Assembly (NCBI GenBank): GCA_034522055.1
Contig: JAXHLS010000002.1
Location: 186,001-250,000, forward strand
Reading direction: 5' to 3'
Source: Gammaproteobacteria bacterium
GTDB taxonomy: Bacteria; Pseudomonadota; Gammaproteobacteria; JAABTG01
DNA length: 64,000 nucleotides
How positions within the stretch are numbered: the stretch's first letter is position 1; every line of letters begins with the position of its first letter. Under the pieces are notes generated by a model. It was not told the origin of the DNA. It worked only from the letters and a program-made list of their open reading frames with translations, and did no database searches. Positions 1 to 64,000 of this stretch are shown here, in pieces. The position numbers were made by a program, and so were the translations under genes.

Positions 1-1210
1 CCATCGCCTCGGGGCCATAGCGGGCCTCCATGGCGGCGATGGCGGCGGCGGGATCGGGCAGGCGGCGGTTGATCTCGCCGCTCACGGGGTAAAGGGCCTG
101 GCGCTCGCCCACCAGGCTGGACAGGGTGCGGCCCTCGCGGGACATGAGTTCCGCCACCACCAGCCATGGGATCATGCCGGAGTCGCAATAGGCGAAGTCG
201 CGGAAATAGTGGTGGGCGCTCATCTCGCCACCATAGACGGCGTTCTCCAGACGCATGCGCTCTTTGATGAAGGCGTGGCCGGTCTTGCTCTGGATGGGGA
301 TGCCGCCGTACTCCGTCACGATATCGATGGTATTCCAGGTGAGGCGCGGGTCGTGGATGACCTTGGCACCCGGCTCCTTGCGCAGGAACAGTTCAGCCAG
401 CAGGCCCACGATGTAGTAGCCCTCGATGAACCCGCCCTGCTCATCGAACAGGAAACAGCGGTCGAAATCGCCGTCCCAGGCCACCCCCAGGTCGGCACCG
501 CTGCGGCGGATGGCCTCCACCGTGGCGGCGCGATTGTCCGGCAGCAGGGGGTTGGGGATGCCGTTGGGAAAGTTGCCGTCGGGCTCGTGATGCACCTTTA
601 TGAACTCGAAGGGCAGCCACCCCTCCAGCAGGTCCACGATGACCCCGGCGCCGCCGTTGCCGGCGTTCACCACGATTTTGAGGGGCTTCAGCCGGGTGAC
701 ATCCACGTAGCGCAACAGGTGATCGACATAGGGCGTCTTGTCGGTCAATGCATGGCGCGTACCCGGAACGGCCACGGCGGCGAAATCACCCGCCTCAGCC
801 CGCGCCTTGACGTCCAGCAGGCCGGTGTCGCCACTGATGGGCCGGGAGCCCTCGCGCACCAGCTTCATGCCGTTGTAGTCCATGGGGTTGTGGCTGGCGG
901 TGACCACGATGCCGCCGTCCATGGCGTGATGGAATGTATTGAAGTAGATCTCCTCGGTGCCCGCGAGGCCGATATCGTAGGCATCGGCGCCGCCGTCGGT
1001 GATGCCCCGCACCAGAGCGTTCAGCAGCGCCGTGCTGGATAGGCGCACATCGCACCCTACCACCACTCGCTGGGCACCGAGTTCCTCCACGAAGGCGCGG
1101 CCCACGCGATAGGCCACGTCCTCGTTCAGTTCATCGGGCAGACGGCCACGAATATCGTAGGCCTTGAAGCAGGCAAGGGGCGCCACGGGGCCAAGACTCG
1201 TATCGGGCAT
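1..1210 (-). CDS. manB: phosphomannomutase/phosphoglucomutase (C-terminus beyond window edge)
   Basis: The enzyme interconverts mannose-6-phosphate and mannose-1-phosphate (and often the glucose phosphates) to supply GDP-mannose and other sugar nucleotides for surface polysaccharides, in the cytoplasm. About 403 residues are visible; the family is about 460, so only the C-terminal part is missing. The catalytic phosphoserine loop TASHNP is present with Ser at residue 106, and the metal-binding DGDFDR loop and the sugar-binding [10 protein letters not shown] segment are visible. ATG at 1210 was chosen because an AAAGGAGAA ribosome-binding site lies just upstream. It lies downstream of manC on the same strand, separated by 418 bp of repeats. 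The family (AlgC/ManB/CpsG) is certain; the preferred sugar is not. Confidence 0.93.
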
Positions 1211-1300
1211 CGGGTATTCGTTCTCCTTTAAAATCAAGCCGGCGGGTGAATCAAGGGCAGCGGGACCCTATGGCGGTGAATGGGGAAATGGGGCATGGGT

Positions 1301-1376
1301 ATAGTGAATAGTGAATAGTGAATGGGGAATGGTGAATGGTGAATGGTGAATGGTGAATGGTGAATGGTGAATAGTT
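1301..1376. repeat. heptamer repeat array (GTGAATG type)
   Basis: About ten near-perfect tandem copies of a 7-bp unit (GTGAATG, GTGAATA, GGGAATG variants) lie in the manC-manB gap. Similar arrays occur at 13129-13246, 14885-14958, 29933-29998, 31380-31400 and 47236-47271. No spacers are present, so this is not a CRISPR. Confidence 0.9.
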
Positions 1377-1393
1377 TAGCCGGCGTTCCGGTG

Positions 1394-1594
1394 GGTGAAC
1401 CGCTGCGCTCGTTCCAACCTCCACACCTCCCTGATCTTTCCCCTTTTCGCGCAATTTCGCGTCCTTCGCGGTTACAATTCTTCGCTATCTGGCCTTGCCC
1501 ATGAGCCGTAGCGGTGAACCGCCACGCTCGTTCCAACCTCCACACCTCCCTGATCTTTCCCCTTTTCGCGCAATTTCGCGTCTTTCGCGGTTAC
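1394..1594. repeat. 82-bp direct repeat with CGCGAAA-rich end
   Basis: Positions 1394-1475 and 1513-1594 are near-identical copies with a period of 119 bp. Each reads GGTGAACCGC, then a CTCGTTCCAACC segment, then a run rich in TTCGCG (CGCGAAA on the minus strand). With the adjacent heptamers they form the composite intergenic unit also seen near 13.1, 29.9, 31.3 and 47.3 kb. No gene is seen in 1211-1628. Confidence 0.85.
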
Positions 1595-1628
1595 GCTTTT
1601 CGCTTTCGCTGTTCGCTGTTCGTGGTGG

Positions 1629-3047
1629 TCACTCCTTGTGGCGCCCATAGTGGTCGTCGAAGCGCACGATATCGTCCTCGCCGAGGTAGGCACCGCTCTG
1701 CACTTCTATGAGTTCTAGAGGAATTACGCCGGGATTCTCCAACCGATGGGTCGTACCGAGGGGGATATACGTCGACTGGTCCTCCGACAGCAGGAATTCC
1801 TTGCCGTCGCAGGTGACCTTGGCGGTGCCGCTCACCACCACCCAGTGCTCGGCACGGTGATGGTGCATCTGCAGGGACAGCCGCTCCCCCGGATTCACCA
1901 CGATGTGTTTTACCTGGTAGCGCTCCGACGCGGTGATGCCCTCGTAGGAACCCCACGGCCGGTAGACACGGCTGTGGATGTTGCACTCCTCGCGCCCCTG
2001 GGCCCGCAGCTGCTCGACGATTTCCTTGACGTCCTGCACCTGATCGCGGGCGGCCACCAGCACGGCATCGGCGGTCTCCACCACCACATGGTTGTCCAGC
2101 CCCACCGTGGCGATGAGCCGGTCCTCGGCGTGGACATAGGAGTTGCGGGTATTGTAGGTGAGCACATCGCCGGACACGACGTTGCCGTCGCCGTCGTGAT
2201 CGCCGATATCCAGTAAAGCCGACCACGAGCCCACGTCATTCCAGCCGGCATCCATGGGCACCATGCGGGCGTGATCGGTGTGCTCCATCACGGCATAGTC
2301 GATGGAGTCCTCCGGACAGGCCGTCATGGCCTCGCGATCCAGACGCACGAAATCTAGGTCCGTCCCCGCCCCTTCCAGGGCCCCCCGGCTGGCTTCGAGG
2401 ATATCCGGGCGATGGCGGCCCAGTTCGTCGAGGTAGGCGTCCACGCGGAACAGGAACATGCCGCTGTTCCAGTAGTAGGCACCCGACGCCAGGTACTCCT
2501 CGGCCGTGGCACGGTCGGGCTTCTCCACGAAGCGTTCCACCGGCCACACGCCGTCCGCAGCCCCGCCCGTCCCCACCCTGATGTACCCGTAGCCGGTCTC
2601 CGGCGCCGTGGGGGGAATGCCGAAGGTCACCAGCGCCCCCTCCCGGGCGGCCTCCAGCCCGCATGCCACGGCATCGTGGAAGGTCTGCTCGTCACGGATC
2701 ACATGGTCCGCCGGCAGCAACAGCATGACGGCGTCCGCCATGAGGCGGCGGATGTGCAGAGCGGCCACCGCCGCGGCGGGGGCGGTGTTGCGACCGACGG
2801 GCTCCAACAGGATCCCCAAGGGATCGACATCCGCCTGGCGCAACTGCTCGGCCACCAGGAAGCGATGGGCATCGTTGCACACCACCAGGGGACCGGCCAC
2901 GTCCGCCAGCCCCGCCAATCGGGCCAGGGTGGCCTGAAAGAGGCTGGAATGGTCCACGAGTTGCAGGAACTGCTTGGGGTAAAGCTTGCGCGACAGGGGC
3001 CAGAGCCGCGTGCCGGCGCCGCCGGAAAGGATTACCGGTACGATCAT
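1629..3047 (-). CDS. manC: bifunctional mannose-1-phosphate guanylyltransferase / mannose-6-phosphate isomerase
   Basis: The protein makes GDP-mannose from mannose-1-phosphate and GTP; the C-terminal cupin domain isomerises fructose-6-phosphate to mannose-6-phosphate. The 472 residues match the AlgA/CpsB/ManC length. The N-terminal nucleotidyltransferase signature GGAGTRLWPLSRKLYPKQF is at residues 9-27, FVEKP is central, and the type II isomerase cupin carries QMHHHRAEHW near residue 390. It is followed on the same strand by manB, so the pair feeds mannose-containing polysaccharide synthesis. The 5' side (3048-3350) holds strong hairpins that could be a leader. algA is an equally valid name. 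Confidence 0.95.
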   Translation of the reverse strand: MIVPVILSGGAGTRLWPLSRKLYPKQFLQLVDHSSLFQATLARLAGLADVAGPLVVCNDAHRFLVAEQLRQADVDPLGILLEPVGRNTAPAAAVAALHIRRLMADAVMLLLPADHVIRDEQTFHDAVACGLEAAREGALVTFGIPPTAPETGYGYIRVGTGGAADGVWPVERFVEKPDRATAEEYLASGAYYWNSGMFLFRVDAYLDELGRHRPDILEASRGALEGAGTDLDFVRLDREAMTACPEDSIDYAVMEHTDHARMVPMDAGWNDVGSWSALLDIGDHDGDGNVVSGDVLTYNTRNSYVHAEDRLIATVGLDNHVVVETADAVLVAARDQVQDVKEIVEQLRAQGREECNIHSRVYRPWGSYEGITASERYQVKHIVVNPGERLSLQMHHHRAEHWVVVSGTAKVTCDGKEFLLSEDQSTYIPLGTTHRLENPGVIPLELIEVQSGAYLGEDDIVRFDDHYGRHKE

Positions 3048-3665
3048 TTGCTGTTACTCTGGTTGTGATCTCGATATGGCCCTTACCACCCCGGTGTTCA
3101 TAAGGGGTGTGCAGTCGTTTGATCCTGCTCTACCGGGGATAGCGGCGCAACTTGCAGGCTCCTTGAACTAACGAACCTACAATGACGACCCATGACACCC
3201 GGTGGCTAACCACCATAGCTTGCCGGTGCCTGCGCGCCGGAACGCAAGCAAAGAACCCGCATCCCGTAGGTCTTTTGTATAAGCAAGTTAGCCGGGCCGG
3301 CCCCGACGGCGGGCCCTGCCGTTGTCCACCAGACCGAGGATGGGGCCGCCCAGCGACTCAACCGGACTCAGCACGTACTATCCCATTTCATCAACGACGC
3401 CCACAACTCAGCCGCCAGAACCGCCTCACTGACCGCCCTCGCTCAGGCTCATGTCTGAATTGGAAAGGACTGTATTCTGAACCTACCCCACGACAATCAT
3501 ATGACGCGATTAATGGCTGTATCCTCCGACCGCTTCGCTACCGCGCGAACGATGAAGAAACACCCGCCGGCGCATGTTGATTAATTGTCGCGAGTTCAAT
3601 AGGTTACGCAGTCTTGGGCGACCGTTGCCGGTCGCAAACTTGCAGATTCCCACGTGAAGCCAATC
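3048..3665. other. intergenic region without a convincing gene
   Basis: This 618-bp stretch separates the divergent manC and DUF2452 genes. The only long reading frame (3182-3580, plus) has an unnatural composition rich in Arg, Pro and Cys, no ribosome-binding site and no recognisable domain, so it is not called. The region is less GC-rich than the genes around it and contains the hairpins listed separately at 3201-3316. Confidence 0.6.
3201..3316. promoter_or_regulatory. cluster of three strong hairpins (candidate leader or structured RNA)
   Basis: Three stem-loops follow one another: GGTGG-CTAA-CCACC at 3201-3214; a two-part stem at 3218-3249 (GCTTG/CAAGC outside, CCGGTG/CGCCGG inside); and GGGCC.GCC/GGC.GGCCC at 3294-3316. 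On the minus strand they lie 150-270 bp upstream of manC; on the plus strand they are 350 bp upstream of the DUF2452 gene. They match no riboswitch class I can name. The function is inference. Confidence 0.35.
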
Positions 3666-4175
3666 ATGAATGACACGACAGACAAGTCCCGCCGCGGCGC
3701 CTACCATCAAGGCGAGTCCCGCAGCGCCCCCTACCCCGTGAGCCGCCTGGCTCCGCCCATCGAACTCGTGGACCTGGCCCGCCAGGTGGCCGAGGCGGAC
3801 AACATGGTCAACGCCCAGGCCACCGCCCGCCTGCGCAGCATCGCCAAGCAGATCAAGGCCCTGCAGCAGGAGGCGCGTGATGTACTGGAGGACACCCGGC
3901 GCAACCAGGAACTGCACCGGGCCCGCTGCAACTTCCGGCGCATCGCCGGCAAGGTCTATCACCTGTACCGTACCCCCGCGGACGAACTCTATTTTTCCAT
4001 GTTGTCGCCCGAAGACTGGGGCAACCGGTTGGCGGACCACTATGAGGGTGCCTACCGCCTGGAAAACGACATGAGCTGGACCCCCGAGGCGGCGTTCGAG
4101 GACATCGACGACAGTCGGGATGTCATCGAGCACCTGCTGGAGAATCTGGGGCCCGATAGGGGCCGTCGAACCTGA
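3666..4175 (+). CDS. DUF2452-family protein
   Basis: A 169-residue soluble protein of unknown function that resembles the DUF2452 family. The middle holds a long amphipathic helix (ATARLRSIAKQIKALQQEAR) followed by a segment with CNFRRIAGKVYHLYR and SMLSPEDWG, which I associate with this family. No signal peptide or membrane segment is seen. An in-frame GTG at 3654 would add four residues; ATG at 3666 is preferred because the protein then begins MNDTTDKS. It stands alone between a structured intergenic region and a REP-like repeat. Confidence 0.7.
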   Translation: MNDTTDKSRRGAYHQGESRSAPYPVSRLAPPIELVDLARQVAEADNMVNAQATARLRSIAKQIKALQQEARDVLEDTRRNQELHRARCNFRRIAGKVYHLYRTPADELYFSMLSPEDWGNRLADHYEGAYRLENDMSWTPEAAFEDIDDSRDVIEHLLENLGPDRGRRT

Positions 4176-4205
4176 GTAGCCCGGAAACAGGCGCTGATGG
4201 TGTGT

Positions 4206-4282
4206 CTGTAGGTCGGCTGCTCTTGACAGCCGACGGGATCTGGGCCCGATGTCGGGATGATCCCGACCCACAGCCGTGCCGT
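4206..4282. repeat. REP-like palindromes
   Basis: Two adjacent inverted repeats: GTCGGCTGCTCTTGACAGCCGAC and GTCGGGATGATCCCGAC. The same motifs recur at 15078-15110, 44200-44225, 44396-44480, 44655-44690, 44727-44750 and 46048-46075. They lie between the DUF2452 gene and the YceI operon. Confidence 0.8.
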
Positions 4283-4372
4283 CCCTGGCCACGAACAGGC
4301 CCCGGCGCGTTAAACTTCCCGTCGAACCCAGGGTCACATCCCTCCGTAGCCAACGACCTGAGGAGAACCATA

Positions 4373-4951
4373 ATGCGCACCACTTCCGTCCTGGCCGCCG
4401 CGGCCATTACCGCAATGCTCTCGGCCCCCCTCCACGCGGCACCCGAGCAATACGTCCTCGAGAAACCCCATACCCAGATCCTGTTCTTCGTCAGCCACCT
4501 CGGCTTTTCCAAGTCCCAGGGCGAGTTCCTCGACTTCGACGGCGGCTTCACCTTCGATTCCGAGGACTGGGGCAACTCCTCGGTTCAGGTCACCATCCGC
4601 ACCCACAGCATCGACATGGATGACCATGCCTGGGACAAGCACATGCGGGACGAGGACTTCTTCAACGTCAACGTCCACCCCACCATGACCTTCGAGAGCA
4701 CGAAACTGGAGAAGACGGGTGAGAAAACCGGCAAACTTCACGGCGACCTGACTCTCCTTGGCGTCACTCGTCCCGTGACCCTGGACGTCACCTTCAACAA
4801 GGTTGGCCAGCACTTCAAATCCAAGGAGTGGATCGCCGGCTTTTCCGCCGCCACCACCATCAAGCGCTCCGAGTTCGGCATGAAGTACGGCCTGCCTGTC
4901 ATCGGCGACGAGGTGGGGATCCGCCTCGAGGTGGAAGGCGTCCGCCAGTAG
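4373..4951 (+). CDS. yceI: YceI family periplasmic lipid-binding-like protein
   Basis: A 192-residue exported protein of the YceI family, a lipocalin-like barrel known to bind polyprenoid or amphiphilic ligands. It has a signal peptide (MRTTSVLAAAAITAMLSAPLHAA) and then the family signatures: YVLEKPHTQILFFVSHLGFS near the mature N-terminus, HMRDEDFFNV and FESTKLEKTG in the middle, and GDLTLLGVTRPVTLDVTF after that. ATG at 4373 was chosen because it has a GAGGAGA ribosome-binding site and begins the signal peptide; the frame is open further upstream. It is the first of a four-gene operon with b561 and two more YceI-domain proteins. The ligand here is unknown. Confidence 0.92.
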   Translation: MRTTSVLAAAAITAMLSAPLHAAPEQYVLEKPHTQILFFVSHLGFSKSQGEFLDFDGGFTFDSEDWGNSSVQVTIRTHSIDMDDHAWDKHMRDEDFFNVNVHPTMTFESTKLEKTGEKTGKLHGDLTLLGVTRPVTLDVTFNKVGQHFKSKEWIAGFSAATTIKRSEFGMKYGLPVIGDEVGIRLEVEGVRQ

Positions 4952-4966
4952 TCGGAGGCCACCGGC

Positions 4967-5521
4967 ATGGGCTGGCGCAACACCACGACGCGCTGGGGCG
5001 GGGTCACCCAAGGCTTCCATTGGCTGATGGCGGTCCTAATCTTCACCCTCATCCCCCTCGGCCTCATCGGCGCGGACATGGCCTTCTCCAAGACGAAGAT
5101 AGAGGTGTTCCAGTGGCATAAGTCCATCGGCCTTCTGGTACTGGCCCTGGTGGTGTTGCGCATCGCCTGGCGGCTGTTCAATCCCACGCCGGCCCACCCG
5201 GCGGATGCCCCGCGTTATCAGCTCATCGGGGCGTCCGCGGTGCATCTGATCCTCTACGGGCTCATGGTGCTCATGCCCCTGGCCGGGTGGGTCATCAACT
5301 CCGCGGCCAACGTCCCCTTCAAGCCCTTCGGGCTCTTCAAGCTGCCCCACCTGGTGGAGCGCAGTGAGGCCACCCAGACCCTGTTCGAGACCATCCACGG
5401 CACCATGGCCTGGATCCTGATGGGTTTGCTGGTGCTGCATATCGGCGCGGCCCTCCACCACCACTTCGTGCGCAGGAACGATACCCTGCGCCGCATGCTG
5501 CCCGGAGGCGGCCGACCATGA
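4967..5521 (+). CDS. cytochrome b561 family protein
   Basis: A 184-residue inner-membrane protein of the bacterial b561 (YceJ) family, which binds two b hemes and passes electrons across or within the membrane, probably with quinones. Four transmembrane segments are visible, with candidate heme histidines in QGFHWLM, QWHKSIGLL, ETIHGTMAW and VLHIGAALHHH. It starts 15 bp after yceI and its last codon overlaps the next YceI gene (ATGATG/TGA), so translation is coupled. E. coli has the same yceJ-yceI pairing. The electron donor and acceptor cannot be read from the sequence. Confidence 0.92.
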   Translation: MGWRNTTTRWGGVTQGFHWLMAVLIFTLIPLGLIGADMAFSKTKIEVFQWHKSIGLLVLALVVLRIAWRLFNPTPAHPADAPRYQLIGASAVHLILYGLMVLMPLAGWVINSAANVPFKPFGLFKLPHLVERSEATQTLFETIHGTMAWILMGLLVLHIGAALHHHFVRRNDTLRRMLPGGGRP

Positions 5522-6084
5522 TGCGAACGATTGTTCTTTCAGTGCTGGGTTTGATGCTGACCCTACCGGGATATGCCGCCACCGACTGGACGGTGGACCA
5601 CGGCGAGAGCCGCCTTGGCTTCACCAACTGGTGGGAAGGCGAGGCCTTCGAGTCGATGTTCCGCCGCTGGCGGGCCGAGACCCTGCGCTTCTCGCCCGAT
5701 GACCTTCAGGATAGCCGTTTCGACATCCGCGTCGACCTCACATCGGTGGATACCGGCACCCGCGACGGCAACGAAGCCATCGCCCAACCGGAATGGTTCG
5801 ACCTCGCGCGATACACCACCGCGCGCTACGAGGCCGACACCTTCAGGGTTACGGTCGACGGTGGCTACGAGGCGGAAGGCGAACTGACACTCAAGGGCAT
5901 CACCCACCCAGTCACCCTGAAGCTGGAATGGCAGCCAGGAGAAGACACCGCCCGCCTCAGCGGCTCTACCCGCCTCGACCGCACCCGCTTCGATGTGGGC
6001 CTCGGGGAATGGCAAACCGGGGACACCATCGCCCTCGAGGTGCAGGTGAGCTTCGACCTGCGGCTGACCCGTGCCGGGCGGTGA
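5518..6084 (+). CDS. YceI family protein (second copy)
   Basis: A 188-residue exported YceI-domain protein with signal peptide MMRTIVLSVLGLMLTLPGYAA. After it come WTVDHGESRLGFTNWWEGEAF, the RFDIRVDLTSVDTG strand pair, and GELTLKGITHPVTLKLEW. The start overlaps the b561 stop by four bases. It differs clearly from the first copy: the segment after the signal peptide has FTNWWEGEAFESMFRRW where the first has FFVSHLGFSKSQGEFLDF. The two are therefore old paralogues that may bind different ligands. Its stop overlaps the next gene (GTGA). Confidence 0.9.
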   Translation: MMRTIVLSVLGLMLTLPGYAATDWTVDHGESRLGFTNWWEGEAFESMFRRWRAETLRFSPDDLQDSRFDIRVDLTSVDTGTRDGNEAIAQPEWFDLARYTTARYEADTFRVTVDGGYEAEGELTLKGITHPVTLKLEWQPGEDTARLSGSTRLDRTRFDVGLGEWQTGDTIALEVQVSFDLRLTRAGR

Positions 6085-6812
6085 GATGGCCTGGCTCCGC
6101 CCATTTGTTGGTCCTGGCGCTCGGCTTGACTGGGTGCGCCATGCCAACACCGGCCCCCGAGGACATCGACCCGGATGTGATCGCCACCGCGCCGCCGGCC
6201 TGGCATCCCCGGCGCACGGTCGCATCCTATGAAGTCCATGGGGCGGAGTCGCGACTCGTGGCCCTGGTCCATCGCGCCGGTCCCCTGGCCGAGGCCGGCC
6301 ACAACCACACCGTGGCCGCCGGCACCCTCACGGGTTGTGCCCTGGTGAACGACACCGGGGGCACGTGGGTCAGCATAGTGATTCCGGTGGCCGACCTCGA
6401 AGTGGACAGGGAGGCGGATCGACATCGCGCAGGGCAAGGCTTCGAAGTCCCCCTCACCCCCAACGACATCGCATCCACCCGCAGCAACATGCTCGGCAAC
6501 GACGGCCTCGCCGCTGCCGCCTTCCCCCACATCCGCTTCGCAGGCCGCCTGGCACCGGGGACGGACGCGGTCGATGGCACCTTGACCATCCGCGGCCGCG
6601 CGGCCCCGCTGTCCCTGCTCGTCCGCGTGGAACGCCGCGACGGCGCGGTTCATGCCACCGGCACCGGCAATATCCGTCAGACCACCTTCGGCATCACCCC
6701 CTTCTCCGTCCTCATGGGCGCCTTGCGGGTCGCCAACCGGGTGAATCTGGATTACCAACTGGTCCTGAAACCCCATCCCGACAACACCAGCGCCCCCTGC
6801 CCGTCGCCATAG
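6081..6812 (+). CDS. YceI-domain lipoprotein (third copy)
   Basis: A 243-residue predicted lipoprotein: the N-terminus MRWPGSAHLLVLALGLTGC gives a lipobox with Cys19. After a linker, residues about 48-235 show YceI features (SYEVHGAESRLVALVHRAGPLAEAGHNH, NDGLAAAAFPHIRFAG, GTLTIRGRAAPLSLLVRVER). GTG at 6081 was chosen because it overlaps the previous stop (GTGA) and opens directly into the signal peptide. It is the last gene of the operon. The downstream 83 bp hold a CGCGAAA-rich repeat and then the group II intron 3' end. Confidence 0.82.
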   Translation: MRWPGSAHLLVLALGLTGCAMPTPAPEDIDPDVIATAPPAWHPRRTVASYEVHGAESRLVALVHRAGPLAEAGHNHTVAAGTLTGCALVNDTGGTWVSIVIPVADLEVDREADRHRAGQGFEVPLTPNDIASTRSNMLGNDGLAAAAFPHIRFAGRLAPGTDAVDGTLTIRGRAAPLSLLVRVERRDGAVHATGTGNIRQTTFGITPFSVLMGALRVANRVNLDYQLVLKPHPDNTSAPCPSP

Positions 6813-6895
6813 GTCGAGCTTCAGAGAAGAGCGTGACCGCGAAAGACACGAAAGGCGCGAAAAGGGAGCAGGCCGGGGGGCTTCCGCTATTCATG

Positions 6896-6965
6896 ATAGG
6901 GGTCGGGAAGGAGTGACCCTCCCCGCCCTCCGAACCGTGCATGCGGTTCTCCCGCACACGGCTCT
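6896..6965 (-). ncRNA. group II intron domains V and VI
   Basis: The minus strand at 6964-6932 reads GAGCCGTGTGCGGG, a short loop, then GCACGGTTC, the classic 34-nt domain V hairpin with the AGC catalytic triad. Domain VI follows, and the intron ends with ..TTCCCGACCCCTAT around 6896. This identifies the element independently of the protein. Confidence 0.9.
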
Positions 6966-6981
6966 CCAGTCGGTGGTTACC

Positions 6982-7844
6982 TCATCGGGATTGGCTCGCC
7001 AACGTCCGGGCTTCGGTCATGGTGAAAAGCCCAGCCGCAGCGAAGAACGCGTTCGGCCAGCGGAGATGGTCGGACTGACAATGACCCGCTCCCGGGCGCT
7101 TCTGCTGCTTGCGCAACAGCGCCCGTAATCGACGTCGGACAAAACCGTCCACGCGAGGAAAGGTCCACGGGTGCGCGTGCTGGAAATACACGAACCAGCC
7201 ACGCAGCATCGGGTTCAGGTCGGCCACAATCCGCGCCAGCGAATCCCCACGACTGCGCCGGGTTTTGGCCCGGACCCGGTCGTAAAGGGCCTTGCGGCTC
7301 TTCTTGCGTACCCACCGCCGTCCCGCTTCAAACCGGTACCCGAGAAACTCAAAGCCTTCCCGGGCTGCCGGCAATCCCCCACACGGGTCTTCTCCGGGTG
7401 CAGTTGCAGACCATTGGCCTCCACCCAGTGCCGCAACTCCTGCAGCGCCTCCTGGGCTTCGTCCGGACTGGCACACAGGATCACGAGGTCGTCAGCATAC
7501 CGAACCATCCGATAGCCGCGCTGGGTCATGTGTACATCCAGCCCGTGCAGGTACAGATTCGCGAGTAACGGACTGATCACCGCCCCTTGGGGCGAGCCCC
7601 GGGTCGGCGTCCAGCGCGCTATCTCCGCCGCCACGTCCTGGCGCAACCAGGCGCGCAGCAGGTCGAGGATCCGACCATCGCTGATCCGGTCCTCGACCCG
7701 GGCCATCAACGCTTCGTGCGGGATGGTGTCGAAGTACTGGGCCAGGTCGGCATCCACCACATGGGTGTAGCCCTCCCGAACCAGCCCATCCACTTCCCGC
7801 AGCGCATCCTTGCACCCGCGACCCGGGCGAAACCCGTAACTCAT
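6982..7844 (-). pseudogene. ltrA: group II intron reverse transcriptase/maturase, C-terminal part (frameshifted)
   Basis: This is the catalytic palm onward of the intron-encoded protein: SYGFRPGRGCKDALREVD, the VVDADLAQYFDTIPH motif, GSPQGAVISPLLANLYLHGLD and the active-site VRYADDLVI. Near 7360 the frame breaks. A run that should be four G on the minus strand has three, so the sequence after RVGDCRQPGK leaves the frame and continues one frame over as FEFLGYRFEAG. The maturase (X) domain (LYDRVRAKTRR, LRGWFVYFQHAH) follows to 6982. The N-terminal half lies at 11803-12258, beyond the inserted transposon; joined, they read EHQFLPM-SYGFRPGR without a gap. No HNH endonuclease domain is seen at the C-terminus. 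Confidence 0.92.
7839..7844. repeat. left copy of 6-bp target-site duplication (ACTCAT)
   Basis: ACTCAT at 7839-7844 is repeated at 11803-11808 on the other side of the transposon. Removing the transposon and one copy restores the reverse-transcriptase reading frame through Phe-Leu-Pro-Met-Ser-Tyr-Gly, which fixes the insertion point. A 7-bp duplication (AACTCAT) is formally possible. Confidence 0.88.
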
Positions 7845-7933
7845 TGAGTCTGAACATACTGCATGATGTTTTTGCCGCGTACTTTAATCACATTCGCTGA
7901 GGGTTCAGGTTCTCAGCCCCTCATGTAAACCGC

Positions 7934-8389
7934 TCAGTTCGTATCCTTGCTAGCGTTTTTCAGACGCTCAATGTCCGCATAGAACGGCTCTCGGCTCTCA
8001 GGGTCGAAGTCCTCTGGATGCGCATCCATCCAGTCGATGGTGCGCTGGCAATACTCGATGGCCAGATCGGTCTCGCCGCGTGCCTCGCAGACCATGGCTT
8101 TTCGCATGAGCCAGTCGTGCACTTCAGGGTATTCGGTGCGCAATTGCTCGCACACGGCATCCGCCTCATCGAGCCTTCCCGCATTGACAAGGGTGATAAC
8201 GCTGTTGGATAACCGGTCGAGTTCCATGTCGTCGAAGAGGTCATCGTGTTGCAGGGTGAGCAGGTCACTGTGATCTGATGTCGCCGGTGTGGTGGTGGGT
8301 GGGATGCTGCGGTCCTGCTCCCAGCAGCAGCGCTTGTATTTCTTGCCACTGCCGCAAGGGCAGGGCTGATTTCTTCCTATCTTTGCCAT
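7934..8389 (-). CDS. SEC-C motif protein inside the transposon
   Basis: A 151-residue cytoplasmic protein. Residues 6-22 are a SEC-C zinc motif ([17 protein letters not shown], Cys 10, 12, 21 and 22), like that at the C-terminus of SecA. The rest is helical and resembles tetratricopeptide repeats ([39 protein letters not shown]). ATG at 8389 has a GAGGAGA ribosome-binding site; the open frame upstream is not conserved in character. It is divergent from the zinc-finger gene, with 50 bp between. It could be cargo or a transposition accessory; the sequence does not decide. Confidence 0.8.
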
Positions 8390-8439
8390 CGCTGTCTCCT
8401 CATCGACAATGGTCTGGCCCCAATCTCGGAGAGCGCGCC

Positions 8440-9003
8440 ATGGGCGATGAACTGTTTGCCGATCCACGATTGTACGACCACTTGCTTCTGCTTGACCGCG
8501 ATTTGTGTGAGCGGGCACGACGCGCAGGCTGCCCTCAGTGTGCCGGCGTCCTGCACAGTGCCACCTATCAGCGCAAGCCACGCGGGATTCCACCGGGCCT
8601 TACCGATGCATTGCACACCCGTCGCCTGAGCTTGTGCTGCGCCCGTTGCCGCCAGCGGGTGACACCGCCTTCGGTGCGTTTCCTCGGACGCCGGGTATAC
8701 ACCGGCGCTGTGCTGGTACTGGCCTGCGTACGCACACTCACCGCTGCGCGGATTCGCGAGCTGCAGGCGCTGTTGGGGGTAGACCGGCGTACGCTGCGGC
8801 GCTGGTGCCGCTGGTGGCGTGAGTCCCTGGTGCGCTCGCCCTGGTGGCATGCAGCGCGGGCGCGCTTCCTGCCGCCGCTTGAGGACCAGCAACTGCCGGG
8901 TGCCCTGCTTGCACGCTTCGAGGAACCGGATCCGCTGCGCAGGATGGCCGAGGTGTTGGCATTTCTCGCGCCGCTGTCTGTCGCCGCCGGGCACGTTGGC
9001 TGA
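8440..9003 (+). CDS. zinc-finger/helix-turn-helix protein of the transposon (DUF6431-like)
   Basis: A 187-residue protein with an N-terminal zinc ribbon (CPQC at residues 31-34, then LCCARC at 65-70) and a helix-turn-helix segment around 101-126 ([20 protein letters not shown], then RRWCRWW). This layout matches what I recall as DUF6431, which sits beside transposase genes. By analogy with TniQ-type zinc-ribbon proteins it may recognise DNA at the ends or targets, which is inference. ATG at 8440 follows a GGAGAGCGCGCC leader. The transposase gene begins 94 bp downstream on the same strand. Confidence 0.72.
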
Positions 9004-9096
9004 GGGGGATCGCGCACCCGCAGAAGTTGCACCTTCCACAACCTGTGCCAAGGCGCTTAGCCTCACAAGACGGACCGATGACGAGGCGATGCACCG

Positions 9097-10575
9097 ATGG
9101 GCGACGACAACAGATTGAGCGTGCACGAACGCTGGGCACGGCTGCGCTTCGCCGTGATCGGTTCGCTATTGGCGGCACCGCCAGAGAGCGGTGAGCTGCA
9201 CACAGCCATTACGGCGCTGGCCGCCAGGACCTGGCGTCATCCGGTCACTGGCGAGGCGGTACGCTTCGGGTTCTCCACCATAGAGCGCTGGTACTACCTG
9301 GCGCTTCGTGCCGGCGCTGACCCAGTCCGTGCGCTGCGTTCACGCCGACGCGCCGATGCGGGACGTCACCGCCGCCTGAGTGACCTGCTGCGCACCGAGC
9401 TGCATGCGCTCTACCAAGCGCATTCGGGCTGGAGCGTGCAGCTGCATGTCGATAACCTTGCAGTTCTGGCTGCCAAGGATCCGTCTCTTGGCGCGATGCC
9501 CTCGTACGCCACCGTTCGGCGGTATCTACAGGCGAACGGCATGCGCAAGCGCACCGGGCGCGTGCGGCGCGATACCCCCGGTGCTGAAGCCGCCGAGCGC
9601 CACCTGGCCACGCGCGAGGTGCGCAGCTATGAACTCGCCCACGTCAATGCGTTATGGCACGCCGACTTCCACGTCGGCTCGCGCCGCGTCGTCGATGCGC
9701 GCGGGCGCTGGCAGACGGTACAGATGCTCGGCATTCTCGATGACTGCTCAAGGATCTGTTGTCACGCCCAGTGGTACCTCACCGAGGACGCCGAACGCTT
9801 CGTGCACGGCCTGTCGCAGGCGCTGCAGAAGCGCGGCCTGCCCCGTGCCCTGCTGACCGACAACGGCAGTGCCGAGACCGCGACCGAAGTCACCGAGGGC
9901 CTGGCGCGCCTGGGTATCGTGCATGAGACGACATTACCGTACTCGGCCTACCAGAATGCCAAGCAGGAGAACTGGTGGTCGGTCGTTGAGGGTCGCCTGC
10001 TCGCCATGCTCGAGGGCGTCGAGCAGCTGACACTGGAGAGTCTCAACCGCGCAACACTCGCCTGGGTCGAGGGCGAGTATCAGCGTCGCCGCCACCACGA
10101 GCTCGGCTGCGCGCCCATTGAGCGCTATCGGCAGGGCCCCGACGTTGCCCGCGAGTGCCCCGATGCCGAGATGCTACGCCGCAGCTTCCGCGCACAGACC
10201 ACGCGTGTCCAGCGTCGATCCGATGGCACCTGCACCGTACTGGGCACCCGCTTCGAGGTGCCCTCCCGGTTCCGCCACCTCCACCGGCTAAAGCTGCGCT
10301 ACGCACGCTGGGATCTTGCGAGTATTGATCTACTCGATCCCCACACCGAACAACCCGTCGCCGTGCTCTATCCACTCGACAAGCAGCGTAATGCCGAGCA
10401 TGGACGACGGGCCCTCGCGCCGGTGGATGACAGCACGTCGGTCGATGCCCTGCCGGTTAACGCTAACACGTGCGCCGGTATGGCGCCGTTGCTTGACCAA
10501 CTCCTGGCCGAGTATGCCGCCACCGGCATACCGCCGGCCTATCTGCCCTTCGATCCCGAGGATACTGACCCATGA
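9097..10575 (+). CDS. DDE transposase with integrase (rve) core
   Basis: A 492-residue transposase of the retroviral-integrase superfamily. Residues 1-175 hold DNA-binding helices, including FSTIERWYYLALRAG and YATVRRYLQANGMRKRTGR. The RNase H-like core has Asp190 (LWHADFH), Asp255 (LLTDNGS) and Glu291 (AKQENWW); 35 residues separate the last two, the classic D,35,E spacing. A small beta-rich C-terminal domain follows (VQRRSDGTCTVLGTRFEV), like the Mu/Tni C-terminal domain. The stop overlaps the ATPase start (ATGA). All catalytic residues are present and the frame is intact, so it may still be active. Confidence 0.93.
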   Translation: MGDDNRLSVHERWARLRFAVIGSLLAAPPESGELHTAITALAARTWRHPVTGEAVRFGFSTIERWYYLALRAGADPVRALRSRRRADAGRHRRLSDLLRTELHALYQAHSGWSVQLHVDNLAVLAAKDPSLGAMPSYATVRRYLQANGMRKRTGRVRRDTPGAEAAERHLATREVRSYELAHVNALWHADFHVGSRRVVDARGRWQTVQMLGILDDCSRICCHAQWYLTEDAERFVHGLSQALQKRGLPRALLTDNGSAETATEVTEGLARLGIVHETTLPYSAYQNAKQENWWSVVEGRLLAMLEGVEQLTLESLNRATLAWVEGEYQRRRHHELGCAPIERYRQGPDVARECPDAEMLRRSFRAQTTRVQRRSDGTCTVLGTRFEVPSRFRHLHRLKLRYARWDLASIDLLDPHTEQPVAVLYPLDKQRNAEHGRRALAPVDDSTSVDALPVNANTCAGMAPLLDQLLAEYAATGIPPAYLPFDPEDTDP

Positions 10576-11417
10576 ACAAATCCCTGCTCGCACTCTACGG
10601 CCTCAAGTGGAATCCATTCTCGCCGGAACTGCCCACCGAGGCATTGATGGCAACGCCTGCGCTGGAGGACTTCGCCTGGCGTATCGAACACACCCATGTC
10701 CGCGAAGGCGGCTTTGCCCTCATTACCGGCGCGCCCGGCACCGGCAAGAGCGTCGCATTGCGCATCCTCGCCGCCCGCCTCGGGCGCCTGCCCGACCTGA
10801 CCATCGCCGCGTTGACCCATCCGAGTGCCAACCTCGCGGACTTCTACCGCGAGCTGGGAGACCTGTTCGGCGTCGATCTCAAGCCGCACAATCGCTGGAT
10901 GGGCTTCAAGGGGCTGCGCACCCGCTGGCTGGCGACTCTCGACGCCTCACTCATGCGCCCCGTGCTGCTGATCGATGAAGCCCAGGAGATCGCGCCTGTG
11001 GTACTGAATGAGTTGCGCTTGCTCGCCTCGTCCCAGTTCGACTCCCGCACCTTGCTGAGCGTGGTCCTCGCCGGCGATCAACGCCTGACCGACCTGCTCC
11101 GGCGTGACGATCTGCTCCCGCTCGGCTCGCGCATCCGGGCCCGCCTGGCGCTTGAACACGCCTCACGCGACGATCTCCTCGCCTGCCTGGCGCATCTTTG
11201 CACAAGCGCCGGCAACCCCGGTCTGTTCAGCGAACAGCTGGCACAGGCGCTGGCCGATCACGCTATGGGCAACTACCGTGTGCTGACCAATATGGCCGCC
11301 GAAATCCTCGCCCATGCCAGCCGCCACGAACTCACCCAGCTCGATGAAAAGCTCTTCTTCGATGTCTTCCACACCGAGCGCAAGCCATCACCGCGGCGCG
11401 CTCGCAGCGCTGCCTGA
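10572..11417 (+). CDS. AAA+ ATPase transposition regulator (ExeA/TniB-like)
   Basis: A 281-residue ATPase. Walker A is GAPGTGKS at residues 53-60 and Walker B is VLLIDEAQ at 131-138; a sensor-like SVVLAGDQRL follows and RIRARLALEHASRDDL looks like the arginine-finger region. The N-terminus (LYGLKWNPFSPELPTEAL) is typical of ExeA/TniB-type ATPases. It overlaps the transposase stop by four bases. In Mu, Tn7 and Tni systems the matching ATPase (MuB, TnsC, TniB) selects target DNA and activates the transposase; the same role is likely here. Confidence 0.9.
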   Translation: MNKSLLALYGLKWNPFSPELPTEALMATPALEDFAWRIEHTHVREGGFALITGAPGTGKSVALRILAARLGRLPDLTIAALTHPSANLADFYRELGDLFGVDLKPHNRWMGFKGLRTRWLATLDASLMRPVLLIDEAQEIAPVVLNELRLLASSQFDSRTLLSVVLAGDQRLTDLLRRDDLLPLGSRIRARLALEHASRDDLLACLAHLCTSAGNPGLFSEQLAQALADHAMGNYRVLTNMAAEILAHASRHELTQLDEKLFFDVFHTERKPSPRRARSAA

Positions 11418-11506
11418 GCACTGGCGCCGAACCCGACCGCTGGCCGTCCACAGTCTTACGCACCTGACGCAGGCCAACCCAGCCTCACGACCCAGGAGAC
11501 CACATC

Positions 11507-11704
11507 ATGAGTATGAAAGTCTTGCGGCTGTACACGCACTGGCAGGCGGAAGACGCCTATAGTGTGCTCACCTTCATCGACGAGCTGCGCGAACAGATCA
11601 TCAATGAATATGGCGAGGAGATCGTGCAGATGCTGCAAGAGGCCCGTGCCGTCGGCGAAGAACAGCAGCTGGAACTGCCATTCGCTGACGTAGCACAGTT
11701 CTGA
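11507..11704 (+). CDS. 65-aa transposon-borne protein of unknown function
   Basis: A 65-residue acidic, mostly helical protein (AEDAYSVLTFIDELREQI near residues 14-31). ATG at 11507 has an AGGAGA ribosome-binding site at good spacing, and it lies 90 bp after the ATPase and 98 bp before the transposon end. I do not recognise it. Its fixed position at the end of the operon suggests an accessory factor or small regulator rather than chance, but no domain supports a function. Confidence 0.6.
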   Translation: MSMKVLRLYTHWQAEDAYSVLTFIDELREQIINEYGEEIVQMLQEARAVGEEQQLELPFADVAQF

Positions 11705-11802
11705 TCGAGAAACCTGCGTGCAGGATCAGTGAGGAATGAACGCGGGCGGGAAACCCTCACGAAAAGTGAAAATGGTACCCTCGAAGACTGTGATTACACT
11801 CA

Positions 11803-11808
11803 ACTCAT
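11803..11808. repeat. right copy of 6-bp target-site duplication (ACTCAT)
   Basis: Matches 7839-7844; see that entry for how the junction was fixed. Confidence 0.88.
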
Positions 11809-12258
11809 CGGCAAAAACTGGTGCTCGAAAATCGGCTCGAGCACCCGCTTCATCGCCGCCTGCACAATCCGGTCCTTCACCGTCGGAATGCCCAGGGGAC
11901 GCGTCCCTGTCCCCTTCGGAATCTCCACCCGACGCACCGCATCCGGTCGGTACCGTCCAATTCCCAGCGCCTCTCCCAACTCCGCCAGATACCGCTCGGC
12001 ATGGGCCTCAAAACGCTGCACACTCTGGCCATCCACCCCCGCTGAACCCCGGTTGGCCCGCACATCCTGCCACGCCCGTTCCAGGGTCTGGGGGCGATGC
12101 ACCTTGTCGATCAGACTGAACCACTTCGTCCCTTGGACGCCGTTACCCAGCGCCGCCAACATGCGCTCCGTCCAGATCGTGCGGTCCACCCACGGCCATT
12201 CCACCGGGTTGGACGAGTCTGGCTTAGCCTCTTGCGAGACACTCTCGACCCTTTGCAT
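11803..12258 (-). pseudogene. ltrA: group II intron reverse transcriptase, N-terminal part
   Basis: Residues 1-150 of the intron-encoded protein: QTLERAWQDVRANRGSAGVD (fingers), RRVEIPKGTGTRPLGIPTVK and QAAMKRVLEPIFEHQFLPM. The frame ends at the transposon junction, where the first transposon bases supply a stop. ATG at 12258 has an excellent GAGGAGGT ribosome-binding site, as usual for these ORFs. The rest is at 6982-7844. Confidence 0.92.
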
Positions 12259-12777
12259 ACGCGCTCACCTCCTCCAGACTTCACCCATCCACCTTCCTGC
12301 CTCCCTTCCCTCGGCGCGATTTCTGTTCTTCGCGCTTTCCCGGCACCACCCACGGTTTTAGGCGGAGGACGCCCTCCAGCTCTTGGGTCCGCGTTTCCGC
12401 AGCACCTCGCCATGACCGCAGCAGAACCGTTCAGTACTACGAAGGCTCTGACTCCTGCCCACCGTCACCACGGCGGTCAGGTCTCCCCGCTTCTCTCGCA
12501 TTTCCTTCCCAGCGTTCCGTCTCCAACCACGGAGGGGACCCGAATGTCGCTTTCCACGCCAATCCCAGCGCATCCGATGAGTTTCAGGCTTCACCTTCTC
12601 CTAGCGGGCTCGCCGTCCCGTACCGCCGAATCGAGTTCGTCATCCTACGGACCGCCAGTTCGCCTCCGGTTGCTCTCCACCCCGCCTCGCGACGACGCAG
12701 TTACCTTCGACTACGGGGCCTTGGCTTACCCCGACACGGACTCTCACCGTGCAGAAAATGCGCCTCCACGGACGCAC
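12259..12777 (-). ncRNA. group II intron 5' region (domains I-III)
   Basis: Read on the minus strand from 12777, the RNA starts GTGCGTCCGTGG and contains CACGGTGAGAGTCCGTGTCG and GGGGTAAGCCAAGGCCCC, typical domain I elements of bacterial introns. It runs about 520 nt to the reverse-transcriptase start. No break is obvious. Confidence 0.8.
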
Positions 12778-12836
12778 TAGGAGCGACGCCCCCGTCGCGA
12801 TTGCCCCGGCCCCATCGCGGCGAGGCGCCGCTCCTA
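12778..12836. repeat. REP-like palindrome at the intron 5' exon
   Basis: TAGGAGCGACGCC at 12778-12790 pairs with GGCGCCGCTCCTA at 12824-12836, and inner arms GTCGCGAT/ATCGCGGC extend the stem. It abuts the intron 5' end directly. Confidence 0.8.
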
Positions 12837-12893
12837 CAGGTGGCACTTCCACCGTCATCTCTTTGTTCTTTCGCGTATTTCGTAGTTAACTCT

Positions 12894-12945
12894 CATGGCG
12901 ATACGCGCGGCCCAAAATGATGAAAGCGGAGCGCGTATCGCCATG
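12894..12945. repeat. 15-bp perfect inverted repeat
   Basis: CATGGCGATACGCGC at 12894-12908 is the exact complement of 12931-12945, with 22 bp between. No terminator T-run follows, so it looks like a repeat element. The rest of 12837-13128 holds a CTCTCCCAGAGGGAGAGG palindrome near 12965-12985 and a CGCGAAA-like stretch near 13025-13055; no gene is seen. Confidence 0.75.
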
Positions 12946-13128
12946 TTCGTTCCCTCACCCCGTCCCTCTCCCAGAGGGAGAGGGGGAGTTCGTGCTTCGC
13001 AACTTTCACGTTATAAAAAAACGGTAACTACGAAAAAGACGAAATGACACGAAAAGGGAGAAAGTCGGTAGGCGTGGAGGACAGAACGAGCACCGCGGCT
13101 CCCCCGCCGGAACACCGGGAAAACTGTT

Positions 13129-13246
13129 CCCTATTCACCACTCACCATTCACCATTCACTATCCCCTATCCCCTATCCCCTATCCCCTATCCCCTATCCC
13201 CTATCCCCTATCCCCTATCCCCTATTCCCTATTCCCTATTCCCTAA
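13129..13246. repeat. heptamer array (CTATCCC type)
   Basis: About 16 tandem 7-bp units, first TTCACCA/TTCACCC forms, then CTATCCC about ten times, then CTATTCC. It ends 78 bp before the 505-aa gene. Confidence 0.9.
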
Positions 13247-13247
13247 C

Positions 13248-13260
13248 CCGGCATAGCCGG
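13248..13260. repeat. small hairpin at left flank of the 505-aa gene
   Basis: CCGGC-ATA-GCCGG is a perfect 5-bp stem with a 3-nt loop, immediately after the heptamer array. Together with the right-hand hairpin at 14848-14868 it brackets the 505-aa gene. Confidence 0.45.
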
Positions 13261-13324
13261 AACCAAAATATCTCGGATCGCCTATCCTTATCCACAGCAC
13301 CATCCAGGACAAGAGGGACAGGCC

Positions 13325-14842
13325 ATGAATCCGTTCGTTGAACGTCACCAGAACAAGATCGCCGGTGTGCTCTCCTGTTTTGACCGGGTTGTCATCACCG
13401 GAACCCTTCCTGATATCGGTTATGCCGGCGCTATGGCGAGCTACCTCAGTTACCATAAGATCCGACTGTTCGACTACCCCCGGTGGGCAGAACCCCTGCG
13501 CGATGAGTTGCGCCACCATGCCGAGCAACTCGCCATCGAGGCCGGCATTGAGATCGAGTTCATCCGGCGCCACAAGGCCTTTCGCAAAGAAGACCGTATC
13601 AAGGCCATCATTGCGGAACGCGGCGGTCATCCCGGGCTGGTCCACATCTTCTCCGCCATGGAATCCTGCACCGCTTATCGCCCCTGGCATGACAAGAACA
13701 CAGGCCATACCCTGCTCAAACCCACGTCAGGGAAATGCCTGCATTACTACTTCTACTTCATCGATGAGGCCTTTGGACTCTGTTACGTGCGGGTGCCCAC
13801 CTGGGCGCCGTTCCGCCTGCAAGTCTACTTCAACGGCCATCACTGGCTGGCGCGCAGACTGGAAAAAGCCGGCATTCCCTTCGCGATGGCGGACAATGCC
13901 TTTCTGTCCATTGCCGATCCCGAGCAGGCTCAGACGCTTGCCGACCGGCTGGATGCCAAACAGCTTCACCGACGACTGAATCGATGGGCCAAACAGTTCT
14001 GCCCGGTAGCTCAGCGCTTTCGCTCCGGTTACCACTGGAGCTTGATGCAGGTGGAGTTCGCCACCGATGTCATCTTCCACCAGCAGGCCGAATTCCAGCC
14101 GCTCTACGAGTCCATCACCCGCACGGCGGTACAGGCCATTAAAGCCGACAATGTGGCCACCTTCCTTGGCCGTAAACTCGCCAGCACCTATCAAGGGGAG
14201 GTCGGTAACGATTTCAGCACCCGTATCCAGGGTACACGCATCCGCCACCAGATGGGGCCGGCCAGCATCAAACTCTACGATAAAGCCGGCATCATGGCGC
14301 GTGTGGAATGCACCACCAACGATGCCTCATTCTTCAAAATCCACCGCTGGGTGGAACAACGTGACGGCTGGCAACAGTGGAAACTGGCACCGCTACGCAA
14401 AAATATCTACAGCCTGCGCGATCTGCGCAAGCTGATGAACGCCGCCAATGAGCGCTATCTCGCCTATATGGCGGCAATCGACAATCCTGACGCCGGACTC
14501 AAGGACATCGATAAAATGTCCAGCCCCGCCAGGGACCAGGGCCGTTCATTCCGTGGCTTCAATCTGTTCCAGAAAAAGGACTATCATCTCTTCCTCGCCA
14601 TCGGGCGGGGCGAATGGTCAATCAGTGGCTTCCGTGCCGCCGATCTGCGGGCCTCTATGCCCGATCTATCACCCAGTCAATCATCCTATCTACTCAAACG
14701 GTTACGAACCCACGGACTGATCAAGAAAGTGGGACGTCGCTACAAGTATTACCTTACAAAGTTTGGGCGTCGCGTCCTGGCTGCATCACTCAAGATGCGT
14801 GAATATTGTGTTCTCCCTGCACTCTGTGCTGACAGGGCATGA
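13325..14842 (+). CDS. 505-aa protein of unknown function with C-terminal winged helix
   Basis: I do not recognise a named family. There is no signal peptide or membrane segment. The N-terminal region (FDRVVITGTLPDIGYAGAM, residues 19-37) and the centre (CLHYYFYFIDEAFGLCYVRV) look like a folded alpha/beta core. Residues about 312-340 hold IKLYDKAGIMARVECTTND, which recalls the YDK..RvE motif of phage and plasmid replication initiators. About residues 440-495 are a MarR-like winged helix (SPSQSSYLLKRLRTHGLIKK). ATG at 13325 has an AAGAGGGACAGG leader. It sits alone between heptamer arrays, with a hairpin on each side, as a single-gene mobile element would. A replication-initiator-like or transposase role is a guess. 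Confidence 0.75.
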   Translation: MNPFVERHQNKIAGVLSCFDRVVITGTLPDIGYAGAMASYLSYHKIRLFDYPRWAEPLRDELRHHAEQLAIEAGIEIEFIRRHKAFRKEDRIKAIIAERGGHPGLVHIFSAMESCTAYRPWHDKNTGHTLLKPTSGKCLHYYFYFIDEAFGLCYVRVPTWAPFRLQVYFNGHHWLARRLEKAGIPFAMADNAFLSIADPEQAQTLADRLDAKQLHRRLNRWAKQFCPVAQRFRSGYHWSLMQVEFATDVIFHQQAEFQPLYESITRTAVQAIKADNVATFLGRKLASTYQGEVGNDFSTRIQGTRIRHQMGPASIKLYDKAGIMARVECTTNDASFFKIHRWVEQRDGWQQWKLAPLRKNIYSLRDLRKLMNAANERYLAYMAAIDNPDAGLKDIDKMSSPARDQGRSFRGFNLFQKKDYHLFLAIGRGEWSISGFRAADLRASMPDLSPSQSSYLLKRLRTHGLIKKVGRRYKYYLTKFGRRVLAASLKMREYCVLPALCADRA

Positions 14843-14847
14843 GAATT

Positions 14848-14868
14848 TCTTGGCATTCTTGTCCAAGA
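14848..14868 (+). repeat. hairpin at right flank of the 505-aa gene
   Basis: TCTTGG at 14848-14853 pairs with CCAAGA at 14863-14868 around a 9-nt loop, 6 bp after the stop codon. Only a weak T-run follows (TTTC), so it could be a terminator or an element end. Confidence 0.45.
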
Positions 14869-14884
14869 TTTCAGTGGTAAGGTA

Positions 14885-14958
14885 CTATTCACCACTCACC
14901 ATTCACTTTTCCCATTTCCCTTTTCCCATTTCCCAATTCCCTTTTCCCAATTCCCCGG
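14885..14958. repeat. heptamer array, degenerate
   Basis: Starts TATTCACCACTCACCATTCAC, then TTTTCCCA/ATTCCCA units. With 13129-13246 it shows that the 505-aa gene lies inside a heptamer region. Confidence 0.8.
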
Positions 14959-14963
14959 CACAG

Positions 14964-15067
14964 GGGTCCGCTGCGCTTGACCCACCCTACGGTGCTGTGC
15001 GCTTCGGCGTCATTGGGAAGGTCCCTTCTCCCTTGGGGAGAAGGACAGGATGAGGGGATGTTGGGCG
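14964..15067 (-). repeat. ~104-bp dispersed repeat (copy 1)
   Basis: On the minus strand this matches 44241-44343 with few mismatches: CCCAACATCCCCTCATCCTG, then CTTCTCCCCAAGGGAGAAGG, then GTAGGGTGGGTCAAGCGC. A REP-like GTCGGGATGACTCCCGAC follows at 15087-15104. No gene is seen between 14843 and 15148. Confidence 0.85.
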
Positions 15068-15148
15068 AGGGCATGGGGTACATGTCGGGATGACTCCCGA
15101 CCCACAGTCGTGCCGAGGTGACAGGCGGTGTCTTGTCTTTGTCGGAGC

Positions 15149-15592
15149 TTAAGGTCCGCCATGTTCGGCGGCCTCCAACTCGTGCTTCAGGCGCCGCAGG
15201 CGGCGGCGGTCCTGGAACCACAGGCCCATGACGGAAAAGGAGTGGCGGGCCCACCAGGCGCCATCCGCATCGCACATCATGCGCAACACCAGCTCGGTGC
15301 CGCGCTGGCTGCCGCGCAGCGTATAGCGGTGAGTGGTGAGGATGTCCTTCCAACGGGATGACAGGGCGTAGCGATTCTTCGGCTGGTATTCGGTGACCAC
15401 CGCCATGGTCCCGTCGCCGTCCGTGCAGCGGTGGCCGGGACCGCGCACGGCGGGGTCCACCAGCCGGCCCCACACGCGCTCGGGGGGGCAGCGCAGGCGC
15501 ATGCGAATGACGAAGCCGCGCGCCAAGCCCGGCCCCTCAGCCCGCCACCGCGAGCCCCGGGCCCGTAATGGCGGGACGATCCGTGGTGGCAA
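15149..15592 (-). CDS. SRPBCC (START-like) family protein
   Basis: A protein of up to 147 residues whose body fits the polyketide-cyclase/START-like fold: VIRMRLRCPPERVWGRLVDP, then a long strand set (MAVVTEYQPKNRYALSSRWK, GTELVLRMMCDADGAWW) and a C-terminal helix (FQDRRRLRRLKHELEAAE). Such proteins bind hydrophobic ligands. The start is uncertain. The frame opens at a TTG at 15592; a better-looking ATG at 15602 is in another frame and stops after 21 residues, which would fit a small frameshift near 15540. No partner gene is obvious. Confidence 0.6.
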   Translation of the reverse strand: MPPRIVPPLRARGSRWRAEGPGLARGFVIRMRLRCPPERVWGRLVDPAVRGPGHRCTDGDGTMAVVTEYQPKNRYALSSRWKDILTTHRYTLRGSQRGTELVLRMMCDADGAWWARHSFSVMGLWFQDRRRLRRLKHELEAAEHGGP

Positions 15593-15729
15593 CCTGGTTC
15601 ATCTTGAGTCCCCTCGTACCGTGTCATCCACAACAGGAGCCGTGGGGCGGCGGCCCAGGGACCGCAATCCCCACCATCGCACACACCCCCCGAACAGTCG
15701 TCCACCCATGGTAAAGCAACGCGGGTGTT

Positions 15730-17613
15730 TTATTCAGCACCATGGCCATAGAAATGGGAGCCGGGATAGAGCTCGGGCAGGGGCAGCGCGGCCGGGTCGC
15801 CCTCCGGCCGGGGGCGCCAGGCCCTGACCAGGCCCGGCAGGCGTTCCCACAACTCCGCCGACGGCGCCGGGGAGGCGGGGCCGCCGTACAGGGCAGGGTC
15901 CAACTCCGTCACGAGATCGGCAAGCTCGCCGGGACCCACCCGGGCCGCCAACTGCCCCAGGTTCACCGGCGGATCCTCCGGCCAGCGGGCCCGGCCCCAC
16001 ACCAGCAGGGCATCCCGTGCCGCCAGCGGGTTCTGCCCCCGGCAGGCCCTGACGAGGGACTTGGTCGCCTCTGAGACGGTTGGGGCACCTGAAGGCTGTA
16101 CGGGACCCTCGACAGTCGCGGGGGACACCACCCGGCGGCGCTGGCGCACCAGCAGATAAAGAGTGACCAGCCAGGCCCCCAGCAACAGGGCCGAAATCCA
16201 GGGCCAGGGCCCAGCCGACAGGCCCGGCCGGGATGGGTCGCCGGGCGGCGACGGCGCGGGAGTGGCGGGGGCCGGCCGCGGCTCCGCCGGCGCGGTGGCC
16301 TTGGGGGCCTCTCCGGCGGCTGGCTGTACCTTGATCGTACGCCCCGGCAGGGTGGCAAGCTGCGGCGTGTCGTCCCGGGTATTCCACCAGTGGACCTCCA
16401 CGGGCGGCAGCCGCAACTCACCCGGGCGGGTGGGGATGATGGCATGGGACTCGCGGCGCCGGGACACCACTGGGGCCCCGTCGGCACCGGTCTCCAGCTG
16501 CGGCTTGTCGGCATAAGCGCGGTAGCCCGCGCCCGCGGGCGGGCCCAACTCCGGCAACTGGGCCGCCTCCAGGCCCCGGGCCTCGATAATCAAAGCGCGC
16601 GTGATGGGTTCGCCCACGCGCCCCGTCCCGGCGCCGTCGGACCATTCCTGGTCCAGGGCCAGGGCCTGGGCCGGCAGCCAGCGCTTGCCCTGGAAGGCGG
16701 CCGGTTGCGGCCGCACCTCCAGGGTCACGGCCTCACCGCGGCGGCGGATGGCGCGGGCGCTCTGGAACATCTGGTCGAAGGCGCCGAAGCTGCCGAAGGG
16801 AGAGCGCGGGCCGGCCCCGCCGTCGGGCGCCCGGCCCACGAATACCGGGGCCGGGATCTCCAGAGGACCGCTGCGCTGGGGGAAAATGACATAACGGCGC
16901 TCCAGCACCCGATAGCGGCGACCGTGGCGAGTGGCATCGTAGGCCACATCCTCGCCGTGGCGGGCCACCACCGCACCCTCCACCTCGGGGTTTGCCAGTT
17001 CCCCCTCGCTGAGATCCTGGAAGAAGATACGCACCCGGTAGCTCACCTGGGCCTGGACGTAGGGGTTCCGGGGCTCGGCCTCCACCTCCAGGAAGACATC
17101 GGCCGGCTCATCGTCCGCCGGACCGCTGCCGGCCGGCCGCACGCTGACGGTGAGGGGCCGCGTGGTGGCGTCCCCCACGTCGAGGGCGGGGATGCTGAGT
17201 TCCCCCGTGCCCTTGGGAATGAGGGTCAGGATCCACGACTTGCTGCGTTCCATGCGCCCGTTGATGAATCTGATGTGGCTGCTGCGGCGAGTGCCCGCAA
17301 CCTCGAAGTCCCGCTCCAGGGGCGCCATATCCGGCGTCGCCCCGGCGTCATCCCCGGTGACCTTCAGGCGCAGCTCGAGGCTCTCGCCCTCGCCCACCAC
17401 CGTGCGGTCCACGGTGGCCTCCACTGCCGCCAGCACCATTGCCGGGGCGCAGGCCAGCACGAGAATCAGGAACCACGACAGCAAACCCTCACGGCGGCAC
17501 GGCGGCACGGAGAACCTCGTCTCGCTACGCCTGCCGCGACGCCAGGCGAGGGGCCGGTCATGACGGGACACGAGACGGGGAAACCAGGGGCTGATGGGGC
17601 GGTGCGGGTTCAT
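15730..17613 (-). CDS. batD: BatD family membrane-anchored protein
   Basis: A 627-residue protein of the BatD (oxygen tolerance) family and last gene of the bat operon. A signal segment (SWFLILVLACAPAMVLA) near residues 46-62 precedes beta-sandwich domains (VEATVDRTVVGEGESLELRL; SYRVRIFFQDLSEGELANPE; RRYVIFPQRSGPLEIPAPVF). A Pro/Ala-rich linker, one transmembrane segment (PWISALLLGAWLVTLYLLV) and a helical tail follow. The first ~45 residues are basic and unlike a secretory N-terminus, and part of them is encoded by an octamer repeat (17488-17513), so the true start may be later, for example an in-frame TTG just before the signal segment. Bat proteins are thought to assemble in the periplasm with MoxR-regulated von Willebrand proteins. 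Confidence 0.88.
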   Translation of the reverse strand: MNPHRPISPWFPRLVSRHDRPLAWRRGRRSETRFSVPPCRREGLLSWFLILVLACAPAMVLAAVEATVDRTVVGEGESLELRLKVTGDDAGATPDMAPLERDFEVAGTRRSSHIRFINGRMERSKSWILTLIPKGTGELSIPALDVGDATTRPLTVSVRPAGSGPADDEPADVFLEVEAEPRNPYVQAQVSYRVRIFFQDLSEGELANPEVEGAVVARHGEDVAYDATRHGRRYRVLERRYVIFPQRSGPLEIPAPVFVGRAPDGGAGPRSPFGSFGAFDQMFQSARAIRRRGEAVTLEVRPQPAAFQGKRWLPAQALALDQEWSDGAGTGRVGEPITRALIIEARGLEAAQLPELGPPAGAGYRAYADKPQLETGADGAPVVSRRRESHAIIPTRPGELRLPPVEVHWWNTRDDTPQLATLPGRTIKVQPAAGEAPKATAPAEPRPAPATPAPSPPGDPSRPGLSAGPWPWISALLLGAWLVTLYLLVRQRRRVVSPATVEGPVQPSGAPTVSEATKSLVRACRGQNPLAARDALLVWGRARWPEDPPVNLGQLAARVGPGELADLVTELDPALYGGPASPAPSAELWERLPGLVRAWRPRPEGDPAALPLPELYPGSHFYGHGAE

Positions 17614-17683
17614 CGGAAGAAGGGTCCGAGGTTGTCAGAAAAAGTATACGAGGTGTTCTGTGTCCACCCTGTGCCTCCGTGAG
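17488..17683. repeat. octamer repeat pair in inverted orientation over the batD start
   Basis: CTCACGGCGG followed by CACGGCGG and CACGGAG units at 17488-17513 faces CTGTGCCTCCGTGAG at 17669-17683. The same CACGGAGG octamers and inverted layout occur at 47610-47758. Here the unit spans the batD start. Confidence 0.6.
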
Positions 17684-17702
17684 CGGATCCCTTTGCTTTC
17701 CA

Positions 17703-19562
17703 TCACCGTCCGCCGGCCGCCTGCTGGCGGCGGTAGTGCTCCAGCATGAACTTGCGGCGCAGCAGGCCACCGGGGTCGTCGGGTATGCGCCGCAGCCATT
17801 GTTCCATGGCCTGGTCCGCTTCCGTGGCGCCGGCATCCTGCGGCGCGGCGCCGGATGTCTCCAGGGGCGGTTCCTCGGGCGGGGCTTGTTCACCCGTGCC
17901 CTTGGGGGGGCCTGGCGGTGTCGCGAGTGTCTCCTCCCCTGGGGATCCCGGCTCGGCCAGGGGATCCCGCCCCGCGTCATCCTCCGCCGGCGCCTCGCCC
18001 GCAGACGGCTCCCCGTCACCGGGGGTCTGGTCCCCTGCGTTGTCGTCGCCGGCGCCTGCCTGGCCGTCATCCTGCTCCCGGGAGGGCGTGTCCTGGTCCT
18101 CGCTCCCATCACCCTGGCCGCCGCCAGCGGCCGGCTCCGACTGCTGCCGCGGGTCACCGGATTCCCCCTCGCCTTGCTGGCCTTCCTGAGGTGCCTGCTG
18201 TTCGAGGGCCCGTCTCACCACCGCCAGATTGTGGCGGGCATCGTCGTGGCCGGGCGCCAGCTCCAGCGCCTGTTCATAGGCGGCCAGGGCCTCCTCGAGG
18301 CGCCCGCCACGGGCCAGGGCGTTGGCACGATTGTAATGGGCGCCCGCGTGCCCCAGGGCCTCGAAGGCGGCGGCCGCGGCCTCGTATTCGCCGGCGCGAT
18401 AGAGGGCGCTGCCCCGCCATGCCGGATCCCGGAAGGTCTTGGCGGCCGCCGCCGGCTGTCCCTCCTGGAAGGCCGCGGCGGCCTGCTGATCGGGGGTCCG
18501 CCACAGGTCCTCCCAGTCCAGGGCCCACGCCTCCCCGGGACTGCCCATGACCGCCACCAGGGCCACCGCCAGCCAGCCGCGCCGGAAGGCGAAGGCCCCG
18601 AGCAGGGCCAGGGGCAGCAGCAGCCAGGGGCCGGCCTCGCACCACTGGTCGGCGGTGCGCTCATCCGACGCCTCCAGCACTCCGTCCACGGCCCCGGGGG
18701 GACGCATCACGGCCCGCAGATCGGCATCATCCGCCGTCAGGCGGCGGTAGGCGCCGCCACCGGCCGCGGCCACCGCCTCCAGGGCCGACTCCTCGAGACG
18801 GGTCACCGCCAGGGCCCCGGTGCCATCCCGCCGAAAGCCGCCCCCGGCATCCGTCACGGGCACCCCGTCCGGCGTGCCCACCCCGATGACGCCGATGGTA
18901 TGGCGCCGGGACAGGTCCCGCGCCCGTTCCAGGGCGGCGGCCGGGTCGTCCATGCCGTCGGCGAGGACGATGATGCGCCCACCGCCGGCCGCCCCCTGGT
19001 CCAGCAGCGCCGCCGCCTGCTCCAGGGCGGGGGCGAGGCGCCGCCCCGGGGCCGGCATGAGGTCCGTCTCCAGCACCGGCACCATGGCGGCGATGGTGGC
19101 AGCATCGTCGGTCAGAGGCGACACGATGAAGGGCTCGCCGGCGTACACCACCAGCCCGGTGCGCCCCTCCCCGGCCCGTTCCAGCAGGTCCATCACCTTG
19201 AAGCGTGCGCGGGCCAGGCGGGAGGGTTTGAGATCGGCGGCGTTCATGGTGCCGGCCAGGGACAGCACCACCACCCGCGTGGCCTCGCCGCGGTAGACGG
19301 GCTGGGGCAGTCGCTCCCACGCCGGGCCCGCCAGGGCCACCACCGCCAGCAGCCCCCCCACCGCCACCGCCAGGGCCGCCCGCCGCGGCGCGGCGACGGC
19401 ATTTTCGCCTTCGGCGAGGAAATGCAGCAGGGCCGGATCGCACACCCGTTGCCAGGCCCCCGTCGCCGGACCGCCCTGGACCAGGGCCCACACTAGGCCT
19501 GCCAGGGGGACTAGGGCCAGGAACCACCACGGGCGCAGGAACAGGAAGGTATCGGGGATCAC
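17703..19562 (-). CDS. batB: BatB-BatC fusion: von Willebrand A domain plus TPR
   Basis: A 619-residue inner-membrane protein. Membrane segments near residues 8-29 and 62-80 flank a short loop; a VWA domain covers about 92-290; a further transmembrane segment is near 312-330; TPR repeats follow (AGAHYNRANALARGGRLEEA, YEQALELAPGHDDARHNLAV); the tail is acidic and Gln/Pro/Gly-rich. This joins what are separate batB and batC genes in other bacteria. The metal-site motif DxSxS is lost: residues 101-105 are SLAGT, followed by the usual MNAADLKPSRL. GTG at 19562 overlaps the batA stop (GTGA). It probably pairs with BatA. Confidence 0.88.
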   Translation of the reverse strand: MIPDTFLFLRPWWFLALVPLAGLVWALVQGGPATGAWQRVCDPALLHFLAEGENAVAAPRRAALAVAVGGLLAVVALAGPAWERLPQPVYRGEATRVVVLSLAGTMNAADLKPSRLARARFKVMDLLERAGEGRTGLVVYAGEPFIVSPLTDDAATIAAMVPVLETDLMPAPGRRLAPALEQAAALLDQGAAGGGRIIVLADGMDDPAAALERARDLSRRHTIGVIGVGTPDGVPVTDAGGGFRRDGTGALAVTRLEESALEAVAAAGGGAYRRLTADDADLRAVMRPPGAVDGVLEASDERTADQWCEAGPWLLLPLALLGAFAFRRGWLAVALVAVMGSPGEAWALDWEDLWRTPDQQAAAAFQEGQPAAAAKTFRDPAWRGSALYRAGEYEAAAAAFEALGHAGAHYNRANALARGGRLEEALAAYEQALELAPGHDDARHNLAVVRRALEQQAPQEGQQGEGESGDPRQQSEPAAGGGQGDGSEDQDTPSREQDDGQAGAGDDNAGDQTPGDGEPSAGEAPAEDDAGRDPLAEPGSPGEETLATPPGPPKGTGEQAPPEEPPLETSGAAPQDAGATEADQAMEQWLRRIPDDPGGLLRRKFMLEHYRRQQAAGGR

Positions 19563-20581
19563 GATGCCGCCTCCGGTACCCCGGGGCGGCGCAGGCCATC
19601 CACCAGCAGGCCCGCGGCCAGCAACAGGGCAGCCGCCAAGGGCCACGGATAGAGGGCGGTGAGGGGGCGGAACAGGCGGGCGTCGCGCACCGCGGGCTCC
19701 AGCTCATCCAGCAGGCGATACACCTCCTCCAGGGCATCGGTGTCCGTGGCCCGGAAGTATCGCCCCCCGGTGGCCGCCGCCACGTCCTTCAACATGGCCT
19801 CGTCCAGATCCGCGGAAGGGTTGACCACGCGGCTGCCGAAAATGCCGCCTACCCGCAGGCGCTCGGCGCCGATCCCCACGGTATGGATGCGCAGGCCGCG
19901 CTCGGCCGCCAGGGCCGCCGCCTGGCGGGGATCCACCGCCCCGGCGGTGTTGGCGCCGTCGCTCAGGAGTATCAGCACCCGCGGCCCACGCCCCTCCCCG
20001 CCCGCCTCGTCCCCCAGGCGCTTCACGGCCAGGCCGATGGCGTCGCCGATGGCGGTCTTCTTGCCCGCCAGACCGATGGCGGCCTCCTCCAGCATGTGGG
20101 CCACGGTGGTGCGATCGAAGGTCAGAGGCGTCTGCACATAGGCCTGGGAGCCGAACAGGATGAGCCCCAGGCGGTCGCCGGTGCGCCGGCGGATGAAGTC
20201 CCCCGCCACCCGCTGTACCACCGCCAGGCGGTCCACCGCCCGCCCCTCCAGCACCATGTCTGCCACCTGCATGCTCTCGGACACGTCCACCGCCAGCATC
20301 ACGTCACGCCCCTCCAGGGGTAGTTCCAGGGGCTCCCCCAGCCACTGGGGGCGGGCCGCCGCCAGCACCAGCAGCAGCCATGCCGCCACCGCGGTGCCCA
20401 GGCGCAGGCGCGGCCGCAACCGCCGCGGCGGGGCGGCCGCCGCGGCGCCGCCGGCCAGCCATTCGAAGAGGGGCGCGCGCAGGGCCACGGCCCGGGGTGC
20501 CCGGGCCGGCGGCGCCAGGCGTCGTATCAGCCACGGCAGGGGCAACAGCAGCAGGGCCCAGGGCCACGCCAGGTGGATCAT
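19559..20581 (-). CDS. batA: BatA von Willebrand A domain protein
   Basis: A 340-residue inner-membrane protein: two N-terminal transmembrane segments (residues 3-19 and 60-76), a VWA domain with an intact metal-ion site (DVSES at 99-103) and ILLSDGANTAG, and a C-terminal membrane helix (WPLAAALLLAAGLLVDGL). It overlaps DUF4381 upstream and batB downstream by four bases each, so all are translationally coupled. Unlike its BatB neighbour it should bind a divalent metal. Confidence 0.92.
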   Translation of the reverse strand: MIHLAWPWALLLLPLPWLIRRLAPPARAPRAVALRAPLFEWLAGGAAAAAPPRRLRPRLRLGTAVAAWLLLVLAAARPQWLGEPLELPLEGRDVMLAVDVSESMQVADMVLEGRAVDRLAVVQRVAGDFIRRRTGDRLGLILFGSQAYVQTPLTFDRTTVAHMLEEAAIGLAGKKTAIGDAIGLAVKRLGDEAGGEGRGPRVLILLSDGANTAGAVDPRQAAALAAERGLRIHTVGIGAERLRVGGIFGSRVVNPSADLDEAMLKDVAAATGGRYFRATDTDALEEVYRLLDELEPAVRDARLFRPLTALYPWPLAAALLLAAGLLVDGLRRPGVPEAAS

Positions 20582-21081
20582 GCCGGTACCCGCCTCAAGG
20601 CACCTTTAATCCAGCGTCGGACCAGGGCTTCCAGGGCCTCGCCGTCCACCGCCGCGGCGCCACCGTAACCGGCGCTGGCCAGAGCCTGTCCCGGGCCGTG
20701 GGCGAAGGCGCCGGCGCCGCCGGTGGCATCCAGGAACTCCAGCCACGCCGTGCCCGTGAGCCCGGCCACCCGTTGCCGCGGCCAGGCCGCCAGGGCCGCC
20801 CGCTTCAGCACCAGGGAGAGGCCACTGCACAGAGCCTGGGTGTCGCCGTCGCGCCGGTAGGCGGCCGCCAGGGCATCCACTTCGGCCAGCACGCGGCGGC
20901 TACGCCGGCGCCGTTTCAGATAGCGGCGCAGGGCCCACGAGGCGAGGCCGAGGGCCACCAGCACCACCAGGGCCAGCAGCCACCAACCCGGCGCCGGGGG
21001 CCACCAGGACACGGGGTCCGGGAGATGGATGTCCCGCAACTCTGCCAAGGGATCCTGGGCCAGGGGGTTATCGGGAATCAT
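20578..21081 (-). CDS. DUF4381 domain protein
   Basis: A 167-residue single-pass membrane protein of the DUF4381 family, normally found between DUF58 and bat genes. The N-terminal PLAELRDIHLPDPVSWWPPAPGW is the family signature, followed by a transmembrane segment (WWLLALVVLVALGLASWAL), a basic stretch (RRYLKRRRRSRR) and a helical cytoplasmic domain. ATG at 21081 overlaps the DUF58 stop (ATGA). Its biochemical role is not known. Confidence 0.88.
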   Translation of the reverse strand: MIPDNPLAQDPLAELRDIHLPDPVSWWPPAPGWWLLALVVLVALGLASWALRRYLKRRRRSRRVLAEVDALAAAYRRDGDTQALCSGLSLVLKRAALAAWPRQRVAGLTGTAWLEFLDATGGAGAFAHGPGQALASAGYGGAAAVDGEALEALVRRWIKGALRRVPA

Positions 21082-22049
21082 GACCGGCCGGCGGGCTCGT
21101 ACAGGGCCCCATGATGGGGCAGGCGTGCGTGGAGACCCCGGCGCAGGGCCTCCACCAGGGGGGCATCGGTGGCCAGATCCAGGAAATGAATGCCCCGGCG
21201 GCTGCATGCCGAGGCCACCCGGGCGCGGTGGGTGGCATGGGCGGCGCGCAGGCGCTCGACCACCCCGGCGTCGCTGGTATCCAGCAGGGCACTGGCATGG
21301 CCATCGGACAGCAGGTAACGGCCGGGTGGGGGCGGCTCGGCCTCTAGGGGGTCGAAGACGAACACGGCCGTGACGTCGTTGTGCCGCGCCAACCGCGCCA
21401 GGCGCTTCTCACCGTCGTCGTCCAGGTGGCGGAAGTCACTGATGAGGAACACCAGGCTGCCGGGCCGCGCGGTGGCCAGCAGGCGGTCCAGGGCCGCCTT
21501 CAGATCGGCGGCCTCGATGCCGGGGCGCTCGAGGCCCGCCCGGTGTTCCTCCATCAGCCGCCGGATGAGGCGCAGCACTCCCGGATGGCGCCCCATGGGA
21601 CGCACTTCGGCATGGCGTTTGCCGGCCATCATCAGGGCCCCCACGCGGTCGCCGTTGGCCACCGCGGCCCAGGCCAGGAGCACCCCGGCCTCGGCGGCGC
21701 GCACCGCCTTGAGACAACCACGGGTGCCGAAATACATGCCAGGGGAGAGGTCCAGCAGCAGGAATACGGGGCGCTCCCGCTCGTCGGTGTAGACCTTGGT
21801 GTGGGCACGCCCGGAGCGCGCGGTGACCCGCCAGTCGATGTCGCGCACGTCGTCGCCCGCCTGGTAGGGGCGCACCTCGTCGAATTCCATGCCGCGGCCG
21901 CGGTACACCGACAGATAACCGCCGGCGCGGGCGGTGCGCACCCGGGTGCCGGGGGACAGGCCGAGACGCCCGGCATGGGCGCGTAACCCCGTGAGACGGT
22001 CGAGGGCCAGTCGCACCCCGTCGGTCGTTCCCCTCACCGTTTCCGCCAT
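21078..22049 (-). CDS. DUF58 domain protein
   Basis: A 323-residue DUF58 protein, a relative of von Willebrand domains. The signature GRGMEFDEVRPYQAGDDVRD, then IDWRVTARSG, then VFLLLDLSPGMYFGTRG is present. The start is uncertain: ATG at 22049 gives MAETVRGTTDGVRLALDRL, a typical N-terminus, but ATG at 22067 and a TTG at 22124 are also in frame. It follows moxR in the operon. DUF58 and MoxR-type ATPases are usually found together, and the ATPase is thought to activate or insert metal into the VWA partners. Confidence 0.88.
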   Translation of the reverse strand: MAETVRGTTDGVRLALDRLTGLRAHAGRLGLSPGTRVRTARAGGYLSVYRGRGMEFDEVRPYQAGDDVRDIDWRVTARSGRAHTKVYTDERERPVFLLLDLSPGMYFGTRGCLKAVRAAEAGVLLAWAAVANGDRVGALMMAGKRHAEVRPMGRHPGVLRLIRRLMEEHRAGLERPGIEAADLKAALDRLLATARPGSLVFLISDFRHLDDDGEKRLARLARHNDVTAVFVFDPLEAEPPPPGRYLLSDGHASALLDTSDAGVVERLRAAHATHRARVASACSRRGIHFLDLATDAPLVEALRRGLHARLPHHGALYEPAGRS

Positions 22050-22143
22050 GGACCCTCGGGGCGGCATGACAAGCCCCTGCACGATGTTTGCGATGGCCTG
22101 GCGATCGACCACCGATGCCAGCAAATGGGCGCTACCAGGGTCT

Positions 22144-23109
22144 TCATGGGGTGGGCACCCGTTGCAGCAACTCGTCCACCATGCGATCGGTGGTGATGCC
22201 CTCCGCCTCGGCCTCGAAGGACAGCAGGATGCGGTGGCGCAGGACGTCGTGGGCGATGGCGTGGATGTCCTCGGGGCTCACGTAGTCCCGCCCCGCCAGC
22301 CAGGCGTGGGCGCGGGCGCAGCGGTCCAGGGCCAGGGTGGCCCGCGGACTGGCGCCCCAGCGCACCCATTCACCGAGGGCAGGCTCGTAGGGCGCCGGGT
22401 CGCGGGTGGCGGCCACCAGGGCCACCAGGTAATCGTCCAGGGCCGGCACCATGGTGAGTTCCAGGGCCTCCGCGCGGGCCGCGAACACGGCCGATTCCGC
22501 CAGGGGCGGGCCGACCTCGGGCGCACCGGTACCACCACGGGCCATGGCGCGGGCGAGTTCCAGGATCGCCTTCTCCCCGGCGGCGTCCGGGTAACCCACC
22601 CGCACGTACATGAGGAAGCGGTCCAGCTGGGCCTCGGGCAGGGGATAGGTGCCCTCGTGCTCCAGGGGGTTCTGGGTGGCCATGACCATGAACAGGGGCG
22701 GCAGCCGGTAGGTCTCGCGGCCGATGGTCACCTGCTGCTCCTCCATGGCCTCCAGCAGCGCCGACTGCACCTTGGCCGGTGCGCGATTGATCTCGTCCGC
22801 CAGCAGGATGTTGTGAAAAATGGGCCCGGGCTGGAAATGGAAGGAGCCGTCCTGGGGTCGGAACACCTCGGTGCCCGTGAGGTCCGCCGGCAGCAGGTCG
22901 GGGGTGAACTGGATGCGGTGGAAGTCACCCGCGAGGCCCGTGGCCAGGGCCTTGACGGCAGTGGTCTTGGCGAGCCCCGGGGCACCCTCCACCAGCAGAT
23001 GGCCATCCGCCAGCAGGGCGATGAGCAAGCGGTCCACCAGGTATTCCTGGCCGAGGATGCGGGCGGAGATGTGTGCTTTGAGACGGGCGAAACTCTGTCG
23101 TTGCGACAT
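22144..23109 (-). CDS. moxR: MoxR family AAA+ ATPase
   Basis: A 321-residue cytoplasmic AAA+ ATPase, first gene of the bat operon. Walker A is GAPGLAKT near residue 43, Walker B is LLADEINRA near 105, sensor 1 is MATQNPLEHEGTYPLPEAQ, and the lid domain is at the C-terminus. The length matches the family. MoxR ATPases act as chaperones for the VWA proteins encoded next to them, here DUF58, BatA and BatB. The nearest upstream gene is the divergent rng. Confidence 0.95.
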   Translation of the reverse strand: MSQRQSFARLKAHISARILGQEYLVDRLLIALLADGHLLVEGAPGLAKTTAVKALATGLAGDFHRIQFTPDLLPADLTGTEVFRPQDGSFHFQPGPIFHNILLADEINRAPAKVQSALLEAMEEQQVTIGRETYRLPPLFMVMATQNPLEHEGTYPLPEAQLDRFLMYVRVGYPDAAGEKAILELARAMARGGTGAPEVGPPLAESAVFAARAEALELTMVPALDDYLVALVAATRDPAPYEPALGEWVRWGASPRATLALDRCARAHAWLAGRDYVSPEDIHAIAHDVLRHRILLSFEAEAEGITTDRMVDELLQRVPTP

Positions 23110-23449
23110 GGATCCTCGGATGCGCTGGATGAAGGAATATCAAGAATACGGAATGCAAATGACCCTGCCTACCGGCCAAGGTTCCCCCCACCGGCAGCGC
23201 CACGGAGCATTCCGGGCTCGCCGGTGTCAAAGGTAAAGTCTCCATGACCCAGGCACGGCCATCGACGGCGCGCACCCTCGAGACATGGTTTCTCCCGCTC
23301 CCGTGATCGCCCCGTCACGCCTCGCGGACAGGGGGGGACAGGACCGTCACGGCGGGGGAGCGGTCGATGGCGGGCTCGTCGGTAAAGGCCGTCCGGACCA
23401 CGTTATACTCCCCACCATTCAAGACTCAGCGAGCGACCCTACCCATACC
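23110..23449. other. divergent intergenic region between moxR and rng
   Basis: About 340 bp that must hold both promoters. A more AT-rich patch at 23133-23165 lies just upstream of moxR. I see no clear sigma-70 boxes, repeats or small gene. Confidence 0.4.
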
Positions 23450-25006
23450 ATGAGCACAGAATTGCTGGTCAACGTCACCCCCAGGGAGACCCGTATCGCC
23501 ATGGTGGAGAACGGCGTGCTGCAGGAGATATTTTTGGACCGCGCGAGCTGCCGCGGTCTGGTGAGCAACATCTACCGGGGCCGGGTGTCCCGGGTGTTGC
23601 CGGGCATGCAGGCGGCCTTCGTGGATATCGGCCTCGACCGCGCCGCCTTCCTCCATGCCTCGGATATCTCCCAACCCTCCAAGCCCCCCATCCCACCCCC
23701 GGAGGACAAGACGGACTTCACGTGCCGGAACAACCGCCTGGAGGAAGAAGAGGCGGCGGCGGAGGAACGCCGGCCGGCCCCGGCGGACATCGCAGAACTC
23801 GTGCATGAAGGCCAGGAACTGCTGGTGCAGGTGATCAAGGATCCCCTGGGCACCAAGGGCGCCCGCCTCACTACCCAGATATCCCTGCCCTCGCGCTACG
23901 TGGTGTATATGCCCTACATGAACACCGTGGGGGTATCCCAACGTATCGAGGACGAGGCGGAACGCCAGCGCCTGCGCACCCTGGGGCGGGGGTTCGCCCA
24001 TCTCGACCCTGATGATGACGAGGAACCCCGCGGTGGCTTCATCATCCGTACCGCCGCCGAAGGGCTGTCGGAATGGGCCGTGCGCGCCGACATGGAGTTC
24101 CTCTACAAGCTGTGGGAATCCCTGCGCCACAACGCCGACGGCCATGCCGCGCCCCACATGGTCTACGAGGACCTGCCCTTGGTGATGCGCACCCTGAGGG
24201 AGAGCGTGAGCACCGAGCTGGAGCGGGTGCGCATCGATTCGGCGGAGAACTATCGGTGGGTCTCGGAGTTCGTCGAACGCTTCATGCCGGAGCTGCTGCC
24301 GCGGCTGGAGCACTACGTGGGGGAGCGGCCCATCTTCGAGATGTACGGCATCGAGGACGAGCTGCAGCGGGCCCTGGAACGCAAGGTGCCCCTCAAGTCC
24401 GGCGGCCACTTGGTGATCGACCAGACCGAGGCCATGACCACCATCGACGTCAACACCGGGGCCTTCGTGGGGCGGCGCAACCTCGAGGAGACCATCTTCA
24501 AGACCAACCTGGAGGCCTCTCAGGCCATCGCCCGCCAGCTGCGGCTGCGCAACCTCGGCGGCATCATCATCATCGATTTCATCGACATGTGCAGCGAGGA
24601 GCACAAGCGCCAGGTGCTGCGCGCCCTGGAGAAGCACCTGGAACGGGACCACACCAAGACCTACATCAGCGAGGTGTCCTCCCTCGGCCTGGTGCAGATG
24701 ACCCGCAAGCGCACCCGCGAGAGCCTGGAGCACGTGCTGTGCGAATCCTGCCCGGTATGCAACGGCCGGGGCTCGGTGAAGACGGCGGAGACCGTGTGCT
24801 ACGAGATCTTCCGTGAGATCATCCGCGAGGCACGGCAGTACGAGGCGGAGAAGCTGCTGGTGCTGGCCTCCCGCACCGTGGTGGACCGGCTGCTGGAGGA
24901 CGAGTCCGCCAACATCGCCGAGCTGGAATCCTTCATCCAGGTGCCCATCGAGATCCAGGTGGAGACCCTGTACGGGCAGGAGCAGTATGACGTCGTCCTC
25001 ATGTAA
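23450..25006 (+). CDS. rng: ribonuclease G
   Basis: A 518-residue endoribonuclease of the RNase E/G family that cuts single-stranded A/U-rich RNA and matures the 16S rRNA 5' end in E. coli. The S1 domain (residues 35-135) carries an acidic insertion not usual in RNase G (TCRNNRLEEEEAAAEE), making the protein about 30 residues longer. The catalytic domain has MTTIDVNTGAFVGRRNLEET and IIIIDFIDM with the metal-binding aspartates, and the zinc-link CPVCNGRG is present. ATG at 23450 starts the conserved MSTELLVNVTPRETRIA. yhdP follows after 21 bp, the usual order. Confidence 0.96.
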   Translation: MSTELLVNVTPRETRIAMVENGVLQEIFLDRASCRGLVSNIYRGRVSRVLPGMQAAFVDIGLDRAAFLHASDISQPSKPPIPPPEDKTDFTCRNNRLEEEEAAAEERRPAPADIAELVHEGQELLVQVIKDPLGTKGARLTTQISLPSRYVVYMPYMNTVGVSQRIEDEAERQRLRTLGRGFAHLDPDDDEEPRGGFIIRTAAEGLSEWAVRADMEFLYKLWESLRHNADGHAAPHMVYEDLPLVMRTLRESVSTELERVRIDSAENYRWVSEFVERFMPELLPRLEHYVGERPIFEMYGIEDELQRALERKVPLKSGGHLVIDQTEAMTTIDVNTGAFVGRRNLEETIFKTNLEASQAIARQLRLRNLGGIIIIDFIDMCSEEHKRQVLRALEKHLERDHTKTYISEVSSLGLVQMTRKRTRESLEHVLCESCPVCNGRGSVKTAETVCYEIFREIIREARQYEAEKLLVLASRTVVDRLLEDESANIAELESFIQVPIEIQVETLYGQEQYDVVLM

Positions 25007-25027
25007 GCGAGCGGGCACGGTGGCCCG

Positions 25028-28000
25028 GTGACAGAAGTGGAAGGGGCATCCCCCCAGGCACCGCCGCGGCGCTCCCTGGGTTACTGGGTACGCCACCACC
25101 TCGGCTGGTCCCTGGCCCTCCTGGTGCTGGTAACGGCCCTGGCGGTGGCCCTGTTGCGCCTCGCCCTGCCCGCCCTGGACCTGTTCCGCGCCGATCTGCA
25201 ACAGTGGGCCACGGCGGAACTCGGCACCCCCGTGCGCCTCGGCGGCATCGGTGCGGAATGGCGGGGCTGGCGGCCGGTGTTGCGCCTGGAGGGGGTGCAG
25301 CTCCTGGATAGGGCCGGCGAGCCCTTCCTGGGCCTCGATGCCCTGCTGGTGGAGGTGGACCCCCTGGAGTCCCTGCGCCAGGCCGCCCTGCGGCCCGACC
25401 ACCTGATCATCCGTGGTGCCGAAATCACGGTGCAGCGTGACGCCGCCGGGTCCTTCTCCCTGTGTTGCCTCGGGGAGCGGCGGGCAGGAGCCGCCGGCGC
25501 GCCGGACGTGGCCCACTGGCTGCGCCGCGAATCCCTGCTGGAGGTGGAGGACTCCACCCTGCATCTCCGGGACCATAGCCGCGGCGGCGTCACCTACAGT
25601 TTCACGGCCATCCAGGCGGTCCTCGTCAATCATCCCGACGGCAGCTGGCTGCGGGGACAGGCCGCCCCCCCCGCGGAGCTGGGGGCAGGGCTGACTTTCG
25701 CCATCGACCTCGGCGGCGACGCCGGGGCCATGGACACGGCACGCATTTACGTGGAGGGCCGTGGGCTGCGCATGGCCGCCCCGCCCCTCAGCCCCATGCT
25801 GCCGGAGGGCCTCTCCGTGGGCGGCGGCACCCTGGACACCCGCTTGTGGCTGGATTGGCACGAGGGTCGCATCACCCGCGCCCATGCCACCGGCACCATT
25901 CGCGACCTCGCCATGGCCCTCGACGGCCACGCCCTGCCCGCCGCCGGTTTCGGCATCGAGGCCACCTTCCGGAACCAGGACGACCCGGGATGGCGGAGCA
26001 GTGGGCGCCTCACCGCCCTGGACGGCGGCATACTGACCTCCGGCGGGCGGGCCATCCGCTTCGAGGTCTCGGGCAGCGGGACCACGACGACACGGCTGGC
26101 CCTGGCCACGGAGCGCGTTGATCTGGCCGCCGTCCGCCCCTATCTCCGGGCCGTGGCGGCGGGCGACAGCGACGAGGCGCCGCAACCCACCCTGCGCGGC
26201 ACCGTGGAGGATATCGCCCTCGCCTTCGCGCCGGAGGACGTAATGGGATCCCTGGAGTTGCGGGCCCGGGTCGCGGGCGCCGGCATGTCCCGTCACGGCA
26301 GCCTCCCCGGGATCCGTGGTATCCACGGCCGCCTCGCCATGGCCGGCGGACGGCTGCGCGCCATCCTGCCCGGGAAACCCCTGGAGGTGGACGCCAGCCA
26401 CCTGTTCCGCGAGCCCCTGCGGGTCGACACCCTGGCGGGCGAGGTGTGGGCGACCCGCGAGGCCGGGCAGTGGTCCATGCATGTAGACGACATCAGGCTG
26501 CGTAATCCCGACATCCGGCTGTGGCTGACGGGCCGCATCGACCTGCCGGCAAACGGTGCGCCCTATCTCAACCTGGTGGGGACCTTCGATGACAGCCGCC
26601 TGGAGCGGGTGAGCGCCTATCTGCCGGCAACCGTCATGGCCGATGACGCGGTGCGCTGGATTGACCGCGGCCTGGTGAGCGGGCGCATCCACGACGGCAC
26701 CCTCGTCATCCAGGGCCGGACCGATGCCTTCCCCTGGGAGGACGGCTCGGGGCACCTGGAGGTCAGGGCCCAACTCGAGCAGGGCATCATCGACTACAAG
26801 CCCCAGTGGCCGCGCCTGGAGGAGATAGAGGCCGAGGCCGTCTTCGTCGGGCGTTCCATGACCATCCACGGCAGCAGCGCCAAGATCCTCGGTTCCGACC
26901 TGCGGGACGTGCGTGCCCATTCCCCCAATCTCGACGCCGATGACGTGCTGCTGGAGATCGCCGGCGACGTCACCGGTCCCGGCCAGGACGGCATGCGCAT
27001 CCTCCTGGAAACGCCCATGAAGGACCGCTTCGAGGACCACTTCGGCGGTGCCGCCGTGACCGGCAACGTGACCATGGACCTGGATTTCGACATCCTCCTG
27101 CGCAGTGGCGACGTGGTCCTGGATGGCAACATCCACTTCGACGGCAACGACCTCACCCTGCCCCTGCTGGACATGCCCCTGGTAGACACCACGGGCAGAC
27201 TGCACATCACCGATGTGGGCCTGGATGGCACCGATCTGCACGGCTCTCTCAACGACATCCCGGTGCGTCTAGATATCGAGACTATGAAGGATCCCGCCGA
27301 GGAGGTGACCCGCGTCAGCCTCACGGGTCCCCTGACGGCAGCGACCCTACGGCGCGAGGACGTGCCCTGGGCCGGTCGGGCCAACGGCGAGACCACCTGG
27401 CAGGCCACCGTGGACATCCCCAACGACATCCATGACGGCCCGCCCACCCGGCTGTGGGCCACCAGCGATCTGCGGGGCCTCGCCATCGACCTGCCGGCGC
27501 CGCTGGGCAAGGCGGCCGCGTCGGCCCGCCCCCTGGCCGTGCGGGCCGACCTGGACAGCGAGAACGGACGGCGCCGCCTGGACATCACCCTGGGAAACGA
27601 CCTGCGGGCCGAGGTGACCCTGGCCGGGGGCGGCGAGACCATGGTCGTCGAGGGGGCCCATGTCCGCATAGGACCGGGTCCCGTGACCACCACCGACATC
27701 CCCGGCCTGTATATCACCGGCACCCTGCCCGAGCTGGATGCCGACGGCTGGGTACCGCGGGTGATGGAGGTCACCGCAGGCCCTGCCGATCCCGGGGCGG
27801 GACGCCTGGACTTCGCGGGCCTGGACCTCACCACGTCACGGCTCCTGGCCCTCGGCCAGGCCTTCGAGGATGCGCGGGTCGTGGTAGGGGCACCCGCCGG
27901 GGGCCACCTGCCGGTGACCATCGCCGCGGCCGGCCTCGCCGGCACCCTGGAGGTCCCCGTAGATGGCAGCGATGCACTCGTACGCGGCGAGCTGGAGCGT

Positions 28001-28924
28001 CTCTATCTCACCCGCGACGAGGACGGCACCGAGGAGGATGTCATCGACCCCCGGGACATCCCGCCCCTGGAGGTGACCTGTGCCGACTGCCGCCTCGGCG
28101 ACCTGGAACTCGGCCGCGTAGAACTCACCACCCGCTCGCTGCGCGACGGCCTCGAGATCCGGCGCCTCGACACCGTCACGGATGGGCTCGAGATGGACAT
28201 CACGGGCAGATGGATCATGGAATCCTCCGGCCGGCCCCGATCCCTCATCAAGGCGCAAGTGGAGACCAACGACCTTGGGGACTTCCTCAAGCGCCTCGGC
28301 TACCAGAAATCCGGTATCGCCGAGGGCAAGGCCAAGGCGCGCCTGGAGGCCACGTGGGCGGGACCGCCCACGGAGTTCGATCTGGCCCGTTCCACGGGCG
28401 AACTGGAAGTCACCATCCGTAACGGCCGCCTGGAAGACGTCGACCCCGGGGCCGGACGGTTCTTCGGACTGCTCAGCATCAACGCTCTGCCGCGCCGCCT
28501 GTTGCTGGACTTTCGTGACCTGTTCGAGAAGGGACTGAGCTTCGACAAGCTGGAAGGCAGCTTCACCATCGACGAGGGCGACGCCTATACCAACAACCTC
28601 ACCATGAACGCCCCCGCGGCCCGTGTGGACGTGGCGGGCCGCGTCGGCCTGGCGACGGAAGACTACGACGAAATAGTCACGGTGACGCCGAAGGTGAGTT
28701 CCACCCTGCCGGTGGCCGGCGCCATCGCCGGCGGTCCCATAGGCGCCGCCATCGGCGTGGCCGCCGCCTATATCTCCAGCAATATCATGGGCAAGGAAGT
28801 GGGCGGGGTCATCAAGACCCAGTACGCCATCACCGGCTCCTGGGAAGCCCCGGAGATCGTCAAACTGGGCGAAGAGGAGGATGGGGAGCCCGGCGAGGAG
28901 CCGGAATTCGACATCGACGAATAG
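25028..28924 (+). CDS. yhdP: YhdP family AsmA-like lipid transport protein
   Basis: A 1298-residue protein anchored by one N-terminal transmembrane helix (LGWSLALLVLVTALAVALLRL, about residues 25-45) with a very long periplasmic beta-rich body. Signatures include LGTPVRLGGIGAEWRGWRPV, the DUF3971-type core and the C-terminal AsmA-like TLPVAGAIAGGPIGAAIGVA. YhdP, TamB and YdbH form the set of bridge-like proteins that carry phospholipids to the outer membrane in enterobacteria. GTG at 25028 is the start. Its stop is two bases from the convergent regulator gene. The length matches E. coli YhdP (about 1270). Confidence 0.95.
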   Translation: MTEVEGASPQAPPRRSLGYWVRHHLGWSLALLVLVTALAVALLRLALPALDLFRADLQQWATAELGTPVRLGGIGAEWRGWRPVLRLEGVQLLDRAGEPFLGLDALLVEVDPLESLRQAALRPDHLIIRGAEITVQRDAAGSFSLCCLGERRAGAAGAPDVAHWLRRESLLEVEDSTLHLRDHSRGGVTYSFTAIQAVLVNHPDGSWLRGQAAPPAELGAGLTFAIDLGGDAGAMDTARIYVEGRGLRMAAPPLSPMLPEGLSVGGGTLDTRLWLDWHEGRITRAHATGTIRDLAMALDGHALPAAGFGIEATFRNQDDPGWRSSGRLTALDGGILTSGGRAIRFEVSGSGTTTTRLALATERVDLAAVRPYLRAVAAGDSDEAPQPTLRGTVEDIALAFAPEDVMGSLELRARVAGAGMSRHGSLPGIRGIHGRLAMAGGRLRAILPGKPLEVDASHLFREPLRVDTLAGEVWATREAGQWSMHVDDIRLRNPDIRLWLTGRIDLPANGAPYLNLVGTFDDSRLERVSAYLPATVMADDAVRWIDRGLVSGRIHDGTLVIQGRTDAFPWEDGSGHLEVRAQLEQGIIDYKPQWPRLEEIEAEAVFVGRSMTIHGSSAKILGSDLRDVRAHSPNLDADDVLLEIAGDVTGPGQDGMRILLETPMKDRFEDHFGGAAVTGNVTMDLDFDILLRSGDVVLDGNIHFDGNDLTLPLLDMPLVDTTGRLHITDVGLDGTDLHGSLNDIPVRLDIETMKDPAEEVTRVSLTGPLTAATLRREDVPWAGRANGETTWQATVDIPNDIHDGPPTRLWATSDLRGLAIDLPAPLGKAAASARPLAVRADLDSENGRRRLDITLGNDLRAEVTLAGGGETMVVEGAHVRIGPGPVTTTDIPGLYITGTLPELDADGWVPRVMEVTAGPADPGAGRLDFAGLDLTTSRLLALGQAFEDARVVVGAPAGGHLPVTIAAAGLAGTLEVPVDGSDALVRGELERLYLTRDEDGTEEDVIDPRDIPPLEVTCADCRLGDLELGRVELTTRSLRDGLEIRRLDTVTDGLEMDITGRWIMESSGRPRSLIKAQVETNDLGDFLKRLGYQKSGIAEGKAKARLEATWAGPPTEFDLARSTGELEVTIRNGRLEDVDPGAGRFFGLLSINALPRRLLLDFRDLFEKGLSFDKLEGSFTIDEGDAYTNNLTMNAPAARVDVAGRVGLATEDYDEIVTVTPKVSSTLPVAGAIAGGPIGAAIGVAAAYISSNIMGKEVGGVIKTQYAITGSWEAPEIVKLGEEEDGEPGEEPEFDIDE

Positions 28925-28926
28925 GG

Positions 28927-29811
28927 TCAGGCACCGTTGAAATGGACCCGGCCCAGCCCGCCGATGTCGTAGCCCGTCATCTCGGCCGCCTTGGCCCGGA
29001 ATCCGTCCGTAGCCATAAAGGAGTGGAGCCGCTGCAGGGGCGGGTCGAACCACGCCTTGCGGTCCACCAGAATATCGAAACGCTCCCGCACCAGGGGCAC
29101 GAAACCGAGACGCAGCTGGTCCGCGATAGCGCGCAGGCCGAGGGCGGCATCCACCTTGCCTTCGAGCACGGCCAGGGCGGCATCGGACTCGGTGCGCACT
29201 GTGTCTCCCCAACTGATGTCGGCGGCGTCCACGCTCGCCTTCGCCATCAGGTGACGCAACAGCACCTGGGTGCCGGCGGCCTCCTGGCGAGGGGCCACCC
29301 GGCGCCCGCATAGGGCGGCCACCTCGCCGAGGGCGAACTCTTCCCCCGGGGCCACGATGAGTCCGCGCTCGCGCCAGGCGAACTCCAGCAGGGCCACCGG
29401 CGCGTGACCGCAGCACGCCCGCACCGCGGCCACGTTCCAGTCGTCGCTGTCGGGATCGTAGACGTGCAGCCCGGCGGCCACCCCCTCCCCGGCGGCGAAG
29501 CGCTCCAGCCCGTCGAGGCTGCCGTCCAGGAAGGTGGCGAGTTCCGTCCCCGCGGCCCTCAGGGACCACTCCAGCAGAGGATCGTAACTGCCGAGGAACA
29601 CGTTGCGGCGATGGCCGGCGCGTTCGGTCCCGGCGCCCGAACTGTGACGGGCCACCCAGGCCTCCACCTCCTGGCGCGGAAACAGCAGCTTGCCCGTGGC
29701 CCGGGAACAGGGGATGGCACCGGAGGCCGCCAGCTCGTAGACCTTGCGCTCCTTGATATGGAGCAGGTCCGCCAACTCCCTGGTGGTGAGGAACTCGGTG
29801 CTAAGACTCAC
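28927..29811 (-). CDS. HTH regulator with periplasmic-binding-protein-like domain
   Basis: A 294-residue cytoplasmic regulator. Residues 8-53 are an excisionase/MerR-like helix-turn-helix (LTTRELADLLHIKERKVYEL, LFPRQEVEAWVARH). Residues about 70-290 match the PBP-like ligand domain that follows such HTHs (NVFLGSYDPLLEWSLRAAGT, DAALAVLEGKVDAALGLRA). Proteins of this build often sense molybdate, tungstate or a related anion, but no transporter lies nearby, so the ligand is unknown. No signal peptide. It converges on yhdP with a 2-bp gap. Confidence 0.85.
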   Translation of the reverse strand: MSLSTEFLTTRELADLLHIKERKVYELAASGAIPCSRATGKLLFPRQEVEAWVARHSSGAGTERAGHRRNVFLGSYDPLLEWSLRAAGTELATFLDGSLDGLERFAAGEGVAAGLHVYDPDSDDWNVAAVRACCGHAPVALLEFAWRERGLIVAPGEEFALGEVAALCGRRVAPRQEAAGTQVLLRHLMAKASVDAADISWGDTVRTESDAALAVLEGKVDAALGLRAIADQLRLGFVPLVRERFDILVDRKAWFDPPLQRLHSFMATDGFRAKAAEMTGYDIGGLGRVHFNGA

Positions 29812-29885
29812 AGCAATCGACCTCGAAACCGGCGGTTGTCCCCAGCGAAGAAAACACCGATCAGAGCTTAACCGCTAAAAGCTTC

Positions 29886-30095
29886 ACCGCGAAAGACACG
29901 AAAATACCCGAAATGGGACAAGGCCGGGGAAACTATTCACTATTCACTATTCCCTACTCCCTACTCCCTACTCCCTATCCCCTACTCCCCACTCTCGCCC
30001 CCCCTTTTCCCATTTCCCCTTTCCCCTTTCCCATCCCCCCATTCCCTCTTCCCCAGCACAGCGGCCGCGCCGCGCTCGCCCCACCCTATGTAGCC
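29886..30095. repeat. composite intergenic repeat (CGCGAAA, heptamers, GC-rich tail)
   Basis: The order is: ACCGCGAAAGACACGAAAAT at 29886-29905; linker CAAGGCCGGGGAAACT; heptamers TATTCAC/TATTCCC/TACTCCC at 29933-29998; mixed C-rich DNA; then GCGGCCGCGCCGCGCTCGCC and CACCCTATGTAG at 30060-30094. The same order occurs near 13.0-13.25 kb. The remaining DNA up to 30275 shows no gene. Confidence 0.8.
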
Positions 30096-30275
30096 AACAG
30101 ATTTTTCGTCTTCCGCGCTGATTTTGGCCGTGGATGGCCGATAGTCCGGATTTCCCTCAACTCGACACACAAATTCTAGCGTAAATCCACGGTGGGCAAT
30201 CGTGCCCCCGATGTCGGATACTCGCGCACTTCCGGGCCCCGTGCCTCCCCCCAAAACCTAGGACGAAGCCACCCC

Positions 30276-31244
30276 ATGACTCTGCCTTTTCTCGCCATCG
30301 CCTGCGGCCTCGCCCTGCTGGTGTGGAGCGCCGACCGCTTCGTGGCCGGTTCCGCCGCTACCGCCCGTCACTTCGGCATGCCCCCCCTCCTCATCGGCAT
30401 GGTGGTGGTGGGATTCGGCACCTCGGCGCCGGAGATGGTGGTGTCTGCCCTGGCGGCCTCCCAGGGCAACCCCGGCCTCGCCCTGGGCAACGCCTATGGC
30501 TCGAACATCACCAACATCGCGCTGATCCTGGGGCTGACGGCCCTCATCAGCCCCATCGTGGTCCACTCCCAGGTGTTGCGCCGGGAATTGCCCATCCTCA
30601 CCGCCGTCACCGCCCTCGCGGCGTGGCAGCTCCGGGACGGCGACATCACGCGCCTCGATGCCGTGGTGCTGCTGGCGGTATTCGGCGCCCTCATGGCCTG
30701 GTCCATCTACCAGGGCATGGCGAACAGGGCCGACGCCCTCGGGCGCGAGATGGAAAAAGACATGGCGGACCAGACCCTGCCGTTGCGCCGTGCGGTGCTG
30801 TGGCTCGTCGTTGGCCTGGTGCTGCTCATCGTCAGCTCCCGTATTTTGGTATGGGGGGCGGTGGAAGTGGCCCGGGGTTTCGGCGTCGACGACCTCATCA
30901 TCGGCCTCACCATCGTGGCGGTGGGCACCTCCCTGCCGGAGCTGGCCTCGTCCCTCATCGCCGCCCGCAAGGGCGAGCACGACATCGCCCTGGGCAACAT
31001 CCTGGGCTCGAACCTGTTCAACACCCTGGCTGTGGTGGGAATCGCCGGGGCCATCCATCCCATGACGGTGGGACCGGAGGTCCTGTACCGGGACGCGGCG
31101 GTGATGGCCGCCCTCACCCTCTCCCTGTTCGTCATCGGCTACGGCTTCCGTAGCCCCGGGCGTATCAACCGCTACGAGGGCGCCGCCCTGCTGGCCGCCT
31201 ACGTAGGCTATACCGCCTACCTGGTGATCACGGTATTCGCCTAG
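30276..31244 (+). CDS. calcium/sodium antiporter (YrbG family)
   Basis: A 322-residue inner-membrane exchanger of the CaCA superfamily with about ten transmembrane segments. Both alpha repeats are clear: VGFGTSAPEMVVSALAAS with GNAYGSNITN, and VAVGTSLPELASSLIAA with GNILGSNLFN; the acidic ion-binding residues (E of APEM, E of LPEL) are present. ATG at 30276 was chosen because MTLPFLAIACGLALL opens the first helix; there is no strong ribosome-binding site. It stands alone between two composite repeats. The transported ions are inferred from the family. Confidence 0.93.
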   Translation: MTLPFLAIACGLALLVWSADRFVAGSAATARHFGMPPLLIGMVVVGFGTSAPEMVVSALAASQGNPGLALGNAYGSNITNIALILGLTALISPIVVHSQVLRRELPILTAVTALAAWQLRDGDITRLDAVVLLAVFGALMAWSIYQGMANRADALGREMEKDMADQTLPLRRAVLWLVVGLVLLIVSSRILVWGAVEVARGFGVDDLIIGLTIVAVGTSLPELASSLIAARKGEHDIALGNILGSNLFNTLAVVGIAGAIHPMTVGPEVLYRDAAVMAALTLSLFVIGYGFRSPGRINRYEGAALLAAYVGYTAYLVITVFA

Positions 31245-31290
31245 GGCGATTGGGGGACCGGGGCCGGACAGCGAAAAGCGAAAAACTTAA

Positions 31291-31440
31291 CCGCGAAAGG
31301 CGCGAAAATACGCGAAATGGGACCACATCGGGGAGTGTGCAGTGTAAAACGAGCACAGCGGTGCTGTGCTGGGGAGGGGGAGTAGGGAATAGTGAATAGT
31401 TTCCCTGGCGTCCCGGCGGGGGAACCGCTGCCCCGTATTC
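31291..31440. repeat. composite intergenic repeat, short version
   Basis: CCGCGAAAGGCGCGAAAATA, a GTGCAGTGTAAAACGAGCAC linker, GGGAGTAGGGAATAGTGAAT (heptamers), then CCCGGCGGGGGAACCGCTGC. It abuts the 3' end of the YjbQ gene. Confidence 0.75.
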
Positions 31441-31446
31441 CCAACG

Positions 31447-31854
31447 CTACGCGGCCGACACAACGGTGACAACGACCCTGCGCTCGCGCCGCGGGCCGTC
31501 GAATTCGCACAGGAAGATGTTCTGCCAGGTGGACAGGCCGAGCCGGCCGTCCATCAGGGGGATGGTCTCGGAGGGACCCACCAGACCGGACTTGAGATGA
31601 GAATCGCCGTTACCGTCCTGGCGGTCGTGCAACCAAACCCCACGGGGGATGATCTTGCGCAACAGATCCACCACGTCCGTCTGGACGCTGTCGTCCCAGT
31701 TTTCCTGGATCATGATCCCGGCCGTGGCACCCTGGACATAGACATTCACCAGACCGTCCCGGATCCCCCCGGCCTCCACCACCTCCCGTATCCGGCCGGT
31801 GATGTCCACCAGTTCCTCGCGGCTGTGGGTAGTGACGGTGATGACATCGCGCAT
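31447..31854 (-). CDS. yjbQ: YjbQ family protein (UPF0047)
   Basis: A 135-residue soluble enzyme of the YjbQ/UPF0047 family, linked in the literature to a side thiamine-phosphate synthase activity. The family pattern is visible: VTTHSREELVDIT, IREVVEAGGI, VYVQGATAGIMIQENWDDSV, GNGDSHLKSGLVGPSETIPL and LGLSTWQNIFLCEFDGPRRE. One odd point is that the usual HdeGN..aH segment reads LHDRQDGNGDSHLKS, slightly expanded. The in vivo substrate is not settled for the family. Confidence 0.9.
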   Translation of the reverse strand: MRDVITVTTHSREELVDITGRIREVVEAGGIRDGLVNVYVQGATAGIMIQENWDDSVQTDVVDLLRKIIPRGVWLHDRQDGNGDSHLKSGLVGPSETIPLMDGRLGLSTWQNIFLCEFDGPRRERRVVVTVVSAA

Positions 31855-31937
31855 GATCTGTGAGGGAAATATGGACAGTAACGAAGAGCATAAACGAGGC
31901 CCCCGCCTCGGAGGCCGGGGGCCGTCGCGGGTCCCTG

Positions 31938-32333
31938 TCAGGCGCCGTTGACCTGGATGCGGCGCGGTTGATGCTCCGCCCGTTTGGGTACATTGAGGGT
32001 GAGCACCCCGTCCTTCATCTCGGCCTTGATGGCATCCGTATCCAGCTCGTTGCTGAGGGTGAAACTGCGCTGGTAACGGGTGGCGCGCACGTCGGCGTAC
32101 AGCGCCTCCATCTCCTTCGGCATATCCAAGGACACCTGGCCCTCGATGGCCAGGGTGTTGCGATCCACCTCGATATTGAGCCGGTCGCTGGATACTCCGG
32201 GCAGATCCGCCATCAGGGTGATGCCGTTGGCGTCCTCGAATATATCGACCACGGGGCGCAGATAGGCCTCACTGCCGCCCCGGGCCTCGAGTTCCTTATT
32301 CTCCTGGGTCTTGAGATCTCTGGTCTCGGTCAT
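31938..32333 (-). CDS. Hsp20/alpha-crystallin small heat-shock protein (copy 1)
   Basis: A 131-residue small heat-shock chaperone that binds unfolding proteins without ATP. The alpha-crystallin domain runs from RPVVDIFEDANGITLMADLP to FTLSNELDTDAIKAEMKDGV and LTLNVPKRAEHQPRRIQV. The conserved GVLTL motif and the C-terminal I-x-V-like tail are present. ATG at 32333 was chosen for its AAGGAG box; an in-frame ATG six codons upstream lacks one. It lies 63 bp downstream of the second hsp20 on the same strand and probably shares its heat-shock promoter. Confidence 0.93.
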   Translation of the reverse strand: MTETRDLKTQENKELEARGGSEAYLRPVVDIFEDANGITLMADLPGVSSDRLNIEVDRNTLAIEGQVSLDMPKEMEALYADVRATRYQRSFTLSNELDTDAIKAEMKDGVLTLNVPKRAEHQPRRIQVNGA

Positions 32334-32396
32334 GGCTTGGTTCTCCTTCATGCTTCATATTCGGTAGATGGTTGCGATGCGCACGGCCGGGGATCG

Positions 32397-32837
32397 TCAA
32401 TGGATCTCGATGCGGCGCGGCTTCGCTACCTCGGAACGCTTGACGGTGATATGCAGCACCCCGTCCTTGTAACTGGCACTCACCTGGTCCGGGTCCACAT
32501 CCTCCGGCAGGGTCAGCACGCGGCGGAAACGGCCGCTGAAACGCTCGTTGCGATACAGCTGTTTATCCTCGGGCAGTTCCACCTTGCGCTCGCCCGCGAT
32601 GGTGAGCAGGTTTTGCTGCATCTCCACCTCGATGGTGGCGGGATCGAGGCCGGGCGCGAAGGCGAACAGATCCACCTGCTCCGCCGACGAGCCGACGTTG
32701 ATGGGCGGGAAGGTGCCGGGCGCCACGGAGCGAATGCCGCTCCACGCGGGCCGGTTGCCGAACAGCCCTTCCATGTCACGATTCATGCGTTCGACCTGGT
32801 CGAAGATATCGTCGAATCCTCTGAGATAACCCAACAT
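32397..32837 (-). CDS. Hsp20/alpha-crystallin small heat-shock protein (copy 2)
   Basis: A 146-residue small heat-shock chaperone: an N-terminal arm (MLGYLRGFDDIFDQVERMNR), the crystallin domain (INVGSSAEQVDLFAFAPGLD; RRVLTLPEDVDPDQVSASYK; DGVLHITVKRSE) and a KPRRIEI tail carrying the I-x-I motif. ATG at 32837 has a perfect AGGAGG box, while the open frame continues upstream without one. The two paralogues are quite diverged, like the class A/B pairs that form mixed oligomers elsewhere. A candidate sigma-32 promoter lies 80-105 bp upstream. Confidence 0.94.
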   Translation of the reverse strand: MLGYLRGFDDIFDQVERMNRDMEGLFGNRPAWSGIRSVAPGTFPPINVGSSAEQVDLFAFAPGLDPATIEVEMQQNLLTIAGERKVELPEDKQLYRNERFSGRFRRVLTLPEDVDPDQVSASYKDGVLHITVKRSEVAKPRRIEIH

Positions 32838-32913
32838 GTCACACCTCCTGTCTGGTTGATGGTCCGCAGTACACTGACCGGTGAAACTGTGAGCCCTGCT
32901 GCGGCTGACCATT

Positions 32914-32943
32914 AAATTGGGGGCACCGGGAAGAATTCCAATA
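32914..32943 (-). promoter_or_regulatory. candidate sigma-32 heat-shock promoter
   Basis: On the minus strand TATTGGAA (like CTTGAA) is followed after 13 bp by CCCCAATTT (like CCCCATNT), 77 bp upstream of the first hsp20 start. Position, spacing and downstream genes fit a heat-shock promoter, though the -35 box is imperfect. Confidence 0.45.
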
Positions 32944-32974
32944 CCCCTCGAACACGGTGACAATCGCCGCCGCT

Positions 32975-33841
32975 TCAATCCCCGACGGAGGCCTCCAGAC
33001 CGCGCGCCTTGCGCGCCGTCCTGGCGGCGCGGGACAGGCCGTGGTCGAAGTCGTAGAGGGCCGACTCCCAGTGGCCGTACATGGGGTTGGGGAGGATGAT
33101 CCACTGGCGGCCCCAGCGCGCCCCGTGGCGCCGCACCAGGGCCCGGCGGGCCGCCGGGTCCTGCCGGGATCCGGCCACGAAGTCCTCCAGGTTGTCGCCG
33201 ACCAAAAGGAGGATGCGATGATGGCGGGCGATGCGCCGGCGCCACTCGTCCTTGGCACCACCATCGGCCATCAGCAGGTTGGTACCGTCCGCCGCCACGG
33301 GCAGTTCGAGGGCCTCGAGGTTGCGCCGCGTGCAGGTCCGCAGGGATTCCCGCCGGGCGGTGTAGAAAAACACCTCGACCCCGCGGGCCACCGCCTCCCT
33401 CAGAAACTCCCGCGCCCCCGGCACCGCCACAGCGGCGGACTCCTCGCACCAGGCGGCGAAGGTAGCGGGGGAATAGGCGCCGTGCTCGCGGATGATCCGC
33501 ACCTCGTAGGGCGTGTTGTCCAGCACCGTCTCATCGATATCCAGCACCACCGCCGGCGGCAGCCCGGTGGCATCCGCGGACTCCTCCAGGGCCGCGCTCC
33601 AGGACGGATCGGCGAGGGCCTGGGCCAGGCGGTGGGCCGCCAGCCGGTAGGTCTGGCGGGCCACCGCCTCGTACTCCGCCCCGAGGCGCTGCCAAACCAC
33701 GGCATCCAGCATCTCGTGGGGCTCCTGGTCCCGGGGCGGCCCGCCCACGGCGCAGCCCACCAGGGCCCCGGCCAGCAGCACGGGGAGCAGTCCCCCCAAC
33801 GACAGGGAGCGCGGGGCGTTACGAAGGTGACGGAGTCCCAT
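32975..33841 (-). CDS. class B-like acid phosphatase lipoprotein (HAD superfamily)
   Basis: A 288-residue lipoprotein with a lipobox ending ALVGC near residue 30. It matches the 5'-nucleotidase/acid phosphatase e(P4)-type HAD family: nucleophile motif VVLDIDETVLDNTPYE, motif II FFYTARRESLRTCTRRNLEA, and motif III/IV KDEWRRRIARHHRILLLVGDNLEDF. The end MYGHWESALYD is family-typical. It would remove phosphate from nucleotides or other organic phosphates in the periplasm. The start at 33841 has only a weak AGGACG box. Divergent from the dikinase gene, with 87 bp between. Confidence 0.92.
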   Translation of the reverse strand: MGLRHLRNAPRSLSLGGLLPVLLAGALVGCAVGGPPRDQEPHEMLDAVVWQRLGAEYEAVARQTYRLAAHRLAQALADPSWSAALEESADATGLPPAVVLDIDETVLDNTPYEVRIIREHGAYSPATFAAWCEESAAVAVPGAREFLREAVARGVEVFFYTARRESLRTCTRRNLEALELPVAADGTNLLMADGGAKDEWRRRIARHHRILLLVGDNLEDFVAGSRQDPAARRALVRRHGARWGRQWIILPNPMYGHWESALYDFDHGLSRAARTARKARGLEASVGD

Positions 33842-33928
33842 GGCGCGTCCTGGTAACGTTCTGGGTAAACGGTCGGAGAAGGGTCGTTTATTATGGCACC
33901 ATACCCTGCCACCCCACGAGGGCATCCC

Positions 33929-36844
33929 ATGATCCCTTTTACCGCCATCGCGACGGCCGCGCTCCTCGTCCTCAGCCCCCTCACTACTCCCGCCGCGGAC
34001 CCCGGCGACGGTGCCCTGCGGGCGGCCGTCGAGGCCATGAAGGCATCCGCCCGCGGGCCCTTCGCCCGTATCCGCTGGTTCTGCGCCGACGGCACCATCC
34101 TGCCCCCCGAGCCCTACGCCTGCCGGGAGCATGGTGGCGGCAGCCAGCACGGCGCATGGACGGACCGGGTGAAGACCATGCGGGACCAGGGCTTCCATAT
34201 CGCCAACGTCTATGCCGATCTGGACGTACAGGCCCTCCTGGCCCGTCCAGATGCGGCCGATGTCATCGGCCAGATGCTGGTGGAGAGGTATCTGATCAAC
34301 GTGGACCAGGGCTGGATTCTGCGCCGAGCCCGCTTCTATCGCGGCGCCCTCCAGGAAGAGGGCGAACGCCATGGCGCGCGCCGGCTGCTGCTGGCCCTGC
34401 TGGGCGACGAGTCCTGGCTCGAGCATCGCCAGGCCGTGCTGCGCGGCGCCGCGCGCCTGCTGCGCCATGGCCCCGAGACCGCCTCCATCGGCGACATGCG
34501 CCAGCTGGCCTTTAGCGTGGCGGCCCGTGATGAAGGCTTCACGGAACTGCGCAACAAGATCCATGGCCATCCCGATGCGGGCGACGTGGAACGGGTCAGG
34601 GAATATGCCGCGACCCACCGGGATCCTGCGGTCGCGGCCGATCTGGAGCGGCTGGTGGCGGTGCTGGAGGACATCTACGCCGCGGTCCCCGTGGCCCGGA
34701 CCCTGGGCCGCCTCGCGGCCGATCTCGAGGGCGAGGGCCACCTCGCCCGCACCCTGGCCGCGGCCGCCCGGCGCCTGGACCAGGCCACCGATCCCGCCCG
34801 GCGCCTGGCCATCAGCGCCGAGGTGCTGGCCGTCCTGCGCGACCATCTGGCCGCCCCTGCCAGGGCCGCCACCCGCCTGGAACTGCTGGCCGCCTCCCTC
34901 GCCCTCGAGGACGAGCACTTCACCGCCGCCACCGAGCTGCGGCAGGACCTCGACACCGCCGATCGCCGAGAGCGACTCGCCTGGCTGGCGGCCGGGATAG
35001 ACGCCGGTTACGGCACCGGGCTGTTCACGCCCCGCCAGCGCCGGGCCCTGCTGGATATCCTGGAGACGCTCGCGGCGGACGAGGTGTCCCTGGCCCGTTA
35101 CAAGGCCGCCCTGGATGATCTGGCCCTGGCCCCTGGCTGGGCCGCCCAGACCCTGCGCTTTCACTTCGGCGCGGCCGAGGAGACTCTGGCCCGCATCGAG
35201 CCCCTGGCCGCCCTGTTCAGCCAGGACGTACTGCGGGGCGGCCCGCTGTTGTTCTTCTCCCAGGTGATGAACGGCCTGCTGATGGATGCCAACCGGCTGG
35301 CCGGTATGCGCCACCGCTTCCTCGGGCAGGACATCGGCAGCGGCCTGCGGGGCCTCAATCCCGGCCTCGCCCGCGGCACCCTGTACCGGGCGGAGGCGGC
35401 CTCCGGCGGATCCTTCGACAGCGACGGTATCTATGTCCTCCCCGAGACCACCGCCGAGCTGCCCCCGGTGGCCGGCATCATCACCGCCGGCGAGGGCAAC
35501 CCCCTGTCCCACGTGCAATTACTGGCCCGCAACCTGGGGATCCCCAACGTCGCCGCCGATGCGGCCCTGGTGGCGCGACTCGAGCCCCTGGCGGGCCGCC
35601 GGGTGGTGCTGGCGGTCTCCCCCCGGGGCGTGATCCGGCTCGGAGCGGATGACGAACCGACAGGCACCGGGAGCGCCGCGTCGGACCACGACGTGGTCAT
35701 CCGCCCCGACCTGGAGAAACTGGACCTCGAAAATCGGAACCTTATGCCCCTGTCGCAACTGCGGGCCACGGACTCGGGCCGCACCGTGGGTCCCAAGGCA
35801 GCCAAGCTGGGGGAACTGCGCCACCACTTCCCGGAGGCGGTGGCCGACGGCCTCGCCATCCCCTTCGGCGTGTTTCGGGCGTTGCTGGACCAGCCCATGG
35901 AGACGGGCGGCCCCTCTGTGTTCGAGTGGATGGTGGACCAGTACCGGCAATTGGAGACCCTGCCCGCCGCTTCGGCGCAACGGCAGGCCCGCACCGAGGC
36001 CTTGCGTAAGCGCCTCCACGCCCGCATCGCCGGCGCCGAGCCCGGGCCCGCTTTCGCGGCGCGCTTGAAAGAATCCATGGCGCGGGTGTTCGGGCCCGAC
36101 GGCAGCTACGGCGTGTTCGTGCGCAGCGACACCAACGTCGAGGACCTGCCCGGCTTCACCGGCGCCGGGCTCAACCTCACGGTCCCCAACGTGGTGGGCG
36201 TGGACGCGGTGCTCGCCGCCATCCCCCGGGTCTGGGCCTCCCCCTTCACCGCCCGCGCCTTCGCCTGGCGCCAGCGCCACATGGAGGCCCCGGAGCACGT
36301 CTATCCGGCGGTGCTGCTGCTGCGCAGCGTGGCGGCGGACAAATCCGGCGTCATGGTCACCCGGGACGTGGACAGCGGCTCCCCGGACTGGCTCACGGTG
36401 GCGGTGAACCAGGGGGTGGGCGGCGCCGTGGACGGCCAGGCCGCAGAGTCCCTGCGCATCCATGTCCACAGCGGCGAGGTGCGGCTGATGGCGGCGGCCA
36501 CCGCCCGCGAGCGGCGGCTCATCGATGCGGCGGGCGGCGTGACCCGGGAGCGCGTCGCGGGTATCGAACCGGTACTGGAGCCGGATGAGATCCGGCAGCT
36601 CATCGCCTTCAGCCGCAGCCTGCCACAGCGCTTCCCGGCCATCGTGGACGACGAGGGCCATGCGGCGCCGGCGGACATCGAGTTCGGCTTCAAGGACGGA
36701 CAACTGCGATTATTCCAGATCCGCCCCTTCCTGGAGAGCCGGGGCACCCGCCGCAGCGCCCTGTTGAAGGCGCTGGACGCACGTATTAAGGACCTCGACG
36801 CCATCACCGTGGACATGACCGCCGCCCCCGGAGGAACCCCATGA
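33929..36844 (+). CDS. predicted exported PEP-synthase/glucan-water-dikinase-like protein
   Basis: A 971-residue protein with a signal peptide (MIPFTAIATAALLVLSPLTTPAA). Residues about 25-480 are helical and of unknown fold. The swivelling phosphohistidine domain lies at about 480-580 with His528 in GNPLSHVQLLARNLGIPNV. The ATP-grasp nucleotide-binding domain follows (SQLRATDSGRTVGPKAAKLG; VFVRSDTNVEDLPGFTGAGL; WASPFTARAFAWRQRH). A phosphohistidine domain before the ATP-binding domain is the order of glucan and phosphoglucan water dikinases, opposite to PEP synthase and PPDK. ATG at 33929 begins the signal peptide. Its stop overlaps the next gene. Export of an ATP-using enzyme is odd; the N-terminus could instead be a membrane anchor. 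Confidence 0.8.
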   Translation: MIPFTAIATAALLVLSPLTTPAADPGDGALRAAVEAMKASARGPFARIRWFCADGTILPPEPYACREHGGGSQHGAWTDRVKTMRDQGFHIANVYADLDVQALLARPDAADVIGQMLVERYLINVDQGWILRRARFYRGALQEEGERHGARRLLLALLGDESWLEHRQAVLRGAARLLRHGPETASIGDMRQLAFSVAARDEGFTELRNKIHGHPDAGDVERVREYAATHRDPAVAADLERLVAVLEDIYAAVPVARTLGRLAADLEGEGHLARTLAAAARRLDQATDPARRLAISAEVLAVLRDHLAAPARAATRLELLAASLALEDEHFTAATELRQDLDTADRRERLAWLAAGIDAGYGTGLFTPRQRRALLDILETLAADEVSLARYKAALDDLALAPGWAAQTLRFHFGAAEETLARIEPLAALFSQDVLRGGPLLFFSQVMNGLLMDANRLAGMRHRFLGQDIGSGLRGLNPGLARGTLYRAEAASGGSFDSDGIYVLPETTAELPPVAGIITAGEGNPLSHVQLLARNLGIPNVAADAALVARLEPLAGRRVVLAVSPRGVIRLGADDEPTGTGSAASDHDVVIRPDLEKLDLENRNLMPLSQLRATDSGRTVGPKAAKLGELRHHFPEAVADGLAIPFGVFRALLDQPMETGGPSVFEWMVDQYRQLETLPAASAQRQARTEALRKRLHARIAGAEPGPAFAARLKESMARVFGPDGSYGVFVRSDTNVEDLPGFTGAGLNLTVPNVVGVDAVLAAIPRVWASPFTARAFAWRQRHMEAPEHVYPAVLLLRSVAADKSGVMVTRDVDSGSPDWLTVAVNQGVGGAVDGQAAESLRIHVHSGEVRLMAAATARERRLIDAAGGVTRERVAGIEPVLEPDEIRQLIAFSRSLPQRFPAIVDDEGHAAPADIEFGFKDGQLRLFQIRPFLESRGTRRSALLKALDARIKDLDAITVDMTAAPGGTP

Positions 36845-38154
36845 GAATCCTGATACCGTTACTGGCCCTGGGCTATAGCGCCACCCTCCTCGCCTATCCC
36901 CTGTACGAGGAGGACACGGGGATCCGGCGCCTGGAGCATGCCCGCCTCGCCCATGAAGGCGTGGTCCCGGGACGGGCCCGGCTGGCGGGCGAGCTGCTCG
37001 CCGCGCCCCGCATCGACCTGGGACTGAGGGACCGGCCCACCCTCGGACTGCCGGCGCCGGACGCCGCATTCATGGCCCAGATCAGGGAACTGCTGGGCGC
37101 GGAAGTGGACCGCTACAGCGTCTCCGTACTGGATCTCAGCGATCCGCAACAGCCGCGTTACGCCGAGCACCGCGCCACCACCGCCATGAACCCGGGCAGC
37201 GTGGGCAAGATCCTGGTGGCCCTGGGGCTGTTCCAGACCCTCGCCGACGTCTATCCCGACGACCTCGAGGCGCGGCGCCGGGTGCTGCGGGAGACCCGGG
37301 TCATCGCCGATGAGTTCATCCATCACGATCACCACAAGATCAGGCTCTGGGACCCGGAGACCCGGACCCTGGAGCGCCGGCCGCTGAGGGAGGGCGATGA
37401 GGGCAGCCTGTGGGAGTACCTGGACTGGATGCTGTCCGCCAGCGCCAATGCCGCCGCCGCCATGGTCCAGCAACAGGCCATGCTGCTGGCCCACTACGGC
37501 CGTGACTATCCGGTGGCGCAGGAGAAGATCCGGCGCTTCTTCGCCGAAACCCCGCGCGGCGAACTCGGCCGGCTGCTGGAGCGCACCCTGCAGGAGCCCG
37601 TCACCCGTAACGGCCTCGACCTCACCGCCCTGCGCCAGGGCAGCCTGTTCACCCGCACCGGCAAGAATAAGGTGCCCGGCACCAACAGCTACGCCACCAC
37701 CCGAGAGATGATGCGGCTGCTACTGCGCCTGGAGCAGGGACGGCTGGTGGATGCCTTCTCCAGCCTGGAACTGAAACGCCTGCTCTACGTCACCGAGCGG
37801 CGCATCCGCTACGCCTCGTCGCCGGCCCTGCGGGAGGCGGCGGTCTACTTCAAATCGGGCTCCCTCTATTCCTGCGAGCCGGAGCCCGGCTTCACGTGCC
37901 GAAAATACCGTGGCAACAAGCGGAACTACATGAACTCGGTGGCCATCGTGGAGGCCCCGGCGGCAGACCCGCACCTCTATTACATGGTGGCCCTGACCTC
38001 CAACGTGCTGCGCCGCAACTCCGCCGTGGACCACCAGACCTTCGCCACCCGCGTGCATCGCCTCATTGAGCAGGCCCATCCGGCGTCCACCACCGCCCCT
38101 CCCGCCCAATCAGAGGCTGCCGATCCCACGGCGGGGGAAGGCGACGAACCGTAA
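36841..38154 (+). CDS. serine hydrolase, class A beta-lactamase-like (437 aa)
   Basis: An exported penicillin-binding/beta-lactamase-fold hydrolase. A hydrophobic N-terminus (residues 1-19) serves as signal. Active-site motifs: Ser120-x-x-Lys123 in NPGSVGKILVA, SAN in WMLSASANAAAAM, and KSG in VYFKSGSLYSC. It overlaps the dikinase gene (ATGA), so the two are translationally coupled. There is an extra ~50-residue insert (VIADEFIHHDHHKIRLWDPE) between the first two motifs compared with ordinary class A enzymes. The substrate is unknown; there is no reason to call it a resistance gene. Confidence 0.85.
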   Translation: MRILIPLLALGYSATLLAYPLYEEDTGIRRLEHARLAHEGVVPGRARLAGELLAAPRIDLGLRDRPTLGLPAPDAAFMAQIRELLGAEVDRYSVSVLDLSDPQQPRYAEHRATTAMNPGSVGKILVALGLFQTLADVYPDDLEARRRVLRETRVIADEFIHHDHHKIRLWDPETRTLERRPLREGDEGSLWEYLDWMLSASANAAAAMVQQQAMLLAHYGRDYPVAQEKIRRFFAETPRGELGRLLERTLQEPVTRNGLDLTALRQGSLFTRTGKNKVPGTNSYATTREMMRLLLRLEQGRLVDAFSSLELKRLLYVTERRIRYASSPALREAAVYFKSGSLYSCEPEPGFTCRKYRGNKRNYMNSVAIVEAPAADPHLYYMVALTSNVLRRNSAVDHQTFATRVHRLIEQAHPASTTAPPAQSEAADPTAGEGDEP

Positions 38155-38243
38155 GGCACGTCAGCACACCGCCCCCCGGCGATGATGAGGGGCTGGACCG
38201 TGGAGGCAGCAGGAAAGCCTGTCCCGTCGGCCGAGTCTGCTGG

Positions 38244-38310
38244 TGAACCCGGGCCGCGACCCGGCATCCACTCTTTCCATCGTCATGCCGGGCTTGACCC
38301 GGCATCCAGG
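38244..38310. repeat. REP-like palindrome (CCGGCATCC type)
   Basis: GCCGCGACCCGGCATCC and ATGCCGGGCTTGACCCGGCATCC form imperfect inverted repeats between convergent genes. This motif is common in proteobacterial genomes. Confidence 0.65.
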
Positions 38311-38345
38311 GAAGGGTGGCACCCGAGGCGGCCGCGCCGCCGGGG

Positions 38346-39245
38346 TCAGTCGGCCCGTACCACCCGGGCGGGTACGACGAGGTCATGCAGGCGCCCGATG
38401 AGGCGGGTGAGCCAAGTTCCACCCCGTTCGTCGGCGGCCAGGGCGACGGCGATGTATTTGTAACCGCCGTCTTCCACCAGGGCGCTGTCGGCATGCCACT
38501 GGCGCCAGGTGCCCGATTTGCGGTAGATGCGCGCGCCGGGCCGGCTTTCCAGTCCCTTGACGAATTTATGACGTATGGCTGGCTCCCCCAGCAGGGACTT
38601 CATCTGGGCGCTGAGTTCGGCGTTCACCAGTTGGCCGGTCTCCAACAGGTAATAGAAACGCGCGGTCTGCATCACCGTGGCGCCGTGGGAAAGATTGTGA
38701 AGAGGGTCCCGCTGGTAGGCCGGGGACTTGGCGTATTCCTTGCCCACCCACAGGCCACCGTTGACCAGGGGGTCGTAGAGGCGGTAGGGCTCGGATTGCA
38801 GGATGTCCAACAGCCGTGTCCTGCCGACCCGGTTGAGTACCCGCGTGGCCTCCACATTGGATGACGTGCGGATCATGGCGGTGAGGGACTCGCGGGTGGC
38901 GCCGTCCAGTTCGAGAGTGCCGGCCTCCACCTCGACGAAAGCCCCCAGCAGGATGGCGATCTTGGGCAGGCTCGCGGCGTACATCATCTCATCGCCGTTG
39001 ATGGAGGCCACCCGGGGTTCGTGGGGATCGGTGATATCCACCAGGGCCACGGCGAGTTTCCGGCCGGCCACGGCATCGGCGAGCCTGAGGTCCACCAGCG
39101 CCGCTTCCAACCCCCGCTGCAGCCGGGGATCGAAGCTTTCCCGCAGGGGCGGGTAGTCGCCGCCGGGCGCATCCGCGCCCGCCGGACCGGCCATCACCAT
39201 GGCCAGGAAAAAAGTGGCTAGAATGGAAACCCTCCCCATGGGCAA
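38346..39245 (-). CDS. serine hydrolase, class A beta-lactamase-like (299 aa)
   Basis: A 299-residue exported hydrolase with signal peptide (MPMGRVSILATFFLAMVMAG, cleavage likely after GADA). Motifs are complete: Ser92-x-x-Lys95 in YAASLPKIAIL, SSN in MIRTSSNVEATRVL, and KSG in RIYRKSGTWRQW. It is shorter and more canonical than the 437-aa neighbour and lacks its insert. It is convergent with that gene and divergent from the NTT-like transporter. The role, perhaps in peptidoglycan or peptide metabolism, cannot be read from the sequence. Confidence 0.87.
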   Translation of the reverse strand: MPMGRVSILATFFLAMVMAGPAGADAPGGDYPPLRESFDPRLQRGLEAALVDLRLADAVAGRKLAVALVDITDPHEPRVASINGDEMMYAASLPKIAILLGAFVEVEAGTLELDGATRESLTAMIRTSSNVEATRVLNRVGRTRLLDILQSEPYRLYDPLVNGGLWVGKEYAKSPAYQRDPLHNLSHGATVMQTARFYYLLETGQLVNAELSAQMKSLLGEPAIRHKFVKGLESRPGARIYRKSGTWRQWHADSALVEDGGYKYIAVALAADERGGTWLTRLIGRLHDLVVPARVVRAD

Positions 39246-39295
39246 CGGAATCTACCAGACCGACCCGGGGATTTCCACTAAAAAAGAATTTGTAA

Positions 39296-40558
39296 ATGTC
39301 TGATAACACTGCCATATCTTCATCCCGCCCGCCCCTGCCGGGCCGCGCCGTGGTGTTATTCCTCAATTTCCTGCTCATCATCCTCGCCTACTACCAGGTC
39401 AAATCCGCCAGCCGTTCCCTGATCATCGAGTACTGGGGCGCCGATTCCTTCCCGGTGTTGTGGATCGCCTCCGCCCTGGTATTGCTGGCCTTCATCGGCA
39501 CCTATCACCGCCTGGTGGAACGCCACGACCGCCTCGGGGTGGTGCTGGGGTCCCTGGTCTGCTTCATGGGGTTGCTGGTCGGGTTCTGGCTCATGCTGGG
39601 CATCGCCGGCAAGGCCGCGAGTGCCGGCTTCTATGTCTTCGTGGACATTTTCAGCGTCATCCTGGTGGAACAGCTCTGGAGTCTCACCAACACCGTCACC
39701 GCCACCTCCGAGGGCCGGCGCAGCTACTGGTTCGTGGGCACCGGCGGCCTGGTGGGGGGTATCGCCGGCGGCGTGCTGGCGGCCACCCTGGTCAAGTTCA
39801 CCCCCATGACCACTCCCGATCTGCTGCTGTCCTGCGCCCTCACTCTGGGCATCACCCTGGCGCTCAACCTCTACATGGGGCGTATCGGCACTTACCGGGA
39901 GCTGCCGGCGGCGCGGCATTCGCCGGTGGCCGGCCGGGGCTGGCGGGCACTGGTGCAGAGCCGCTACTTGTTGCTCATCGCCGCCGCCCTGCTGTGTGCC
40001 CAGCTCGCCCAGCCGGTGGTGGAATTCCAGTTCATGAAGATGGTGGAGGCCGAATTCCCGGAACTCGATGCGCGCACCGCCTTCATCTCCGGCTTCTTCG
40101 GCATCCTCGGGCTGGTATCCGTGGGGGTGAACCTAGTGGTCACCCCCCTCATCCACCGCTACCTGGGACCCATCGCCGGCATGGCCCTCCAGCCCCTGAT
40201 GCTGGCCGCCTTCTCCTTCGCCTTCGGGCTCTACACCCATCTCACCATGGCCATGGCCATGAAGATAAGTGATCGCGGCCTGTCCTACTCCATCAACCGG
40301 GCCTCCAAGGAGCTGCTCTACATCCCCGTGGACCCGGTGCACACCTATCAGGCCAAGGCCTGGATTGACATGCTGGGCTACCGCCTGTTCAAGGTGGTGG
40401 GTTCCGCCCTGATCCTGGCGGCCACCCAATGGCTGCCCGGGGGGCTCGGCGCGGCGGGGCTCGGCTGGATCACCATCGGCATCTGCGTCCTGTGGCTGTG
40501 GATCCTGGCCCTGTTGTGGCGGGAGTATGCCTTCCTGCCCATGACCGCACCCGCCTGA
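39296..40558 (+). CDS. NTT/MFS-like multispanning transporter (420 aa)
   Basis: An inner-membrane protein with about twelve transmembrane helices. The order of motifs (KSASRSLIIEYWGADSFPVL, EQLWSLTNTVTATSEGRRSY, KISDRGLSYSINRASKELLY, then IPVDPVHTYQAKAWIDMLGY) resembles the ATP/ADP carrier (Tlc/Npt) superfamily rather than sugar or drug exporters. Such proteins occur in free-living proteobacteria with no proven substrate. It is followed after 47 bp by a larger paralogue on the same strand, and the two may work together. Confidence 0.72.
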   Translation: MSDNTAISSSRPPLPGRAVVLFLNFLLIILAYYQVKSASRSLIIEYWGADSFPVLWIASALVLLAFIGTYHRLVERHDRLGVVLGSLVCFMGLLVGFWLMLGIAGKAASAGFYVFVDIFSVILVEQLWSLTNTVTATSEGRRSYWFVGTGGLVGGIAGGVLAATLVKFTPMTTPDLLLSCALTLGITLALNLYMGRIGTYRELPAARHSPVAGRGWRALVQSRYLLLIAAALLCAQLAQPVVEFQFMKMVEAEFPELDARTAFISGFFGILGLVSVGVNLVVTPLIHRYLGPIAGMALQPLMLAAFSFAFGLYTHLTMAMAMKISDRGLSYSINRASKELLYIPVDPVHTYQAKAWIDMLGYRLFKVVGSALILAATQWLPGGLGAAGLGWITIGICVLWLWILALLWREYAFLPMTAPA

Positions 40559-40605
40559 GCCGGCCGGCGCAGGGATCGCCGCGCAGGCGTATATACTCGG
40601 CACCC

Positions 40606-42891
40606 ATGCCTACCGCCTTGGAAAGCAGAGACACCCGGGCCACCGCCTTCGCCCTGCTATCGGCCACCCTGATGATCGGCCACCAGGTGGCGGGCAAGGC
40701 CACCCGCGACGCCCTGTTCCTGTCCGAGTTCGATATCACCCAACTGCCCAAGGCAGTGGTGGTGGCCGCCGTCCTCTCCATGCTGGCGGTGCTGTCCATG
40801 TCCAGGCTGCTGGCCCGCTTCGGCCCCCACCCCCTGGTGCCGGTCACCTTCGCCGTGAGTGCCACGGCCTTCGTCCTCGAATGGTTCCTGTTCGGTCTCA
40901 GCCCCGGCGCCGCGGTAGGGCTCCTCTACCTGCACATGGCGGTATTCGGGGCCATCCTCATCAGCGGCTTCTGGTCGGTGGTGAACGAGCGCTTCGACCC
41001 CCACGCCGCACGCCATACCATCGGCCGGGTGGCGGCCGCCGCCAGCCTCGGCGGGCTGCTGGGGGGACTGCTGGCGGAACGGGTCACCGCCCTCACGGAT
41101 CTACGCACCATGTACCTGGTTCTGGCCGGCCTCCACCTGGCCTGCATGGGGGCCGTGATGGCCATCGGTGGGCGCACCGGAGGCCCGGAACCCGCGCCAC
41201 CCTCCACCCAATCCGGGCTGCAACTGCTGGTGCGCGACAGTTACATGCGACGCATGGCCATGCTCATCGCCCTGGTGGCCCTGGTGGCCGCGTTACTGGA
41301 CTACGTGCTCAAGGCCGAGGCCTCTACCCACTATGACCGGGCCGAGGACCTGGTGGCCTTCTTCGCCACCTTCTACGCCATCCTCGGGCTCGCCAGCTTC
41401 GGCCTGCAATCCCTGGTGGGTTCGAGGATCCTCGAACGCATCAGTCCAGGCAGGGTGCTTGCGACCCTGCCCTTGATGGTCCTGGCCACGGGAACGGTGG
41501 CCCTCACCGCCCTCGGGCTGGGGACCGCCGCCATCGCGCGCGGCGGCCACGCGCTGCTGGCCAACTCCCTGTTCCGCTCGGCCTTCGAACTGCTCTACAC
41601 CCCCGTGCCCACCCAGCACAAACGGCCCACCAAGACCATCATCGATGTCGCCGCCGATCGCTTCGGCGACATGGTGGGCGGCGGCCTGGTACTGTTGATC
41701 CTGGCTCTGGCGCCGGCGCTGACCAACCATGTGGTCATTGCGGCGGCGCTGCTGGTGGCGGGCCTCGCCCTGTATGTGATCAACCGCCTCTATCGGGGCT
41801 ACATCGGCCAGTTGGCCTCCAACCTGCGTCACGGCGTGGCCACGGAGCTGCGCCCGGTGCTGGATCCCACCACCCAGTATGTGCTGGCGGAGGCCGGTCC
41901 CACGGTGGAGCGGCGGCTGCTGATGGACAAGGTGCGCCGCATGCGCGATGCCCGCAAGCAGGGGGACCCCGACGCCGCCATCGAAGGGCCGGTGGGGTCC
42001 CTCGATGGCGGTGGCGAGGCCGCGGACCCGGGGGCCGCCTCGCCACCCCCCGGTCCACCGCCTTCCCGTACCACCGCCGCCACCTTCACCCACGCAGTGG
42101 CTGCCTTCTCCTCCCGGGACCCGGAACGCATCCGGCGCGCCATCGCCAGTGAATCCTTGGACATCCGCCTCACCCCTTACATCATCCCGCTGCTGGAGAT
42201 GGACGAGGTGGCAGAGGATGTGCGCACCGAGCTGCGCTGGCAGGCACCGCGCATCACTGGCCAGTTGACGGACGCCCTGCTGGATCCCGATCTGGCGTCG
42301 GCGGCCCGGGTACGGATCCCCAGCGTGCTCGAGGTCAGCCATAGTCCCCGCGCCGTCCATGCCCTGCTCCAGGGTCTGGATGCCTTCGAGTTCAATATCC
42401 GCTACGCCTGCGGGCGGGCCCTGTCCCGCATGCGCCACCGCAACGCCGCCCTGCAGCTGCCGCGCCACCGTATCCTCACCCAGGTACGCCGGGAGTTGAC
42501 GGTGGATACCGCAACCTGGCAGTCGCAGACCCTGCGCCTCGCCTCGTCGCCCCCGTCCCACGCTGGGAATGGCGGCCGCCCGCCGGCTCTCAACCGCAGT
42601 ACGGAGCACGTATTCAGCCTGCTCGGGCTGGTCCTCGACCAGGATGCCATGGCCCTGGCCCTGCAGGCCCTCGGTGAAGGCGATCGCACCCTGCGCGGCA
42701 CCGCCCTCGAATACCTCGGCAATGTGGTACCCGAGGACATCCGCGACAGCCTCTGGCACCGCCTGGCCACCACCGCCCCCCGCCCCACCGACAATCGCTC
42801 GCCCCTGGAGCTGCTCGCCGAGTTGCGCCGCCACATCGCCGAAGGGGCTGGCCAACCCGCCACGCCGCGGACCGGCGGCTCGGGACGCTGA
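40606..42891 (+). CDS. NTT/MFS-like transporter with C-terminal HEAT-like domain (761 aa)
   Basis: Residues 1-395 are a twelve-helix transporter like the preceding gene (QVAGKATRDALFLSEFDITQ; HALLANSLFRSAFELLYTPV; PTQHKRPTKTIIDVAADRFG). After a low-complexity Gly/Pro linker near 470-490, residues about 500-750 form helical pairs of HEAT type (LTPYIIPLLEMDEVAEDVRT; AVHALLQGLDAFEFNIRYAC). ATG at 40606 was chosen; the frame is open upstream inside the previous gene. An NTT-like carrier with a HEAT tail is seen in some environmental bacteria. The substrate is unknown. Confidence 0.72.
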   Translation: MPTALESRDTRATAFALLSATLMIGHQVAGKATRDALFLSEFDITQLPKAVVVAAVLSMLAVLSMSRLLARFGPHPLVPVTFAVSATAFVLEWFLFGLSPGAAVGLLYLHMAVFGAILISGFWSVVNERFDPHAARHTIGRVAAAASLGGLLGGLLAERVTALTDLRTMYLVLAGLHLACMGAVMAIGGRTGGPEPAPPSTQSGLQLLVRDSYMRRMAMLIALVALVAALLDYVLKAEASTHYDRAEDLVAFFATFYAILGLASFGLQSLVGSRILERISPGRVLATLPLMVLATGTVALTALGLGTAAIARGGHALLANSLFRSAFELLYTPVPTQHKRPTKTIIDVAADRFGDMVGGGLVLLILALAPALTNHVVIAAALLVAGLALYVINRLYRGYIGQLASNLRHGVATELRPVLDPTTQYVLAEAGPTVERRLLMDKVRRMRDARKQGDPDAAIEGPVGSLDGGGEAADPGAASPPPGPPPSRTTAATFTHAVAAFSSRDPERIRRAIASESLDIRLTPYIIPLLEMDEVAEDVRTELRWQAPRITGQLTDALLDPDLASAARVRIPSVLEVSHSPRAVHALLQGLDAFEFNIRYACGRALSRMRHRNAALQLPRHRILTQVRRELTVDTATWQSQTLRLASSPPSHAGNGGRPPALNRSTEHVFSLLGLVLDQDAMALALQALGEGDRTLRGTALEYLGNVVPEDIRDSLWHRLATTAPRPTDNRSPLELLAELRRHIAEGAGQPATPRTGGSGR

Positions 42892-43000
42892 AAACCGATC
42901 CCACGCCATGGCGATATGAGGGTTGATTTCATCCCCATTGTCGCGGTGTCATGGTAGTGTTTGAATCACTCAACCTACCGGAGTCGATACCGTCATCGCC

Positions 43001-44191
43001 ATGCACTGGACCTCCAACCTCAGCCACCAGACGGATACCGCCGAGGCCATCGGCGAGGTGACCACGGCGGCCCGCGCCACCCTCGGGGCACCACCGGACC
43101 TCGTGTTCCTGTTCGCCTCGGAGCACCACCAGGGGGCCTTCGACAGCCTGCCCCGGCGCGTCCGCGAGGGCCTGGGAGGCGAACCCGTCCTGGTGGGCTG
43201 TTCCGCCAGCGGCGTCATCGCCGATGCCCTGGAGGTGGAGTTCAAGCCCGCCCTCGGCCTGGTGGCGGCCCGCCTGCCAGGGGCCGTACTGGATGCCTGG
43301 CACCTGGAGGCCGGCGACCTCGGGCCGGGCACGCCCCACAGCGAGCGTTGCACCCGCCTCGCCCTGGAAGCGGGCCCGGCACGGGCACAATTCGTGGTCC
43401 TGGCGGATCCCTTCAGCTTCCCCGCCGAGCATCTGCTGCACTCCCTGGAGAGCGGTTTCGCCGATGCGGTCATCGCCGGCGGGCTGGCCAGCGGGGGTCA
43501 GGCGCCGGGGGATATCGTGCTGTTCCTGAACGCCGACACCTTCCACTCCGGGGCCCTGGTGCTGTCCATGGCGGGTGACGTGGAGATGACCACGGCAGTG
43601 GCCCAGGGCTGTCGCCCCATCGGCGAGCCCATGTTCATCACCGCCCACGAGGGCCACATCATTCACCGGCTGGACAACCGGCCGCCCCTGGAGATCCTCA
43701 ACGAGGTGTTCGAGCAGGCCGACGAACAGGACCGGGAGTTGATGCAGCACTCCCTGTTCATCGGTATCACCATGCGCAGCAACCACACCCGTTACCGCCA
43801 GGGTGATTTCCTCATCCGCAATCTCATGGGCGCCGACCAGGAGTCCGGGGCCATTCGGGTGGGAGCGGACCTCCACGCCAATCAGGTGGTGCAATTCCAT
43901 CTGCGGGATGCGGGCACCTCCGCCGAAGATCTGGACCGGGTGCTGGCGCGGGCCCGCGATCAACTCGGAGGAAGCGCGCCGGCAGGGGCCCTGCTGTTCT
44001 CCTGCACCGGCCGCGGCGAAGGCCTCTATGGCATCCCCGACCACGACGCGGACGCCTTTCAGCACCGCCTCGGACCGACGGCCCTGGGGGGCTTCTTCTG
44101 CAACGGCGAGATCGGCCCGGTCCAGGGCAAGACCTACCTCCACGGCTATACCAGTGCCTTCGCCCTGTTCCGGCCCCGGGGCGGCGACTGA
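43001..44191 (+). CDS. FIST domain sensory protein
   Basis: A 396-residue soluble protein with FIST N (residues about 30-230) and FIST C (about 240-390) domains, a small-molecule sensor module of signalling networks. Signatures: VLVGCSASGVIADALE, then GLASGGQAPGDIVLFLN, and near the end ALLFSCTGRGEGLYG and GFFCNGEIGPVQGKTYLHGY. It carries no output domain, so it must act with a partner. ATG at 43001 has a weak GGAG box. It stands alone after the two transporters. Confidence 0.9.
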   Translation: MHWTSNLSHQTDTAEAIGEVTTAARATLGAPPDLVFLFASEHHQGAFDSLPRRVREGLGGEPVLVGCSASGVIADALEVEFKPALGLVAARLPGAVLDAWHLEAGDLGPGTPHSERCTRLALEAGPARAQFVVLADPFSFPAEHLLHSLESGFADAVIAGGLASGGQAPGDIVLFLNADTFHSGALVLSMAGDVEMTTAVAQGCRPIGEPMFITAHEGHIIHRLDNRPPLEILNEVFEQADEQDRELMQHSLFIGITMRSNHTRYRQGDFLIRNLMGADQESGAIRVGADLHANQVVQFHLRDAGTSAEDLDRVLARARDQLGGSAPAGALLFSCTGRGEGLYGIPDHDADAFQHRLGPTALGGFFCNGEIGPVQGKTYLHGYTSAFALFRPRGGD

Positions 44192-44199
44192 AGCGATGT

Positions 44200-44760
44200 G
44201 GGTCGGGATTCATCCCGACATCCCTTCGACCCCTGCGCCCGCCCAACATCCCCTCATCCTGTCCTTCTCCCCAAGGGAGAAGGGACCTTCCAATGGCGTC
44301 GAAGCGCGCAGCAACGTAGGGTGGGTCAAGCGCAGCGGACCCACCAGCTCGCCTCCTTATCGGGATGTAGATACTCCGTTTCCTGTCAAGCAGTCTGTAG
44401 GTCGGTTGCTCTCGGCAACCGACATCCGCGCCCACAAACCGCCGAGTTTCCGTCGGCTGCCAAGAGCAGCCGACCTACGCCTCTGTCCTTCTCCCCCGGG
44501 GAAATGGGAAAGGGGAAAGGGGAAAAGATTACCCCTCGTGCGTCCGCTCTGCTGACGCCGAAACGGTGGATCCGCTGCGCCTTTTCAAACTACCACTCCT
44601 CCCTGACCTTCTCCCTTTTCGCGTCATTTCGCGTCTTTCGCGGTTACGCTTTTTGTAGGTCGGGATTCATCCCGACATCCAAACCCCGCCGCGCATACCA
44701 CGGGCCGGGCCGAAATCTCCACCGCAGGCTGTCGGGCTGAAGCCCGACCTTGTATGTTGG
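44200..44760. repeat. REP-like and dispersed repeat cluster
   Basis: Gene-free DNA holding: GTCGGGATTCATCCCGAC at 44206-44223; the inverted second copy of the ~104-bp repeat at 44241-44343; one arm of a 26-bp inverted repeat at 44366-44391; a long palindrome GTAGGTCGGTTGCTCTCGGC .. GCCGACCTAC at 44397-44478; a CGCGAAA-rich stretch at 44611-44650; and further palindromes at 44656-44685 and 44727-44750. Confidence 0.8.
44366..44391. repeat. left arm of a perfect 26-bp inverted repeat
   Basis: TGTAGATACTCCGTTTCCTG and the six following bases are exactly complementary to 45991-46016, which begins at the last codons of the IS110 transposase. The arms are 1.6 kb apart. Confidence 0.9.
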
Positions 44761-45000
44761 AGTTATCTGGCATGTTAGGTTTTTTGCCAGACACCGGGGA
44801 AGCCGTCCCGACCTGGAGGCAGGAAGTTTCTGACCTCGCGCGTAGATGGGCTCCCCGCCTCATTGCCGATTTCGAGGAGTATCGGGAAGCCAGCCTGGCT
44901 GGACTTCGTATCACAAGGTCGAACCGGCAAGAAATGCGAGGTCGGGGAACCGGTGATCAGTGTGACGCAACCGACCCCAGAAGGGAAAGGAGGAACAACG
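44760..45000 (+). ncRNA. candidate IS110 bridge RNA region (5' noncoding end)
   Basis: The 240 bp before the transposase carry strong stems (TCTGGCA..TGCCAGA at 44767-44790) and no convincing gene; the 89-residue frame here looks non-coding. IS110-type elements encode a target-guiding RNA in the 5' noncoding end, so this is where one would expect it. No loop sequences could be assigned. Confidence 0.3.
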
Positions 45001-45996
45001 ATGAGCGTTTATATCGGCATTGATGTCGCCGCACGCTCCTTCGACTTGCTCTGCCGTCGTGACGGCAAGAACAGTAAGGTCTACACCTTCCCACAGACTG
45101 CCCAAGGTCACGCCCAGGCGATCCGCAAGCTGCAGGCGCTGCAACCGGCGGGCATCGTGCTGGAGGCCACTGGCATCTACTACCTGGACCTCGCGCTGGC
45201 CCTGCACGAGGCCGGGCTGCCGGTGTCCGTGATCAACCCGCGCAGCTTCCGGCATTTCGCCGAAATTACGCTGCGCGGCAGTAAGACCGACCCGCTCGAC
45301 ACCGCCCTGTTGGCCGAATACGCCGAACGCATGACGCCTAGGCGCTGGACCCCGCCGCCATCGACCTATCGGGCCCTACGCGACTTCGGCCGGCATCTCA
45401 ACCGCCTAATGGACGCGCGGACCCAGGCCAAGAACCACCTGCACGCCCTGAAGGCGCAACGGGGCACGCCAGCCCTGCTGATCGAGGATGCCGAGGAAAG
45501 CATCGCTCAACTGGACCAACGCATCGAACGGGTGCAACAAGCGGCCCAGGACTTGATCCAGCAGACCCCCGAGCTGGCGCAACATCAGGCCCATCTCTGT
45601 GCCGCCACCGGCCTCGCGGCAGCCAGCAGCCTGGCTCTGCTGGCCGAGCTATCCACACTGCCCAGGGACCTGAAGGCCAAACAAGTCGCTCGTCATGCTG
45701 GGCTGGACGTGCGCCTGCATGAGTCGGGCTCTAGCGTCCATCGACCCGGGCGCCTAGCCAAGACCGGCAATGCCTACCTGCGTAGCGCCCTGTACATGCC
45801 AGCGATGGTGGCGATCGTGCATGACCCGTATGCCAAGGCGTTCTATAACGCTCTGGTGGCCCGGGGCAAAAAGCGGATCCAAGCCTTGTGCGCCGTCATG
45901 CGCAAGTACCTCACCGGAATCTGGGCCTGCATGCAGCATGATCAGCCTTTCGACTCCTCCAAGCTGTTTAGCGATCAGCATCTCCAAACCGCTTGA
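45001..45996 (+). CDS. IS110-family transposase
   Basis: A 331-residue recombinase. The RuvC-like DEDD domain has Asp7 (VYIGIDVAARSF), Glu60 region (GIVLEATGIYYLDLAL) and the double Asp in GSKTDPLDTALLAEYAERM. A coiled middle (IEDAEESIAQLDQRIERVQQ) leads to the C-terminal Tnp_20 domain with the serine region (ESGSSVHRPGRLAKTGNAYL, RSALYMPAMVA). ATG at 45001 has a GGAGGAACAACG leader. The frame is intact. IS110 elements often insert in REP palindromes; REP-like palindromes flank this one at 44727-44750 and 46048-46075. Confidence 0.94.
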   Translation: MSVYIGIDVAARSFDLLCRRDGKNSKVYTFPQTAQGHAQAIRKLQALQPAGIVLEATGIYYLDLALALHEAGLPVSVINPRSFRHFAEITLRGSKTDPLDTALLAEYAERMTPRRWTPPPSTYRALRDFGRHLNRLMDARTQAKNHLHALKAQRGTPALLIEDAEESIAQLDQRIERVQQAAQDLIQQTPELAQHQAHLCAATGLAAASSLALLAELSTLPRDLKAKQVARHAGLDVRLHESGSSVHRPGRLAKTGNAYLRSALYMPAMVAIVHDPYAKAFYNALVARGKKRIQALCAVMRKYLTGIWACMQHDQPFDSSKLFSDQHLQTA

Positions 45997-46016
45997 CAGG
46001 AAACGGAGTATCTACA
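45991..46016. repeat. right arm of a perfect 26-bp inverted repeat
   Basis: GCTTGACAGGAAACGGAGTA and six more bases, exact complement of 44366-44391. It overlaps the last two codons of the transposase. Confidence 0.9.
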
Positions 46017-46047
46017 GAGATACCACCACCGCCTGTTCCTTTGGCAG

Positions 46048-46078
46048 GGATGTGGGTCGGGATTTATCCCGACCTTCA
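46048..46078. repeat. REP-like palindrome
   Basis: GTGGGTCGGGATTTATCCCGACCTTC, the same family as 44206-44223 and 44656-44685. Confidence 0.7.
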
Positions 46079-46089
46079 GATATCAGGCC

Positions 46090-47223
46090 CTAACCCTCTG
46101 CCCCACCCTGGAGCACCACCGTGACCTCTGTCTCCCGGCCCTTGCGCCAGACTTGAAGGGTCACGCGGTCACCCACCTCGTGCTCGTCCAGCACCGCCAG
46201 CAGGCTGGCGACGGTGTCCAAGGGGACATCGTTCACCCGCAGGATGATATCTCCGGGCATGACGTCACCGTCCTCATCCACGCGGGTAGGTTCGAGGCCG
46301 GCGGCGGCGGCGGGGGAGCCGGGTTGGACCGACAGCACCACCACGCCCTCCACCCCCAGCTCGCGGCTGATGATGCGATTGATGTCCTCGTCGACGCCGA
46401 TGCCGATGGTGGGTCGGACGTAGTTGCCGTGGGCGATGATCTGGGGCACGACGCGGTTGATGGTATCCACCGGCACCGCGAAGCCGATGCCTGCGTAGGC
46501 CCCGGAAGGGCTGTAGATGGCGGTATTGACGCCGATGAGACGGCCCGCGCTGTCCAGCAGGGGGCCACCGGAGTTGCCGGGGTTGATGGCGGCATCGGTC
46601 TGGATGAGGTGCTGGATGGTGACCCCGTTCTCCTCCAGGGAGCGATCGAGGGCCGACACCAGGCCGGCGGTCAGGGTGTAATCCAGGCCGAAGGGATTGC
46701 CGATGGCAAACACCTTCTGCCCCACCCGCAGGTCGCCGCTGGTGCCGATGGGCACGGGGGGCGGCAGGTCGAAGGGCACCTTGATGCGCAGCACCGCCAG
46801 ATCGTGGGCGGTGCTGGTGCCCACCAGGGCCGCCTGGTAGCTACGACCGTCGTTGAGGCGCACGGTGGCTTCGGAGGCCCCCTCGATAACGTGGTTGTTG
46901 GTGACCACGTGGCCCAAGCTGTCCCACACGAACCCGGAGCCGGTGCCCCGGGGCACGCTGAATATATTACGGGACCAGTAGTCCCTGACCCGCTGGTGGG
47001 TGGTGATGAACACGACCGAGGGGCTGGTCTGCTGGAATATCTCGATGGTGGCCTGCTCGTCGGCGGCCAGCTCGCCCCGGGCCATGACGGGTCGTGGCTC
47101 GGCGCCGAGGCTGATGGCATAGCGCTCGATCCAGGGCAGCATGTACCAGATGACCACCAGCAGCACCAGGGTCCAGGTGAGCCAGCGCAGGCGGCGGAGG
47201 AAGGGGTCGGGTTCAGGGGTCAT
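46090..47223 (-). CDS. HtrA/DegS-like periplasmic serine protease with one PDZ domain
   Basis: A 377-residue S1C protease. One N-terminal transmembrane helix (LTWTLVLLVVIWYMLPWI, residues 15-32) anchors it in the inner membrane facing the periplasm, as in DegS. The catalytic triad is His111 (VVTNNHVIEG), Asp141 (TAHDLAVLRI) and Ser218 (INPGNSGGPL). A single PDZ domain covers about 285-370 (VVVLSVQPGSPAAAAGLEPT). ATG at 47223 was chosen because upstream in-frame codons are heptamer repeat. A single PDZ and a membrane anchor point to DegS-type stress sensing or a housekeeping role rather than DegP. Confidence 0.93.
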   Translation of the reverse strand: MTPEPDPFLRRLRWLTWTLVLLVVIWYMLPWIERYAISLGAEPRPVMARGELAADEQATIEIFQQTSPSVVFITTHQRVRDYWSRNIFSVPRGTGSGFVWDSLGHVVTNNHVIEGASEATVRLNDGRSYQAALVGTSTAHDLAVLRIKVPFDLPPPVPIGTSGDLRVGQKVFAIGNPFGLDYTLTAGLVSALDRSLEENGVTIQHLIQTDAAINPGNSGGPLLDSAGRLIGVNTAIYSPSGAYAGIGFAVPVDTINRVVPQIIAHGNYVRPTIGIGVDEDINRIISRELGVEGVVVLSVQPGSPAAAAGLEPTRVDEDGDVMPGDIILRVNDVPLDTVASLLAVLDEHEVGDRVTLQVWRKGRETEVTVVLQGGAEG

Positions 47224-47235
47224 GGGGCGCACGGA

Positions 47236-47319
47236 TGGTGAGTGGTGAATGGTGAATGGTGAATGGTGAATCAAAAAGCATAAAACGGTAACCACGAAAG
47301 ACGCGAAAAACGCGAAATG
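47236..47319. repeat. heptamer array plus CGCGAAA repeat
   Basis: GTGAATG units at 47236-47271 lead to ACCACGAAAGACGCGAAAAA at 47290-47309. It lies 12 bp before the protease start. Confidence 0.85.
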
Positions 47320-47460
47320 TAATGGGTGATCAGGGGGCTGTTGTCACCGTGCATGCCGGGAGCCATCGGGGTCTCATTCCTATGCCGTATGGTATAGGAC
47401 TGGCCAGGGAAGGGCCGCATCCAGCACCGATCATGTCGTTCCTGATCTTTCGTGATTCTT

Positions 47461-47820
47461 CGTGTGTTTCGCGGTTAACCTTCGCGTCTTTTGCGTATTT
47501 CGTAGTTGAAAAAGATTCTGGATCGGTTAATTAAAATCATCCTTGGTAGTGGATGCCGTTCGTCTTGTACCGGGGCCACGGGATAGTAGGCAGGCCTGAA
47601 ATACAGTCTCTCACGGAGGCACGGAGGCACGGAGGCACGGAGAAAGACAGATAGCCGGGTCTGAATGGCGGCTTTGGCGAGAGGCCCCCGTTCCGCATCA
47701 CCAACGGAAAGCATGCGCTTTCGTCTTGATTCTCTGTGCCTCCGTGCCTCCGTGAGAGACAAATGATTTTTCGTGTGTTTCGTGGTTAACCTTCGCGTCT
47801 TTCGCGTATTTCGTAGTTGA
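47461..47820. repeat. MITE-like unit between 49-bp direct repeats
   Basis: 47461-47509 and 47772-47820 are near-identical (two mismatches): CGTGTGTTTCGCGGTTAACC followed by TTCGCGTCTTTTGCGTATTT. Between them, octamers CACGGAGG at 47610-47645 face the inverse GTGCCTCCGTGCCTCCGTGAG at 47738-47758. No gene is seen in 47224-47840. Confidence 0.8.
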
Positions 47821-47840
47821 TCAAGCTTACGGATGGGCGG

Positions 47841-49130
47841 TCAATTGAAGCGAATGCCCCAGCTCACCTCCAGCTCGTGCTGATCCATCTCCACGAAGCC
47901 GGTCTGGGTGCCGACGAAGTTGGGATTGCTTCCCGAGATCTTCTCCTCGAAGGCCCGGGTGTAGGCCAGGCTGATGGCATGGCCAGGGTCCGGCCGCCAG
48001 GTGAAGCCGAGGCTGGCGTGGGTGCGAATGGTGGCCGGGGCGAGGATGTTGAACAGGGTCTCACTCTTGTCGAAGAGCTGATCGGCGTGACTGAGGCCGG
48101 CGCGGAAGGTCCAGGCCTCGTCCCGGTCCCACTGGATGCCCAGCTTGATGATGTCGATATCATCCCAACCGAAGCCCAGGCCGCCATCGCTTCCAAGGAT
48201 CCCCGGCTGCGGTGGCAGATCGTTGGAGTTGCCGAGGGCGGCCACGTCGGAGTAGTGGATACGCTGCCAGTCCGCCACCAGGGCCACATGGGGGGTGGCG
48301 GCGTAGCTCAGCCCCAGCGTAAAAGTGGAGGGGATGTCGAAGTCCCCGTCCTCGGCAAACAGGCCCCGGTAGTCATCGAAGCGCTCCATGTACAGCTTGC
48401 TCTGGTAGGACGCCCCCAGGGTGAGACGCTCAGAGGCGCGCCCGAGCCAGCCTACCCGCACGCCGTAGCCCCAGGAATAGTCATGACCGTTGTTGGTGAC
48501 ATGGTTCGGGCTGGTGGAAAAGGCCCGGAAGGGCTCCAGACCCTCGGCCTCGAAGCGCTGCACGGCGACGATGGGCATGATGCCGAAGGCCATGTTGGGG
48601 GACACCTGGCGGGCATAGGTGAAGCCGATGAAGAGCTGGGCCAGATCCACCCCGGTGGGCTCGCTGGCCTGGAACATATCAGGGGCGGTTGGGGGCGAGA
48701 AATTCTGCCATACGGCGGTGTCGAAGTCGGTATTCATGCCGCCGTTGCCGCCCACCGAGATACCGATGGCGGCGTCGGTACCCAGGGACCGATTCCAGCC
48801 GAAATGGGGGACGAGGAAGATGTCCCTGTCGCTGTCGAACTCCCCCGGCGGAATGCTGGGAAACGGCGGCCCGCCATCGGCGTTGGCGGTAAACCCCCGG
48901 TTGGGGTTGAACACCGCCGCCCCCACGTCCAGTCGGTGCCCCACCAGGGCCATGCCGGCGGGATTGGTGGCCGCCGCCAGGCTGTCCTGGGGCAGGGCCA
49001 CGCCGGCCCCGGCCATGCCCTTGTTGGCGGTGCCGAAACCCGTGGGGGAATAGCCGTTGGTACCATGGGCAAGGGGCACCAGGCCGGCACCCAGCAACAG
49101 GACGATGGTGGAACCAAGAAATCTTTTCAT
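47841..49130 (-). CDS. OmpP1/FadL family outer-membrane porin
   Basis: A 429-residue outer-membrane protein with a signal peptide (MKRFLGSTIVLLLGAGLVPL, cleaved about AHG). The mature N-terminus TNGYSPTGFGTANKGMAGAG, then VALPQDSLAAATNPAGMALV, is the FadL/OmpP1 hatch motif. Beta strands follow to the C-terminal ELEVSWGIRF ending in aromatic F before N. FadL-type channels admit long-chain fatty acids or aromatic hydrocarbons. ATG at 49130 was chosen to begin the signal peptide. It stands alone; no acyl-CoA synthetase is nearby. Confidence 0.92.
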   Translation of the reverse strand: MKRFLGSTIVLLLGAGLVPLAHGTNGYSPTGFGTANKGMAGAGVALPQDSLAAATNPAGMALVGHRLDVGAAVFNPNRGFTANADGGPPFPSIPPGEFDSDRDIFLVPHFGWNRSLGTDAAIGISVGGNGGMNTDFDTAVWQNFSPPTAPDMFQASEPTGVDLAQLFIGFTYARQVSPNMAFGIMPIVAVQRFEAEGLEPFRAFSTSPNHVTNNGHDYSWGYGVRVGWLGRASERLTLGASYQSKLYMERFDDYRGLFAEDGDFDIPSTFTLGLSYAATPHVALVADWQRIHYSDVAALGNSNDLPPQPGILGSDGGLGFGWDDIDIIKLGIQWDRDEAWTFRAGLSHADQLFDKSETLFNILAPATIRTHASLGFTWRPDPGHAISLAYTRAFEEKISGSNPNFVGTQTGFVEMDQHELEVSWGIRFN

Positions 49131-49302
49131 GTGTTTAATCTCTCGCCGTACAGACTGGTTCGCCATCCTACGCCAACCACCCGCATCTCTACAAAAACCC
49201 GCCACTCCCCGCGCTCGTGGATCCCCATTATTGCATCTGACGCGACCCCGTTACGCTGCCGGCCGGCCGCTCCATCCATCGATAAGCACCGCCGCCGTAG
49301 GG

Positions 49303-50373
49303 CTATCCCCCATCATCGGGATCATCGAAGCGCTGGCGGATCTCCAGGATCCCATGCAGCTCCTGCAGAAAGACCTCTACCAGCTCCGGGTCGAAGTGGC
49401 TGCCGCTGCTTTCCTTCATCAGGTCCACTGCCCTGTCCACGGGCCAGGCCGCCTTGTAGGGCCTGACCGAGGTCAGGGCGTCGAACACGTCGGCCACGGC
49501 GGCGATCCTGGCGGCCTGGGGGATATCGGCACCCTCGAGCCCTTGGGGATAGCCGCTGCCGTCCCACTTCTCATGGTGACCCAGGGCGATATCCCGGGCC
49601 AGGCGCATGAGGTCGGAGTCGTCGCCCCCGAGCAGCTTGCCGCCGATGGTGGCATGAGTCTTCATGATCTCCCACTCGTGGGGTTCCAGTTTACCCGGCT
49701 TGAGGAGGATGGCGTCGGGGATGCCGATCTTGCCGATGTCATGCATGGGGCTGGCGTTCAGGAGCAGGTCGCAGTCGTCATCACTCCACCCGAGAGACCA
49801 GGCCAGCAGGGCCGATGAATAGCTCATGCGCAGGATGTGGTTGCCCGTCTCCTCGTCGCGGTGCTCCGCCGCCATGCCCAGGCGCTGCACCACCTGGAGG
49901 CGGGTGCGGCGCAGCTCGTCGGTGCGCTCGTTCACCATGTCTTCCAGTATGGCCTTCTGGTCATGGACCAGGCGGTGGGCCAGCTGGGCGTCCAGCAGGT
50001 TGCGCACCCGCATCAGCAGCTCGTTGCGGTCGAAGGGCTTGGTGATATAGTCCCGCGCGCCCTCGGCCAGGGCCCGTAGCAGGTGGTCCCGGCCATGCTG
50101 GGCCGTGAGCACCACCACCGGCGGCAGCAGTGGATCATCGAGGGCCTGCAGTTGCTCCAGCACCTCGAAGCCGTCCAGATGCGGCATATTGATATCGAGG
50201 AGGATGAGGTCCGGGCGCATCTCCCGGTAAAGGGGGATGACCTGGCGCGGATCCTCTACCAGCACCTGTTCCCTATAACCCTCGCTTTGCAGCATGCGGT
50301 TCAGGAGCTTGAGGTTCGCCGCCTCGTCGTCCACCACCAGTATGCGCTCGGTTCGGCGGTTGTCGTCGGTCAT
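49303..50373 (-). CDS. response regulator with HD-GYP phosphodiesterase domain
   Basis: A 356-residue protein with a receiver domain (residues 10-130; phospho-acceptor Asp60 in LILLDINMP, Lys in DYITKPF), a short coil (KAILEDMVNERTDELRRTRL) and an HD-GYP domain (HRDEETGNHILRM, SPMHDIGKIGIPDAILLKPG, HHEKWDGSGYPQG). HD-GYP enzymes hydrolyse cyclic di-GMP; all key residues are present, so activity is likely. ATG at 50373 has an AGGAAGAC box. It lies near three hybrid kinases, one of which may phosphorylate it, and it opposes the diguanylate cyclase at 60.7 kb. Confidence 0.94.
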   Translation of the reverse strand: MTDDNRRTERILVVDDEAANLKLLNRMLQSEGYREQVLVEDPRQVIPLYREMRPDLILLDINMPHLDGFEVLEQLQALDDPLLPPVVVLTAQHGRDHLLRALAEGARDYITKPFDRNELLMRVRNLLDAQLAHRLVHDQKAILEDMVNERTDELRRTRLQVVQRLGMAAEHRDEETGNHILRMSYSSALLAWSLGWSDDDCDLLLNASPMHDIGKIGIPDAILLKPGKLEPHEWEIMKTHATIGGKLLGGDDSDLMRLARDIALGHHEKWDGSGYPQGLEGADIPQAARIAAVADVFDALTSVRPYKAAWPVDRAVDLMKESSGSHFDPELVEVFLQELHGILEIRQRFDDPDDGG

Positions 50374-50571
50374 ATCTTGTCTTCCTGCCACGTCGGATCC
50401 TGGTAATCGTCACCGGCGTTCCCGGGGGTAGCGTCCGGCACATGGTTCGAGTTTAACGGGTGGCCCCCGGATGTGTTCAGGGAAGGCGACCCCTCATCAC
50501 ACCGAGTGCGCCCGCTTGCCGCCGGGGACGACGGCGGGCTCCGCTGTCCGGCCTTCAGGCCCCGACGGGGT

Positions 50572-52185
50572 TCACGGTGGCCCCGGAGCCTCCTTCACTA
50601 CGCGCCGGATGAGGTCGCGCAGGCGTTCCACCTCGAAGGGTTTCATCAACCAGGCATCGAAGCCGGATGCGAAGTCACCCTCCTCCCGGCTCTCCCCCGA
50701 CACGGCGATCGCCGGGATGTGTGCGGTGACGGCATCGGCCTTCAGATGGCCCACGGCCTCGCGTCCCCCCATGCCCGGCAGGTTGATGTCGAGCAGGATC
50801 ACGTCGGGGCGTTCCCGGCGGGCCATCACGAGGCCGTCCTCGGCATTCTCGGCGGTGAGCAGGTCGAGCCCCGCCGGCACCGCCAGCAGCTTGAGCAGGC
50901 CGACGTTCACCCGGTCGTCCTCGATGTACAACACCCGGTAACGGTGATCGGACGGTCGCCGGGCCGCCGGCGGCGATGGGGATGAGGGGATGGAGTCGGC
51001 GGGGCTCAGGGGCAGCTCGAACCAGAAGGTGCTGCCGGCGCCTGGGGTGCTGTCGACGCCGATGGTGCCACCCATGGCTTCCACCAGCCGCTTGCACAGG
51101 GTGAGCCCGATGCCGGTGCCCTCGATCCCCGAGTAGGCCGAACCGAGGCGCTCGAAGGGCTGGAACAGGCGCCCCAGGTAGGCCGGGTCGATGCCGTGGC
51201 CGGTATCCTCCACGACCAGGTGCAGGCGGGTGTCCCCCCTGGCGCCCAGGCGTACCGCGATGTGTCCGCCCTCGCGGTTGTACTTGACGGCGTTGGACAG
51301 CAGGTTGAGGACCACCTGCTTGAGGCGGGTGGGGTCGGCGCGCGCCTCACCCACCTCCCCGAGGTCCAGGGCCAGGTCGATGCCGCGGCGCTCCGCCAGG
51401 GGCCTGATCTGGGTCGTGCAGGCCTCCACCAGGGGTGCTACCGCCACGGCCTCGGGACCCAGTTCCAGGCGGCCGCTCTCGATGCGACTGAGGTCCAGGA
51501 CCTCGTTAACCATCTCCAGCAGATGATCGCCGGCCGCCAGGATCTCGCCCACGTTGTCGGCCTGGTTGGGGGTGAGGGGGTGTTCGGCATCGGCTTCCAG
51601 CAGTTGGGCGAAGCCGAGGACGGCGTTGAGCGGGGTGCGCAGCTCGTGGCTCATGCGCGACAGGAACTCGGACTTGGCCCGGTTGGCGCGTTCCGCCTCG
51701 TCGCGGGCCTGCGCGAGGGCCGCCTCGGCGCGCTTACGCTCGCCGATGTCATGGGCGAAGGCGAAGAACAGCCGCTCGCCGCCGTTCTCCGCCAGGGTGA
51801 CGCTCACCTCCACGTCGATCTCGGTGCCGTCGCGGTGGCGATGGCGGGTGTCGAAGCGGTCGTGTCCGTCCACCATGAGCCTGTCCATGTGGGCGCGGGT
51901 CTCGGCGGGGGTCTCCATGGCCTCGATGTCGGGTATGGAGAGGGCGAGCAGCTCCTCGCGATCATAGCCGAGCATGCGGCAGAAGGCCCGGTTACAGTCG
52001 ACGATGCGGCCGGTCAGGTCCACCAGGAAGAAACCGTCCATGGCGGTGTCGACGATGATGGCGCTGCGGGCGCTCTGGCGCGTCGCCTCGGCGGTACGCC
52101 GAGCCACCAGTTCCTCGAGCAGGTGGCGGTGGTCTGCCAGTTCCGCCTCGAGGCGTTTGTGCCGGATGATGTCGATGAAGTTCAC
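50572..52185 (-). CDS. hybrid sensor histidine kinase (PAS-HisKA-HATPase-REC)
   Basis: A 537-residue soluble kinase. An N-terminal coil precedes one PAS domain ([35 protein letters not shown]). HisKA follows with His180 in [18 protein letters not shown], then HATPase_c ([29 protein letters not shown]) and a C-terminal receiver ([34 protein letters not shown]). GTG at 52185 overlaps the stop of the large kinase (GTGA), so the two are coupled. It lacks membrane segments, so it probably senses a cytoplasmic signal or acts downstream of the large kinase. Confidence 0.93.
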
Positions 52186-55100
52186 GACGAGTCGGGATAC
52201 TCGGCTCGCTGCAGGTACTGATCGACCATAGCATGCAACCTTCTCATGTCCAGGGGCTTGGTCAGATAGTCGTCGAAGCCCGCGGCGGCGGCGCGGCGGA
52301 TGTCGCCGGGCATGGCGTTGGAGGACACCGCCACGACCGGGATGTGGCGGGTGAGGGGGTCTTCCCTGAGCCGGGCGATGGCCGCGAGGCCGTCCATGCC
52401 CGGCAGGTTGATGTCCAGCAGCACCAGCGCGGGTCTCTGCTGCCGGGCGATCTCCAGCCCCTCCTCGGCGCTGGTGGCCGCCAGTAGCTCGATGTCGCCG
52501 CGGGCAGCCATGGACTTCTGCACCAGCTTGAGGTTGGCGGGGTTGTCCTCCACGTAGAGAACTCGCCGGCATAGCGCCTCTCCCGACTCACCCCCGTGCG
52601 CTGCCGCCGGCTCGGCCGCCGGCAGCTCGAACCAGAATTCGCTGCCCACGCCGAGGCTGCTGTCCACGCCGATGGTGCCACCCATAGCCTCCACCAGATA
52701 TCTGGACAGGGCGAGACCGATGCCGGTGCCTTCGATGCCCGCATAGGCGGATTCCAGGCGCTCGAAGGGCTGGAACAGGCGCTGCTGGTCCGCGGCTGCG
52801 ATGCCGTGACCGGAATCGGCGACGGCGATGCGCAGGCGCGCCGGCCCGGCCGCGGTCACCCTGACCTCGATGCGGCCATCGTCGCGGTTGTACTTGACGG
52901 CGTTGGACAGCAGATTGAGCAGCACCTGGGTGAGGCGGGTGTAATCGGCCTGCACGGTGTAGTCGGGGTCGACGTCGAAGCCGAGGGTGATGCCCCGCTC
53001 GTCGGCCATGGGGCGGATGCCGGCCGCGCAGGCATTCACCACCGCGGCCACGGCCACCGGCTCCAGGCTCAGTTCCATGTGCCCACTCTCGATGCGTGCC
53101 AGATCCAGCACCTCGTTCACCATCTCCAGCAGGTGTTTGCCGGCGTGCCGGATCTCCGCCACGTTGTCCGTCTGGACCTCGGTCAGGGGCTGGTCGGGGT
53201 CGGTCTGCAACAGCTGGGAGAAGCCGAGCACGGCATTGAGGGGGGTGCGCAGCTCGTGGCTCATGCGCGACAGGAACACGGATTTGGCGGCGTTGGCCCG
53301 CTCGGCCTCGTCCCGGGCCTGGATGACCGCCGTCTCGGCCTGCTTGCGCTCGGTGATGTCCTGCACCGTGCCGGTGAGCAGCCGGGGCCGCCCCTGGTCA
53401 TCCAACTCGGCCACCGCCTCCTCGTGGACCCAACGCACCTCCCCGCCCGGCAACACGATGCGATGGTCGATACGAAAGTCGCCGGTGCCCGATAAGGTCG
53501 CGTCCGCGGCCTCCTGCACAGGCTCGAGGTCGTCGGGATGCACCGTTGCATAGAAGGCCTCCACGCCGGGCCGGAAGGTCTCGGGGTCCTGGCCGAAGAT
53601 CCGATACACCTCATCGGACCAGGTAACCTCACCGCTCTGGACATCGGTGGTCCAGTGGCCGAGACGGGCGATGGCGTGGGCGCGGCGCAGCTGCGCCTCC
53701 CGCTCCGCCAGCGCGGCGGTGCGCTCCGCCACCCGTTGCTCCAGCACCCGGTTCATCTCCCTCAGGGTCTCCTCGGCCTGCTTGCGCTCCGTGATGTCCC
53801 GCACCACGGCGATGAAGCGGGGCGCCTGATCGGGCGGGTTTATGTACTGCAGGAAGACCTCCACCGGGATGTCGCGACCGTCGCGGTGGCGGTGTACGGT
53901 CTCGAAGGTGAGGCGCTCCCTGGTCCCTGCCAGCAATGGCGCAATGAGGGCACGAAAGCGCGCCTCATCGTACGCGGGCTTGATGTCCGTGGGATGCATC
54001 CCCAGCAGTTCTTCCCGGCCATAGCCCAACTGGTCCATGGCCCCCCGATTGACGTAGGTAAAACGCAGGGTATCGGCCGCGAACATGAACACGCAGTCGA
54101 GGGTCTGGTCCAGGGTCGCCCGGAACTGGCGCAACTCTTCTTCGAGGAGATGGCGCTCGGTGATGTCCTGGACCGTGCCCCGGGACACCAGGGGCCGGCC
54201 GTCGCCGTCGAAGTCGGTGACGCAGCGTTCCTCCACCCACTTGATCCGTCCGTCGCCCATGCGCAGGCGGTGGCTGATGACGTAGGGTGTACGGTCCTCC
54301 AGGGAACGACTGCAGGCGGCGTCGACCCGCTCGCGGTCCGCCGGGTGGATGGCATCGAGGAAGGCCTGGTAGTTGGCGGCGAAGCGGTGCGGGTCGATCT
54401 CGAAGAGACGGAAGATCTCCTCGGACCAATCGAGGCGGCCGCTGGCGAGATCCAGCTCCCAGTTCCCCACCCGGGCGATGCGCTGGGCCTCCCGGAGGCG
54501 GGCCTCGCTGTCCTGCAGCGCCAGGGCGGCACGGCGGGATTCCGTGATGTCTTCGGAGATCCCCAGCAGGTAACGGGGCTCGCCCCGGTCATCTCGGATG
54601 GCGATCTTGCGGGTGTGGAACACGCGAGGGCCGCGACGGGCATCGATGGTCTCCTCGGGGATATCCACCACCCCATCACTTTCCAGGGCCTCGCGGTCCT
54701 TGGTGGTGAAGAACGCCGCCTGCTCCTCGGGGAACAGGTCGCGGTCGGTGCCGCCGATGACCTGTTCCCGGTGCCGTCCGAGGAGGGTCTCGCCGGCGCG
54801 ATTCAAGTATTCGAAGCGCAGGTCCGCGGCGCGTTTGACGAAGATCATGCTGGGGACGTGTTCGACGATGCTGTCCAGCAGGCGGGTGGTGCGGGCCAGG
54901 TCCTCCATGGCCTCCTGGCGCGCCGTATCGTCGCTGATATGGCCCTCCAGGTAGCGCAGGCGGTCGCCGAGGCCGCGGATGCCGCGGCCGCGCTCATGGA
55001 CCCAGCGTACCCCGCCGCCGCGGCTGACGATGCGATAGCTGAGGTCGAAATCCCGGCGGGCACCGGTGGCCGCCTGGACCCCGGTCCGGACATCGTCGAC

Positions 55101-55994
55101 GTCGTCGGGATGGATCAAGCGGCCGTAATGCACCTCGGCGGGGTCGAGAAACGCCTCGGGCGCATAGCCGGTCACCCCGAGGACGCCGTCGGTAACGGAC
55201 GTCATGCTCCGGTGACGGTCGTCACGACAGCGGTAGACGAAGCCGTCGAGGGTGTTCACCACGCGCCGCAGGGCGGTGTTGGCGCGGCGGCCGGAGCGGC
55301 GCACCAGCATGACGAAGGCCACGGCCGCCAGCACGGCACACAGGGCGCGGGGCAGTTGCACCGGCAGGCCGGTGAAGTCCAGGAAATCGCCGCTGGTGGG
55401 CAGCCATGCCGGCAGGCGCGCATAGGCGGTGGTCAGGAACGGGGTCAGCAGGCCGTAGGCCAGCAATGCCAGTGCCGCCGCACGCAGCCAGTGGATGGTG
55501 GCGTCTGCGCCCGCATGGCGCGCCCTGGCGCCGGCGAAGAGCAGCAATGCGGCACCCACCAGCACGGCCCCCGGGGTGCCGGCCAGCCAGCGGCTGCCGG
55601 CTTCCAGGCCGGCCAGAGGGTCGGCCGCCCCCAGCACGAATACCGCCACGCCGGCGACCGCCGCACCCTGAACCAGGGCGGCGGGCAGCCTGAAGGGCCC
55701 TTCTGCGATATTCCAGATGCGCCGCCCGAACTCCAGCAGGGCACCGTAGGAGAGGATCAGCAGGGTCCCGCCGGCCCAGTCGAGCCAGGGCGCGGAGGCC
55801 AGCAGGCGCTGGCCTTCGACGAATTCCAGCAGCCCATGGAGCATGCCGAAGGCCGCCAGCCATCCCAGGTGGGGGGCGAAGGGGAGGCCGTTGTCGGAGC
55901 GCGGCAGCACGGACACCACCACCCCGAGGCTGAAGAAGGCGAGGCCGTAGACCGCATAGATGAGTCCGAGATGGGATTCCAGCCCCGTGGTCAC
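52182..55994 (-). CDS. large membrane hybrid histidine kinase with five PAS domains
   Basis: A 1270-residue kinase. About seven N-terminal membrane helices (residues 10-245; LGLIYAVYGLAFFSLGVVVS first) form the sensor. Five PAS/PAC domains follow: DGFVYRCRDDRHRSMTSVTD; LLDSIVEHVPSMIFVKRAAD; AQRIARVGNWELDLASGRLD; DQTLDCVFMFAADTLRFTYV; and AHAIARLGHWTTDVQSGEVT. Then come HisKA ([20 protein letters not shown]), HATPase and a receiver ([19 protein letters not shown]). GTG at 55994 has a GGGAGG box, and the frame upstream belongs to the preceding kinase gene. It stands between two other hybrid kinases. Confidence 0.92.
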   Translation of the reverse strand: MTTGLESHLGLIYAVYGLAFFSLGVVVSVLPRSDNGLPFAPHLGWLAAFGMLHGLLEFVEGQRLLASAPWLDWAGGTLLILSYGALLEFGRRIWNIAEGPFRLPAALVQGAAVAGVAVFVLGAADPLAGLEAGSRWLAGTPGAVLVGAALLLFAGARARHAGADATIHWLRAAALALLAYGLLTPFLTTAYARLPAWLPTSGDFLDFTGLPVQLPRALCAVLAAVAFVMLVRRSGRRANTALRRVVNTLDGFVYRCRDDRHRSMTSVTDGVLGVTGYAPEAFLDPAEVHYGRLIHPDDVDDVRTGVQAATGARRDFDLSYRIVSRGGGVRWVHERGRGIRGLGDRLRYLEGHISDDTARQEAMEDLARTTRLLDSIVEHVPSMIFVKRAADLRFEYLNRAGETLLGRHREQVIGGTDRDLFPEEQAAFFTTKDREALESDGVVDIPEETIDARRGPRVFHTRKIAIRDDRGEPRYLLGISEDITESRRAALALQDSEARLREAQRIARVGNWELDLASGRLDWSEEIFRLFEIDPHRFAANYQAFLDAIHPADRERVDAACSRSLEDRTPYVISHRLRMGDGRIKWVEERCVTDFDGDGRPLVSRGTVQDITERHLLEEELRQFRATLDQTLDCVFMFAADTLRFTYVNRGAMDQLGYGREELLGMHPTDIKPAYDEARFRALIAPLLAGTRERLTFETVHRHRDGRDIPVEVFLQYINPPDQAPRFIAVVRDITERKQAEETLREMNRVLEQRVAERTAALAEREAQLRRAHAIARLGHWTTDVQSGEVTWSDEVYRIFGQDPETFRPGVEAFYATVHPDDLEPVQEAADATLSGTGDFRIDHRIVLPGGEVRWVHEEAVAELDDQGRPRLLTGTVQDITERKQAETAVIQARDEAERANAAKSVFLSRMSHELRTPLNAVLGFSQLLQTDPDQPLTEVQTDNVAEIRHAGKHLLEMVNEVLDLARIESGHMELSLEPVAVAAVVNACAAGIRPMADERGITLGFDVDPDYTVQADYTRLTQVLLNLLSNAVKYNRDDGRIEVRVTAAGPARLRIAVADSGHGIAAADQQRLFQPFERLESAYAGIEGTGIGLALSRYLVEAMGGTIGVDSSLGVGSEFWFELPAAEPAAAHGGESGEALCRRVLYVEDNPANLKLVQKSMAARGDIELLAATSAEEGLEIARQQRPALVLLDINLPGMDGLAAIARLREDPLTRHIPVVAVSSNAMPGDIRRAAAAGFDDYLTKPLDMRRLHAMVDQYLQRAEYPDSS

Positions 55995-56052
55995 AGGCGC
56001 CTCCCGGCCATCCCGGACGGTGGCAGCGGTCCCATGGCGCCGGCGCCGCGGA

Positions 56053-58854
56053 TCATGGCGGGACGGATTCTGGCCTGCCGTCCAGCAGCCGGTCCAGGAC
56101 TTCATGGAAGGCCGTCACGTCCAGGGGCTTGGTGAGGTAAGCGGTGAAGCCGGCGGCCATACCGTAGCGGATGTCCCGGGGCATGGCGTTGGCGGTGATG
56201 GCCACCACCGGGACCTCGGCCAGTTCCACCCGCGCGCGCAGGACATCCAGGACCGCGTAACCGTCCATGTCCGGCATGTTGATGTCGAGCAGGATGAGGT
56301 CGGGGTGGTGGGCCGTAGCCAGCTCGATGCCGATGCCCGGCAGATGCGCGGTATGAAGGCGGATGTTGCGGCGGCGGCCGAGGATCTGGGCGACCATCTT
56401 GAGGTTGACGGGGTTGTCCTCGATATAGAGTAGGGTATGGGTGGCCACCTCACCGCCATCGCCCGCCGGCCGGCCATCGGCCTCGCTGGCCCCCGGGCCG
56501 GCATCGTCATCGAACTCCGGCAGGTACTCCCGTGGCAGCTCGATCCAGAAGGTGCTGCCCACTCCCTCCTCGCTTTCCACCCCCACCGTGCCTCCCATCA
56601 TCTCCACGATGCGACGGGTGATGGTGAGGCCGATGCCGGTGCCTTCGATGGCGCTGTTTTCGGCATTGAGGCGACGGAAGGGCTCGAACAGCTCGGACAG
56701 GCGTCCGGCGGGGATGCCATAGCCGGTGTCCTCCACCTGGATGCGCAGCCAGTCGCCACCCACCGGCCGCACCGTGAGCACCACCCTGCCGCCGTCGCGG
56801 TTGTACTTGACGGCGTTGGAGAGCAGGTTCAGCAGCACCTGCTTCAGACGCATGCGATCGGCGCGCACCGCCACCCCCGCCAGGCCGTCATGACGCATCT
56901 GGATGCCATGGCTCTGGGCCAGGCCGGCCACCAGGCTCAAGGCCTCTTCCACCACCGGACACAGTTCCACCGCCTCCACCGACAGTTCGAGGCGGCCGGA
57001 CTCGATGCGCGAGAGATCCAGTACCTCGTTGATGAGTTCCAGCAGGTGGTGGCCGGCCTGGAGGATCTCACGGACATTGTCGCGGTGGTCCTCCGACAGT
57101 GCCGGGTCGTACTCCAGGAGCTGCCCGAAACCGAGAATGGCGTTCATGGGCGTACGCAACTCGTGGCTCATTCGCGACAGGAACTCGGACTTGGCGCGGT
57201 TGGCCTGTTGCGCCTCGTCGCGAGCGGTGATGAGAGCCTCCCGGGCATGGACCTGCTCGGTGATGTCGGACTGGATGGCCATGAAGCCCTGGAGGGCGCC
57301 GGCGTCGTCATGCAGCGGATCGCAGGCGATGTGGACCCAGTAGGGACGCCCCACCTTGGTGTAGTTGACCACGTCCACCTCGAAGGGCTCCAGATGCGCC
57401 AGGGCCTCGTGCATGCGGCGCACCGTCGCCGTATCCGTGGCCTCGCCCTGGAGCAGGTGCCCGGGACTCCGGCCCCGCATGTCCTCCAGGCCATAGCCGC
57501 TGATGCGGGTGAAGCCCGCGTTTATCCACTCCACCCGGCCTTCGGCGTCGGTGATGATAACCCCGTTGGTGGTCTCCTGGGCGATGCGGGAGAGCTTGGA
57601 GCGCTCGTCCTTCGCCAGCTTGAGGGCGGTGATGTCGGTACGGATGGAGACGTACTGGTAGGGTCTGCCGGTGTCATCCAGGAAAGGGGTGATGGTGGAG
57701 GTGACCCAGTAGAGGCTGCCGTCCTTGCGGCGGTTGCAGATATCCCCCTGCCAGATACCTCCCCCGGCGATGGTGCGCCAGAGGTCCTCGTAGAACTCCG
57801 GGGGATGGATGCCGGACTTGATGATGCGGTGGTTTTGGCCCAGCAACTCGTCGCGATGATAGCCGCTGACGCGGCAGAAACGGTCATTGGCGTAGATGAT
57901 GTCGCCCTTGGCGTCGGTGATGCTCACCAGGGCATGGTGGTCCAGGGCCTGATACTCGCGATCGCACTCGTACACGGTATCGGCGAGTCGCCGGTGGACG
58001 GCATTGCCCTGGCGGGCACGGCGCGCGCGGGCCGTCACCGCGGCCACCAGGTGGTGGGAAGGCACCGGCTTCATCAGGCAATCGTCGCCACCCAGTCTGA
58101 GGGCCGACAGATCACGACCGGCGCCGGGCGCCGTCGATTGGAACAGGATGGGCAGTTCCATGCCGGTATGGCGTTCCCGTAACAGGGCCGCCAATTCCGG
58201 GCCGCTGGCCTCCTCCATGTGGATCTCCATCACCACCACGTCGGGGGTGAACGCCGCCACCGTGTCCAGGGTCTCCAACGGCGCCGATACCGTCTGCACC
58301 GCCATGCCGGCATCCCGCAACAGCGCCGCCTGGGCCTCCAGGGATGCGGTGTCGGGATCCACCATCACCACCCGGTAGGGCCGGGTCGGCTGGCGATGGG
58401 TGAGTTCGTCGAGGGTCTCCGTGAGCCGCCCGGGGTCCGGCGGCGCCTTCAGGTAGCGGGCGACGCCGGCACGGAATCCCGCCATCCGGGTCTGCACATC
58501 GTCATCGGCGGTGACCACCACCACCGCGATGCCGAGTTCACGGGCGCTGCCGAGTTGGGCGGCGAGGGTACCGTCGCCGCCGGCCCCTGCCGGCAGCCGG
58601 GCACCCATCACCACGGCGGCGGGCGTTTCGCCATCCGTCATTGCGCACGCCGCGGCGAGGGTCGCGGAGCGCGGGTAGACGCGGACGCGAAACCCGGCCC
58701 GTTCCAGGACCGCGGCCAAGGGACCGCAGTGCAGGAGGTCGCCTTCCAAAAGGTGGATGCGGGGCATCCGGCCCTGCAGATCGGGCCGCTGCGCTGCGGT
58801 GCGTGCCGGGTCGGATCGCCGCCCGGCGCGGGGTCGCTGGGGAGACATGGTCAT
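56053..58854 (-). CDS. hybrid histidine kinase with two degenerate N-terminal receivers
   Basis: A 933-residue soluble kinase. Two receiver-like domains come first. The first has Gly where the phospho-acceptor Asp should be (AAVVMGARLP); the second has Glu (DVVVMEIHMEEASG) with a conserved Lys (DDCLMKPVP). Two PAS domains follow (HALVSITDAKGDIIYANDRF; TNGVIITDAEGRVEWINAGF), then HisKA ([20 protein letters not shown]), HATPase ([20 protein letters not shown]) and an intact receiver (LILLDINMPDMDGYAVLDVL). It is the first gene of a three-kinase run, 58 bp from the next. Confidence 0.92.
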   Translation of the reverse strand: MTMSPQRPRAGRRSDPARTAAQRPDLQGRMPRIHLLEGDLLHCGPLAAVLERAGFRVRVYPRSATLAAACAMTDGETPAAVVMGARLPAGAGGDGTLAAQLGSARELGIAVVVVTADDDVQTRMAGFRAGVARYLKAPPDPGRLTETLDELTHRQPTRPYRVVMVDPDTASLEAQAALLRDAGMAVQTVSAPLETLDTVAAFTPDVVVMEIHMEEASGPELAALLRERHTGMELPILFQSTAPGAGRDLSALRLGGDDCLMKPVPSHHLVAAVTARARRARQGNAVHRRLADTVYECDREYQALDHHALVSITDAKGDIIYANDRFCRVSGYHRDELLGQNHRIIKSGIHPPEFYEDLWRTIAGGGIWQGDICNRRKDGSLYWVTSTITPFLDDTGRPYQYVSIRTDITALKLAKDERSKLSRIAQETTNGVIITDAEGRVEWINAGFTRISGYGLEDMRGRSPGHLLQGEATDTATVRRMHEALAHLEPFEVDVVNYTKVGRPYWVHIACDPLHDDAGALQGFMAIQSDITEQVHAREALITARDEAQQANRAKSEFLSRMSHELRTPMNAILGFGQLLEYDPALSEDHRDNVREILQAGHHLLELINEVLDLSRIESGRLELSVEAVELCPVVEEALSLVAGLAQSHGIQMRHDGLAGVAVRADRMRLKQVLLNLLSNAVKYNRDGGRVVLTVRPVGGDWLRIQVEDTGYGIPAGRLSELFEPFRRLNAENSAIEGTGIGLTITRRIVEMMGGTVGVESEEGVGSTFWIELPREYLPEFDDDAGPGASEADGRPAGDGGEVATHTLLYIEDNPVNLKMVAQILGRRRNIRLHTAHLPGIGIELATAHHPDLILLDINMPDMDGYAVLDVLRARVELAEVPVVAITANAMPRDIRYGMAAGFTAYLTKPLDVTAFHEVLDRLLDGRPESVPP

Positions 58855-59191
58855 ACCCGTGCTGCCCTCTGGTGAAGTGGCCTGTGGCCTTTAAAATTGT
58901 CTTGAGACACTTTAGCGGCCGCCGGGGCCGCTTTCTTATGCCCGCCGGGGCCATGCCCAGCGCATGGCACCGGCAGGCATGGGAGTTCCGGCGGGCTGCG
59001 GACGGGGCAAGGTCCGACGAGACCGAACTGGCGATGGTGGTGGAGACGCCGGCGCCACGGGGGCAGGGTGACGCGGCGGTTACTTAAAGATTACATGAGG
59101 TCGTGGCGCCGTCAAATCCGGCCATCGCGCCTGCCCGACCCTACACCCAACCGCCGGCGATCCACGCCCCGCGTGTTTGGTTATCGACCAC
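58855..59191. other. intergenic region with one strong hairpin
   Basis: AGCGGCC-GCCGG-GGCCGCT at 58914-58932 followed by TTTCTT looks like an intrinsic terminator on the plus strand, yet no plus-strand gene ends here. On the minus strand it lies 60-80 bp upstream of the kinase start. The remainder shows no gene or repeat. Confidence 0.45.
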
Positions 59192-60601
59192 TCACGATTC
59201 CCTGCTCCCGGCCCATGTCTCGGCGGCCACGGCACCCTGGTCCTCCCGCCCCGCCGCCGCCAGGGCCTCCACGCCTCCCAGTTCCTCGTCGATACGGCCG
59301 TGGTCCAGGCGGGCCCCCAGGTGTGCCACCAGGCTGGCGGCATTCTGGATGGCATTGCCGAGGCAGGTGCTGGCCCCTGGCGACGGCGTGATACTGAACA
59401 GCAGGCCGCCGCCCGCATCGACGACGGCCTCGCCCAACAACATCTCGCGGCGCTCGCGGTCGATGACCTGGGGGCGCACCCCACCCATGCCCCGGGCATA
59501 GCTCAGCTCGCCGAGGGCCAGGGAGGGCACCACCTTGCGAATGTCCTCGAGGAACAGCCGCTTGCCCAACCACGGGACCTCGAACAGCATGTTGCGGAGG
59601 ATGTAGTTACGGATGGTGGTGTCGCCGAACAGCTTCCACAGGGCGCTGGCCACCGGCAGGTCGAGGCCCAGCACGCGCAGGAAATCCAGGTAGGTGCCCC
59701 ACTGGTAGCGCTCCAGCTTGGGCAACACCAGGGCGGTGGGCCCGAGGCGGGTCTTGCCGGGCACCAGCAGGTCGGGGTCGGCATGGAGCGCCGCGAAGGG
59801 CAGCTTGGGATCCTGCATGGTGTAGACCTTGCCGCGCATGTGCCGGGGGGTGAAATAGAAGCTGCCCGCCACCGGCAGCAGGGACAGATGCTCGCCGTGG
59901 CCCATGCGGTGGGCAAACAGCAGGCTATGGGCGCCCGCACACACCGCCACGGAGCGGGCGTCGTAGCCGCCACCACTGGTCTCCACCCGGTAGCCGTCCC
60001 CATCGACGGATATGCCCGTCACCCGGGTGCCCAGGGCCAACTCGGTGCGGGTGCCGCCGTCCGCGGCTGCCTGGGCGGCGAAGGAGTGGGCCAGGCCGCC
60101 GTAATCGATGGCGCAGATCTCCCCCAGGGCCCCGCTGGCGACGATGGGCTCGGGCCGCGGGCGGCCGTCCACCAAAGCCACGTCCGGCTCCACCTCGGCG
60201 ATGCGGGGGGCCTCCCACAACTCCATGTAGGGAAAGGTGCCGGCGAACTCGGCGTGGCGCCGGCGCAGGGCCTCCACCTCGGCCTCCCCCACCGCCAGGA
60301 CCATCTTGGGGAAGGCGCGCATGTGGCGCCGGGCAGCGGGGAAACCCTCGCCGTAGCGCACGATCATGTGGGCGATGGCCTTGACCCGCGCGGCCTTCTC
60401 GAGGGTGTAGTTGGTCTCGATATCGCCGCAGTGCAGGGTCTGGCTGTTGGCGCGACCGCTGGAGTTCAGCGCCGCCAGTTCGCCGTGCTTCTCCACCAGG
60501 GCGATGGACTTGACGTCGGAGTAGCGAGCCAGGACGAACATCAGGGCGGTGCCCGTGATCCCCCCACCGACGATGACCGTATCGAAGTCGCCTCCGTTCA
60601 T
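59192..60601 (-). CDS. mqo: malate:quinone oxidoreductase
   Basis: A 469-residue FAD enzyme that oxidises malate to oxaloacetate and passes electrons to quinone at the inner membrane. The FAD site DTVIVGGGITGTALMFVLAR starts at residue 7. The substrate/FAD region NSQTLHCGDIETNYTLEKA matches the epsilonproteobacterial-type Mqo I remember, and the tail ITPSPGASTCLGNAIQNAAS is family-typical. ATG at 60601 is the clear start. It stands alone between intergenic spaces. Confidence 0.92.
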   Translation of the reverse strand: MNGGDFDTVIVGGGITGTALMFVLARYSDVKSIALVEKHGELAALNSSGRANSQTLHCGDIETNYTLEKAARVKAIAHMIVRYGEGFPAARRHMRAFPKMVLAVGEAEVEALRRRHAEFAGTFPYMELWEAPRIAEVEPDVALVDGRPRPEPIVASGALGEICAIDYGGLAHSFAAQAAADGGTRTELALGTRVTGISVDGDGYRVETSGGGYDARSVAVCAGAHSLLFAHRMGHGEHLSLLPVAGSFYFTPRHMRGKVYTMQDPKLPFAALHADPDLLVPGKTRLGPTALVLPKLERYQWGTYLDFLRVLGLDLPVASALWKLFGDTTIRNYILRNMLFEVPWLGKRLFLEDIRKVVPSLALGELSYARGMGGVRPQVIDRERREMLLGEAVVDAGGGLLFSITPSPGASTCLGNAIQNAASLVAHLGARLDHGRIDEELGGVEALAAAGREDQGAVAAETWAGSRES

Positions 60602-60720
60602 GCTCCTATTCCTCGTCGTCAGGATGCGGGCCGGGCCCGGGAGTGACTCCTACTTTCCGGGCAAACGCGCGGCCGGGACCGGGCCGAGGTCATGCGCGGG
60701 TCCCGATCGCGCCCGCCGCC

Positions 60721-62094
60721 TCAGGGCTCCGGCGCCATGATACAGCGGTTGCGGCCCTGTTCCTTGGCCTCGTAGAGGGCCACATCCGCCCGCTTGACGC
60801 TCTCCATGTAGTCGGGGCCACAGAGATGGCGGGCGACGCCGAAGCTGGCCGTCAGGGGCACCGTGACATCATCCCGGGTGGTGAAGCGATGCTCCGCCAC
60901 CTGGATACGCAGGCGCTCGGCGAGGTCCGCAGCCTGCTCCGCGTTCGCCCCCGCCAGCAACAGCAGAAACTCCTCGCCGCCGAAGCGGAACACGTAGTCG
61001 CCGGCCCGCACCCCGCCGAGCAACAGTTCCGCGAACTCCACCAGTATGCGGTCTCCGGCATCGTGGCCGTGGGTGTCATTCACCTCCTTGAAGTGGTCGA
61101 TGTCCGTCACCACCACCGAGCTGGTGGCGTGGTACTTGAGGCAGACCTCGTTCTCGTGGCGGAACACGGTGGGCAGGTAGCGCCGGTTGAACACCCGGGT
61201 CAGGGGGTCCCGGGCACCCTCGTGATGCACCATGTGCTCGCTCATGAGGGACAACACCACGCCGGCCCCATGCACCGCCTCTTCCAGTTCGGCGAGGCGC
61301 TGCCGGTAGCCGCGATGCAGGCCGTTGCGACGCTCGCCGGCGGCCAGATGGAGTATGCCGTCGATGCGCTCCACCGCCTCCTTGAGACGCTCAATGTCGA
61401 TGGACTCACCGAAGGTCAGAGCCGCCTTGTGGTTCAGCCACAGGTTGAAATCCGAGCGGCCGAGGGTGGGCAGGTCGTTGCCGTTCAGTTCCGCCTCCAG
61501 CCCCAGGATCCCCACTGCGCCGGCCAGCCAGTCGTAGAGCGCGGCGCGCTGCTGCTCGCACTCCAGGGCCAGGTTGTAGCCGCTGGTGTGCATGCGCAGG
61601 GACTGGGTGTTGCGGTCGTGGGCCACCAGGTCCTCGATGTAGGTCTCGTTCATCAGGGACACGACGGCATCCAGCAGTTCGTTCACCAGCAGCAGGTAGT
61701 CCATGAGTTGGGACTTGTCCGCCGCCGCCGCCGCCAACTCGCGGCCGATCTCCCGGCGCATCACCCGCATGCCCTCCACCTGGAGCTCCATGGGCAGATT
61801 GATCTGGGCGTGGACCTGGCCGATGCGCCGCTGGCGGGCGATGAAGTCCGTGAAGTCATGGCTGTGGCGGGGCCTGAAGAGGTCGTCCAGCCACGCCGTC
61901 TGGCTCGCGATGAGGCGCTGAGACACCATCTCGTGGTCCAGGAATACCGCGGCCTCGGGATTGCCGAGGAGTTCGGAATAGAACAGGTTGACGATCTGCC
62001 GGGCCCGGGGCCCGAGATGGCCGTGAATGACCTCCAGCCTGCGGTTGTTGGCCGCGGAGAAGAGTTCGCTCAGGTGTCTCTCGTTTTTGCCCAT
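60721..62094 (-). CDS. globin-coupled diguanylate cyclase (DosC-like)
   Basis: A 457-residue soluble enzyme that makes cyclic di-GMP under control of heme. The N-terminal protoglobin domain (residues 8-160) has the proximal His95 in RRIGQVHAQINLPMEL. A middle helical region (170-290) links it to the GGDEF domain (300-455), which has DIDHFKEVNDTHGHDAGD, the active site FRFGGEEFL, and the inhibitory RxxD motif RAGD five residues before it. E. coli DosC has the same layout and senses oxygen. ATG at 62094 has an AAAGGAGA box 6 bp upstream. It opposes the HD-GYP gene. Confidence 0.94.
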   Translation of the reverse strand: MGKNERHLSELFSAANNRRLEVIHGHLGPRARQIVNLFYSELLGNPEAAVFLDHEMVSQRLIASQTAWLDDLFRPRHSHDFTDFIARQRRIGQVHAQINLPMELQVEGMRVMRREIGRELAAAAADKSQLMDYLLLVNELLDAVVSLMNETYIEDLVAHDRNTQSLRMHTSGYNLALECEQQRAALYDWLAGAVGILGLEAELNGNDLPTLGRSDFNLWLNHKAALTFGESIDIERLKEAVERIDGILHLAAGERRNGLHRGYRQRLAELEEAVHGAGVVLSLMSEHMVHHEGARDPLTRVFNRRYLPTVFRHENEVCLKYHATSSVVVTDIDHFKEVNDTHGHDAGDRILVEFAELLLGGVRAGDYVFRFGGEEFLLLLAGANAEQAADLAERLRIQVAEHRFTTRDDVTVPLTASFGVARHLCGPDYMESVKRADVALYEAKEQGRNRCIMAPEP

Positions 62095-62231
62095 ATGTCT
62101 CCTTTATTAGATTCAAGGCATTTTTGTTGTTGCGAGCCCTGCAGACGGGATCGGTGGCCCCGCATCAGCGGCGGTGGTGATAGTTAAGGACCGGCGCCCG
62201 CAGCGCGCCATTGCCTGTCCCGCCGCGGCCA

Positions 62232-64000
62232 TCACGCCACCCGCGACAGCACCATGAACTGGTAGGGCTCCATGACGAGTTCCTGGGTAGCCGTCACCAC
62301 CCGGCCCGCATAGAGGTCCACCATGGTCTTGCGCATCCCCATCTGGCGCAGGCGCCGCGCCTCCAGGCGCTGTTCCCGCTCGCTGAAGTTGGCGAGCACG
62401 AACACCACGTGCTGGTCGTTGCTCCTGAAGAAGGCGAACACGTGCTTGTTGCCGGTCTCGGTGAACTCGGTATCGGCGTAGGCGAAGGCGGCATTCTGGC
62501 TGCGCAGTTGGATGACCCGCAATAGGCCCTGGTAGACACGCCCGGGCACGGTCACCTCGTCGCGGCGCTGCTCCGCCCGCTCCCAGTCGAAGGTGGTGCG
62601 ATGGAGCCAGCGCGAGTCCCCCTGCTTGGCCGCGTCGCGGCCGTAGTCATAGTCGTTGAGCATGGCGATCTCGTCGCCCAGGTAGATGAGGGGGATGCCG
62701 CCGATGGTGATGATGACGCCGTGGATCAGCAGAATCCGGCGCACCGCCAGTTCCGTCTCTTCCGCGTCACCCTCGGCCAGGGCCCGTTCCAGGCCCGCCA
62801 GGGAGGCCCCCATGCCCGACACCCGGGCGTCACCGGTGACGGGGTCCTCCTGGAAGGGCTCGCCGCGGGCGAAGCTGCCCTCGAACTGGCCGGTGAAGAA
62901 GCGGGTCAGGAAGCGCCGGTGCTCGCCGGGCTTGAAGCCCACCGCCGCCACGTCATCGTCGGCGAAGGCCCAGCCGATGTCATCGTGGCAGCGCACGTAG
63001 TTGACCCAGCCGCAACCCTCGGCGATGGCGAAGCGGCGCGCCATGGCGTAGTAGAGCAGGCGGGCGTCGCGGGTGGCCAAAGCGTCCCACAGCAGGGCCA
63101 TGAGCTGGGGGTTGTAGGACAACTGGCACTCCTCGATGCCGATGTACTTGTTCACCTCGTCCGGGTGCACGATGGCCTCGGACTTGAACACCATGGCCGG
63201 CGCCGCGATGCTGGCGATGGCGTTGAAGGCCTGGATGATCTGGTGGGCCTCGGGCAGGTTCTGGCTGTTGGTGCCGAGGCGCTTCCAGATGAAGGCCACG
63301 GCGTCCAGGCGCAGGATCTCGATGCCCTGGTTGGCCAGGAACAGCATCTCCTCGATCATGCTCGCGAACACCGCGGGGTTCTCGTAGTTGAGGTCCCACT
63401 GATAGGTGTGGAAGGTGGTCCATACCCATTTCTTGATGCGCGTGCGATAGGTGAAGGCCCCCGGATGGTCATCGGTGAACACCTCGGGCATGCTGCGCTC
63501 GTAGGCGTCGGGCATCTCCCGGTTGGGGAACATGCGGTAGTAGGCCTGGTATTCGCGGCTTCCCGCCAGGGCCCGGGTGGCCCACTCGTGCTCGTCGGAG
63601 GTGTGATTGAAGATGAAATCCAGGCACAGCGAGATGCCGTGGTGGCGCAGCTCCGTGGCCAGGGCGGCGAGGTCCTCCATGGTGCCGAGCTCCGGATCCA
63701 CCTCGCGGTAGCTGGAGACGGCGTAGCCGCCGTCGTTGTCGTCCGCCGGCACCTTGAACACGGGCATGAGGTGGAGGTAGGTGATGCCCATCTCCGTGAG
63801 GTAGGGCAGGCGCTCCCGCAGGCCCTTGAGGTCGCCGGCGAACAGGTCCACGTAGCACATGGCCCCCACCATGCGGTTGGACTGGTACCAGTGGGGGTCG
63901 GCCTCGCGCATGGCGTCCAGGGCCTTGAGCTCGCCGGGGCGGGCCAGCCACATCTCGGTGGCCGCGGCCAGGATGGCCTCCAAATGGTAGAAGAAATCGT
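62232..64000 (-). CDS. amylosucrase-like GH13 enzyme (N-terminus beyond window)
   Basis: About 589 residues are visible and the frame is still open at 64000, so the ~50-60 N-terminal residues are cut off. It matches amylosucrase from the first block: CYVDLFAGDLKGLRERLPYL, YLHLMPVFKVPADDNDGGYA, DFIFNHTSDEHEWA. Catalytic residues are the Asp nucleophile in GIEILRLDAVAFIWKRLG, Glu acid/base in AMVFKSEAIVHPDE and Asp in NYVRCHDDIGWAFADDD. The enzyme builds an alpha-1,4-glucan from sucrose and releases fructose. There is no visible glycogen or sucrose gene beside it in the window. Confidence 0.92.
   Translation of the reverse strand, partial: DFFYHLEAILAAATEMWLARPGELKALDAMREADPHWYQSNRMVGAMCYVDLFAGDLKGLRERLPYLTEMGITYLHLMPVFKVPADDNDGGYAVSSYREVDPELGTMEDLAALATELRHHGISLCLDFIFNHTSDEHEWATRALAGSREYQAYYRMFPNREMPDAYERSMPEVFTDDHPGAFTYRTRIKKWVWTTFHTYQWDLNYENPAVFASMIEEMLFLANQGIEILRLDAVAFIWKRLGTNSQNLPEAHQIIQAFNAIASIAAPAMVFKSEAIVHPDEVNKYIGIEECQLSYNPQLMALLWDALATRDARLLYYAMARRFAIAEGCGWVNYVRCHDDIGWAFADDDVAAVGFKPGEHRRFLTRFFTGQFEGSFARGEPFQEDPVTGDARVSGMGASLAGLERALAEGDAEETELAVRRILLIHGVIITIGGIPLIYLGDEIAMLNDYDYGRDAAKQGDSRWLHRTTFDWERAEQRRDEVTVPGRVYQGLLRVIQLRSQNAAFAYADTEFTETGNKHVFAFFRSNDQHVVFVLANFSEREQRLEARRLRQMGMRKTMVDLYAGRVVTATQELVMEPYQFMVLSRVA

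Follow-up and report, generated by a model that had tools for sequence, protein, structure and literature searches.

The exported dikinase-like phosphotransferase DIK, two serine hydrolases of the Beta-lactamase2 family (BL2a and BL2b) and a transporter of the NTT/TLC ATP/ADP-translocase family (NTT) form a conserved four-gene module, which we describe here from the window, that is, the whole 64,000-nucleotide stretch of gammaproteobacterial DNA that was analyzed. This module suggests that ATP may be sent across the inner membrane for chemistry in a periplasm that is supposed to be free of it. More specifically, we lean slightly towards the view that DIK is a periplasmic, ATP-dependent phosphotransferase of the dikinase type, fed with ATP by the NTT encoded in the same module. 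To our knowledge, the textbook view is that there is no ATP in the Gram-negative periplasm. If our reading is true, it would mean that energy-dependent covalent chemistry takes place outside the inner membrane, in the form of a new way of modifying the envelope at the expense of exported ATP.

The DIK ORF (33929-36844, plus strand), which encodes 971 aa, is genuine and full length. Its start codon at 33929 is preceded, 6 nt upstream, by GAGGG, and there is no obvious ribosome-binding site for a longer in-frame ATG at 33893. The protein consists of a signal (residues ~1-24), a new N-terminal domain (residues 25-464, with Cys52 and Cys65 in it), a phosphohistidine swivel domain (residues ~465-578) bearing His528, and an ATP-grasp domain (PPDK_N, residues ~601-940) that contains K623, R732, T751, E918, Q930 and R932. 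Pfam places PEP-utilizers at residues 505-543 (E 2.3e-5, 24.3 bits vs. a cut-off of 23.1) and PPDK_N at residues 619-936 (E 5.4e-25, 88.8 bits vs. a cut-off of 27), the phosphohistidine domain thus indeed lying ahead of the ATP-grasp domain, as a preliminary description of this DNA had stated. PEP synthases and PPDK belong with DIK to a common superfamily of ATP-grasp and His domains, but they are cytoplasmic and their order is ATP-grasp, His, PEP. We rejected this identity for DIK, in which the His domain comes first and Pfam detects no PEP-binding domain. The source genome has one other match, an ordinary PEP synthase in which the domain order is reversed. DIK is a new architecture within a known superfamily.

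The integrity of the active site of DIK is well supported. H528, K623, R732, D734, E738, T751, E918, Q930 and R932 are invariant in 93 full-length relatives, which agrees with the catalytic role proposed earlier for His528. The equivalents of K623, R732, T751 and E918 (all 93/93) in rifampin phosphotransferase (RPH, known for example from Listeria, PDB 5hv1/5fbs) are the ATP-site residues Lys22, Arg117, Thr136 and Glu297, while His528 corresponds to His825; the Lys22Ala change abolished RPH activity (PMC4844700). The AlphaFold model of DIK is confident (pLDDT 86.4), and its residues 601-939 superpose on AMPPNP-bound RPH with a Z score of 34.7 and an rmsd of 2.1 Å over 308 residues, while residues 460-575 match the phosphohistidine swivel domain of RPH with a Z score of 10.0. 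Both proteins are devoid of the PEP/pyruvate TIM barrel. However, RPH, which inactivates rifampin, is ordered as ATP-grasp, RIF-binding and C-terminal His domains, whereas DIK runs from its new N-terminal domain through His to ATP-grasp, has a signal peptide and shares about 20% identity with RPH in the ATP-grasp domain. Taken with the invariant residues, this similarity makes it likely that DIK is active in ATP/His phosphotransfer.

The location of DIK is very likely periplasmic, judging by several features of the protein family. A hydrophobic N terminus was evident in all of the first 24 relatives inspected and is of the signal type in 92 of the 93, with a mean net charge of +1.85 before the hydrophobic segment and -1.10 after it, which is an N-in/C-out pattern. 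The signal peptide reported in the preliminary description is thus shared by the family, and no homolog clearly lacking it turned up, although such homologs were among the findings that the preliminary description had named as counting against it. Moreover, in 71 of the 93 relatives the mature protein, about 930 residues long, contains two cysteines and no more, and the C52/C65 pair is kept in 93/93 and 92/93 relatives, respectively. Having few cysteines, kept as a conserved pair, is what exported proteins do, in contrast to the PEP synthase of the same genome, which has 10 cysteines and no signal. One feature might speak for a DIK that is anchored by an uncleaved N-terminal helix with its enzyme part in the ATP-rich cytoplasm, and whose gene is linked to the others for another reason: the signal of the DIK in the window has few basic residues ahead of its hydrophobic stretch. 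We consider this arrangement extremely improbable in view of the charge pattern over 93 relatives, the two-cysteine composition with its conserved pair and the exported partners BL2a and BL2b. With its invariant His and ATP-site residues, its signal and its two-cysteine make-up, DIK resembles a live periplasmic ATP-dependent phosphotransferase. The preliminary description had seen three ways out of the difficulty of an exported ATP-dependent enzyme, namely a phosphate donor other than ATP, a cytoplasm-facing protein or another function, all of which are disfavored by the invariant ATP site, the N-in/C-out pattern and the linkage to NTT. Since these same features are found with clustered transporters of the ATP/ADP-translocase family, ATP may simply be exported to DIK.

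As for the N-terminal domain (residues 25-464), Pfam gave a single match for the window protein, below the cut-off of the family, and scattered weak matches only for the corresponding domains of 86 relatives. Its AlphaFold model has a pLDDT of 93.5, but Foldseek produced no match to it at E<=0.001 and a second structural aligner found only matches with Z<8, mostly helical bundles, so no function is readable from the fold, although the domain may have a relative that these comparisons did not recognize. The domain displays about 25 nearly invariant polar residues and would be the natural seat of the acceptor. Because it has no known relative, naming the phosphoryl acceptor is a guess, and ours is envelope material. 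In plant glucan, water dikinases (GWD), the His domain is followed by a C-terminal ATP-grasp domain, the same order as in DIK, and GWD and phosphoglucan, water dikinase also resemble DIK in the expected ATP to AMP + Pi chemistry. It was on the domain order that the preliminary description called DIK GWD-like, and this part stands, while a glucan acceptor has no support. GWDs are plastidic and have starch-binding modules, whereas DIK carries a signal peptide of bacterial type and an N-terminal domain unrelated to theirs, and its Pfam matches include neither a carbohydrate-binding module nor a GWD-specific domain; a glycan-binding fold that Pfam does not recognize could nevertheless be present. 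Nor did any glycan-active gene recur when the neighbors of DIK were clustered over 93 loci. That DIK is a GWD proper working in the periplasm on alpha- or other glucans is therefore very improbable, and we rejected this identity as unsupported apart from the domain order.

The genes next to DIK encode exported serine enzymes. BL2a (P0002; 36841-38154, plus strand), the start of which overlaps the DIK stop by 4 nt (ATGA), matches Beta-lactamase2 (E 4e-8) and has the motifs S120xxK123, S201xN203 and K338SG, together with a Cys345/Cys353 pair that is invariant among its relatives. This is the beta-lactamase-fold hydrolase to which DIK was said to be coupled, an observation that we extend since it had missed the second hydrolase and two TLC/NTT genes. 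The second Beta-lactamase2-family enzyme, BL2b (38346-39239, minus strand), exhibits the motifs S92LPK95, S128xN130 and K243SG. Signal sequences are found on both families, and the class A motifs SxxK, SxN and K[ST]G are invariant in 80 BL2a (with one S to T change in KSG) and 71 BL2b sequences. However, BL2b lacks a conserved base of the Glu166 type between SxN and KTG, which makes classical beta-lactamase activity unlikely, and the sole conserved Glu of this stretch in BL2a, E298, is close to KSG and not of the Glu166 type. BL2b would more likely perform acyl transfer, or act as a peptidase or esterase, on envelope material.

Two NTT/TLC ATP/ADP-translocase-family genes are found 2.4 kb downstream of DIK, and the source genome has no other NTT genes. 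The first, NTT (P0004; 39296-40558, plus strand), is transcribed away from BL2b across a gap of ~57 bp and matches the TLC ATP/ADP-transporter family PF03219 with an E value of 5e-16 (59.1 bits vs. a cut-off of 21). The second, NTT-HEAT (P0005; 40606-42891, plus strand), consists of a TLC-family domain (E 2e-10, 40.6 bits vs. 21) and HEAT-like repeats. The nearest solved structures to P0004 are two entries for ADP,ATP carrier protein 1, one of them chloroplastic, and a profile of the module-linked NTTs retrieved only ADP,ATP carriers from the PDB (E 3.6e-40). Among these module-linked transporters, 58 of 64 match PF03219 at E<=0.001. The other six, drawn in by the iterated NTT profile, are distant NTT-like MFS proteins and not TLC by Pfam, so adjacency counts based on this profile are slightly generous. 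Two NTT subfamilies, about 22-26% identical, occupy the same module position in different lineages, which argues that the module requires an activity of the NTT type. Our best reading is that the linked NTT probably supplies ATP to DIK.

A different cargo for the NTT has nevertheless to be weighed. DIK could be active in the periplasm while the linked NTT carries an acceptor precursor, NAD or another nucleotide or product, the phosphate coming from ATP scavenged outside the cell or from some other donor. The module NTTs are no more than remote relatives of ATP/ADP carriers (phmmer E 4e-8 between the P0004 branch and the nearest solved exchanger), some related NTTs outside the classical clade carry NAD and others failed in assays (PMC5381601), and micromolar ATP is present in the periplasm of E. 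coli, which has no NTT (PMC7432876). We nonetheless regard this combined alternative as unlikely, since all solved NTT relatives are ADP,ATP carriers and the ATP-grasp site of DIK, being fully conserved, calls for a nucleotide at the very place to which the linked transporter would bring one. Against ATP supply by NTT, it can also be said that at some loci the NTT is elsewhere in the genome, that the two NTT subfamilies are rather different and that free ATP would not last long in organisms rich in periplasmic phosphatases.

The neighbor of DIK in some Desulfobacterota loci is a fusion of a cyclic-nucleotide-binding domain with NTT-like/HEAT parts, an architecture already known (PMC5381601). 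For example, proteins of ~1050 aa with such parts and a C-terminal cyclic-nucleotide-binding domain adjoin DIK in two loci labeled Deltaproteobacteria (L117:6663-9821 and L121:6643-9807, both on the minus strand), which hints at cyclic-nucleotide control of the transporter.

The module is conserved in Desulfobacterota, Nitrospirae and several classes of Proteobacteria. Our scan of GTDB contigs returned >560 DIK relatives, the best 80 of which come from Gamma-, Beta- and Zetaproteobacteria, Desulfobacterota/'Deltaproteobacteria' and Nitrospirae, with single records labeled Myxococcales and Robiginitomaculum. Cultured genera with the module include Guyparkeria, Parahaliea, Halioglobus, Mariprofundus, Agaribacterium and Aestuariicella. 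When the ORFs in DIK neighborhoods were clustered, DIK was found in 93 loci, BL2a in 84, BL2b in 68 and NTT in 62. No further family recurred beside DIK to a comparable extent, the next genuine ones occurring in about 12 loci or fewer; the clusters ranked third and sixth, apparently out-of-frame ORFs lying over module genes, were excluded as families. At the 41 loci with at least 5 kb of flank on both sides, BL2a was within 5 kb of DIK in 39, BL2b in 33 and NTT in 29. Where genomes were examined because the DIK locus had no local NTT, an NTT was present elsewhere in 11/11.

The association between DIK and NTT is also apparent across whole genomes. In a class-wide sample of 274 genomes, 26 of which have the dikinase, an NTT was detected at E<=1e-5 in 22 of the 26 genomes with DIK vs. 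14 of the 248 without it (about 6%), with a Fisher p of 2.9e-19 that is indicative and not exact since the surveyed genomes are related. At a relaxed cut-off, 25 of the 26 have an NTT above the Pfam threshold, and in the remaining one an NTT-HEAT-like MFS protein adjoins DIK. As for the genomes with NTT but no DIK, five have strong matches to classical translocases, and several of these are small and seem to be of the parasite type. One genome (G038) was counted as lacking DIK because its contig (C390, locus L138) encodes BL2a-NTT-BL2b and ends exactly at the position expected for DIK.

These observations can be assembled into a mechanism. NTT would deliver cytoplasmic ATP to the periplasm and take up ADP, or AMP/Pi, in return. 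The ATP-grasp domain of DIK would then bind Mg-ATP and transfer the beta-phosphate to His528, with release of AMP + Pi, as in RPH, PEP synthase and PPDK, a step for which the residues were checked in DIK and the chemistry is taken from homology. The swivel domain would next move so that phospho-His528 could phosphorylate an acceptor held on the N-terminal domain (residues 25-464), probably a hydroxyl of cell-envelope material. BL2a and BL2b, as serine acyl-enzymes, would cleave or transfer acyl or amide bonds in this same material. Finally, AMP would re-enter via NTT or be dephosphorylated by a periplasmic nucleotidase. The complete scheme, in which NTT exports ATP in free-living bacteria, the exported dikinase phosphorylates the envelope via a phosphohistidine and two serine acyl-enzymes share the substrate, is one that we regard as evenly poised.

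The window contains a candidate for AMP processing in a lipoprotein gene (32975-33820, minus strand; lipobox LVGC) that is divergent from DIK and resembles e(P4)-type class C acid phosphatases/5'-nucleotidases; the interval given begins inside the ORF, and the true start is slightly upstream. This phosphatase could process AMP from the putative dikinase reaction. Relatives of it are also found beside the module in L056, L067, L112 and L123, as an optional neighbor.

The module could also be imagined to run in reverse. DIK would then use AMP, Pi and a phosphorylated compound, either extracellular or of the envelope, to form ATP in the periplasm, and NTT would import this ATP for energy or nucleotide salvage. 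PPDK is ATP-forming in bacteria and protozoa (PMC5371819), and ATP import is the classical role of NTTs (PMC5381601). We find this direction very improbable, for the closest fold is that of RPH, an ATP consumer, the energy of ordinary phosphoesters is too low for ATP synthesis, the hosts are mostly free-living, and the yield would presumably be poor at low external AMP.

The proposed ATP supply from the cytoplasm to an exported DIK has a counterpart in eukaryotes. Animal secretory-pathway kinases receive ATP that is transported into the Golgi/ER, and they share with the module the logic that ATP crosses a membrane for phosphorylation outside the cytoplasm, but they operate in eukaryotic organelles and their protein families are unrelated to those of the module. 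P0004 and P0005 resemble the NTT/TLC translocases of plastids, Chlamydia and Rickettsia in matching PF03219; characterized NTTs, however, mostly import ATP for intracellular parasites and plastids, whereas those of the module are from free-living bacteria and are linked to exported enzymes. NTTs have been reported in free-living bacteria without an assigned role (PMC5381601), and the route of ATP across the inner membrane into the periplasm has been called unclear, Gram-negatives not being known to encode an ATP-ADP translocase (PMC7432876). The module is thus a testable candidate answer to both questions, and ATP export, if shown, would be a categorically new bacterial system. The open-access literature yielded no description of a periplasmic dikinase, of an NTT and dikinase cluster or of exported ATP in free-living bacteria, which is weak evidence of novelty.

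Several minor observations concern the surroundings and relatives of these genes. DIK had no match in plasmid records, and PADLOC defense models had none to the five module proteins of the window. An IS110-family transposase gene (44863-45996, plus strand) is present a few kb downstream of NTT-HEAT, and a 505-aa ORF elsewhere in the window (13325-14842, plus strand) has no Pfam match at E<=0.001. One DIK homolog (L050, on G009:C52) is broken by an in-frame TAG, reflecting either decay or a sequencing error. A distant DIK paralog with about 31-34% identity and its own signal sequence is encoded at L054:5916-8945 (plus strand) beside a BL2b-like gene, in a genome (G174) that also has a standard DIK.
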